From Clostridia bacterium (GTDB taxonomy: Bacteria; Bacillota; Clostridia; Oscillospirales; Acutalibacteraceae): DNA of 32,706 nt. Position numbers and translations under genes: made by a program. Of this stretch, positions 1 through 32,706 are shown one piece after another. Under the pieces are notes generated by a model that saw only the letters and a list, made by a program, of their open reading frames with translations, did not search any database and was not told the DNA's origin. The DNA lies in the NCBI GenBank assembly GCA_017942105.1, contig JAGAVE010000096.1, positions 1-32,706 on the forward strand, read 5' to 3'. Every line of letters begins with the position of its first letter. Within the stretch, counting starts at the first letter, position 1.

Positions 1-65
1 AAATACTGACCAAGCGAGGCTTAGTCAGTATCTACGACTACTACTTAAAAGTAGCACATATTTAA
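1..65 (+). CDS. Group II intron reverse transcriptase/maturase, C-terminal end (partial)
   Basis: One open frame entering from the left edge codes about 20 final residues (ILTKRGLVSIYDYYLKVAHI) and stops with TAA at 63-65, ten bases before domain V. The position, strand and sequence (RGLVS.YDYYLK) fit the extreme C-terminus of an intron-encoded maturase, which binds the intron RNA for splicing and copies it during retrohoming. Only the tail is visible, so the catalytic YADD region cannot be checked. The call rests mainly on the intron RNA domains that follow directly. Confidence 0.6.
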   Translation, partial: ILTKRGLVSIYDYYLKVAHI

Positions 66-140
66 TTTTGAATTGAACCGCCCTGTGCCGAACGGCATGC
101 AGGGTGGTGTGAGAGGGCGATTAATTTCGCCCTACTCGAT
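1..140 (+). mobile_element. Group II intron, 3' end (domains V and VI)
   Basis: The end of a group II intron enters from the left. Domain V is at 75-108: triad A77-C78-C79, lower stem 77-85 with 100-108, a two-base bulge T98-G99, and an upper stem 86-89/94-97 closed by a GAAC loop. Domain VI follows: stem 111-120 with 127-137, in which A134 is left unpaired between TCGCCCT and CTC. A134 is the expected branch-point adenosine, about seven bases before the predicted 3' splice site after GAT at 138-140. The end of the maturase frame lies at 1-65, just before domain V, as is usual for introns carrying their gene in domain IV. The first base after the intron is only a few bases from the stop codon of the leftward lipoprotein gene, so the intron sits in the spacer and breaks no gene seen here. 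The 5' part is outside the window. Confidence 0.85.
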
Positions 141-143
141 TTT

Positions 144-680
144 TTATTGCGTTAAATCTGATTGAGAGGAAGTTGCTGTAGGTTCAGATGAAGGTAATGT
201 ATTTTCCTGAGGCGGTTCAGAATTCACCATCACTGTTGAGTATCGAGTGACAACTGTTCCTGCAGGAGGAGAGGTAGAGGTTACAATGTAATTGTCCTTA
301 CTTTGATTGAATCCGATAGTTACATAGAAGAGTTCTTTTGATAAAATATCTTTTGCCTTGTCAACTGTCATTCCGACAACATCAGGAACAACATAAGTTT
401 CTAATGTTGTTGTAGTATTACTCGAAGTTGATGAAGGGATAATAACCTGAGGCATACGCGTTGTTGTGGTTTCGGTTGCATCGTCAAGCTTGTCGTTCAA
501 GATGTCGCTTTGTTCTTGCATAGACGAAATGCTTGATTCAAGATTATTTTTATGATCATAAGTGTTCGGCTCGATATTCTCCTGACTGTAAGCACTTTTT
601 TCGTTAACTTCATTTGATGTTGTACAACCGGAGAGAGTAAAAACAATAATTAAAGATAAAAATAACAATGTTTTTTTCAT
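144..680 (-). CDS. PASTA-domain lipoprotein
   Basis: A secreted lipoprotein of about 178 residues. The N-terminus has a KK pair, a hydrophobic stretch and a lipobox LSGC, so it should be cut and lipidated on the cysteine near residue 19 and anchored outside the membrane. A Ser/Thr/Asn-rich linker leads to one PASTA domain (about residues 95-154, starting VPDVVGM and containing STSPPAGTVV). PASTA domains bind peptidoglycan or muropeptides in Ser/Thr kinases and penicillin-binding proteins; a single copy on a lipoprotein suggests a cell-wall tether. I chose ATG at 680 because AGAGG lies seven bases upstream; a TTG at 683 is also in frame. It is last in the leftward operon from the repressor, so it is probably made in the lysogen. 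Superinfection exclusion or surface change is an inference. Confidence 0.8.
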   Translation of the reverse strand: MKKTLLFLSLIIVFTLSGCTTSNEVNEKSAYSQENIEPNTYDHKNNLESSISSMQEQSDILNDKLDDATETTTTRMPQVIIPSSTSSNTTTTLETYVVPDVVGMTVDKAKDILSKELFYVTIGFNQSKDNYIVTSTSPPAGTVVTRYSTVMVNSEPPQENTLPSSEPTATSSQSDLTQ

Positions 681-690
681 CAAAAAACCT

Positions 691-1596
691 CTATTCGTTT
701 AGTTCGAATCCTTTCTCTTTCATAAGAGAGAGGATTTTTCGATAATTTGCTGAATTACTGTTTTTCATTCGTGAATAGCCCGATAGGGATTTAGGTGCGA
801 GGTCAGGGAGGTTTTCACAGATCCATGTGTATTCCACTTTGTTTTGTATTTTTAAAAGTTTCTTTTGTTTTTCCTCTTCATATAGCTTTTTTTGTTCTGC
901 TGTTCTTATATCAACAAAAGGGCGGTTGCTTTCTTTTATATCGCGAATAAGTTCTCCGTCTATATTTAATGCGTGGTAAGCAGAGAAACCTAAAAACACA
1001 CCACATTCGGGACAATTGACTGATTGTAAATTTTTCGGAAGCATTGAAAATGGAGGAAATCTTTTATCTTTTCCACTTTTTGAAAAAATTCGTCGGTTGT
1101 ATACAGAACAAAGAGGACAAAGCTTACTGCCAGAAAAATACACTAAGTCGCCCATGCTTTCTTTTAAGTGTGAATTTGGAGTTTTTTCACCATAAAAATG
1201 TTTAGGTAATTTTTTTCTCAAAACAGCTTCTTCTGATCGAGCTTGTTCGAATTGTCCATCTTTCTCCAAGTACTTAATATATCTCATGTAGTCTTTCAAC
1301 AAATATCGATATTTGTTATCGGAAGCAAGCATAATGTCATTAGATTTTTTAAGACAAGCAATCGCAAAATCCATTTTACCATCTTTTTTGAATTGAGTTG
1401 CTTTTCTTTGAAGAATGTAGTCTATATTGGGAATTGAAGTATTTACATTCAAGATGCTTTCAATTGTAGGAAACCTATATTTATCTACTTCGTTTGATAT
1501 CGGAGAATATTCAGGAGATGCAGAAGATGAACTCACTGTTATATCTACTTTTGCGGTTGTAGAAAACAATTGTTTAAGTTTTTGGAAAACGGACAT
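691..1596 (-). CDS. Zinc-binding protein of lysogeny operon, unknown function
   Basis: A 301-residue soluble protein that I cannot name. Residues 1-50 are Ser-rich and low in complexity. Residues 60-130 look helical and repeat-like (tetratricopeptide-type spacing). Two CxxC pairs, C160-P-L-C163 and C195-P-E-C198, would hold one zinc. The C-terminal part (215-300) is highly charged. ATG at 1596 has AAGGTG eight bases upstream. It lies 18 bases after the repressor stop and ends 10 bases before the lipoprotein start, so the three genes are probably one leftward transcript active in the lysogen. A role linked to repressor control or to prophage-conferred immunity is possible but not shown by the sequence. 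Confidence 0.75.
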   Translation of the reverse strand: MSVFQKLKQLFSTTAKVDITVSSSSASPEYSPISNEVDKYRFPTIESILNVNTSIPNIDYILQRKATQFKKDGKMDFAIACLKKSNDIMLASDNKYRYLLKDYMRYIKYLEKDGQFEQARSEEAVLRKKLPKHFYGEKTPNSHLKESMGDLVYFSGSKLCPLCSVYNRRIFSKSGKDKRFPPFSMLPKNLQSVNCPECGVFLGFSAYHALNIDGELIRDIKESNRPFVDIRTAEQKKLYEEEKQKKLLKIQNKVEYTWICENLPDLAPKSLSGYSRMKNSNSANYRKILSLMKEKGFELNE

Positions 1597-1614
1597 TATA
1601 TTTTCACCTTATTC

Positions 1615-2307
1615 TCAATAAAACTCCCTTATAAGCACAAAGGGGATGCCGAGGACACGGCAGTTTTCAAGATCAACGCCTTCGATTGTTTTAGGGATAT
1701 AATTCGGGTTGATGGGGATAAGCCTCATCCAATCCTCGCCCTTAACATATTCAATCTTCTTAAGAGTAGCACATTCGCCTTCGTACATCACAGCACCGAT
1801 GTCTCCTGAACGGTTGAGTGTGCTTTGCTTTAATATAAGAACCTTGTCGCCTTCGTGGTAGAGGGGATACATAGAGTCTCCCTTTACCTTAAGAACAAAG
1901 AATTCAGACTTGTTTCTTCCTCGAAGATATGATACGGGAACATCGACAGTCTCTCCGGACCAATCCTCAACAGCGATTTCATCGTAACCTGCAGCGATAT
2001 TGCCGATGACAGGGAATGAAACAACATCGTCTGTGACGGTGGGCGAAGAGAGTGTGATGATGTTGCCATTATATTTATCTATGTTTATTGCAACGCTATA
2101 ATCATCAATGCTTTCATTAATAAAAACTGAAGGACTAACATTTAGTATTTTTGCGAGTTGTTTGATTTTATCTCTGCCCATATTGGAAATGAAACCCGTT
2201 TCCCATTTTTTAACCGTAGATTTACCGACCCCGGTAGCGAGACCGATTTCCTCCAAAGTGAGATCTAACTCTTTTCTTCTTCTCTGAATAAATTCACCTA
2301 TTGTCAA
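1615..2307 (-). CDS. Phage repressor, XRE helix-turn-helix with S24 (LexA-like) peptidase
   Basis: The CI/LexA-type master repressor. Counting from the longest start (GTG at 2316, 233 residues), residues 5-60 are an XRE helix-turn-helix (LEEIGLATGVGKSTVKKWE). Residues 100-225 are the S24 self-cleavage domain: the cleavage site is probably A109-G110, the catalytic serine is S148 in GDSMYP, and the lysine is K186 in ATLKK. RecA-stimulated autocleavage would lift repression after DNA damage. GAGGTG overlaps the GTG start and lies five bases before an in-frame TTG at 2307, so 2307 is the more likely start (230 residues). It is transcribed leftward from its own promoter (2331-2359), facing the Cro-like gene. 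Confidence 0.93.
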   Translation of the reverse strand: MTIGEFIQRRRKELDLTLEEIGLATGVGKSTVKKWETGFISNMGRDKIKQLAKILNVSPSVFINESIDDYSVAINIDKYNGNIITLSSPTVTDDVVSFPVIGNIAAGYDEIAVEDWSGETVDVPVSYLRGRNKSEFFVLKVKGDSMYPLYHEGDKVLILKQSTLNRSGDIGAVMYEGECATLKKIEYVKGEDWMRLIPINPNYIPKTIEGVDLENCRVLGIPFVLIREFY

Positions 2308-2330
2308 ATTATTCACCTCAATTCATACAT

Positions 2331-2359
2331 ATAATAACATCAAAGTTTCAAAAAAGCAA
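2331..2359 (-). promoter_or_regulatory. Repressor promoter (leftward)
   Basis: Read on the minus strand, TTGCTT (2354-2359) is a -35 and TATTAT (2331-2336) is a -10, with exactly 17 bases between them. The start codon of the repressor follows about 20-25 bases downstream. The spacer contains a GAAAC element that matches half of the operator-like repeats nearby, so the repressor may also regulate itself. Confidence 0.7.
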
Positions 2360-2398
2360 CTATTTTTTCGAAAAAGTTTAAAAAGTTTCCAAAAGGGG

Positions 2399-2427
2399 TT
2401 GACAAAACCGAAAAACGGTGCTAAAGT
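2399..2427 (+). promoter_or_regulatory. Early rightward promoter
   Basis: A consensus -35 TTGACA (2399-2404), 17-base spacer, and -10 TAAAGT (2422-2427) preceded by TG at 2419-2420 (extended -10, TGCTAAAGT). It faces rightward, opposite to the repressor promoter, and drives the Cro-like gene and the early operon. GTTTCCAAAAGG (2385-2396) directly upstream and CCTAAAGGAAAC (2436-2447) directly downstream are good operator candidates flanking it. Confidence 0.8.
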
Positions 2428-2463
2428 AAAGGTGTCCTAAAGGAAACAATAGGAGGTGAGCCA

Positions 2464-2676
2464 ATGAATATAAATGAGCTTAATTCGGAAATGGGACGGC
2501 AGGGGATAACAATTCCGAAGCTTGCCGAGCTTGTAGGAATTGGAAAGAAGGCAATGTATGAGCGCTTCAAGGGTGAAGCGCAGTTCAAACAGAATGAGAT
2601 TCTGATTATCAAAAAAGTCCTTAAGTTGAGCGATGACAGACTTATGGAAATTTTTTTTAGTGACGAAGTTGCCTAA
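2464..2676 (+). CDS. Cro-like helix-turn-helix regulator (DUF739-like)
   Basis: A 70-residue DNA-binding protein and the first gene of the rightward operon. The helix-turn-helix is about residues 14-36 (ITIPKLAELVGIGKKAMYER), followed by helices typical of small phage Cro/DUF739 proteins. It probably competes with the S24 repressor for the operators and commits the phage to lytic growth. AGGAGG (2451-2456) lies seven bases before the ATG. The stop codon is inside the second copy of the operator-like repeat, and the next gene starts 18 bases downstream. Confidence 0.85.
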   Translation: MNINELNSEMGRQGITIPKLAELVGIGKKAMYERFKGEAQFKQNEILIIKKVLKLSDDRLMEIFFSDEVA

Positions 2677-2694
2677 AGGAAACAAGGAGGCAAA

Positions 2695-2889
2695 ATGGAA
2701 AAAGTTGCAATAATCATTCTAATTGTTTTATATGCTCTGCAGGCAGCCTTTGCCGTGGATACTCAGAAACAAATCAATGAGTTAAGAAAAGAGTTGTATT
2801 TGCTCAAAAAGAGAAATGATGTATGTTTTGATTTCATCACTGAAAAGACCGATGGTAAAAGTAACTATCCACCAAACGGCAGTAAGTAA
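2695..2889 (+). CDS. Small single-pass membrane protein with coiled coil
   Basis: A 64-residue protein with a strong ribosome site (AAGGAGG, eight bases before ATG). Residues 3-22 form one hydrophobic segment that could be a membrane anchor or uncleaved signal. Residues 26-42 (KQINELRKELYLLKKRND) form a charged heptad-like helix. No family is recognised. Its last 108 bases overlap, tail to tail, the leftward membrane-protein gene ending at 2782; one of the two may therefore be weakly expressed. Transcription with the Cro-like gene places it in the earliest lytic set. Confidence 0.6.
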   Translation: MEKVAIIILIVLYALQAAFAVDTQKQINELRKELYLLKKRNDVCFDFITEKTDGKSNYPPNGSK

Positions 2890-3243
2890 CTTTTCAAAAA
2901 ATATGCCTGCTTTTCTTTTCGGTTTTACACCAAAGTACATCAAAGCCTTCTTAGGGAAAAACAGGAAGCCTTCTATCCAAAAAAATGGGCTGAAATTTTC
3001 TATTACATTTGCTTTGAATATTCCTTTGGCTTGGAGGAGAGCTTCTCTATCACTTCCTGAAATGAAAATTCTAGCTTCGGAAACTAAACGGCTAACAGAT
3101 GAACTATATTCTTCAGGAACATTTATCTGTTTCCCGAGAACGATTTCAAGATAGAACTTGGTTCTCAGCAATCGGAATAAATTTCGAACCAACCGATAGG
3201 TGAAGATTATTAAAAACAAAACAAGAATTCTTTTCCAAAACAT
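2782..3243 (-). CDS. Membrane protein on the opposite strand (moron candidate)
   Basis: A 153-residue protein with hydrophobic segments at about residues 5-25, 84-102 and 118-145, so two to three membrane passes. The middle (residues 40-80) is soluble. No known family is recognised. ATG at 3243 has AAGGAT eight bases upstream, and without this gene 2890-3350 would be empty, which supports it being real. It is the only leftward gene inside the rightward early region, so it needs its own promoter and is a candidate lysogen-expressed cargo gene, for example in superinfection exclusion. It overlaps the rightward small membrane gene by 108 bases. Confidence 0.65.
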   Translation of the reverse strand: MFWKRILVLFLIIFTYRLVRNLFRLLRTKFYLEIVLGKQINVPEEYSSSVSRLVSEARIFISGSDREALLQAKGIFKANVIENFSPFFWIEGFLFFPKKALMYFGVKPKRKAGIFFEKLLTAVWWIVTFTIGLFSDEIKTYIISLFEQIQLFS

Positions 3244-3352
3244 AATTTACAATCCTTTTTGCGAGTTTTTTGCAATTATACCACAACCACCACAAAACTA
3301 CAACATAGGACAACAGCACCACACCATAGGATTACATAAAGGAGGGTTTGAT

Positions 3353-3535
3353 ATGAGTAAAAAAGAGATCACATTCTCATGTCACCTTATAAAGGAGGAC
3401 GGAACGACGGTAAATTTTTCTGATATTCCTCCGGATGAACTTGTAAAAGTTAAACGGAACTTAGGTCAGAGGATGGCAAATGCAATGTCAGAGTATTATT
3501 CACAGCATCCTGACGAATTCGCAGCACTGACCTGA
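3353..3535 (+). CDS. Small early protein, unknown function
   Basis: A 60-residue protein starting at ATG 3353 behind an excellent ribosome site (AAAGGAGGG, seven bases upstream). The longer open frame to the left has no ribosome site and crosses the start of the leftward gene, so it is not used. The sequence is acidic at the C-terminus and has no transmembrane segment; the phrase DIPPDELVKVKRNLGQRMA suggests one amphipathic helix. Its neighbours are unknown small early genes, and its own function cannot be assigned. Confidence 0.7.
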   Translation: MSKKEITFSCHLIKEDGTTVNFSDIPPDELVKVKRNLGQRMANAMSEYYSQHPDEFAALT

Positions 3536-3849
3536 ATTAACAAGGATGTTTAAAACATCGGACGAGCCTTATCCTGTGAGTCAGGCTTCGGGAGTGTCTT
3601 CTCAAACAAACCGTTCATTTGGGGATGCTGCACACATCCTTTGGTTGACCTCCTTTCAATATATATTTTTTACAAATCGGCTCCCGGGGTCCGATTGGCA
3701 GGATAAGGACAAGTATTTTGCAAAAGCAAAAAAATAACCGCCCGAAGCGGCAACTTCGAACGGTCGGGGTACAATTTTCAATTGTGTCAAATAGAAATTG
3801 CACTCTTATTTTACAGTAAAAAATCAAAATTGTCAAATAGGAGTTGGAG
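3536..3849. other. Structured non-coding stretch with several hairpins
   Basis: These 314 bases have no convincing gene (a 63-codon frame at 3546-3737 has no ribosome site). They contain a chain of inverted repeats: a 15-base perfect palindrome 3545-3559; AGCCT/AGGCT at 3565-3588; GGATG/CATCC at 3623-3639; AATCGG/CCGATT around a CCCGGG core at 3675-3696; and CGAAG/CTTCG extended by CCG/CGG at 3738-3763. On the minus strand the last hairpin is followed by TTATTTTTTT, so it can be a leftward terminator. The 10-mer TGTCAAATAG is repeated at 3785 and 3831. This may be a structured RNA or leader for the downstream PAPS-reductase-like gene. Confidence 0.45.
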
Positions 3850-4731
3850 ATGTTACGAGTGAATTTAGAACTTGAAAGAAAAGCTATTGAACGCCTCAAA
3901 GCTTTTGAGCCTGAAGACGGATATTATCTTTGTTATTCAGGCGGTAAGGACAGCGATGTTATAAAAATCCTTGCTCATCTTGCAGGTGTTAAATTTGAAG
4001 CTGTGCATAATCTGACAACCGTTGATGCACCTGAAACAGTCAATTATATTCGCTCACAATCTGATGTGCGTATTGATTACCCTGAATTGTCTATGTGGCG
4101 TTTGATTGAAAAAAAGTTAATGCCTCCAACACGGTTGATGCGTTATTGTTGTTCCGAACTTAAAGAACGAGGCGGTAAGGGCAAAGTTAAAATTACTGGT
4201 GTTCGGTGGGATGAATCTAACAACCGTAAAGAAAACAGAGGACTTGTTAATATAATTGGCAAGCCAAAAACAATGTTGCGGTTCGCAGATGAAAACAATG
4301 TCAATTATGGTTTAACGAAACAAAACGGCTTGATCTTGAATTATGACGATGATGCGAGCCGTAGAATGGTTGAGCATTGCTATCGCACTACTTCAACTAT
4401 GGTAAATCCGATAATTGATTGGAAAGACGACGATGTGTGGCAGTTTTTAAGGCACTATGATTGCAGAAGCAATCCGTTGTATTACTGTGGCTTTTGCCGT
4501 ATCGGATGCATTGGATGTCCTTTATCAGGTTCAAAGAGGATGAAAATAGAATTTGAACTATATCCAAAATACAAAGAAAACTATATCAGAGCTTTTGACA
4601 GAATGTTAATCGCTCGTGAAAAAGCAGGGAAACCAACACAATGGCAAAGTGGCGAAGAGGTTTTCTATTTTTGGATACAAGAAAACCCAAATCAGATTAC
4701 TTTTGACGAATTACTTAATAATAGGAGTTGA
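3850..4731 (+). CDS. PAPS-reductase-family ATP-pyrophosphatase with Fe-S motif
   Basis: A 293-residue member of the adenine-nucleotide alpha-hydrolase (PP-loop) family. The nucleotide loop SGGKDS is at residues 30-35. C100-C101 (RYCC.ELK) and C220-x-x-C223 form the CC...CxxC pattern that holds a [4Fe-4S] cluster in APS reductases; C213 and C216 add a second pair. The C-terminal ECG(I/L)H active cysteine of true PAPS reductases is absent, so sulfate reduction is unlikely. Phage members of this family, like DndC, are more often linked to DNA or RNA sulfur chemistry. ATG at 3850 has AGGAG seven bases upstream; a TTG at 3844 is in frame. The next two genes overlap or follow closely and encode a helicase-methylase, suggesting a shared DNA-modification role (inference). 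Confidence 0.85.
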   Translation: MLRVNLELERKAIERLKAFEPEDGYYLCYSGGKDSDVIKILAHLAGVKFEAVHNLTTVDAPETVNYIRSQSDVRIDYPELSMWRLIEKKLMPPTRLMRYCCSELKERGGKGKVKITGVRWDESNNRKENRGLVNIIGKPKTMLRFADENNVNYGLTKQNGLILNYDDDASRRMVEHCYRTTSTMVNPIIDWKDDDVWQFLRHYDCRSNPLYYCGFCRIGCIGCPLSGSKRMKIEFELYPKYKENYIRAFDRMLIAREKAGKPTQWQSGEEVFYFWIQENPNQITFDELLNNRS

Positions 4732-4738
4732 AATTCGT

Positions 4739-4915
4739 ATGGTTTATGTGAAAACAACAAACGGAGTGACTTCAGTAATTGACGGAAATAAAATTGAAAA
4801 AATTGGTGATGAATATTTCATAACTAAAGATGCCGAATTGATAGGTGTTTTCGATGTTGGTGTCATTCAATTTATTTACAAAACAAGAACGAAGGGAAAA
4901 ACACATGAATTATGA
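4739..4915 (+). CDS. Small linker protein between PAPS-reductase-like and helicase-methylase genes
   Basis: A 58-residue protein starting at ATG 4739, seven bases after the previous stop; AGGAG (4722-4726) is inside the end of the previous gene. It is rich in short beta-like stretches (TSVIDGNKIEKIGDEYFIT, VGVIQFIYKT), with no membrane segment or known motif. Its last 11 bases overlap the start of the helicase-methylase gene, so the three are translated together. It may be a small subunit or adaptor of that cassette, but that is only context. Confidence 0.6.
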   Translation: MVYVKTTNGVTSVIDGNKIEKIGDEYFITKDAELIGVFDVGVIQFIYKTRTKGKTHEL

Positions 4916-7403
4916 TGATTTTTTAAATACAAAAATATGTGTCGCTGAAGAAAGCGGATTTGATGTTAAAGATGAAGAAATCAGCGAAGCATTAAAACCG
5001 CATCAGCGTGAAGCCGTTAAATGGGCTTGCAAAGGCGGTCGCAGAGCGTTGTTTGAAAAGTTCGGTCTTGGCAAGACAATACAAGAACTTGAATATTGCA
5101 GACTTGTTTTAAAACATAATGGTGGCCGTGCATTGCTTATATTGCCCCTGGGTGTTCGACAGGAATTTACACACGATGCAGTTGAATTGTTACATATAGA
5201 TCCTCCGCAATATGTACGAAATAAGAAAGAGATTGAAGAGACATCAGCTGACATTTGCATGACAAATTACGAGCGTGTCAGGGACGGAGATATTGACCCT
5301 CAAAAATTTACTTGTGTTTGTCTTGATGAAGCTGCCGTTCTTCGTTCTTTTGGAAGTAAAACATATCAAACTTTTTTACCTAAATTTAAAGGTATCAAAT
5401 ATAAATTGGTAGCAACAGCCACGCCTGATCCAAACGAATATAAAGAGATTATCCACTACGCAGGCTATCTTGAAGTTATGGATACGGGACAAGCATTAAC
5501 ACGATTTTTTAAGCGTGACAGCACAAAAGCTAATAATTTGACCTTATATCCACATAAAGAAGATGAGTTTTGGCTGTGGGTTTCTTCGTGGGCATTATTC
5601 TTATCAACTCCGTCAGATTTAGGATTTGATGATGCAGGATACAATTTACCCAAAATGGATATCAGGTACCACAAGTTAAAATCCGATATCGTTCAAACTG
5701 TTGACCGAAGAACTGGTCAGTTAGGTATTGAAATGGATGTCGCTCAGGGTCTTGCATCAGCTGCAAAAGAAAAACGAAACAGCCTTGATGCAAGAATTGA
5801 AAAAATGAAGGAAATTGTAAACTCAAACCCTGATGACCATTTTATTTTATGGCATGACCTCGAAGATGAACGAAGGGCAATAAAAAAAGCTCTTCCCGAA
5901 GCAGTAGAGATTTACGGTACACAAGACCTCGATATCAGAGAAAAGAATGTTATTGATTTTGCAAACGGTAAAATCCGCTTACTTGCAACAAAAAAAGAAA
6001 TCAGCGGACAAGGTTGCAATTTTCAAAAATACTGCCACCGTGCGATATTTGTCGGCATTGATTACAAGTTTAATGATTTCATTCAGGCAATACATAGAAT
6101 TTATCGTTTTTTGCAGACCAAACAAGTAATCATTGACATCATTTACACCGAGAATGAGAAAAGCGTACTTGATGAGCTTCTTGCAAAATGGCAACGCTTT
6201 GAATATCAATCAAAAAAGATGTCCGAGCTTGTAAGAAAAAACGGCATCAGCACTAAAACAATTATCGAAAAAATGCAGAGAAGCAAAGGAGTTGAGAGGG
6301 TGCAGGTTAAAGGTGCTAATTATACGGCAGTGCTTAACGATTGTGTTATAGAGACACAGAGAATGGAAAGTGATTCGGTTGATTTGATACATACCTCTAT
6401 CCCTTTTTCAAATCATTATGAGTATACACCGAGCTACAACGATTTCGGTCACAATTCGGGCAACGAAACATTCTTTGAACAGATGGATTATTTAACACCA
6501 GAGTTATTGAGAATCCTTAAGCCGGGCAGAGTGGCGGCAATTCATGTTAAAAATCGTGTGATGTTCGGTAATGCAACAGGTGACGGAATGCCGACAATCG
6601 ACCCATTCCGTGAAATGACAGTATTTCACTATATTAAACATGGATTCAAGTATATGGGTGAAATTGTAGTTTTGACTGATGTTGTCAGGGAGAATAATCA
6701 GACTTATCGGCTCGGATGGACTGAGCAATGCAAAGACGGAACAAAAATGGGAGTTGGTTGTCCTGAATATGTATTGCTGTTCAGAAAGTTGCCGACAGAC
6801 AAAACAAAAGCATATGCTGATAAGCCTGTTGTAAAAACCAAAGAAGAATACTCAAGAGCACAATGGCAACTTGATGCTCATTCTTTCTATCGTTCATCAG
6901 GTGACAGATTGTTAAGCAAGGATGAAATTATCAAGATGCCGATAGATAAACTTCAGAAAGTATACAAACAATATTCGGTATCGAATATCTATGATTTTTC
7001 AAGCCATGTTGAAATGACAAATCAACTCGACAAAGAAGGTCGTTTACCGGCAACCTTTATGATTATGCAACCTGCTTCTTGGTCTGACTTTATATGGGAC
7101 GATATTAACAGAATGAGAACGCTCAATACTACGCAAAGTCAGCGGAATCAGAATCTCCATGTTTGTCCTTTACAGTTGGATATTGTGGAAAGAATAATCA
7201 ACCGTTATTCAAATGAAGGTGAGCTTGTGTTGGATCCTTTTGGCGGTCTTATGACAGTACCGTTAACGGCGATAAAAATGAATCGCAAAGGATACGGAAT
7301 TGAGCTTAACGCTGATTATTTCCGTGACGGTGTCGGTTATCTCAAACAGTTTGAAGAGCAACAAGAACAGCTTAGTCTATTTGATTTTTTTAAGGAGACT
7401 TGA
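4905..7403 (+). CDS. SNF2/DEAD-like helicase fused to a DNA N4/N6 methyltransferase
   Basis: An 832-residue two-part enzyme. Residues 30-430 are a superfamily 2 helicase: HQ at 33-34, Walker A FGLGKT near 53-58, DEAA near 141-144, TATP near 171-174, and motif VI QAIHRIYR near 393-400. Residues 465-815 are a beta-class amino-methyltransferase with motif IV near 496-500 before motif I (DPFGG near 776-780) and a HVCPLQ segment in between. Motif IV reads TSIPF, not the usual TSPPY/DPPY. No specificity domain or nuclease is seen. ATG at 4905 (AGGGA upstream) is preferred to the longer frame because the previous gene covers it. It probably moves on DNA and methylates adenine or cytosine, either for protection from host restriction or together with the upstream PAPS-reductase-like protein. 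Confidence 0.9.
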   Translation: MNYDDFLNTKICVAEESGFDVKDEEISEALKPHQREAVKWACKGGRRALFEKFGLGKTIQELEYCRLVLKHNGGRALLILPLGVRQEFTHDAVELLHIDPPQYVRNKKEIEETSADICMTNYERVRDGDIDPQKFTCVCLDEAAVLRSFGSKTYQTFLPKFKGIKYKLVATATPDPNEYKEIIHYAGYLEVMDTGQALTRFFKRDSTKANNLTLYPHKEDEFWLWVSSWALFLSTPSDLGFDDAGYNLPKMDIRYHKLKSDIVQTVDRRTGQLGIEMDVAQGLASAAKEKRNSLDARIEKMKEIVNSNPDDHFILWHDLEDERRAIKKALPEAVEIYGTQDLDIREKNVIDFANGKIRLLATKKEISGQGCNFQKYCHRAIFVGIDYKFNDFIQAIHRIYRFLQTKQVIIDIIYTENEKSVLDELLAKWQRFEYQSKKMSELVRKNGISTKTIIEKMQRSKGVERVQVKGANYTAVLNDCVIETQRMESDSVDLIHTSIPFSNHYEYTPSYNDFGHNSGNETFFEQMDYLTPELLRILKPGRVAAIHVKNRVMFGNATGDGMPTIDPFREMTVFHYIKHGFKYMGEIVVLTDVVRENNQTYRLGWTEQCKDGTKMGVGCPEYVLLFRKLPTDKTKAYADKPVVKTKEEYSRAQWQLDAHSFYRSSGDRLLSKDEIIKMPIDKLQKVYKQYSVSNIYDFSSHVEMTNQLDKEGRLPATFMIMQPASWSDFIWDDINRMRTLNTTQSQRNQNLHVCPLQLDIVERIINRYSNEGELVLDPFGGLMTVPLTAIKMNRKGYGIELNADYFRDGVGYLKQFEEQQEQLSLFDFFKET

Positions 7404-7405
7404 CC

Positions 7406-7594
7406 ATGGAATTTTATATGTACACCGGGATATTCGGGTTTTTCTTTGGTATAGCATTATTCGCTATGATAATGAAATTCGCTGAGGTGGTCTGTGAAAA
7501 TCACAGATTCAGGAAGGAAAACGAGGTTCTTGAAAAGGACAACCTTCAGCTTGCGAGAAACAACAAAGCACTCAGGGAGTTACTCGATAAATAA
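7406..7594 (+). CDS. Small membrane protein with coiled-coil tail
   Basis: A 62-residue protein. Residues 3-26 are hydrophobic (one membrane segment rich in Phe and Ile), and residues 30-60 form a charged coiled coil with heptad Leu/Asn spacing (ENEVLEKDNLQLARNNKAL). AAGGAGA overlaps the stop of the helicase-methylase gene and lies eight bases before ATG 7406; a TTG at 7400 is also in frame. It is translationally coupled to the upstream gene. The function is unknown; it could anchor a partner at the membrane. Confidence 0.6.
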   Translation: MEFYMYTGIFGFFFGIALFAMIMKFAEVVCENHRFRKENEVLEKDNLQLARNNKALRELLDK

Positions 7595-7602
7595 CAAGTT
7601 TT

Positions 7603-7774
7603 CCGCCTCGTTTCCAAGCACCGGTTAAGTGAAAAATCCTACTGATCCATTAACCAATTTTCATTTTTATGCAAAAACAATTTAATAATATTCGACTGAA
7701 ATAATGTTTTAAAGAAAGGAGGCATTACTCTCTCTTATTTCTTGATAAACAACCGGTGTTTGCGAACGGGGCGG
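7603..7774. repeat. 24-base imperfect inverted repeat around 124 bases
   Basis: The sequence at 7603-7626 and the reverse complement of 7751-7774 agree at 20 of 24 positions: CCGCC(T/C)CGTT, two mismatches, CAA, one mismatch, CACCGGTT. The 124 bases between are AT-rich and contain an orphan ribosome site (AAAGGAGG, 7715-7722) with no gene behind it. A second stem, 7729-7737 with 7792-7800, encloses the right arm, so the two structures cannot form together. This may be a small mobile element, an origin or a regulatory RNA. Confidence 0.55.
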
Positions 7775-7816
7775 AGTCTTGAAGCAATAAGTAAGAGGGA
7801 ATAGTGAAGAAGTGAG

Positions 7817-8158
7817 ATGAACATAATTGAGCAGGAAAACCTTTACCAAAAAAGAAAAATACACGATGTTACCTTTATGTTCAAGCATCCCGACGAGTGG
7901 GGATATTTCACCAATCTTCATCACCCGACCGTCAGAGAAGAATTCGAAAGCTTCAGAAAGGGACGGCATATTCCGTATTTTGCACCGCTTTCCGATGACG
8001 AAAGACATGAATTCGACTGCATTATGATGAACAAATACAAAAAGGAATGGACCCGATGGCAGAAATCCTTCCTGAAAAACATAGGAGGTAAAAATGCAAG
8101 AAAAACGATTATTTCCGCGCCCGACGGATTGGAAAACTGCGCAGCTGATTCAGCGTGA
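7817..8158 (+). CDS. Early protein, unknown function
   Basis: A 113-residue soluble protein starting at ATG 7817 with GAAGTGAG just upstream. It is rich in aromatic and charged residues (HPDEWGYFTNLHHP, DERHEFDCIMMNKYKKEW), with no membrane segment. No family is recognised. The end overlaps the next gene by 65 bases, so the last 20 or so residues are constrained in two frames; the conserved part probably ends near residue 90. It starts the run of small genes before the replication gene. Confidence 0.6.
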   Translation: MNIIEQENLYQKRKIHDVTFMFKHPDEWGYFTNLHHPTVREEFESFRKGRHIPYFAPLSDDERHEFDCIMMNKYKKEWTRWQKSFLKNIGGKNARKTIISAPDGLENCAADSA

Positions 8159-8393
8159 CGAAGCTTATGTTGTTCAGTCGGAATATAACGAACAGACGAA
8201 ATCTTTTGAAAGTGAAAGAGTCGTTGATATTAAAACGAACAAATGCCCTCAGCTTCAGGCCTTTATTCTTTATTGCGAGATCTTTTGTGAAGCAATATGC
8301 AAGAGGCTCAGAAAAAGGGAAGATTATGCTGAGTGGCTTGAAGAAAATAAAATCGAACAGGAGGATAACAATGATCGACACAAACGAATATGA
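8094..8393 (+). CDS. Early protein, unknown function
   Basis: A 99-residue protein behind a strong ribosome site (AGGAGG, seven bases before ATG 8094), nested in the end of the previous gene. The N-terminal half looks beta-rich (DEAYVVQSEYNEQTKSFESE) and the C-terminal half helical and charged. It has three cysteines without a clear metal pattern. The next gene begins inside its end, a coupling typical of an early phage operon. No function can be given. Confidence 0.65.
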   Translation: MQEKRLFPRPTDWKTAQLIQRDEAYVVQSEYNEQTKSFESERVVDIKTNKCPQLQAFILYCEIFCEAICKRLRKREDYAEWLEENKIEQEDNNDRHKRI

Positions 8394-8577
8394 AACAGCG
8401 CTCTTTGCAATGTGCCGACAGAGAATTATTTATCTCGGCTGTGCAAGAGGAAAAAGCGAGGAAGAAGTAAACATTGAGGCATACAGACAGATGCAGATGC
8501 TACTGAGTGAAGAGGATTTTTCCGAAGCAGCACAGCAGCTTGCAAGAGCTAAGATGATGACGGAGGTGTACGGATGA
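8371..8577 (+). CDS. Small helical early protein
   Basis: A 68-residue protein starting at ATG 8371 (AGGAGG nine bases upstream). The sequence is strongly helical and acidic: a helix at residues 5-25, one at 30-45 (EEEVNIEAYRQMQMLL) and one at 47-65 (EEDFSEAAQQLARAKMM). It overlaps the previous gene by 23 bases and the next by four (ATGA), so all three are co-translated. No family is recognised. Confidence 0.65.
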   Translation: MIDTNEYETALFAMCRQRIIYLGCARGKSEEEVNIEAYRQMQMLLSEEDFSEAAQQLARAKMMTEVYG

Positions 8578-8987
8578 CACGAGAATTACCATGTCCGAGC
8601 TGCGGTCAGCTCGTGATGTGCAGAGTTTCTGCAGATAAGGAACTGTCAGAACAGGAAGAAAAGGAACTAGCACTTTCTGTGTGTAGCTGTCCTGCAGGTA
8701 AAAGGCGAAGAGCTGAACAGGCACAGATTGCGGAAGCTCAGGACAATATCAATATGCTTTGCGGTGAGGGTGCCGAAGAAAACAACATGACACCGATTGA
8801 AAATCAGGATGTACATAACATCTTGAATAAAGGTGCCGAGCTTGTTGCAAAGGGAGAAATATTCGACCTGACTATGAAGGTGTCAGGTGGAGGTACTGTT
8901 AAAATCAGCACAGGTCCGAAAGGACAAATCAAGGTGAAAAGAACTGTCGGATTTTCCGAACAGCTTGAAGCGAATCAGAAAATTTAA
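8574..8987 (+). CDS. Zinc-finger early protein
   Basis: A 137-residue protein. The N-terminus holds CPSC (residues 7-10) and C37-S-C39, which can bind one zinc, followed by a Lys/Arg-rich helix (KRRRAEQAQIAEAQ). The C-terminal part (about 85-125) is a Gly/Lys-rich beta segment (MKVSGGGTVKISTGPKGQIK). This fits a small nucleic-acid-binding protein, but no family is recognised. ATG 8574 overlaps the previous stop by four bases. It is the last gene before the 187-base gap with two hairpins and the replication gene. Confidence 0.65.
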   Translation: MTRELPCPSCGQLVMCRVSADKELSEQEEKELALSVCSCPAGKRRRAEQAQIAEAQDNINMLCGEGAEENNMTPIENQDVHNILNKGAELVAKGEIFDLTMKVSGGGTVKISTGPKGQIKVKRTVGFSEQLEANQKI

Positions 8988-9029
8988 CTCAAAACAGCAA
9001 ACGATTTCAAATATCCAAAACAGAAAAAA

Positions 9030-9098
9030 GAGGGGCAAGTTCAGGACTTGTCCCTCAAAACATAAGGAAAAAAACGCAAACGGACGGCAGAGTCCGTT
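9030..9098. other. Two hairpins upstream of the replication gene (origin or terminator candidate)
   Basis: Hairpin one has an 11-base-pair stem, 9030-9040 with 9046-9056, loop TCAGG. Hairpin two has a 7-base-pair stem, 9079-9085 with 9092-9098, loop GGCAGA. Neither is followed by a run of T, so a simple terminator is unlikely for the + strand. They fill the gap between the zinc-finger gene and the HUH initiator gene, where rolling-circle origins with a nick site in a hairpin loop are often found. This is an inference from position and shape. Confidence 0.5.
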
Positions 9099-9174
9099 AA
9101 GAGGAAGTATGGGGTATTAAGTTATTGACCAACTTCAAAAGGAAGAAAAAGCAAAAATTCTGAAAGGAGAAGCC

Positions 9175-10002
9175 ATGAGAAGTTTAATGAGAGAGTGCCG
9201 GCATTGTTCGGGCGACTATATGGAAATCGATATTTACCCGGTGCGGAAAATATCGAAGTCTCGCAAAGCAAAATACAAGCCGAGCTCAGAAACTCAGAAA
9301 AAACTCAATCAGAAGAATGCGGCTCGTAGGCTCACATGGCTTATCCAGGAAAACTTCGGAACAAATGATTATTATATCGGCCTGAATTATCCTGCCGAAT
9401 ATGATGTTAACCTTGCCGAGGCGGACAAGCTTCTTAAAAACTGGTTAAGAAGAATTAAGCGCAAGTATCAGAAAGCAGGCTTCGAATTCAAATACATAAC
9501 AACAACTGAAATCGGAGATAAGAAGCATCGTCCGCATCACCATATTATATGCTCGGGAGAGCTGGGTGCAAGCATTATGCGTCAGGAATGGGACAAGCAG
9601 TTTGAAGCTTATAAGAAAAAGCCGTCAACGAGCTTCTCTCACGCAAAGCACCTGCAGTTTACAAGAACAGGTCTTGCAGGAATTGCATTTTATACCTGCA
9701 AGGATCCTTCGCTTGCTTACCGTTCGTATAATTGTTCGAAGAATCTCCGTCGCCCTGAAGCTGAGAATCGTGACGGAAGAATCAGCGGTAAAAAGCTTCA
9801 GGAGCTTCGTTCCGATTGCTTCAATGCTGAGGAGTTTGAAAAGCTTTATCCCGGTTATGAGTTTGTCGATGCTGACCCTTATTGGGATTTGTACGGAATT
9901 GATGAAAACGGTGAAGCTGAAAAAATCGAAATGCCGCATATAACTATACGGATGTTCCGAAGAGATAGTAAGTACATATTGCGTGATAGAGATCGCTTGT
10001 AA
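9175..10002 (+). CDS. HUH-type rolling-circle replication initiator
   Basis: A 275-residue protein with the features of a single-strand nicking Rep. The metal motif is RPHHHII, with histidines at 121-123, following the strand FKYITTTEIG. Candidate nicking tyrosines are Y173 in GIAFYTCK and Y182/Y185 shortly after, in the place of the family's Y motif. The region 65-95 (YYIGLNYPAEY...LLKNWLRRIKRKYQ) matches the first strand and helix of the rolling-circle replication-associated domain. It should cut one strand at the origin and stay linked to it by a tyrosine. AAAGGAG lies eight bases before ATG 9175. It is the only recognisable replication gene here, apart from the helicase fusion, and lies just downstream of two hairpins. 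Confidence 0.82.
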   Translation: MRSLMRECRHCSGDYMEIDIYPVRKISKSRKAKYKPSSETQKKLNQKNAARRLTWLIQENFGTNDYYIGLNYPAEYDVNLAEADKLLKNWLRRIKRKYQKAGFEFKYITTTEIGDKKHRPHHHIICSGELGASIMRQEWDKQFEAYKKKPSTSFSHAKHLQFTRTGLAGIAFYTCKDPSLAYRSYNCSKNLRRPEAENRDGRISGKKLQELRSDCFNAEEFEKLYPGYEFVDADPYWDLYGIDENGEAEKIEMPHITIRMFRRDSKYILRDRDRL

Positions 10003-10013
10003 AGGAGAAAATG

Positions 10014-10169
10014 ATGAGATATAAAATAACGATCATTGTTGAGCCTGATCCGAAGGCTGAGTTTATCGGCATAAAAGAAGATATCGTTACACATTGCGAA
10101 AGGTTTGGAGATATCAAAAAAGTAACCGTTGAGCCGATCAAAACGGAACAGATGAAAATGAAATGGTAG
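10014..10169 (+). CDS. Small protein, unknown function
   Basis: A 51-residue protein that starts at the second of two tandem ATGs (10011 and 10014); AAAGGAG, seven bases before the second, favours it. The pattern of strands and helix (RYKITIIVEPDPK, DIVTHCERFGDIKKVTVEPIK) looks like a small alpha-beta fold. It begins 11 bases after the replication gene and ends 10 before the next gene, so it is part of the same operon. No family is recognised. Confidence 0.65.
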   Translation: MRYKITIIVEPDPKAEFIGIKEDIVTHCERFGDIKKVTVEPIKTEQMKMKW

Positions 10170-10179
10170 GTGATACGGA

Positions 10180-10389
10180 ATGAATTTGATTGCAAAATGT
10201 AACTGTTGTGTTTGTGAGAGTGTTTGTAAGTACAAACCTATGTATCAAGCCAGAGTAGAAACCATTCTTAACACAATAATTGATAATAAAAACGGCGGTT
10301 TTTTTATATTAAAAGATTGCCCTCATATTGAAGTAAGTATTAAGTGTCCGCATATGGTTACTGCGACTGCACAAAGAAATAGGGAGTGA
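10180..10389 (+). CDS. Small cysteine-rich protein
   Basis: A 69-residue protein with a dense cysteine cluster at the N-terminus (CNCCVCESVC, residues 7-16) and two more Cys-Pro-His pairs near 47 and 56. It can hold one or two zinc ions. The ribosome site is weak (TAGGTG). The next gene overlaps its stop codon region and also carries a cysteine cluster, so the two may be distant relatives or partners. No function can be given. Confidence 0.55.
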   Translation: MNLIAKCNCCVCESVCKYKPMYQARVETILNTIIDNKNGGFFILKDCPHIEVSIKCPHMVTATAQRNRE

Positions 10390-10394
10390 CAACA

Positions 10395-10607
10395 ATGCAG
10401 AATAATACAGTTATTTTCGATAAACCGTATTCAGCAGACAAAATTGCAGAGGGCAGAGCGATACAATGGGCGGTTGTTAGTGGAGCTTGTAACAAGTGCG
10501 ATTACTTGAGGCGGTGCGAAAGTGATGTGTTTTTTCAGTTTCCGCAAAATGCCGCTTGTATGATAAAGAAAAATGAAATTTTAAGGAGTGACAACAATGC
10601 CGAATAG
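10395..10607 (+). CDS. Small cysteine-rich protein
   Basis: A 70-residue protein starting at ATG 10395 with GGGAG nine bases upstream; a GTG at 10386 is also in frame. Residues 31-40 (CNKCDYLRRC) plus a later cysteine could bind zinc, much like the preceding protein. Its start region, GGAGTGACAACAATGC, occurs again 202 bases downstream at the start of the next gene, which points to a local duplication. Its end overlaps the next gene by 11 bases. Confidence 0.6.
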   Translation: MQNNTVIFDKPYSADKIAEGRAIQWAVVSGACNKCDYLRRCESDVFFQFPQNAACMIKKNEILRSDNNAE

Positions 10608-10821
10608 TTTCAGTGATTTTCTTACGAGCTATACGATGATAAACATTCTCATAGTTGCGGAGAGATCATTTCTTCTTTTGTTAGGTGCGACATCCATAAA
10701 AATTGCAGTTGAGAGCTTTAAGGCAAGAAAACATTTCCTTTTTGGTCTTTCTCTCATCGTTTCTATTGTTTATATCATCAGAATCTTATTACTTTGTGTT
10801 CAGATAAATATATCTTTATAA
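10597..10821 (+). CDS. Small two-pass membrane protein
   Basis: A 74-residue protein starting at ATG 10597 behind AAGGAG; a GTG at 10588 is in frame. Two hydrophobic segments, about residues 15-38 and 50-70, are joined by a basic loop (KARKH), so it is likely an integral membrane hairpin. It lies between cysteine-rich early genes and the late regulator, too early in the operon to be a usual holin. The function is unknown. Confidence 0.6.
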   Translation: MPNSFSDFLTSYTMINILIVAERSFLLLLGATSIKIAVESFKARKHFLFGLSLIVSIVYIIRILLLCVQINISL

Positions 10822-10836
10822 GGAGGAATAACGAGC

Positions 10837-11319
10837 TTGCAGAATAAATATAAAATGCCGGCTGATGTCAGACGGACGGTGATATCCATAGTGCAGGGGT
10901 ACGAACGGCGAAAGATTCAGCTTCGCCGTGATGAAGAGGATATTCTTTCCCTCGGCAACGGTAAGTTTGAAACAGTGACGGGTGACGACGGCAAAGAGAC
11001 CGAGCGCGCCTTTATGCCATCGGGCAAGGGTGGCAAGTCTTCTGCAGTTGAAAATCAGGCTATGAGGCTGTTGAGTTTACATAATTCTATTGATTACAGA
11101 TGCAATAAAGCAATCGATGAAGCTCTTGATTCTCTCCCTCTCTCTTCTTATAACCCCGAGCTTGCTGATAAGGTCAGGGAGAAGATACTGCTGTCATGTC
11201 AAATTGGCAGGCGGTTCATTTTTGCTCGTTCGGGAATTGTCGGAATAGAAAGAAGCAGATTCTATCAGTTGCGCTCGTTTTTTCTTCTTTCGGTGGCCAA
11301 AAAGATTGGTTTACTGTAA
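10837..11319 (+). CDS. ArpU/RinA-like late transcription regulator
   Basis: A 160-residue protein directly before the packaging genes, the usual place of the phage late activator (ArpU, RinA). The helical C-terminus (GIERSRFYQLRSFFLLSVAKKIGL) fits the family's sigma-like helix-turn-helix that selects late promoters. The N-terminus (PADVRRTVISIVQGYERR) also fits. TTG at 10837 lies ten bases after AGGAGG; an internal ATG at 10855 has no ribosome site. Eighteen bases after its stop comes a promoter with a good extended -10 but a poor -35, as expected of a target of this protein. Confidence 0.78.
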   Translation: MQNKYKMPADVRRTVISIVQGYERRKIQLRRDEEDILSLGNGKFETVTGDDGKETERAFMPSGKGGKSSAVENQAMRLLSLHNSIDYRCNKAIDEALDSLPLSSYNPELADKVREKILLSCQIGRRFIFARSGIVGIERSRFYQLRSFFLLSVAKKIGLL

Positions 11320-11336
11320 AAGAGTGGACGGTGCAA

Positions 11337-11355
11337 CGAAAAGCGGTGCTAAAAT
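11337..11355 (+). promoter_or_regulatory. Candidate activator-dependent late promoter
   Basis: The -10 TAAAAT (11350-11355) has an extended TG (11347-11348). The sequence 11337-11353 is identical at 16 of 17 positions to 2409-2425 in the early promoter (CGAAAA, A or G, CGGTGCTAAA). At the place of the early promoter's -35 TTGACA there is GACGGT (11327-11332), so there is no consensus -35. The site lies between the late-regulator gene and the first late gene, which suggests activation by that regulator. Confidence 0.55.
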
Positions 11356-11382
11356 ATATACAATACATTTTTGGGGGATACA

Positions 11383-11628
11383 ATGAAAACTCTCGAAGAA
11401 CTGGCAGAGGAATACCTTGAAACTGCCGAAAGTCTTAAAAAGAAAATCAACGAATTAAAGCGGCGTGATCCGGGAATAAACCCTGCTGCAATTCATAAAA
11501 CGATTGATACATACGAGCAGATGTATAGCGAAGCGATTATGAATTATCACAGATTGAAAAATTATTACAAGAAATACCCCCTTCCGAGCTTGCAATTTTG
11601 CAGGCTCCTTTTTTATATAAATATTTAA
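11383..11628 (+). CDS. Small coiled-coil protein before the terminase
   Basis: An 81-residue protein starting at ATG 11383 behind GGGGGA. It is almost entirely helical, with heptads at residues 2-30 (TLEELAEEYLETAESLKKKI) and a second helix at 45-67. The last dozen residues (PSLQFCRLLFYINI) turn hydrophobic and may reflect a changed reading end. It is probably the first gene of the late transcript. No family is recognised; a role with the small terminase is possible from position alone. Confidence 0.6.
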   Translation: MKTLEELAEEYLETAESLKKKINELKRRDPGINPAAIHKTIDTYEQMYSEAIMNYHRLKNYYKKYPLPSLQFCRLLFYINI

Positions 11629-11662
11629 AAACTACTTATTTTTAGGCAAAAGAGGTGAGTGT

Positions 11663-12049
11663 ATGAGTAAAACGGCACAAAATGGCACACATTCGGGGCT
11701 GAACAAGAAGATGATAAAAGTCGCTGAAATGCTTGCAAATCCTGACTTTCAGGCTTCAAAAACTGAAATACTTGAAAAGGCAGGTGTGCCACGCTCAACT
11801 TTTTATCGTTGGCTTCGTGAAAATCAGGAATTTACGGACTATATTGCCGAGCTCGTTGAAAAATACACAGACGGCGAATTAGCAACAGTTTGGAAAGCAC
11901 TTACGGGCAAATGTCAAAGTGGAGATGTGTCTGCAATAAAGCTGTATTTTGAACTCAAAGGCAAATATAAAGTGAGTGTTGATTTTGATACATCACCGAA
12001 GCTTGCAGAGATACTTGATCAAATCGGCGGTGAGGGACTTGAAGAGTAA
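11663..12049 (+). CDS. Terminase small subunit
   Basis: A 128-residue DNA-recognition subunit of the packaging motor. Residues 33-58 form the helix-turn-helix (SKTEILEKAGVPRSTFYRWL) found in small terminases of the phBC6A51/TerS type; residues 60-110 form helices for oligomer assembly, ending FELKGKYK as is common in the family. It binds the packaging site and hands DNA to the large subunit, whose gene overlaps its end. AAGAGGTGAG lies upstream of ATG 11663. Confidence 0.88.
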   Translation: MSKTAQNGTHSGLNKKMIKVAEMLANPDFQASKTEILEKAGVPRSTFYRWLRENQEFTDYIAELVEKYTDGELATVWKALTGKCQSGDVSAIKLYFELKGKYKVSVDFDTSPKLAEILDQIGGEGLEE

Positions 12050-13403
12050 GTTTCCACTGTCAGAAAAGTATATTGATTTTATAAATACCGTCAATGTGTC
12101 CGCTGAATTTCTTGAAGGTACGACCGCATCCGGCAAGACAACTGTCGGCGCAGGTGTTAAGTTTATGAGAATGGTGTCAGCAAGTCCTAAAAAGCTGCAC
12201 CTGATAGCTGCTAAAACCGTAGGTAAGGCCGAAGAAACAATAATTCAGCAGGACAACGGTATACTTGATCTGCATAATAACGCAAAGTATTACGGCAATG
12301 GTGACAAGGATTATACATTGGCACATATCAAGTTTGAGGATAAGATAATCTACATTCTTGGTTACGATAAGCGTGATAAATGGGAAATGGTGCTCGGTGC
12401 GCAGTTCGGTTGCGTTTATATTGATGAAGTTAACACGGCGAATATTGAGTTCGTGAGAGAAATCTCAACACGAAATGATTATCTTCTTGCAACATTGAAT
12501 CCTGATGACCCGAGCTTGCCTGTTTACAAGGAGTTTATCAACCGTTCCCGTCCGTTTAAAAAATATCTTAAAGATATTCCTAACGAAATCTTAAATGAAC
12601 TCAAGGAAGAGCCTGTACCGAATTGGCGGTATTGGTTCTTTTCTTTTGCAGATAATCTGAGCCTTACGCCCGAGATGATTGAAAAGAAAAAAGCTTCTGC
12701 ACCGAAAGGTACAAAGCTTTTTAAAAATAAGATTCAGGGGTTACGAGGACGGGCGACGGGTCTTGTATTCAGCAATTTTGATTATGCAACTCATGTTGTT
12801 TCAAAAGAGAAGCTGCAAAAGGATGTAAAAGAAGGAGAAGTGCGTTTTATTATGTACTCTGCAGGGCTTGATACAGCTTATTCAAGCAAATCGTCGGACA
12901 CCATCTCGATGGAGTTTCAGGGAATAACCGATGAAAGGAAGCTGATCGTGCTCGATGAAAGAGTATACAATAACGCTGAACTGCAGACACCGATCGCTCC
13001 TTCGGATACAGCAAAGAACTTTGTTGATTTTCTTGAAAGAAACCGTGCGGAGTGGGGTCTTGCGAGAAATGTTTTTGTTGATAGTGCAGATCAGGCGACT
13101 ATGCAGGAGCTTAACAAATACAAGCGGCAACACCCTAATGTGTATATTTTCAATAACGCATACAAAAAGCTGAAAATCATTGACAGAATAAATCTTCAGC
13201 TTGGTTGGCTTCATACCGGGCATTATCTTGTTTCAGACAGTTGCAAGGAGCATATCCGCGAGCTTGAAAATTATGCGTGGAAAGATGATAAAGATAATGA
13301 GCCTGAGGATGCAAACGACCATACAATAAATGCTTCGCAGTACGGGTGGATCCCGTATGCTTCAAAAATAGGAACAGAGGAGAGAAGACATGAGTCTGAA
13401 TGA
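12039..13403 (+). CDS. Terminase large subunit
   Basis: A 454-residue ATPase-nuclease that pumps DNA into the head. The ATPase domain has Walker A GTTASGKTT near residues 22-30 and Walker B VYIDE near 128-132, with a coupling motif in LLATLNPDD near 150. The RuvC/RNase H-like nuclease domain (about 255-440) has acidic residues in GLDTAYSSKSSD and FVDSADQ. I chose TTG 12039, behind GGTGAGG, overlapping the small subunit by 11 bases; GTG at 12030 is an alternative. It overlaps the portal gene by 14 bases. The family is Terminase_3/6-like, as in SPP1-type siphophages. Confidence 0.93.
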   Translation: MKSKFPLSEKYIDFINTVNVSAEFLEGTTASGKTTVGAGVKFMRMVSASPKKLHLIAAKTVGKAEETIIQQDNGILDLHNNAKYYGNGDKDYTLAHIKFEDKIIYILGYDKRDKWEMVLGAQFGCVYIDEVNTANIEFVREISTRNDYLLATLNPDDPSLPVYKEFINRSRPFKKYLKDIPNEILNELKEEPVPNWRYWFFSFADNLSLTPEMIEKKKASAPKGTKLFKNKIQGLRGRATGLVFSNFDYATHVVSKEKLQKDVKEGEVRFIMYSAGLDTAYSSKSSDTISMEFQGITDERKLIVLDERVYNNAELQTPIAPSDTAKNFVDFLERNRAEWGLARNVFVDSADQATMQELNKYKRQHPNVYIFNNAYKKLKIIDRINLQLGWLHTGHYLVSDSCKEHIRELENYAWKDDKDNEPEDANDHTINASQYGWIPYASKIGTEERRHESE

Positions 13404-14877
13404 CAAAGTGAGAGAAAAGTTAAGAAATTATCTTGGCATAACAGAGCCGAACGGTTTGAGTATAAATATTGAGCAGCTTCTTGATTTTGAAGCAGAAACC
13501 TTTAAAAACAAACTCTGGATGAGGGGTGAAGGTAACGAGCTTGAAGAATTTTACAGCTCGGTTGATGCTCTTCGTGCAGATAAGCATTTCTGGGGAGCAA
13601 AACCATCAAACGGCGCAAAGCTCCGAAAGATTCATACAGGTCTGCCAAGTCTGATCGTTGAAAAACTGACGGATGTATGCACGGATGACTTGCTCGGAAT
13701 AAAGCTTTCGGAAATGCAGGATAAATGGGACAGTATAGCTAAAGAGAACAAGTTTACAGAGCTTATCGGTGAGGCTGTTTCTTTTACATTGAGCCTTGGT
13801 GACGGTGCATTTAAGTTTTCATATGATGCAACGGTTTCAAAACTACCTATTATAGAATTCTTTCCTGCCGATAGAGTGGATTTTGAATATAACAGAGGCA
13901 GATTACAGGCCGTTATTTTTAAGACCGAAAAGCTTTTAGGAAAAAAGAAATACATCCTCAAAGAGCATTACACAAAGAAATGTATTACATACACTCTCGA
14001 AGATGCAGACGGAAAAGAAGTGGATATGACCGCTTTTGATGAGCTTGCAGGATTGCAACCGATTGAAAATAAAGCAGAGTTTCTTCCTGCAGTCCCGGTA
14101 ATGTTTCGCAAGTCATCAAAATACAAGGGTAGGGGAAAATCTGTATTCAGCGGGAAATACGATGATTTTGACAGCTTTGATGAGGTTGTTTCGCAATTGA
14201 TGCTTGCCGTCCGAAAAGGCCAGATGAGAACCTATGTTCCTGAAGCATTCATCGATAAGGATCCTGATACGGGAATTATTTATAATTTCAATGATTTCGA
14301 CACGGATTTTATCGCGTTGGAACAGGATGTTTCAGAGGGAGCGCAAAATAAAATATCCACAACACAGGGCGAAATTCAGCACGAAGCGCTGATTGCTGCG
14401 TATTGCACGACTCTTGACCTCTGCTTGCAGGGTATTATATCGCCAGCAACACTTGGTATCGATGTCAAAAAACTCGATAATGCCGAAGCTCAGAGAGAAA
14501 AAGAAAAAACAACTCTTTATACAAGAAACAAAATTATAAATATTTTGCAGGAGGTAATAAAGGAAGTTGTTATAACGGCATTGAAGTTTAATGCTAACCT
14601 TGAAGGTAAGAAACTTGAAAAAGAAGTTGATGTTACGGTTTCTTTCGGCGGTTATGCAAATCCGTCGTTTGAGGCACAGGTAGAAACTGTCGGCAAAGCA
14701 GTTAATCATAGCATAATGTCAACAGAAACGGCTGTAGATGAACTTTATGGCAATGATAAGGATGAGGACTGGAAGAAAGACGAAGTCCGCAGAATTAAGT
14801 CAGAAAAGGGCATTATTGAAATGTCCGAACCTGCCGTGAATAACGACAATCCATCCTTTCTCGGAGATAATGAATAA
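13390..14877 (+). CDS. Portal protein (SPP1 Gp6-like)
   Basis: A 495-residue protein that forms the ring through which DNA enters and leaves the head. It shows the usual order of the SPP1_gp6 family: acidic N-terminal helices; a wing with EFFPADRVDFEY and FKTEKLLGKK; a middle part with PAVPVMF and DDFDSFDEVVSQL; and a long helical clip with ATLGIDVKKLDNAEAQREKEK, followed by an acidic tail. AGGAGAG precedes ATG 13390. It shares 14 bases with the terminase and one base (TAATGA) with the minor head gene. Confidence 0.92.
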   Translation: MSLNDKVREKLRNYLGITEPNGLSINIEQLLDFEAETFKNKLWMRGEGNELEEFYSSVDALRADKHFWGAKPSNGAKLRKIHTGLPSLIVEKLTDVCTDDLLGIKLSEMQDKWDSIAKENKFTELIGEAVSFTLSLGDGAFKFSYDATVSKLPIIEFFPADRVDFEYNRGRLQAVIFKTEKLLGKKKYILKEHYTKKCITYTLEDADGKEVDMTAFDELAGLQPIENKAEFLPAVPVMFRKSSKYKGRGKSVFSGKYDDFDSFDEVVSQLMLAVRKGQMRTYVPEAFIDKDPDTGIIYNFNDFDTDFIALEQDVSEGAQNKISTTQGEIQHEALIAAYCTTLDLCLQGIISPATLGIDVKKLDNAEAQREKEKTTLYTRNKIINILQEVIKEVVITALKFNANLEGKKLEKEVDVTVSFGGYANPSFEAQVETVGKAVNHSIMSTETAVDELYGNDKDEDWKKDEVRRIKSEKGIIEMSEPAVNNDNPSFLGDNE

Positions 14878-16376
14878 TGACCGACAAAGAAATAGCACGG
14901 ATTTACCGTGAAATGGAGCTGATGCTGATTGATTCGATGAAGCGCAATCTTGGTCTGCACCTTGCAGAAGAGGCAGAAACAGGACTGGATTATCCGCAAT
15001 GGCAGGCAATCAAGCTTCGAGAATTGCGAAAGTATCAGAAGCAGAATAGCGAGATCATAAGTGGTAAACTCAACCGTTTGCCTGAAGAGGTTGCAAAGCA
15101 GCTACGGGACGAGCTGAACCAGGGTTACGAAAGTGAAATCACAAGGTTCAGGTCGGTTATTGGTAAAGGCAGATATAAAGAGGCTGTTGCGATGAGCGAC
15201 AGCTTTTTTAAAATCAACACCCGTAAAGTTGATGCACTGATTGAAGAGGTTAACAGAAGCCTTTACAAAGCAAATCATGCAGCACTGAGAATGGCAAATG
15301 ATGTTTACCGTGATGTTATATTCAAGTCAGGAATGTTCGTTTCACACGGTGTAATGACTGAGCAACAGGCTTATGATATGGCGATGAAAGATTTTTTAAA
15401 CCGTGGGCTCAATTGTATTGAATACAAGGACGGCAGACGGGTCAATATTGCCGATTACACCTCAATGGCGGTCAGAACGGCGAATCAGCGAGCTTATATG
15501 ATGGGCGAGGGTGAGTTCAGAAAAGAAATCGGAAACCCTCTTGTGATAATAAGCAGGCATAATACATCCTGTGAGCTGTGTGCTCCGTTTCAGAATAAAG
15601 TGCTGATTGATGATGTATATTCAGGCGGAACACAGGATGACGGAGATTATATGCTGATGAGCGAGGCTATGGATAAAGGTTTGTTTCATCCGAGATGTCG
15701 TCACGGTCTGAGTACATATTATCCGGAAATTGATGAGATAGACCGTGAATATGATGATTATACCGAGCATGATATTACCGATTACGGCGAACACAATCAG
15801 GCTTATGCCGAGAATATGATTCAGAAATACAAGCGGCTATCCCACGGAAGTCTCGACCCGAAAAATGTCTCCAAATATGAGGCAAAGCTCAGGGAGTGGG
15901 AGAAAATTAAAAAGAATAGTAACATTGACAGTTCGGTTGTAAAGTATTATAATAATATTCAAACAAGTGAAAGACAGTTAGCAAGAAGTGTTAATCGAAA
16001 AGAAGCTAACAATGGTGCTTTTTCAGGATTATCTGTTCCAATGCAAAAAAAAGAAGTTTTAAGAATTTGCAAAAGATATGGAATAGATACACATGGATTA
16101 ACATTTAAAATACAACGGTCTGAGAAGCTGTTAGCCTTAAATATTTATGGTTGTGCTGATTACGACAACATAGGAAGAATTGATTTAATGCCAAATGCCT
16201 TTATTGATGAAGAGCAATTGGTAAAAACAATTTTGCATGAGAAATGTCATGTAGAACAGTTAAGAAAATACGGGAAGCAATACACACAAGACAACTTGGG
16301 ATTAATGGAAAAGGAAGCCTATAATGCTGAATTGTTATATGATAAAATTAAATCGAAAGGTGGTGTTAAGTTTTGA
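14877..16376 (+). CDS. Minor head protein (MuF/min_cap2 type) with C-terminal HExxH zincin domain
   Basis: A 499-residue fusion. Residues 1-340 are a phage minor capsid 2/MuF head protein: long helices, then the metal-type motif CELCAPF and HPRCRH, ending in the usual KYEAKLREWEKI helix. Residues 345-499 are an extra domain with HEKCH at 454-458 and E480 in MEKEAYNAE, a gluzincin-like HExxH...E arrangement. MuF proteins with variable C-terminal toxin domains are a known phage polymorphic toxin family. By hand count the DNA of the extra domain (15961-16200) is about 32% GC against about 48% in sampled N-terminal stretches, suggesting the domain was acquired. The small zinc-ribbon gene that overlaps its stop is the natural immunity candidate. 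Whether the zincin is a toxin, or instead a head protease, is not shown. Confidence 0.88.
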   Translation: MTDKEIARIYREMELMLIDSMKRNLGLHLAEEAETGLDYPQWQAIKLRELRKYQKQNSEIISGKLNRLPEEVAKQLRDELNQGYESEITRFRSVIGKGRYKEAVAMSDSFFKINTRKVDALIEEVNRSLYKANHAALRMANDVYRDVIFKSGMFVSHGVMTEQQAYDMAMKDFLNRGLNCIEYKDGRRVNIADYTSMAVRTANQRAYMMGEGEFRKEIGNPLVIISRHNTSCELCAPFQNKVLIDDVYSGGTQDDGDYMLMSEAMDKGLFHPRCRHGLSTYYPEIDEIDREYDDYTEHDITDYGEHNQAYAENMIQKYKRLSHGSLDPKNVSKYEAKLREWEKIKKNSNIDSSVVKYYNNIQTSERQLARSVNRKEANNGAFSGLSVPMQKKEVLRICKRYGIDTHGLTFKIQRSEKLLALNIYGCADYDNIGRIDLMPNAFIDEEQLVKTILHEKCHVEQLRKYGKQYTQDNLGLMEKEAYNAELLYDKIKSKGGVKF

Positions 16377-16600
16377 AATGGATTGATAATCTTGTAGAGT
16401 TGACCGAAACAGGTAAAGTGGGCAAATGCCCTTGTTGCGGAAGTTATGATACAAGCTATTCTGCAAATAAGATAAGCGGCGATTTTGGTCACATAGTTCT
16501 TTGGTGTAATAACTGTAAAAATGGCTACAATGCTTCAAGAATGAAGATTAATGATAGTTTCAAAACGAATACACCAATACCGAATAATATTTCATTATAA
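16373..16600 (+). CDS. Zinc-ribbon protein, putative immunity partner of the MuF zincin
   Basis: A 75-residue protein with CPCC (residues 19-22) and CNNC (residues 45-48), a zinc-ribbon spacing, and no membrane segment. It starts at TTG 16373, which overlaps the stop of the minor head gene by four bases (TTGA), with AAGGTGG ten bases upstream. It has the same low GC as the zincin domain before it and is followed by a terminator, so domain and small gene look like one inserted unit. By analogy with other MuF toxin loci it may block the zincin in the lysogen; the family itself is not recognised. Confidence 0.65.
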   Translation: MKWIDNLVELTETGKVGKCPCCGSYDTSYSANKISGDFGHIVLWCNNCKNGYNASRMKINDSFKTNTPIPNNISL

Positions 16601-16641
16601 GATTAACATCGATTCTTTAAAAAGCTCATTTGCTTTTGTAC

Positions 16642-16672
16642 GGGAGGTGCTGCCAGCATCTCCCTGTTTTTA
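16642..16672 (+). terminator. Rho-independent terminator after the zinc-ribbon gene
   Basis: A 10-base-pair stem, 16642-16651 with 16655-16664 (one G-T pair), loop GCC, followed by TGTTTTTAT. It lies inside the late operon, between the minor head unit and the scaffold gene, so it would lower or isolate downstream expression unless read through. The remaining gap up to 16815 holds only short inverted repeats (GATG/CATC, GTTTG/CAAAC, GGAT/ATCC) and no gene. Confidence 0.7.
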
Positions 16673-16815
16673 TACCCGAAAATCGGCAATCACTTCCAAT
16701 TTAATAAGATGATTCAAGACATCATTTGAAAAAACGGTGTCTTTTTTCATATATTTTCGTTTGCCCGGATCGAACAAACGGGGTGCGGATGTCCTTATCC
16801 GTAAAAAGGAGAGTT

Positions 16816-17427
16816 ATGGCAGAAAATGCTACAAATCAGAATGCTTCACAGGTTGAAGGCAATCAGACAAACAATCAGCAGACAACTGTTGAAACATCGG
16901 CTGAAACTGAAAAGAAGTATACTGAAGATGAGATGAACGGCATCTCAAAAAAGAACAGCGAAAAGGCAGTCAGCAAACTGCTTAAAGAGCTGGGAATCAC
17001 CGACAAAGAAAAGGCAAAATCCATTCTGCAGAAAGCAGCAGAGGAAGAAGCGGCACAGCAGGCGTCTACCGGTAACGACAATGTGTCCGAACAGCTTCGC
17101 TCCGAGCTTGCTGCTGAGCGCGCAGAAAAGGAAAGAGCCTTGCTCGAAGCGGTATTCCTTACCGAACATGTTGACCCTGCGAAGGTTTCAAAGGCAGCAA
17201 GACTTATTGACCTTGACGATTGCAGGGACGACGAACAGAAATTCGACCGTACAAAAGCGCAGACGGCGGTTCAGGCACTTCTTAAAGAATGGCCCGAGCT
17301 TGCTCCGAAAGCCGACGATAAGAACGTAGGCTTTACAATCGGCTCTGACGGTCAGCAGACAGAAGGCGGAAGTACCGCCAAAACAACGAAGGCTCCTCCA
17401 AAGAAGAGCTGGAACAGATTTAACTAA
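16816..17427 (+). CDS. Scaffolding protein
   Basis: A 203-residue protein starting at ATG 16816 behind AAAAGGAG; an upstream in-frame extension crosses a hairpin region without a ribosome site. It is Gln/Asn/Thr-rich at residues 2-35, helical with coiled-coil character at 38-115 (KKYTEDEMNGISKKNSEKAV, LRSELAAERAEKERALLEA), and has a basic, Pro-rich C-terminus ending SWNRFN, as in Gp20-type scaffolds. It shapes the procapsid and then leaves. The position directly before the major capsid gene supports this. Confidence 0.88.
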   Translation: MAENATNQNASQVEGNQTNNQQTTVETSAETEKKYTEDEMNGISKKNSEKAVSKLLKELGITDKEKAKSILQKAAEEEAAQQASTGNDNVSEQLRSELAAERAEKERALLEAVFLTEHVDPAKVSKAARLIDLDDCRDDEQKFDRTKAQTAVQALLKEWPELAPKADDKNVGFTIGSDGQQTEGGSTAKTTKAPPKKSWNRFN

Positions 17428-17445
17428 AAGAAAGAAGGAAATTAA

Positions 17446-18378
17446 ATGCCAAATTTAAACTATGCAGAAAAGTGGTCTCCTGAGCTTCTTGAAATCATTA
17501 TGCAGGAATCGCTCATTTCACCGTTCGTGACCACAAATGTCCGATGGCTCGATGCCAAGACATTTCACTTCACACAGATGTCAACAACAGGTTACAAGCC
17601 TCACAGCCGTGAGGGAGGCTGGAACAAGGGTACATTTTCGCAGACGGATGTGCCGTTCACACTTACTCATGACCGTGATATCTCTTTCCTTGTAGATAAG
17701 GCCGATGTTGATGAAACAAACGGTACAGCCTCCGCAGAGAATATTTCAAAAACTTTTACAAGGACACAGAGTGTCCCCGAAGCTAATGCTTTGTTCTTCT
17801 CAGAGTGTGCGCAGAAAGCGGTAAAGCTCACAGGTTATTATTCTGAAACAACTCTTGCACAATTTACCAAGGATAATGTTTTCTCAAAGCTCAAGACGAT
17901 GCTCTCAGCAGGTAAGCTTCGCAGATACAAGGCAAGAGGTGCCCTTATCGGCTATGTCCGTTCAGAAATTATGGATCTTCTTGAACTTTCAACAGAGCTT
18001 CAGCGTAAGGTTGAATTGACTCAGATTGCTGAAGGCGGTATGAGCATAGAGACACGATATACATCTATCGACGGTGTGCCGATTTTTGAGGTTATCGACG
18101 ATGAAGTGTTCTATTCGAAGTTTGATTTCTCTAATGGCTTTAAACCGGCAACAGACGGTAAGCACATAAATGTGCTCATTGCTTCACCGATGACATCAAA
18201 ATTCGTTCCGAAGATCAACAGCATCTATTTCTTCAACCCCGGCTCACATACAGAGGGTGATGGTTATCTTTATCAGAACCGTTCTCTTTCAGGTGTATTC
18301 ACCCTTCCGAACGGCAAGGATAACACGGTTGACAGTCTTTATGTCGATCTTGAAAAAGCAGCAACAACTACTACTTAA
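17446..18378 (+). CDS. Major capsid protein
   Basis: A 310-residue protein following the scaffold gene by 18 bases, with GAAGGA before the ATG. The N-terminus (NYAEKWSPELLEII.QESLISPF) and the middle (FTLTHDRDISFLVDKADVDET) are typical of SPP1/TP901-like major capsid proteins of the HK97 fold. There is no separate protease or delta-domain in the window, so it probably relies on the scaffold. It ends in a Thr run (AATTTT). It should be the most abundant structural protein of the phage. Confidence 0.92.
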   Translation: MPNLNYAEKWSPELLEIIMQESLISPFVTTNVRWLDAKTFHFTQMSTTGYKPHSREGGWNKGTFSQTDVPFTLTHDRDISFLVDKADVDETNGTASAENISKTFTRTQSVPEANALFFSECAQKAVKLTGYYSETTLAQFTKDNVFSKLKTMLSAGKLRRYKARGALIGYVRSEIMDLLELSTELQRKVELTQIAEGGMSIETRYTSIDGVPIFEVIDDEVFYSKFDFSNGFKPATDGKHINVLIASPMTSKFVPKINSIYFFNPGSHTEGDGYLYQNRSLSGVFTLPNGKDNTVDSLYVDLEKAATTTT

Positions 18379-18388
18379 GGTGTAAACA

Positions 18389-18766
18389 ATGAATTATGCT
18401 GATGTAAGTTGCCTTTGCAAAGAGTTCACTCCTGAAGAGATTAGTTCCGTGGGTGATGCGAACACCTGGAAGAGGTTCATCACACAAGCCTGCATCAAAA
18501 TTGATGAGGTTACATTCAACAGAATCAGGGGCGTAGGATTTGACCATCTTACGCCCTTTCAGCAGGATTGTGTAAGAAAAGCCGTATGTTATCAGGCAAA
18601 ATATATCGTTGAACACGGATACGACGAAAGTGAAATTTCAAGCTATTCCGTCGGCGATATAAGTGTCAGTGTCGGCAGTAACGGGAAGTCCGCCAACAAA
18701 CACGGTCTTGATCCGTTAGCTTACAGCATTCTCAAACAATCCGGTCTGATGAGCAGAATTTGTTAG
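18389..18766 (+). CDS. Head-tail connector (adaptor) protein
   Basis: A 125-residue protein, first after the capsid gene, where SPP1-like phages encode the helical adaptor that binds under the portal. It has the helical bundle pattern of that family (EEISSVGDANTWKRFITQAC, PFQQDCVRKAVCYQAKYI) and the usual late phrase SSYSVGDISVS. AAGGTG precedes the ATG. Function is assigned from order and overall shape. Confidence 0.8.
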   Translation: MNYADVSCLCKEFTPEEISSVGDANTWKRFITQACIKIDEVTFNRIRGVGFDHLTPFQQDCVRKAVCYQAKYIVEHGYDESEISSYSVGDISVSVGSNGKSANKHGLDPLAYSILKQSGLMSRIC

Positions 18767-18776
18767 GAGGTCTGTT

Positions 18777-19127
18777 ATGGCAAACAATGTGAAGAAGCTG
18801 CCTTTTCCGGATTTTCTTTTGCGTACACCTTGTGAGATAAAGCTTCATACCGGAAATGTCAACGAAGATGGTGACAAAGAAATATACAAGATCGACAAAG
18901 ACCTTAAGTGTATTTATTCCGAAGCTTCGCGTCGCGTCTATGATAAGGACGGTAAGACGATAGTGCTGTCCGGTAAGGTAATAGTCAAGGGTGACATTGC
19001 ACCGAAACTTAAAAGTGTTTCGGATGGTGTTATTGTTATTAACGATAACGAACTGTTTATCCACAAAGGCGCACGACCACGCAATCCGGACGGTACGGTG
19101 CATCATACGGAGTTTGAAGTTATATGA
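18777..19127 (+). CDS. Head completion / stopper protein
   Basis: A 116-residue beta-rich protein with a strong ribosome site (AGGAGG). It lies second after the capsid gene, where the stopper that closes the portal channel is encoded. Strand-like segments (KVIVKGDIAPKLKSVSDGVIVI) and a C-terminus ending HHTEFEVI are common in head-closure proteins of this type. It overlaps the next gene by four bases (ATGA). The family assignment rests on position. Confidence 0.75.
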   Translation: MANNVKKLPFPDFLLRTPCEIKLHTGNVNEDGDKEIYKIDKDLKCIYSEASRRVYDKDGKTIVLSGKVIVKGDIAPKLKSVSDGVIVINDNELFIHKGARPRNPDGTVHHTEFEVI

Positions 19128-19489
19128 GAGTTAAGGTTGAGCTTAACATGGCGAATATAAATGCCATTGAAAGGAAGATTCAGAGAGGCATCCAAAAGAC
19201 TGCAGATCAGGTCAGGAAGGATGTTCAGCAGTCTGAGACAATGCCTTTTAAAAGTGGACAACTTCAGAATCGTTCAACCTTTGTTGATACCTCCGAGCTT
19301 GCAGATAATACTGCGTATGTTGTTTCGGATACACCGTATGCGAGAAGGTTGTATTTTCATCCGGAGTATGATTTCAACAAGGATGAAAACAAGAATGCAG
19401 GCGGCAAATGGTTCGAAACATATATTTCGGGTGAGAAGAAAGATTATGCTCAAAAGGTTTTCGCTCAGTTTATGCGAGGTGGGAAATGA
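19124..19489 (+). CDS. Minor capsid / tail-joining protein (Minor_capsid_2-like)
   Basis: A 121-residue protein. The phrase ERKIQRGIQKTADQVRKDV at the start, MPFKSGQLQNRSTFVD in the middle and YARRLYFHPEYDFNKDENKNAGGKWFE later are characteristic of the Minor_capsid_2 / HK97 gp10-like family, which sits at the head-tail junction. ATG 19124 overlaps the previous stop, and its own end overlaps the next gene by four bases. Confidence 0.85.
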   Translation: MRVKVELNMANINAIERKIQRGIQKTADQVRKDVQQSETMPFKSGQLQNRSTFVDTSELADNTAYVVSDTPYARRLYFHPEYDFNKDENKNAGGKWFETYISGEKKDYAQKVFAQFMRGGK

Positions 19490-19890
19490 CACTTAAGCAG
19501 ATAAAAGATTTTTTTAAAAGCACGACCGGCTGGACGGACGGTATATCAATCGGCAAGATTGACAACAACCTCGACAAGGCAGTGTGTTTTTACAATTCAA
19601 GGCATCCGACAGCCAAAATAGGTGACGTCGGAGGCAAAGAAAACAAAAGTTATGATTTCAAAAGCATAACAATCCTGCTTCGTTGGACTACCAATGCTGA
19701 TGAGGCAGAGAAAAAAGCAGAGGAAATATATAATTTCTTCGATGAAAAAACATTCATACACGATAAGAAAAGAGTATTCGTGATTTCGCGTTTTGAAAAT
19801 CCCATTGACTTGGGAACGGATGAACGGGGAGTTTACGAGTACTCTTTTGAATTTGATTTATATTCCGAAAAAATTAAGGAGGAAGAATAA
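19486..19890 (+). CDS. Tail completion protein (Minor_capsid_3-like)
   Basis: A 134-residue protein, fourth after the capsid gene, that would join the tail tube to the head completion ring. The pattern fits the minor capsid 3 family: KSITILLRWTTNADEAEKKAEEIYNFF and a final strand region YEYSFEFDLYSEK. The ATGA overlap with the preceding gene and the ribosome site for the tail-tube gene inside its end show tight coupling. Confidence 0.8.
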   Translation: MTLKQIKDFFKSTTGWTDGISIGKIDNNLDKAVCFYNSRHPTAKIGDVGGKENKSYDFKSITILLRWTTNADEAEKKAEEIYNFFDEKTFIHDKKRVFVISRFENPIDLGTDERGVYEYSFEFDLYSEKIKEEE

Positions 19891-19891
19891 T

Positions 19892-20338
19892 ATGCCGAAT
19901 TTTACAGGTGTTTTTCCGGTTTATGAAATTAATCTTGAAATTAACACATCCGGAGATGTTACAGGTGATGCAGGAGCCTGGGTAACAATTGCAGATATGG
20001 AAACGGCAAGTCTTTCTATTGACACGGGAGTTGAAACATGGAATTCCCTCACAGAAGATGGTTGGCAGAGAGCTCTTGCAACAGCGAAAGCTTTCACTCT
20101 TTCGTTGGGAGGTAAGCGTTGTATTGGCGATCCGGGTAATGATTACATTGCATCAAAGTCATTCGCAAACGGCCGTGATTGTGACAGCAGGATTCGAATC
20201 ACATTCCCTGACGGTGCAAAGTTTGAAGGCGGTGTTGTAATCAGCATAAACGAGCAGTTGGGCGATGCAACTAATGTCAGTCCTTTGGGCTGTGATCTCA
20301 CCAGCAACGGCAAACCCACATACACCCCTGCAGCATAA
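19892..20338 (+). CDS. Major tail tube protein
   Basis: A 148-residue protein starting at ATG 19892 (AAGGAGGAAG upstream). It has the usual strands of phage tail tube proteins: EINLEINTSG, WVTIADMETASLSIDTGVETWN, KAFTLSLGGKR, and a late RIRITFPDGAKFEGGVVISIN. It polymerises as stacked hexamers around the tape measure to make the non-contractile tail tube; no sheath gene is found, which supports a siphovirus. A strong terminator directly follows, so it is probably made in excess of the downstream tail genes. Confidence 0.88.
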   Translation: MPNFTGVFPVYEINLEINTSGDVTGDAGAWVTIADMETASLSIDTGVETWNSLTEDGWQRALATAKAFTLSLGGKRCIGDPGNDYIASKSFANGRDCDSRIRITFPDGAKFEGGVVISINEQLGDATNVSPLGCDLTSNGKPTYTPAA

Positions 20339-20342
20339 ATCG

Positions 20343-20373
20343 AGGACGGGATTACCCGTCCTTATTTTTTTAT
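20343..20373 (+). terminator. Terminator after the tail tube gene
   Basis: An 8-base-pair perfect stem, 20343-20350 with 20355-20362, loop ATTA, followed by TATTTTTTTATT. It lies inside the late operon, so it probably trims transcription to keep the tail tube mRNA higher than that of the chaperones and tape measure. Some read-through must occur because no new promoter is evident before 20394. Confidence 0.85.
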
Positions 20374-20393
20374 TAAAGAAAGGAAAATTTTTT

Positions 20394-20711
20394 ATGAGAA
20401 TTATTGATACAGGCGACAAGATACTTACAGGCGATAACCATCCTCAGCTCAAAATCGGCGACAAGCTTTACATTGTTGACGACCGTAAATCGACATGGGA
20501 TAAGATTCAGGCTCTTCAGAGCGACGATACAGTTGAAAACAAGGATGAGGCAATTCTTATCCTTGCTTTGGGCGAAGAGGCCGTAAAGGAGATTTGCAAT
20601 GAAAGCATAACCTTTTCAGGTCACACGGCACTTACTTTCTTCGTAATGTCCGCAATCACGGGCGAAGATTACGAGGAACTCAGGAGAGCGGCGAAAAACG
20701 CAAAAAACTAA
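20394..20711 (+). CDS. Tail assembly chaperone (G-like, short form)
   Basis: A 105-residue protein starting at ATG 20394 (AAAGGAAAA upstream). It lies between the tail tube and the tape measure, the place of lambda G. It is a small alpha-beta protein ending in helices (ALTFFVMSAITGEDYEELRR). The last codons, GCA AAA AAC TAA, hold an A-AAA-AAC slippery heptamer right at the stop, so a fraction of ribosomes would continue in the -1 frame to make a longer form with the next frame. It should coat the tape measure protein during tail assembly and then leave. Confidence 0.85.
   Translation: MRIIDTGDKILTGDNHPQLKIGDKLYIVDDRKSTWDKIQALQSDDTVENKDEAILILALGEEAVKEICNESITFSGHTALTFFVMSAITGEDYEELRRAAKNAKN
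20702..20708 (+). promoter_or_regulatory. Programmed -1 ribosomal frameshift site
   Basis: A canonical slippery heptamer A-AAA-AAC, in the correct phase (gcA AAA AAC), is followed at once by the zero-frame stop TAA (20709-20711). A -1 slip continues CTA AAC TCC GAA straight into the next tail-chaperone frame, which is in the -1 frame and has no good start of its own. The heptamer class is the same as in E. coli dnaX and many phage G/GT pairs. A partial second heptamer (G-AAA-AAC, 20693-20699) lies nine bases upstream. Confidence 0.88.
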
Positions 20712-21058
20712 ACTCCGAAGAGGTCTGGTATGACGAAGTGTTTGATGAAGATCTGATAATTGCTTCGTTCGCACAGCAGTACGGAATCAGACTTCTTCGG
20801 GAGGATATTTCAGTAAGAGAGTACAGGAAACTGCTTAAAGGTCTTAACGGTGAAACATCGCTTGGCTATGTTGTTAATATCCGTTCGGAAACTGATCCGA
20901 AGAAGATAAAGGAAATGACGAAGACCGAAAAACGCATCCGTTCCGAGTGGCAGCGTTTCAGAGCAAAGCAAAAGCAAAATAACGGACAAACGATAACGAT
21001 GACCGTTGAGCAGTTTCAGCAGGCTCTCAAAAACCTTGCGGGAGGTGGGAACGGATGA
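20708..21058 (+). CDS. Tail assembly chaperone, frameshift extension (GT-like, Gp15-like domain)
   Basis: This is the -1 frame read after the slip at 20702-20708, giving about 116 residues joined to the 105 of the short form (about 221 in all). It has the Gp15-like helical pattern (VFDEDLIIASFAQQYGIRL, EYRKLLKGLNG) and a charged middle (TKTEKRIRSEWQRFRAKQ). A separate start at GTG 20738 is possible, but its nearest GAGG is about 12 bases away, and the frame is open back to the heptamer. The extended form would recruit tail tube protein to the tape measure. Its end overlaps the tape measure start by four bases (ATGA). Confidence 0.82.
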   Translation, partial: LNSEEVWYDEVFDEDLIIASFAQQYGIRLLREDISVREYRKLLKGLNGETSLGYVVNIRSETDPKKIKEMTKTEKRIRSEWQRFRAKQKQNNGQTITMTVEQFQQALKNLAGGGNG

Positions 21059-23664
21059 GCAAAGACACAAATGTCGGCTCTGTTTTCTTCAAAATCACCT
21101 CAAACCGCGGCGCTTTTACCAAAGAAATGAAAACCACCGCAAGCGGTGTGCAAAACTCGTTTGGTTCGGCTATGAAAGCCGTCGGCAAATCCATCGGAGT
21201 GGCATTTTCCGTTGCGGCAGTTGTTTCTTTCGGGAAAAAGTGTATTCAGGTTGCATCTGAAACCCAATCAGCATGGATGGGTTTAAGCTCAATTATCAAC
21301 GGACAGGGTAAGGATTTCGGCAGAGCGAACGCTTTTATACAGGATTATATCAAGGATGGACTTGTTCCGCTGAACAATGCGGTAACAGCTTATAAAAATC
21401 TGGCCGCGAGAGGCTATGATCAGTCGCAGATTGAAAGCGTTATGAATGCTTTGAAGGATTCTGCGGCTTTCGGCAGACAAGCCTCGTTAAGCTATGGTGA
21501 TGCGATTCAATCCGCAACGGAAGGTCTTAAAAACGAAAACAGTGTTCTTGTAGATAATGTCGGTGTTACGAAGAATGTTTCGAAGATGTGGGAAGAATAT
21601 GCAAAGTCGATCGGGACAACCTCGTCAGCACTCACTCAACAGCAAAAAATCCAGGCAGAGGTAAACGGAATCCTGCAGGAAACACGCTGGCAGACAGGTG
21701 ATGCGGCGAAATATTCGCATACCTTTGCCGGTGGTATAGCACGGATAAGCGCTACCTCAACACAGCTTAAGACTGCAATTGGCAACACGCTAATACCGGT
21801 ACTTAATCAGCTTTTGCCATTGATACAGACGGGACTTGAACTGGCTTTGAGTTTTTGCAACGCCATGCAGTCTGTTATGGCTTCCCTTGGATGGGAAATG
21901 CCCGATGTCTCTGATTTTAGTGCAGCAATCGGCTCAGTTTCAACAGATGCGGTTAATGCAGCAACGGCAACCGAAGGGGTTGGTACAGCGGCAGAAACTG
22001 CCGCAAAGAAGGCGAAAAAAGCATTCGCATCGTTCGATGAGATCAATGTGCTGAATACACAAAAGTCAGACACTTCATCAGCAGGAAACTCAGGAGGAAT
22101 GGCAAATACGGCATTTTCATCCGCAATACCGCCAAAAAACTCAGCCTTTGATACTACTGAGATGGAAAAGCAAATAGCCAATATAACAAATATCGTTTCG
22201 ACTGCTATGTTGGCAATAGGTGCAATTTTAACATTTACCGGTGCCAATATTCCGTTAGGGGTAGCTTTGATGGCTGCCGGTGCAGTAGGGATCGCTGCAG
22301 CCTTAGCCATAGATTGGAATTCCACAGCTGATAGTGTATCAAGCGCAGTTGATGTTGTAGCTGCCATAATATCGGGTGCATTATTGGCGGTCGGTGCGAT
22401 TCTTACTTTTTCCGGAGCAAACCTGCCTTTAGGTATTGCTCTTCTTGCAGTTGGTGCTGCAGGTATGGCGACTACAATCGCTTTGAATTGGGATAGTCCG
22501 ACAAACAGCTGTAAGAAAACGGTTGAAGCGATTGCGGCCGTTGTAGGTGGTGCGTTCCTTGCGATAGGCGCACTTTTGGCATTTACCGGTGCGAATATTC
22601 CTTTGGGCATAGCTTTGTTAGCAATTGGAGCAGCTTCATCTGTAGCGGCAATTGCAATGAATTGGAACAGCCTGGATGGATCGGTCTCAGGTGTAGTTAC
22701 AACCATAACCACGATAGTGGGTGGTGCATTGTTAGGATTAGGTGCAGTTCTTGCTTTCTCAGGTGCCAATATTCCATTAGGTATAGCTTTGATGGCGACC
22801 GGTGCGGTTACTTTAGCGGCATCGATTGCTCCAAACTGGAATTCTGTTAGCGATAAAACTAAAAATACGATTTCTGTCATAGCCGGAATTGCAGGCGGCG
22901 CAATGTTGGCGTTAGGAGTATTGCTCTTGTTCTCGGGCGCAGGAATTCCTTTAGGTCTTGGCTTGATAGGCGTAGGTGCAGCTTCTCTTGCGGCGGCTAT
23001 AGCCCCAAATTGGAATACTATAACAGCTAAAGTTGATGGGATTTGTTCTAATATTTCTGCATCTGCATCGAAATTGTGGCAAAACATCAAAAATACTTTC
23101 TCCAATGTCGGTTCCTGGTTTCGTGAAAAATTCACTTCAGCTCGTACCTCCATTGAAAATGTATTTTCAAATATAGGAAACTTTTTTAGAAATATCTGGG
23201 CGACAATCAAGTCGAAATTCACATCAATCGGCACAAAAATTGGTGATGCGGTTGGAGTTGCGTTTAAAAAAGCTGTCAATTCAGTATTGGCAACGATTGA
23301 AAATGTCGCCAATACACCTATTCGTGCTATCAATTCACTTTTAGGTGTTATCAATAAAGTTCCCGGAATCAACCTCGGAAGATTAAATGAATTCAGTTTA
23401 CCCCGCCTTGCTCAGGGTGGCTGGGTAGCGGCAAACAATCCGCAGCTTGCAATCATCGGTGATAATAAGCGAGAGGGTGAGATTGTTACTCCTGAGTCAA
23501 AAATCAGAGAGCAGGTTGAGATGGCTCTTGCTAAGTTCGGTGGTATGGTGCAGAAGGTTAAGCTCGAGCTTGAAATTCTTATCCGATATCCGGACGGCAG
23601 GACGATAATTAAACGCATTAACGAAGCACAGATCGCCGAGGGCAGAATTTTACTTGAAGTTTAA
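21055..23664 (+). CDS. Tape measure protein
   Basis: An 869-residue protein that sets tail length and lies in the tail lumen. The N-terminus (about 1-260) has the usual phage tape-measure helices and the conserved stretch ALKDSAAFGRQASLSYGDAI. Residues 381-670 are five tandem 58-residue repeats, each a hydrophobic double stretch ending in NWNS. Residues 690-790 are helical (WREKF, IWATIKSKF), and the C-terminus is KVKLELEILIRYPDGR. At about 1.5 angstroms per residue the tail would be near 130 nm (rule of thumb). It follows the chaperone pair with an ATGA overlap. The hydrophobic segments may also help DNA cross the host membrane. Confidence 0.93.
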   Translation: MSKDTNVGSVFFKITSNRGAFTKEMKTTASGVQNSFGSAMKAVGKSIGVAFSVAAVVSFGKKCIQVASETQSAWMGLSSIINGQGKDFGRANAFIQDYIKDGLVPLNNAVTAYKNLAARGYDQSQIESVMNALKDSAAFGRQASLSYGDAIQSATEGLKNENSVLVDNVGVTKNVSKMWEEYAKSIGTTSSALTQQQKIQAEVNGILQETRWQTGDAAKYSHTFAGGIARISATSTQLKTAIGNTLIPVLNQLLPLIQTGLELALSFCNAMQSVMASLGWEMPDVSDFSAAIGSVSTDAVNAATATEGVGTAAETAAKKAKKAFASFDEINVLNTQKSDTSSAGNSGGMANTAFSSAIPPKNSAFDTTEMEKQIANITNIVSTAMLAIGAILTFTGANIPLGVALMAAGAVGIAAALAIDWNSTADSVSSAVDVVAAIISGALLAVGAILTFSGANLPLGIALLAVGAAGMATTIALNWDSPTNSCKKTVEAIAAVVGGAFLAIGALLAFTGANIPLGIALLAIGAASSVAAIAMNWNSLDGSVSGVVTTITTIVGGALLGLGAVLAFSGANIPLGIALMATGAVTLAASIAPNWNSVSDKTKNTISVIAGIAGGAMLALGVLLLFSGAGIPLGLGLIGVGAASLAAAIAPNWNTITAKVDGICSNISASASKLWQNIKNTFSNVGSWFREKFTSARTSIENVFSNIGNFFRNIWATIKSKFTSIGTKIGDAVGVAFKKAVNSVLATIENVANTPIRAINSLLGVINKVPGINLGRLNEFSLPRLAQGGWVAANNPQLAIIGDNKREGEIVTPESKIREQVEMALAKFGGMVQKVKLELEILIRYPDGRTIIKRINEAQIAEGRILLEV
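22195..23064 (+). repeat. Five tandem 174-base repeats in the tape measure gene
   Basis: Copies start at 22195, 22369, 22543, 22717 and 22891, each 58 codons. The shared core is (G)ALLAxGAxLxFxGANIPLGIALLAxGA, then A-rich, then NWNS and a short helix. The protein copies are more alike than the DNA, which has drifted, so the duplications are not recent. Each copy has two hydrophobic helices, so the region can hold up to ten. Confidence 0.9.
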
Positions 23665-23674
23665 GGAGGTTTCT

Positions 23675-24058
23675 ATGGCTGAAAAATATGAAGTTATTAT
23701 AAACAACAGTATCACGCTTTCGGCGGACGGTATGTCGTGGGAATATCCTCAGACTGACGGAGAAGGAAGCGGAGCGACTGACGAAAATATGATGTACAGA
23801 GAGGTTTTACCCGAGAGGGATAAAATCTCTCTTTTTTTTGCTCAGGACAAAACAGAGGCAGAGATAAGAGAAATTTTGAAGGTAAGAGCGATGGATGAAT
23901 GCAATGTCAATTTCTACGATTTAAGAGAGGGTAAAAGGCTCACGAAGAAGATGTATCCTGTGTCTGATGAAATCAAAGCAAAGGCACTCATAAACGGCGA
24001 GTTTTTCGTTGAACCATTTGAACTTCGGTTTATCCAAACCGTGCCGAATGATAGTTAA
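23675..24058 (+). CDS. Tail protein, small (distal tail-like position)
   Basis: A 127-residue protein starting at ATG 23675 (AAGGAGGTTT upstream). It has many strands (YEVIINNSITLSADGMSWEY, FFVEPFELRFIQTV), no membrane segment, and lies between the tape measure and the big tail/baseplate protein, where distal-tail or adaptor proteins are encoded. The family is known from other Clostridia phages only as an uncharacterised tail protein, as far as I can tell. Confidence 0.7.
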   Translation: MAEKYEVIINNSITLSADGMSWEYPQTDGEGSGATDENMMYREVLPERDKISLFFAQDKTEAEIREILKVRAMDECNVNFYDLREGKRLTKKMYPVSDEIKAKALINGEFFVEPFELRFIQTVPNDS

Positions 24059-24070
24059 GGAGATGATAGT

Positions 24071-26824
24071 ATGCGTTCAGTTTCAGAAAATTATCTCAAT
24101 TACATAAATTCATCACTTATAAGGCTCCCAAAATCTAAGTTTGTCATAGACAATGTTCATTATTCCGGTGAGAAATTTCTTGTCAGCTATCCGAAGGTTG
24201 AACATAAAACGGAAAAAGCGATAGGCTCTTTTCCTGCAAAAACCTGCGAGCTTGAAATTTTAAACAGAGACGGAACTTTCAACCTGCACGGGAAGGAGGT
24301 TACCGTATACCGAGGGCTTGAAATAGACGGTGCAACCGAGTGGGTTCGGATCGGTATTTTTATGGCATCGGATGAAAATATAAAGACAAACATAAATAAA
24401 AGGACAATCACATTTCAGGGAACAGATAAAACACAGCTTCTTGACAAGCCTTACGGCGGAAAAGCGCAGTGGGATGTTTCAAAAAGGATTTTACATATAG
24501 TAAAGGAAATATGCACTCGTAATGGAATCGAGCTTGCGTCGGCAGAATTTCCGATGAATAAGTACATTTTTCCTGACATCCCTTCGGGACTGGATTTTGA
24601 AAATATAACCGACCGCCAGATGATTGCTTATATTGCAGAGCTTGGCGGCTGTATTGCAATGTTTACACATAACGGAAAGCTTGCTTTCAAAAAGGAAAGC
24701 GAAACGGGAGTTACAATAAGCAAATCGAAATATAAAAATCTTTCTGTTGAGAATGCTTTTGGTCCTATAAACGCAATCTCTTTCGGACACAGCTCTTATG
24801 AAGATTCGCTGCTGTTTTCTCAGGACGGTGTTACGGATGAAACAAGGGTTGAATGGGAAATCAAAGACAATCCGCTGACAAGCACTTCGGATAAAAATAA
24901 CTTGATTCAGACGGTCAGCGAACACTTCTTCGGACGCTTGTTTGTGCCGTTTGAAGTTAGTGATCTTGTTGATGATTACATATTCGATCTCAATGATTCC
25001 GTGACAATTGAAAAGAAGGACGGCAGTACGGTAAATGTTACATTGCTTGAGCTTGCAACTTCATCAAGAATAAAATCAAACTTCAAAGCTTCTTTGCAAA
25101 CACCGGGTAAGACAAAAACAGCTCTTTCCGGAAGCGTAAAGGAACGCTTAGGTAAAGTAGAATTGCTGGTTGATCATCAGAATAATAAAATTCAATCCCT
25201 TGTTAATGATGGGGAAAAGATGCAAACCAAAATCACTCAGACAAACGAAGCGGTTCAGACTCAGGCGACGAAGATTGAAACAATTGAAAAAGCAGGCTAC
25301 ATAACCGAATCTGCGGCGAAGAGTCTGATCGAGACGAACAATAATACGATTGCGATGACGGTGGCAGGTAAGCTGAGCATAGGAACGCGAAATATTCTCT
25401 TTGATTCCGAATGTTTTGAATCCTTGCCGGTTGGTTTTCACGGCGCCGAGCTTAAGAGTGTGTCGGGGCTTCCCGGAGATGTTGTTTTAGAGGAATCGTC
25501 ATTGCCTTCGGGAAAGTCGCGGAATATAGTATTTTCTGAAAAGCCGAGCATCGAAGGCGGTATATCGGGAATAACCTTCGGTTCGCTTTATACAATCGGA
25601 GAGGCTGCGGGCGAAATCAAGAGGATTTCCGCCGGAAAAACATATACATTAAGTTTCCTGCTTAAGGGAGCAGCAGGAACGCAAGGCCGTGAGATAAACA
25701 GACTGAATCTCATATACGCAGGAACAGGCGTGGATGTGAATTACATCTCATCGAACGATTTATCTGTTTCGCAAGAATGGAAAAGGTACATATTCACATT
25801 TTCTTTTTCTGAAAACCCGAAGGATTTTATCTTGCGATTCACTACGGTCGGAATACCTGATTCGGTTTACTCTCTTTCAATTTCCTCCCTGAAGCTTGAA
25901 GAGGGAAATGTTGCAACCGACTGGACGCCGAATGTGCAGGACATCGAAAAGTCTGTCGAGGCGAAGCTTGAATTATGCGTGAAGACGGACGAAGAGGGCA
26001 ATCTTCTCTCTGCAATCCATGCTAAGGCAAATCAGATTACGATTGAATCCGATAACTTCACGCTCGATGCTGACGGAAAAATGACCTGCAAGGGAGCAAC
26101 GATTGAAGACGGATCCGTTGATATCGGAAATGAGCTCGAAAGAGTAAAAATCGAAGACGGAAGGATATCAATTGAGTATAGAGAAAGTGAAGATTCACAA
26201 TTTGAAGAAGTAGGTTATATCCAGGCAGCAATAAGCAGCTTTGCAATAACGGCAGATAAAGTGAATTTTTTTGGGCAAGGTGATTCAACGAACGCTGAGG
26301 TTATAGTTAACGGTGTATTGAACTCTGACTTGATTTCTTCAGCTGAAATAAAAACTCCGGAGCTTAAAATTATAAACGCAAATGGTGTCGAAAGGATGAC
26401 TGTATCTTTCTGTTCTTGGCAAATGCCGGGAGAAAGTGTCGAGGCGTACAGAGATACGATAGAAGCGGCAGGTGGTCTTTATATAAGGGCAAATCCTGCA
26501 AACGCATTTTATTTAAGCGGAGCAACGATAAGGATCTTGAGTCCGACCTATTTTTATTCTACGGTTTATCTGCAAAATAGTATCAGTATTAATTCTGCAT
26601 CTGCAGATGGGTCGGATACATTGTCTTTTAATACTATTACAAAGTTTAATGGAGCATCTGCTTTTTATAGTACGGTTGATGTCCGCGGCGATTTATATAT
26701 GCAAAAAGGAAAGGATTCATCAGGTAAATATTTTGGAGTAGCAAACCTAAATGGAGAAACGATGAAGTATTCACTTCCGGTTGTGGATGTTAATACCGGC
26801 AAGGTGTATTTCTTAGTTAACTAA
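24071..26824 (+). CDS. Large tail / baseplate protein with carbohydrate-binding-like domain
   Basis: A 917-residue protein after AAGGAG. The first 350 residues look like the hub domain of tail-associated proteins (PKVEHKTEKAIGSF.AKTCELEI, then TFQGTDKTQLLDKPYGG). Residues 365-425 form a helical coiled region (KVELLVDHQNNKIQSLVNDG). Residues 438-615 form a beta-sandwich of carbohydrate-binding type (TYTLSFLLKG, RYIFTFSFSE, SSLKLEEGNVATDWTPN). Residues 620-720 form a repeated-strand tail-fibre section, and the C-terminus (730-917) has many Gly/Asn strands. It should sit at the tail tip and touch surface sugars. No peptidase motif is evident. Confidence 0.82.
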   Translation: MRSVSENYLNYINSSLIRLPKSKFVIDNVHYSGEKFLVSYPKVEHKTEKAIGSFPAKTCELEILNRDGTFNLHGKEVTVYRGLEIDGATEWVRIGIFMASDENIKTNINKRTITFQGTDKTQLLDKPYGGKAQWDVSKRILHIVKEICTRNGIELASAEFPMNKYIFPDIPSGLDFENITDRQMIAYIAELGGCIAMFTHNGKLAFKKESETGVTISKSKYKNLSVENAFGPINAISFGHSSYEDSLLFSQDGVTDETRVEWEIKDNPLTSTSDKNNLIQTVSEHFFGRLFVPFEVSDLVDDYIFDLNDSVTIEKKDGSTVNVTLLELATSSRIKSNFKASLQTPGKTKTALSGSVKERLGKVELLVDHQNNKIQSLVNDGEKMQTKITQTNEAVQTQATKIETIEKAGYITESAAKSLIETNNNTIAMTVAGKLSIGTRNILFDSECFESLPVGFHGAELKSVSGLPGDVVLEESSLPSGKSRNIVFSEKPSIEGGISGITFGSLYTIGEAAGEIKRISAGKTYTLSFLLKGAAGTQGREINRLNLIYAGTGVDVNYISSNDLSVSQEWKRYIFTFSFSENPKDFILRFTTVGIPDSVYSLSISSLKLEEGNVATDWTPNVQDIEKSVEAKLELCVKTDEEGNLLSAIHAKANQITIESDNFTLDADGKMTCKGATIEDGSVDIGNELERVKIEDGRISIEYRESEDSQFEEVGYIQAAISSFAITADKVNFFGQGDSTNAEVIVNGVLNSDLISSAEIKTPELKIINANGVERMTVSFCSWQMPGESVEAYRDTIEAAGGLYIRANPANAFYLSGATIRILSPTYFYSTVYLQNSISINSASADGSDTLSFNTITKFNGASAFYSTVDVRGDLYMQKGKDSSGKYFGVANLNGETMKYSLPVVDVNTGKVYFLVN

Positions 26825-26839
26825 AAAAAGGAGATTTTT

Positions 26840-27208
26840 ATGATATCAACAAACCTTAATTCAATTTTGAACGCACGCGAGGCGGCGAAAAAACTTATGG
26901 GTCAGGAGTTGCCCGTAAAGGTTAGCTACCGTGTAGCAAAGCTTATCAAGGCAATGAACAGCGAGATTGAAGTCTATGATCAGGAAAGAATCAGACTGTG
27001 CGAAAAGTACGGCGAGCTTGATAAGAAAAAAGGCGAATACAAAATATCTGAAACAACGGAGTTCTACAAAGATCTCAACTCTCTTCTTGACATTGAGGTC
27101 AGCCTGGATGTAAGAAAGGTGAGCCTTCCCGAAACGCTGAGCATCACTCCTGCGGATATTCTGAGCCTCAGCGACTTTATAGAAATCGAAGGTGTTGAGG
27201 ATGATTAA
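26840..27208 (+). CDS. Tail-region protein, DUF1617-like
   Basis: A 122-residue soluble, mostly helical protein starting at ATG 26840 behind AAAGGAG. The phrase REAAKKLMGQELPVKVSYRVAKLIKAMN at the start and LPETLSITPADILSLSDFI near the end match the DUF1617 family, small proteins usually found by phage tail genes. Function unknown. It overlaps the receptor-binding candidate by eight bases. Confidence 0.75.
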   Translation: MISTNLNSILNAREAAKKLMGQELPVKVSYRVAKLIKAMNSEIEVYDQERIRLCEKYGELDKKKGEYKISETTEFYKDLNSLLDIEVSLDVRKVSLPETLSITPADILSLSDFIEIEGVEDD

Positions 27209-28571
27209 TAAAATCACAATCTGCCCGGACGGGTACATAATACCTGATTCGGACTGTCTCGGCAGAACGGGCGAAAATAATGCAACGGTGTTGAGGTTTG
27301 ATTTCTTTGAAGATCTCAACGGCAAATCGGTAAGCGATTTTCAAAAGTTCCTTGTAGTGATACTTCCCGAAGGGGTGCTCAGATACCCGATCGAGGGCGA
27401 TTTCAGCGTTCCTGAAGAGCTTACGGTTTGCGATGAGCTTGCTGTTCTTGTTGAGATTAAAGAGGACGATGAGCTTCTCTTCAAAACCTGTCCTCATATA
27501 TTCACATTCACTCAGACAGGAGACAATCCTGAGGTCAATGTTATTCAGAGTGCCGTCGACGCTGCAAAGAAGGGGTGCTGTGATGACCTCTCGTCTTCCC
27601 TCGAAACTGCAACGGGCGAAGCTCAGGACGGCAAGACTTGGGAAGAGCTGAATGATGATGTATCAAAACTGTTAATCGTCGATGAAGAAAAGCAAAAAAA
27701 GATTGACGGGTTTGACTTAGTAAAGTTTTCTGTTGAGAATACAAAGATTGGAAGAAATGGCGACTATTCTGTTTTGACGCACGGTTTGTTTACTACAAAT
27801 CCAAAGGATAGTGCCGGGTATAATGTTGATTTTTCTCTGCCTTATTTCAATACATCAAAAGCAAAATGGGAGTCTGTAAGTGTTACAACAGGCAAGCGTA
27901 ACGAATATTTCTCACAATACTTAAAAGAGATTGGCTTGGATTGTACCTCTGCAATCAACTTTTCGAACCGTAATGCAAGTAATGCTAAAAGTATCTTCGA
28001 GTATATGAAAAAGCTTAAACTTACGAATGTGACATGTACGCTTTACAATGCTTTTAACGGATGTACACAATTAAATACTCTTGAAATCAATGGAACAGAC
28101 GGTGCTATAAAACCTGTTACTTTAGAGGGTACATTTCGAGATTGTAATGTGTTGATAGATATTGTTGGTGATGAATTTGACCTCTCCGACCTTACGACTA
28201 CAAGTAACGCTTTTAAAGGTTGTTACATTTTACAGCATATAAGATTTAAACCCTTTACTCTGAGGAATTCTCTTGATTTTGGTGACTGTCGTTATCTTAA
28301 TATGAAGCCTCATTCTTTTCCAAGTGTTGCTGATTTTAGTACTTTGATTTCATTACTAAATGCTATACCTGAGCCGGAAGATAACGACAATACCGACATT
28401 ACTATAACGCTTAATAAGGGTATTGAAGAATCGTTGAATATGGCTTATGTTAACAAAGATAAAAATACTAAATTGTATAGTTATGTTCCAGATCATAGTA
28501 CAACAGACTCGTTCGGAGCTTTATATGATGCTTTTTTGATGAAAGGAGTGACTCTGGCTTGGAAAAATTAA
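27201..28571 (+). CDS. Receptor-binding / baseplate protein with BspA-like leucine-rich repeats
   Basis: A 456-residue protein starting at ATG 27201 (AAGGTG upstream). The N-terminus (1-115) is a beta domain of baseplate-upper-protein type. A linker (120-170, acidic, ending DDVSKLLIVDEEKQKKIDG) leads to a C-terminal part with BspA-type repeats: LYNAFNGCTQLNTLEI, FRDCNVLIDIVG, NAFKGCYILQHIRF. In these repeats an A/T-F..C..L pattern returns about every 30 residues. BspA repeats occur in many gut-bacterial surface adhesins, so a phage tip protein may copy a host adhesin to reach its receptor (inference). It is the best candidate for the host-range determinant. Confidence 0.78.
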   Translation: MINKITICPDGYIIPDSDCLGRTGENNATVLRFDFFEDLNGKSVSDFQKFLVVILPEGVLRYPIEGDFSVPEELTVCDELAVLVEIKEDDELLFKTCPHIFTFTQTGDNPEVNVIQSAVDAAKKGCCDDLSSSLETATGEAQDGKTWEELNDDVSKLLIVDEEKQKKIDGFDLVKFSVENTKIGRNGDYSVLTHGLFTTNPKDSAGYNVDFSLPYFNTSKAKWESVSVTTGKRNEYFSQYLKEIGLDCTSAINFSNRNASNAKSIFEYMKKLKLTNVTCTLYNAFNGCTQLNTLEINGTDGAIKPVTLEGTFRDCNVLIDIVGDEFDLSDLTTTSNAFKGCYILQHIRFKPFTLRNSLDFGDCRYLNMKPHSFPSVADFSTLISLLNAIPEPEDNDNTDITITLNKGIEESLNMAYVNKDKNTKLYSYVPDHSTTDSFGALYDAFLMKGVTLAWKN

Positions 28572-28795
28572 CACTTGTTTCGGCAGAACAGCCTGTTGAA
28601 AACGCTGTTTTATATGATGTCTATTTTGGGGCAAAGTTAGTTGCTGTTCATTTGGTTGCTAACGATGGCTTCGAGCTCGTTAAGGAAAATGACGAACCGA
28701 ACGGTATCGGCACGGTTGATATCCCTGCACAGTACAGCGAGAGACTCAACCTTTATAAATCAATACCAAAAACAGAAATGGAGGAAGAATTATGA
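28559..28795 (+). CDS. Small protein after the receptor-binding gene
   Basis: A 78-residue protein starting at TTG 28559, inside the end of the receptor-binding gene; AAGGAG is about 12 bases upstream. It is beta-rich (VENAVLYDVYFGAKLVAVHLVAND) with an acidic C-terminus (KTEMEEEL). A tail-tip chaperone or decoration protein is possible from its position only. Its own end overlaps the next small gene. Confidence 0.6.
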   Translation: MEKLTLVSAEQPVENAVLYDVYFGAKLVAVHLVANDGFELVKENDEPNGIGTVDIPAQYSERLNLYKSIPKTEMEEEL

Positions 28796-28941
28796 CAGAT
28801 CCTATCGCATTAACATTCGATGCACTTTATCTCACATTCACGGGACAAGCTCCCATCGAAGCCTGGTTTCCACTGCTCAAGGATATCGCAACAATGCTTC
28901 TTGATAAGGTTATGGAAGTAATCCTGGAGGTGCTGATGTGA
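28792..28941 (+). CDS. Very small amphipathic protein
   Basis: A 49-residue protein starting at ATG 28792 behind GGAGGAAG and overlapping the preceding stop by four bases; the next gene starts within its final codons. It has an N-terminal strand/helix (ALTFDALYLTFTG) and a C-terminal amphipathic helix (FPLLKDIATMLLDKVMEVIL). It may be membrane-associated and is a candidate small lysis-cassette peptide, but no family is recognised. Confidence 0.6.
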   Translation: MTDPIALTFDALYLTFTGQAPIEAWFPLLKDIATMLLDKVMEVILEVLM

Positions 28942-29234
28942 CACCCGAAACGATAATTTTGTGTGGCTCGGTAGTTGCCGCCCTTGTAACAATCATTACT
29001 GCCTGTTTTAAGGTTATAAAGCTTGTTATCAAAATAAACAAATGGGTAGACACTGAAGAACGCCACACAAAAGAAAACTATCTCGATATTAAGAGACTCA
29101 TCATAACCTCGCCGTATATGCCGCTTCACGAACGCTTGTCAGCAGGTGAAGCTTACATAAAAGAGGATGGCAACGGCGAAGTAAAGAAACTCTATAATGA
29201 ACTTTTAAAAAGCGTTGAAATTAAGGAGGAATAA
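28938..29234 (+). CDS. Single-pass membrane protein of the lysis region
   Basis: A 98-residue protein starting at GTG 28938 with GGAGG nine bases upstream, overlapping the previous stop by four bases. Residues 5-35 are hydrophobic (one membrane segment) and the rest is charged and helical, ending KSVEIKEE. The arrangement resembles XhlA-type small lysis-associated membrane proteins, which lie just before the endolysin gene, as here. Not identified by motif. Confidence 0.65.
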   Translation: MTPETIILCGSVVAALVTIITACFKVIKLVIKINKWVDTEERHTKENYLDIKRLIITSPYMPLHERLSAGEAYIKEDGNGEVKKLYNELLKSVEIKEE

Positions 29235-29235
29235 T

Positions 29236-30051
29236 ATGAACTACGCTACATATCTGTTGAAGAATATGCGCATCACGCAGAACTACAACGGTACAACATC
29301 CCACAAGCCCCACACCCAGGGCAACTACAAGGACTATCCCATCGATGACGGTGGCAAGGATACCTCGCGTGAGGGCGTTTACTGCCCCTGCGATGAAATT
29401 AAAATCATTCGTCTGTACGGCGAAAGAAATAAGGGTACAAACACAATCTTCTTTGAATCTACATCAAAGTGCGTATTTGCTGACGGCACTTCGGACTATC
29501 TCTGCGGCCTTATCACCCATGCCAATGACGCAGACCTTGCAAGGCTCGATGTCGGTCAGAGGATTAAACGCGGTAAGCTCATCTGTAACGAGGGCACGGA
29601 CGGCGGTGTCGGAATGCACACGCATCTTTCCTTCGGTAAGGGCAAGCTTCTCGGAAACGGTTGGATCAGAAACAGCAAGGGTAAATATGTCCTGCACTGT
29701 TCGGGCGGTGCTTTCAAGCCTGAAAAACTTCTCTTTGTGGATCCTTCATTTACGAAGGTTATTTCGTCAAAGGAATTGATTTTTAAAAATCTTCCGAAGT
29801 ACACAAAGGGTATTTACAAGGTTACGGCTTCGCTTCTTAATGTTCGCACGGGTGCCGGCACGAATTACACGAAAAAGGTATTCGGTCAGCTTACTCCGAA
29901 TGCCCGTACACAGATAAAGAAGCTCAATGGAGGCAAGGAAGCAAACGGCCTTGTAAAGGGCTGCACCTGCACCGTGTCCGAAGTCAAAGGTAATTGGGGC
30001 AAAATCCCGTCAGGTTGGATCTGCCTTGACTATTGCGAGAGGGTGGACTAA
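29236..30051 (+). CDS. Endolysin, M23 peptidase-like with SH3b domain
   Basis: A 271-residue cell-wall hydrolase starting at ATG 29236 (AAGGAGGAA upstream). The first 170 residues look like an M23 (LytM-type) peptidase: candidate zinc ligands H26 (SHKPHT), D37 or D38 (PIDDGG) and the H128-x-H130 pair in MHTHLSFG, with H95 nearby. Residues 192-270 are an SH3b wall-binding domain (VTASLLNVRTGAGTNYTKKV ... GNWGKIPSGWICLDY). It would cut cross-bridges in the host peptidoglycan at lysis. It has no signal peptide, so it needs the holins that follow. The next gene starts at its stop (TAATG). Confidence 0.88.
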   Translation: MNYATYLLKNMRITQNYNGTTSHKPHTQGNYKDYPIDDGGKDTSREGVYCPCDEIKIIRLYGERNKGTNTIFFESTSKCVFADGTSDYLCGLITHANDADLARLDVGQRIKRGKLICNEGTDGGVGMHTHLSFGKGKLLGNGWIRNSKGKYVLHCSGGAFKPEKLLFVDPSFTKVISSKELIFKNLPKYTKGIYKVTASLLNVRTGAGTNYTKKVFGQLTPNARTQIKKLNGGKEANGLVKGCTCTVSEVKGNWGKIPSGWICLDYCERVD

Positions 30052-30428
30052 TGAATGTACTTGAAAGAATCAAAACATTCCTGAAAAAGGTTGAATTCTC
30101 AAAGATCTTCTGTGGAATCATTGCAGCGGTCATCGGCGCAGTGGCTGTGTATTCAATCTTTAGATACAATCAACTCACGAAACTCGCAATCGAAACTGGT
30201 TCGCCGACGCTCCCTGATCCGACACTCCCGGTTACCTGTGTCAGCTTGGTTCTTGCGTCGTTTCTGTCGTATTGTCTTTATCAGTTCGGACTTAAGAACA
30301 GCAGAAACAAGTACGGAGTAGACGAACACGGTCAGCCTTACAGACAGAAAATTGAAGAATATGTAGATCAACATTTAGAACAGATAAAAACGGAGGATGT
30401 AACAAATGAATACAATCAATATTATTGA
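30051..30428 (+). CDS. Holin-like membrane protein
   Basis: A 125-residue protein starting at ATG 30051, sharing the A of the endolysin stop. Two membrane segments (about 22-42 and 66-88) with a short loop between and a charged cytoplasmic C-terminus (RQKIEEYVDQHLEQIKTED) fit a class II holin. It is followed by a second, better defined holin gene, so one may be an antiholin or a pinholin partner. No exact family name is offered. Confidence 0.65.
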   Translation: MNVLERIKTFLKKVEFSKIFCGIIAAVIGAVAVYSIFRYNQLTKLAIETGSPTLPDPTLPVTCVSLVLASFLSYCLYQFGLKNSRNKYGVDEHGQPYRQKIEEYVDQHLEQIKTEDVTNEYNQYY

Positions 30429-30726
30429 TATCATCCTGACAGCGCTTGTTATCGTTGTCGCAATCATATGTGCATACAGAAAGATGGGAACGACCATCCG
30501 ATCTAAAGCGACTTTTCTTATCGCTGAGGTTGCCGAGCTCGATATCCTCGGCCCCGAAAAGATGCAGAGGGTAGTTAACGAGCTTTACGAAAAGTATGTC
30601 CCGGACTTCTTCAAATCCTTTATGAATAAACAGAAGCTCGAAGAAATCGCACAGGGTATTTACAATGATATGAAACTGTTTACTGAGAATGATCTGAAGG
30701 ATTCGGTGTATAAGGAGGAATTGTAA
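30406..30726 (+). CDS. Holin, LL-H family (superfamily 6)
   Basis: A 106-residue protein: one N-terminal membrane segment (residues 4-24, TINIIDIILTALVIVVAIIC), then a long cytoplasmic amphipathic part (KMGTTIRSKATFLIAEVAEL ... VVNELYEKYVPDFFKSFMNK), which is the pattern of the LL-H holin family. It would form membrane holes late in infection and release the endolysin. GGAGGATGT precedes ATG 30406, which lies in the end of the previous gene; the next gene begins at its stop (TAATG). Confidence 0.85.
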   Translation: MNTINIIDIILTALVIVVAIICAYRKMGTTIRSKATFLIAEVAELDILGPEKMQRVVNELYEKYVPDFFKSFMNKQKLEEIAQGIYNDMKLFTENDLKDSVYKEEL

Positions 30727-31130
30727 TGCTTGAAAAAACAACACATTACTTTGACTTTGGAGAAGCTCTCCGTAAGCTCAAGGAAGGTAAGAAGGTTGCC
30801 CGAAGAGGTTGGAACGGAAAGGGGATGTACCTCTGGCTGTTGCCTCCTGCGACAATCAAAAAGGAATGGTGCAGGGACGAAAAACTTCTTGAATGCTTTG
30901 GCGAAAGTGATGAGATTTATTGCCTTGGCTCAATCCGTATGTATACCCACGATAGCACTGGCAGAACAGCGGTTCTCACAGGTTGGCTTGCAAGTCAGTC
31001 TGATATGCTCTCTGAGGATTGGTATGAAGTTGACGAACACTGCAAGTTACCGGCAAGTAACGAAACAACGCAGAATGAGGCTTCCGGCTCATATTCTCAC
31101 ATCGAAAACCGTTTTCAGCAAGTAAAATAA
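30726..31130 (+). CDS. Tad2-like protein (DUF2829), putative anti-Thoeris sponge
   Basis: A 134-residue protein with the DUF2829/Tad2 pattern: FGEALRKLKEGKKVARRGWNGKG at the start of the domain, YLWLLPP, and near its end WLASQSDMLSEDW. Proteins of this family (Tad2) bind cyclic ADP-ribose-type signals and switch off Thoeris defence; others may bind different cyclic nucleotides. Residues 1-100 are the domain and the last 35 are an uneven tail. It is the last gene of the late operon, overlapping the holin stop by one base (TAATG). The family is clear; the ligand is not, and direct anti-defence action is inferred. Confidence 0.88.
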   Translation: MLEKTTHYFDFGEALRKLKEGKKVARRGWNGKGMYLWLLPPATIKKEWCRDEKLLECFGESDEIYCLGSIRMYTHDSTGRTAVLTGWLASQSDMLSEDWYEVDEHCKLPASNETTQNEASGSYSHIENRFQQVK

Positions 31131-31345
31131 GCCGTTTTCTAATTTACAACGAGCAGCTTTGAGTATTAAGTTAGTAAAAAGTATCATATTTAACTAACTT
31201 AATCATCTCTTGCAAGTAACAAGCAAGTTAAACTATATTGCTTTTGAACCGTAGTTTGCATTTTATATGTGAATAATGGTAAGTATACTTGCTATTTTAT
31301 AATATAACCTGCATCTTTTCTGAAATTATGCACGATACGAATAAC

Positions 31346-31394
31346 GCCCCTATCGAAAGACATTCCGTCAATCGGTAGGGGCTGTTTTTGTTTT
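31346..31394 (+). terminator. Rho-independent terminator of the late operon
   Basis: An 11-base-pair stem, 31346-31356 with 31372-31382 (GCCCCTATCGA against TCGGTAGGGGC, one G-T pair), loop of 15, followed by TGTTTTTGTTTT. It lies 215 bases after the Tad2-like stop and would stop the late transcript before the AbiF-like unit. Confidence 0.88.
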
Positions 31395-31429
31395 AATTCA
31401 TTAGTTTTGCGAAAATATATTGTAACCCT

Positions 31430-31443
31430 GTTACCTTGGTAAC
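31430..31443. repeat. Palindrome GTTACCTTGGTAAC
   Basis: A perfect 6+6 palindrome with a two-base centre, overlapped by GTAAC/GTTAC at 31422-31434. It lies in the spacer between the late terminator and the AbiF-like promoter. It may be an operator for the Abi unit or part of an attachment site; the sequence cannot tell which. Confidence 0.5.
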
Positions 31444-31534
31444 TGACAACTATCTAAAGTTAGGCAAATTGAAATTATTTTTTACGATATTTTTATAGGA
31501 TTTCACAAAAATCTTTTCAAATAATAAAAAGTTG

Positions 31535-31563
31535 TTGATTTTTTCGAATATTTTGAGTATTAT
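31535..31563 (+). promoter_or_regulatory. Promoter of the AbiF-like unit
   Basis: A -35 TTGATT (31535-31540), a 17-base spacer and a -10 TATTAT (31558-31563). Transcription should begin near 31570, exactly where the structured RNA starts. It makes this unit independent of the phage late operon and active in the lysogen. Confidence 0.72.
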
Positions 31564-31569
31564 ATTAGT

Positions 31570-31630
31570 GACAGAGCCCCTCACGCTTAGGCGTACAGCA
31601 ATGTGCGAACCGCGGACCAGGAGGGGACTT
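31570..31630 (+). ncRNA. Structured RNA upstream of the Abi gene (abiF RNA-like)
   Basis: The RNA begins at the predicted start site. An outer stem CCCCTC (31577-31582) with GAGGGG (31621-31626) encloses hairpin ACGC-TTAG-GCGT (31583-31594) and a second hairpin (31604-31614; T-GCG, loop AAC, CGC-G). This leaves a compact three-way element 21 bases before the Abi ATG. From memory, a conserved structured RNA (abiF motif) has been reported before Abi-family genes and acts as an RNA antitoxin for these HEPN proteins. I did not compare it to a covariance model. Confidence 0.68.
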
Positions 31631-31650
31631 ATTATTTTATAGGTGATATA

Positions 31651-32508
31651 ATGTCTGAAGTTAAAAAATTTTTGTGTTATGAAGAACAGATTGAACACCT
31701 TAAAAGTGTAGGATTAACAATCGAAGAAGATTCTGTGGCAAAAGAAATCTTATCAAAAGTGAATTATTACCGGCTGATAAATGCGTATTCGTTAGGACTA
31801 TATAGCAGTAGGAATCCTGAGGATAGATATATTGAAGGAGTAACATTCTATCAGTTATATGACCTTTATCAGTTTGATTCTGAGCTAAGACAGGTTCTCT
31901 CTGTGTTGCTTGAAAATTTTGAAATATTATTCAGAACAAAACTTGCATACTATATTGGTGAAAAATATGGTGCGTTAGGTTATTTAAGTCCTGAAATATT
32001 CAAAAATGATGAATATCACACGCAGTTTCTTGAGGATTTGGAACGAGAAAAAACACATCAAAGTAAATCTCCGATAATAGAACATCATAATGAGCATTAT
32101 GAAGGACAGTTACCGATATGGGTTTTGGTTGAAATTGCGTCTTTTGGAATGATTTCAAAAATGTATAGCAATTTAAATGACGAAGATCAAAAAAATCTTG
32201 CAAAGGAATTTAATGTGAAAGCGTATTATCTAAAAAATTGGCTTCGTTCATTTGTTGAAATACGAAATGTTTGTGCGCACTATGGAAGATTATATAATAA
32301 AGTATTGACATTTCCGCCACCGTTATTTAGGGATATGAACTTCGATAATACAAGAGTTTTTTCAGTGTTGTATATTTTAACTAGATTCGCTGATGATAAG
32401 CTATGGCTAAGGCAGGTGCTAAAACTCAAAGTATCATTTGAAGAGCATAAATCTGTTGAATTACATAAAGTTGGTTTCCCTGAAGATTGGGAGAAGCTTT
32501 GGTCATAA
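31651..32508 (+). CDS. Abi-family (Abi_2, AbiF/AbiD-like) HEPN protein
   Basis: A 285-residue abortive-infection protein starting at ATG 31651 (AGGTGATATA upstream). The N-terminus (YEEQIEHLKSVGLTIEED, then SKVNYYRLINAY) and the helical core (ELRQVLSVLLENFEILFRTKLA) fit the Abi_2 family. R205-N-V-C-A-H210 (RNVCAHYGRLYN) is the Rx4-6H catalytic motif of HEPN ribonucleases. Such proteins cut RNA and stop growth of phage-infected cells. It has its own promoter, a structured RNA in its leader, a terminator on either side and AT-rich DNA, so it is a self-contained defence cargo. AbiF proteins have been proposed as relatives of the ancestor of Cas13 (from memory). Which AbiF or AbiD subgroup it belongs to is not certain. 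Confidence 0.88.
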   Translation: MSEVKKFLCYEEQIEHLKSVGLTIEEDSVAKEILSKVNYYRLINAYSLGLYSSRNPEDRYIEGVTFYQLYDLYQFDSELRQVLSVLLENFEILFRTKLAYYIGEKYGALGYLSPEIFKNDEYHTQFLEDLEREKTHQSKSPIIEHHNEHYEGQLPIWVLVEIASFGMISKMYSNLNDEDQKNLAKEFNVKAYYLKNWLRSFVEIRNVCAHYGRLYNKVLTFPPPLFRDMNFDNTRVFSVLYILTRFADDKLWLRQVLKLKVSFEEHKSVELHKVGFPEDWEKLWS

Positions 32509-32565
32509 TCAAGGTATTGATTTATCTAAATTGTATTCAGACAGAGAATATAATAAAACAAACTC

Positions 32566-32600
32566 ATCCCCCTGCTCACAACACCGGAGCAGGGGGATTT
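32566..32600. terminator. Bidirectional terminator
   Basis: A 12-base-pair perfect stem, 32566-32577 with 32587-32598 (ATCCCCCTGCTC arm), loop of nine, followed by TTTTC on the + strand. On the minus strand it is preceded by the last codons of a leftward gene and followed by GAGTTTGTTTTATT. It ends both the Abi transcript and the leftward gene. Confidence 0.85.
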
Positions 32601-32706
32601 TCTGTATCATCAAAAATCATAACACTCTGAGCTTTACTCTCTTTTTCAATCATATAAATCAGTTTCTCTCTTTCGCTTTCGGCAAGACTGCGGAAATTGA
32701 GTATAA
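32576..32706 (-). CDS. Leftward gene, C-terminal part only (partial)
   Basis: Forty-two final residues of a minus-strand gene whose start is beyond the right edge; the stop TGA is at 32576-32578, inside the terminator stem. The helix NFRSLAESEREKLIYMIEKE resembles the C-terminal helix of XRE-type regulators, and the tail ends FDDTENPPAPVL. It could be a host gene or the first gene of a neighbouring element. Too little is visible to identify it. Confidence 0.5.
   Translation of the reverse strand, partial: ILNFRSLAESEREKLIYMIEKESKAQSVMIFDDTENPPAPVL

What the first reader, a model, noticed from the sequence alone, without database searches (positions are those of the whole stretch)
31535..32508. 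A complete AbiF-like HEPN toxin unit with its own promoter and a structured leader RNA
Sequence shows: -35/-10 with 17-base spacing; a transcript start coinciding with a compact RNA (outer stem 31577-31582/31621-31626 plus two hairpins); then an Abi_2 protein with RNVCAH. Established (from memory): AbiF-type proteins carry a conserved upstream RNA that works as an RNA antitoxin, and they have been linked to the origin of Cas13. Inference: this prophage carries an RNA-controlled HEPN ribonuclease as defence cargo, shielded by terminators on both sides. The exact RNA subtype and how it is released are open.
Basis: partly seen in the sequence, partly recalled or inferred. Interest (0 to 1): 0.85.

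Follow-up and report, generated by a model that had tools for sequence, protein, structure and literature searches.

The report
Prophage AbiF toxin with RNA leader
A bacterial prophage carries a gene for an AbiF-type RNA-cutting toxin and, directly in front of it, a small folded RNA of the kind known to hold such toxins in check; it is a new, divergent member of a known phage-defence system that the standard RNA database model misses.

Summary
The finding is real. Window 31651-32508 encodes an Abi_2/AbiF protein (Pfam E 2.9e-50; PDB AbiF 8vz6 E 1.4e-26) with RNVCAH at residues 205-210. Rfam's abiF model (RF03085) finds nothing in the leader. A covariance model built from 14 relatives' leaders, window left out, hits 31571-31628 at 34.4 bits (E 4.6e-7; next best in the window 9.4 bits). 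Over 64 distinct RNAs, 6 of 9 pairs change on both sides (105 cells against 30.5 shuffled). A -10 commonly lies 7 nt before the RNA, and a U-rich tract follows it in 59 of 64, so it may double as an attenuator. Best reading: a single-motif AbiF/abiF-RNA toxin-antitoxin cargo, like C. difficile AbiF-RCd22 and PbAbiF-AbiFr; function is inferred from homologues, not tested. Side result: the published 50-b abiD1 leader transcript of Lactococcus coincides with a match to this model. New member of a known kind.

The parts
31535..31563 (+). promoter: -35 TTGATT 31535-31540, -10 TATTAT 31558-31563
   Evidence: -10 lies 7 nt before the RNA, the commonest gap (34 of 64 rows). The -35 matches only 4 of 6.
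31571..31628 (+). abiF-class RNA, single motif, with enlarged apical part
   Evidence: R1 (window excluded from training) 34.4 bits, E 4.6e-7, filters off
31577..31626 (+). outer stem CCCCUC 31577-31582 / GAGGGG 31621-31626
   Evidence: covariation; pair probability 0.98-1.0
31584..31614 (+). inner stem CGC 31584-31586 / GCG 31612-31614
   Evidence: over 64 distinct rows the first pair is C-G in 61 (3 unpaired), the third C-G in 64, the middle pair G-C in 43 and A-U in 21; not favoured by the window's own energy
31592..31607 (+). apical hairpin CGUACA-GCAA-UGUGCG
   Evidence: two double changes and two one-sided changes against the nearest relative L096, all paired; long loops fold better than shuffled ones
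31615..31620 (+). single-stranded linker GACCAG between inner and outer 3' strands; by analogy with AbiFr perhaps the inhibitory bulge (inferred)
   Evidence: ACCA at this place in 34 of 63 other distinct rows, GCGGACCA in 21 of 63
31629..31640 (+). U-rich tract after the RNA (9 T of 12, interrupted by A): possible attenuator tail
31641..31645 (+). ribosome-binding site AGGTG
   Evidence: sequence
31651..32508 (+). AbiF-like Abi_2 HEPN protein, 285 aa
   Evidence: Pfam PF07751 E 2.9e-50, PADLOC AbiD E 2.7e-92, phrog_2158 E 6.6e-72, PDB 8vz6 E 1.4e-26
32263..32280 (+). codons of RNVCAH (R205, H210), HEPN active-site motif
   Evidence: aligns with R210/H215 of 8vz6; R, N, C, A and H invariant in the 39 rows of A5; in wider relatives the C and A vary (e.g. 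L006, L043, L057, L060)
31343..31386 (+). intrinsic-terminator-like hairpin before the unit
   Evidence: -24.5 kcal/mol, z -6.1
32566..32598 (.). terminator-like hairpin after the unit
   Evidence: -24.5 kcal/mol, z -5.6

Best explanation
A prophage-borne toxin-antitoxin unit of the AbiF kind. One promoter starts transcription at about 31570. Most transcripts would end in the U-rich tract just after the folded leader, leaving a ~58-70 nt single-motif abiF-class RNA. A minority read through and make the AbiF protein. AbiF forms a HEPN dimer that cuts RNA, and each monomer is held inactive by one copy of the RNA. When infection or stress lowers the RNA or raises read-through, free AbiF cuts RNA and stops growth. 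Shown here: the protein family and active-site motif, the RNA and its covarying fold, the recurring order promoter-RNA-U-tract-RBS-gene, and shared inheritance of RNA subtype and toxin. Inferred from homologues: RNase toxicity, neutralisation by the RNA, one RNA per monomer. Inferred from anatomy: attenuation. Speculative: the trigger, and defence as the benefit.
For: Protein. RNA: model R1 from 14 relatives without the window hits 31571-31628 at E 4.6e-7, second best in the window E 1.8 (the tool calls such E-values rough). Covariation: A2, 13 distinct rows, 5 of 9 pairs changed on both sides, 14 cells against 4.6 +/- 1.9, 0 of 500 shuffles; A4, 64 distinct rows, 105 cells against 30.5 +/- 4.0, 0 of 500. 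Nearest relative L096 (48% identity): 15 of 15 pairs kept, 4 with double changes. Place: 61 of 67 R1 matches lie 0-80 nt before the abi gene on its strand. U-tract: 59 of 64 rows against 26% of 1974 control positions. Toxin tree: the inner-stem type needs 3 changes over 57 RNA-bearing rows; in the table of groups GUG needs 3 (shuffled mean 17.5) and GCG 5 (22.7), as low in 0 of 500. Published function in homologues: PMC12373285, PMC12737573.
Against: No expression or toxicity data for this copy. Rfam RF03085 does not reach its threshold here and is not among the matches up to E 10. Only one motif, whereas RCd22 has two. The window's U-tract is interrupted and its -35 is poor. Not every covariation measure beats the shuffles: the number of further pair types does not (280 of 500 in A2, 319 of 500 in A4), and 13 of 500 reach the number of doubly changed pairs in A4. 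R1 finds an RNA in only part of the Abi_2 loci given to it: 27 of 63 sources and 34 of 54 at E <= 1. A clade of 8 relatives lacks an R1 match and keeps the active-site motif, so the RNA is not indispensable to every Abi_2 protein. 6 of 16 R1 matches in 245 genomes have no Abi_2 gene in the ~1.5 kb held on each side, so the RNA is not strictly tied to the toxin.
Confidence: 0.85

Rival explanations
1. The leader is only a regulatory attenuator or translation switch of an abi gene, sensed by a phage protein (as published for AbiD1), and the RNA does not itself bind and inhibit the toxin.
For: The RNA sits where a terminator would, with a U-tract. For AbiD1 the published control is at translation, by phage protein Orf1 (PMC2661086, passages).
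Against: The single-stranded linker and inner stem are conserved beyond what a terminator needs, RNA subtype follows the toxin tree, and RCd22 neutralises in trans (PMC12373285). The AU-rich hairpin over the RBS is not a family feature: mean z -0.27 over 62 leaders.
Confidence: 0.1
2. The protein is an unconstrained or decayed Abi_2 gene, a passenger without function.
For: Some relatives are truncated (L026; L091), and R1 RNAs without an Abi_2 gene exist.
Against: Intact 285-aa frame, RBS, all residues that are invariant over 39 aligned proteins present, RNA pairs kept by double changes against L096.
Confidence: 0.04
3. The RNA match is chance (a terminator-like GC stem) and the leader is unrelated to abiF RNA.
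For: Rfam RF03085 does not match; energy z-score of the RNA is only -2.2.
Against: Model trained without the window: E 4.6e-7 against a next best of E 1.8; linker GCGGACCA, promoter gap and stem all in register.
Confidence: 0.01

Closest known systems
C. difficile AbiF_Cd with RNA RCd22 (phages phi027, phiC2, phiCD2301)
   Same: Prophage-borne, Abi_2 protein (phiC2 copy 42% identical), RNA directly upstream from one promoter, R/H motif, near the lysis module
   Different: RCd22 has two abiF motifs and a separate terminator; the window has one motif that runs straight into its own U-rich tract and carries an apical hairpin
PbAbiF-AbiFr (PDB 8vz6)
   Same: Homologous protein over residues 11-282 (E 1.4e-26); R210/H215 align with R205/H210; one RNA per monomer would fit the single motif here
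   Different: Distant in sequence; the RNA letters of 8vz6 were not available to me, so the RNAs were not compared
Lactococcus AbiD1 (pIL105)
   Same: Leader of 76 nt (80 here); the only visible transcript without chloramphenicol (50 b) stops just before the gene (PMC2661086, passages). That stretch holds an R1 match (18.5 bits, E 5.7e-4 in 2507 bases)
   Different: Far branch of the protein tree; unbroken U-run; published activation by phage Orf1 and cold; MFE fold not the family fold
Rfam RF03085 abiF RNA
   Same: Outer stem, one unpaired base, 3-bp inner stem, unpaired 3' linker; 5 of the 14 rows that trained R1 were seen to pass RF03085's own threshold (L013, L041, L042, L081, L082)
   Different: RF03085 is 37 nt with an 11-nt loop; the window loop is 25 nt and the model does not score

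Membership tests
AbiD/F (Abi_2, HEPN) proteins | Pfam PF07751 over cut-off, full-length | tested here: met
   171.6 bits, cut-off 25.6, profile 1-184 of 184
AbiD/F (Abi_2, HEPN) proteins | RNxxxH active-site motif aligned with proven residues | tested here: met
   R205/H210 align with R210/H215 of 8vz6; R/H double mutants of AbiF_Cd and PbAbiF inactive (PMC12373285)
AbiD/F (Abi_2, HEPN) proteins | RNase activity and toxicity | not testable with these tools
   needs bench work
Rfam RF03085 abiF RNA as curated | score over gathering threshold | tested here: not met
   hence not filed as a member of RF03085 itself
abiF RNA class in the wider sense (model R1, made here) | outer stem, inner stem, linker, in register, by a model trained without the window | tested here: met
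   E 4.6e-7
abiF RNA class in the wider sense (model R1, made here) | compensatory changes in relatives | tested here: met
abiF RNA class in the wider sense (model R1, made here) | directly upstream of an Abi_2 gene, same strand | tested here: met
   RNA ends 22 nt before the ATG (31628, 31651); 61 of 67 matches likewise within 80 nt
Type III toxin-antitoxin system | RNA and toxin from one promoter with a terminator between | tested here: inconclusive
   no promoter-like site listed between RNA and gene on the + strand; U-tract present but interrupted
Type III toxin-antitoxin system | tandem repeats of the RNA motif (called a key feature in PMC12373285) | tested here: not met
   one convincing R1 match in the window, the rest at E 1.8 or worse; so it may work like type III but is not filed as a canonical member
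Type III toxin-antitoxin system | RNA neutralises the toxin by binding | not testable with these tools
   shown only for homologues
Cas13 / type VI CRISPR | two HEPN motifs in one protein and a CRISPR array | tested here: not met
   one R....H match in the 285 aa; no CRISPR array was searched for. Kinship of Cas13 with AbiD/F is from PMC12165695, passages

The most novel reading that the evidence does not exclude
The abiF RNA is a class-wide two-in-one device, antitoxin and intrinsic terminator in the same fold, much wider than Rfam's model. The classical 50-b abiD1 transcript of Lactococcus is such an RNA, so AbiD1 would be an RNA-antitoxin system whose antitoxin has been seen on gels since the 1990s without being named as one. 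Copies without a toxin gene (5 of 16 places, one of them beside a probable abi remnant, plus one before a RhuM gene) could protect their carrier against foreign AbiF.
Probability: 0.45. Interest if true: 0.65.

Novelty: new member of a known kind. Interest (0 to 1): 0.5.

Why it matters
AbiF with its RNA is the proposed ancestor type of Cas13, and its RNAs look under-annotated. Of 20 loci that all carry an R1 match (9 of which helped to train R1), Rfam's model passes its threshold in 5. In an earlier batch of 20 loci, of which R1 matches 7 (one of them a training row), it passes in 1. A wider model makes it possible to ask how the antitoxin RNA diversified with its toxin, whether its fold is also the terminator that sets the toxin dose, and whether AbiD1's phage trigger acts on that RNA.

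Tried and rejected
Rfam scans of the window: no abiF match. A search of 300 family genomes with the leader as DNA (list cut by the tool) found, besides the window itself, only short matches; most of those listed fall in the A/T-rich flanks, a few inside the RNA, none spans it. Two viral scans with single proteins found no relative; the scan with alignment A3 did (112 relatives, best 80 kept). RBS-sequestering hairpin in the leader: predicted for the window but not a family feature. Longer frame from GTG 31603: rejected, it would start inside the RNA, and relatives start near the ATG. RNA-RhuM pairing (L187): 0 of 15 viral RhuM loci have an R1 match at E <= 1, so taken as a single event. AbiD1 leader, results against me: its lowest-energy fold is not the family fold (z 0.09), one outer pair of the R1 match is non-standard, and Rfam does not hit it. 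R1 also scores the two published motifs of phiC2 weakly (12.7 and 11.6 bits, E 0.32 and 0.62), so R1 is itself narrow; Rfam finds one of those two.

Rows dropped: L016 and L052 from the training set because their linker is one base shorter and they fell out of register; duplicates L056 and L080 and the shifted L035 and L036 left out. A4 keeps matches at E <= 0.1 only, from 64 of 72 sources that I chose mostly because they had matched before, so 64 of 72 is no rate (L006, L033, L035, L036, L039, L062, L064, L066 fell out). Searches gave R1 63 and 54 sources, with training rows or near-copies left out by me. A5 holds the window protein and 38 of the search for related loci proteins, chosen by length and to avoid near-copies. 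The tree holds 8 RNA-less loci picked by me; more loci lacked an R1 match, some with a similar RNA by eye. The 1995 abiD1 paper is not held.

Full report
What the sequence holds. The unit lies at the right end of a 32.7 kb contig (G000:C116) with terminase, portal, tape-measure, tail and amidase genes and an S24 repressor, so a prophage or phage contig; its boundaries were not sought. The gene 31651-32508 encodes 285 aa with Pfam Abi_2 (E 2.9e-50), PADLOC AbiD (E 2.7e-92) and phrog_2158 (E 6.6e-72). NCBIfam gave nothing at E 0.01. The only solved relative by sequence at E <= 1 is 8vz6 (E 1.4e-26), which the review PMC12737573 (passages) names as PbAbiF with its RNA. R205 and H210 align with R210 and H215 there. 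R205, N206, C208, A209 and H210 are invariant in 21 of 21 and 39 of 39 aligned proteins, sets I chose without truncated ones. Over the 86 loci translated (window copies and near-copies included) RN...H is found by pattern in 85; L026 lacks it and in L091 the match is elsewhere, both being truncated. The C and A between vary in several (e.g. L006, L043, L057, L060).

The RNA. Rfam's abiF model does not score in the window. Relatives about 28-48% identical nevertheless often show one recurring element just before the gene: a 6-7 bp outer stem, usually one unpaired base, a 3-bp inner stem CGC/GCG or CAC/GUG, a loop of 11 or more nt, a linker such as GACCAN or UCCCA, then the outer 3' strand and a U-run. 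I built model R1 from 14 short-loop relatives, window excluded. It hits the window at 31571-31628 with 34.4 bits, E 4.6e-7; the next of 9 matches at E <= 10 has 9.4 bits, E 1.8. Among Abi_2 loci outside the training set it matched 27 of 63 sources, window included, and 34 of 54 at E <= 1. In A2 (13 distinct rows) 5 of 9 pairs have changes on both sides, 14 cells against 4.6 +/- 1.9 shuffled, while the inner stem does not vary there. In A4 (67 matches, 64 distinct rows, window included) 6 of 9 pairs do, 105 cells against 30.5 +/- 4.0, 0 of 500; slid structures reach at most 11 cells. Two measures are weaker: further pair types do not exceed the shuffles (280 and 319 of 500), and 13 of 500 reach the 6 pairs in A4. 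A4 is fitted to the model and leans towards it.

The apical part. In 31 of 64 distinct rows the loop has 14 nt or more. Folded alone these sum to -171 kcal/mol against -50 +/- 8.5 for base-shuffled loops, lowest -79 of 200 sums; one of the 31 does not fold, and a few rows are near-copies. The closest protein relative, L096 (48%), has an RNA of the same length. 15 of 15 consensus pairs are kept, 4 with double and 2 with one-sided changes, among them 2 double changes in the apical hairpin. Its lowest-energy fold holds the family structure. For the window the consensus fold costs -20.0 against an MFE of -20.6 kcal/mol, and its inner stem has a pair probability of about 0.2, so that stem is a comparative inference.

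Promoter and tail. All 64 distinct rows have a 5-6 of 6 match to TATAAT 2-13 nt before the RNA (97 of 638 control places do), most often with a gap of 7 nt (34 of 64), as for the window's TATTAT; an equal match at gap 4 also exists there. After the RNA 59 of 64 have at least 5 T in 8 nt, against 26% of 1974 upstream control positions. RNA start to start codon is 63-98 nt, median 74, in 62 leaders that could be scored; the window has 80. So the RNA probably begins at or next to +1, and its fold with the U-tract resembles an intrinsic terminator. In the window the tract is 9 T of 12 but interrupted, and the terminator scan, whose loop limit is 8, listed none.

Link to AbiD1. PMC2661086 (passages read) reports a 76-nt abiD1 leader and, as the only visible transcript unless chloramphenicol is added, a 50-b RNA that stops at a terminator just before the gene. 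In pIL105 (L176), if the 76 nt run up to the base before the ATG, +1 is L176 1291, and the first 50 nt end three T into the run. R1 matches 1292-1337 with 18.5 bits, E 5.7e-4 in 2507 bases or 0.0097 in 42 kb. One outer pair is non-standard, the MFE fold differs, and Rfam does not hit it. I read this as a member of the class. I did not see this stated in the parts of PMC2661086 and PMC12373285 that I read. Library searches for RF03085 (3 of 3 papers listed) and for AbiD1 with type III or antitoxin RNA (8 of 81 listed) showed no title that says it. The paper of Zilberzwige-Tal et al. did not turn up among the 10 of 19 papers listed, and the 1995 abiD1 paper is not held. So I claim no priority.

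Coupling of RNA and toxin. 61 of 67 R1 matches lie 0-80 nt before the abi gene on its strand. Of the other six, three are 84-85 nt away (one of these the first of a tandem pair), one lies inside the frame as my script placed its start (probably misplaced), one is on the other strand and one behind the gene. On a quick IQ-TREE of 68 proteins the inner-stem type needs 3 changes over 57 RNA-bearing rows; in the table of groups GUG needs 3 (shuffled mean 17.5) and GCG 5 (22.7). The window pairs with L096 (SH-aLRT 100). The 8 RNA-less Abi_2 genes that I put in, all from family f26, form one group (100) inside a branch of otherwise GUG-type rows. R1 over 245 genomes of the class gave 16 places in 13 genomes, some of them training rows or near-copies; 10 of 16 loci hold an Abi_2 gene and 6 do not. 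So coupling is strong but not absolute.

Mechanism and comparison. In C. difficile, AbiF is bacteriostatic, its R202/H207 double mutants lose toxicity, and RCd22 lowers expression in cis and neutralises in trans by binding (PMC12373285). In PbAbiF each monomer binds one RNA and bulged bases inhibit the RNase (PMC12737573). The window copy has one motif, so two RNAs per dimer is the likely form (inference). What it works like: AbiF-AbiFr, type III-like. What it is a member of: AbiD/F proteins, and an abiF RNA class wider than RF03085. It fails RF03085's own threshold, and it lacks the repeats of canonical type III systems.

Verdict. Real, well supported, and a new member of a known kind, with a divergent RNA that Rfam's model misses. 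The broader leads (terminator plus antitoxin in one fold, AbiD1's RNA, copies without a toxin) are what a specialist would want tested.

Noticed in passing
window 30726-31127: The gene just before the AbiF unit is Tad2-like (PF11195, E 9.6e-21), a family named for Thoeris anti-defence; a possible anti-defence gene sits beside a defence gene.
   Followed up: no
L187 1501-2553: An R1 RNA (55.5 bits) with a promoter-like sequence stands 23 nt before a RhuM-family gene (PF13310, E 3.2e-104), in the place where abi genes stand. 0 of 15 viral RhuM relatives show it at E <= 1.
   Followed up: partly
L188, L189, L193, L194, L195: R1 RNAs without an Abi_2 gene in the ~1.5 kb held on each side; L189 is followed by what looks like the remnant of an abi start. 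Decayed units or free-standing antitoxin RNAs.
   Followed up: partly
L015, L017, L018, L020, L022, L024, L027, L031: Abi_2 proteins of one family (f26) that group together on the tree, have no R1 match at E <= 1, seem by eye to follow another gene directly in several loci, and keep the RNxCAH motif. How these are controlled is open.
   Followed up: partly
L131 3415-3458, L053 2415-2458, L055 2413-2458: A second R1 match lies behind the abi gene; in L131 and L055, where I read on, a hairpin-like repeat follows.
   Followed up: partly
L135 2342-2446: Two tandem abiF-class motifs before the gene, as in RCd22; its protein groups with the C. difficile one (SH-aLRT 97).
   Followed up: partly
window 4866-7400: One frame holds an SNF2-related domain and an N6/N4 DNA methylase.
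   Followed up: no
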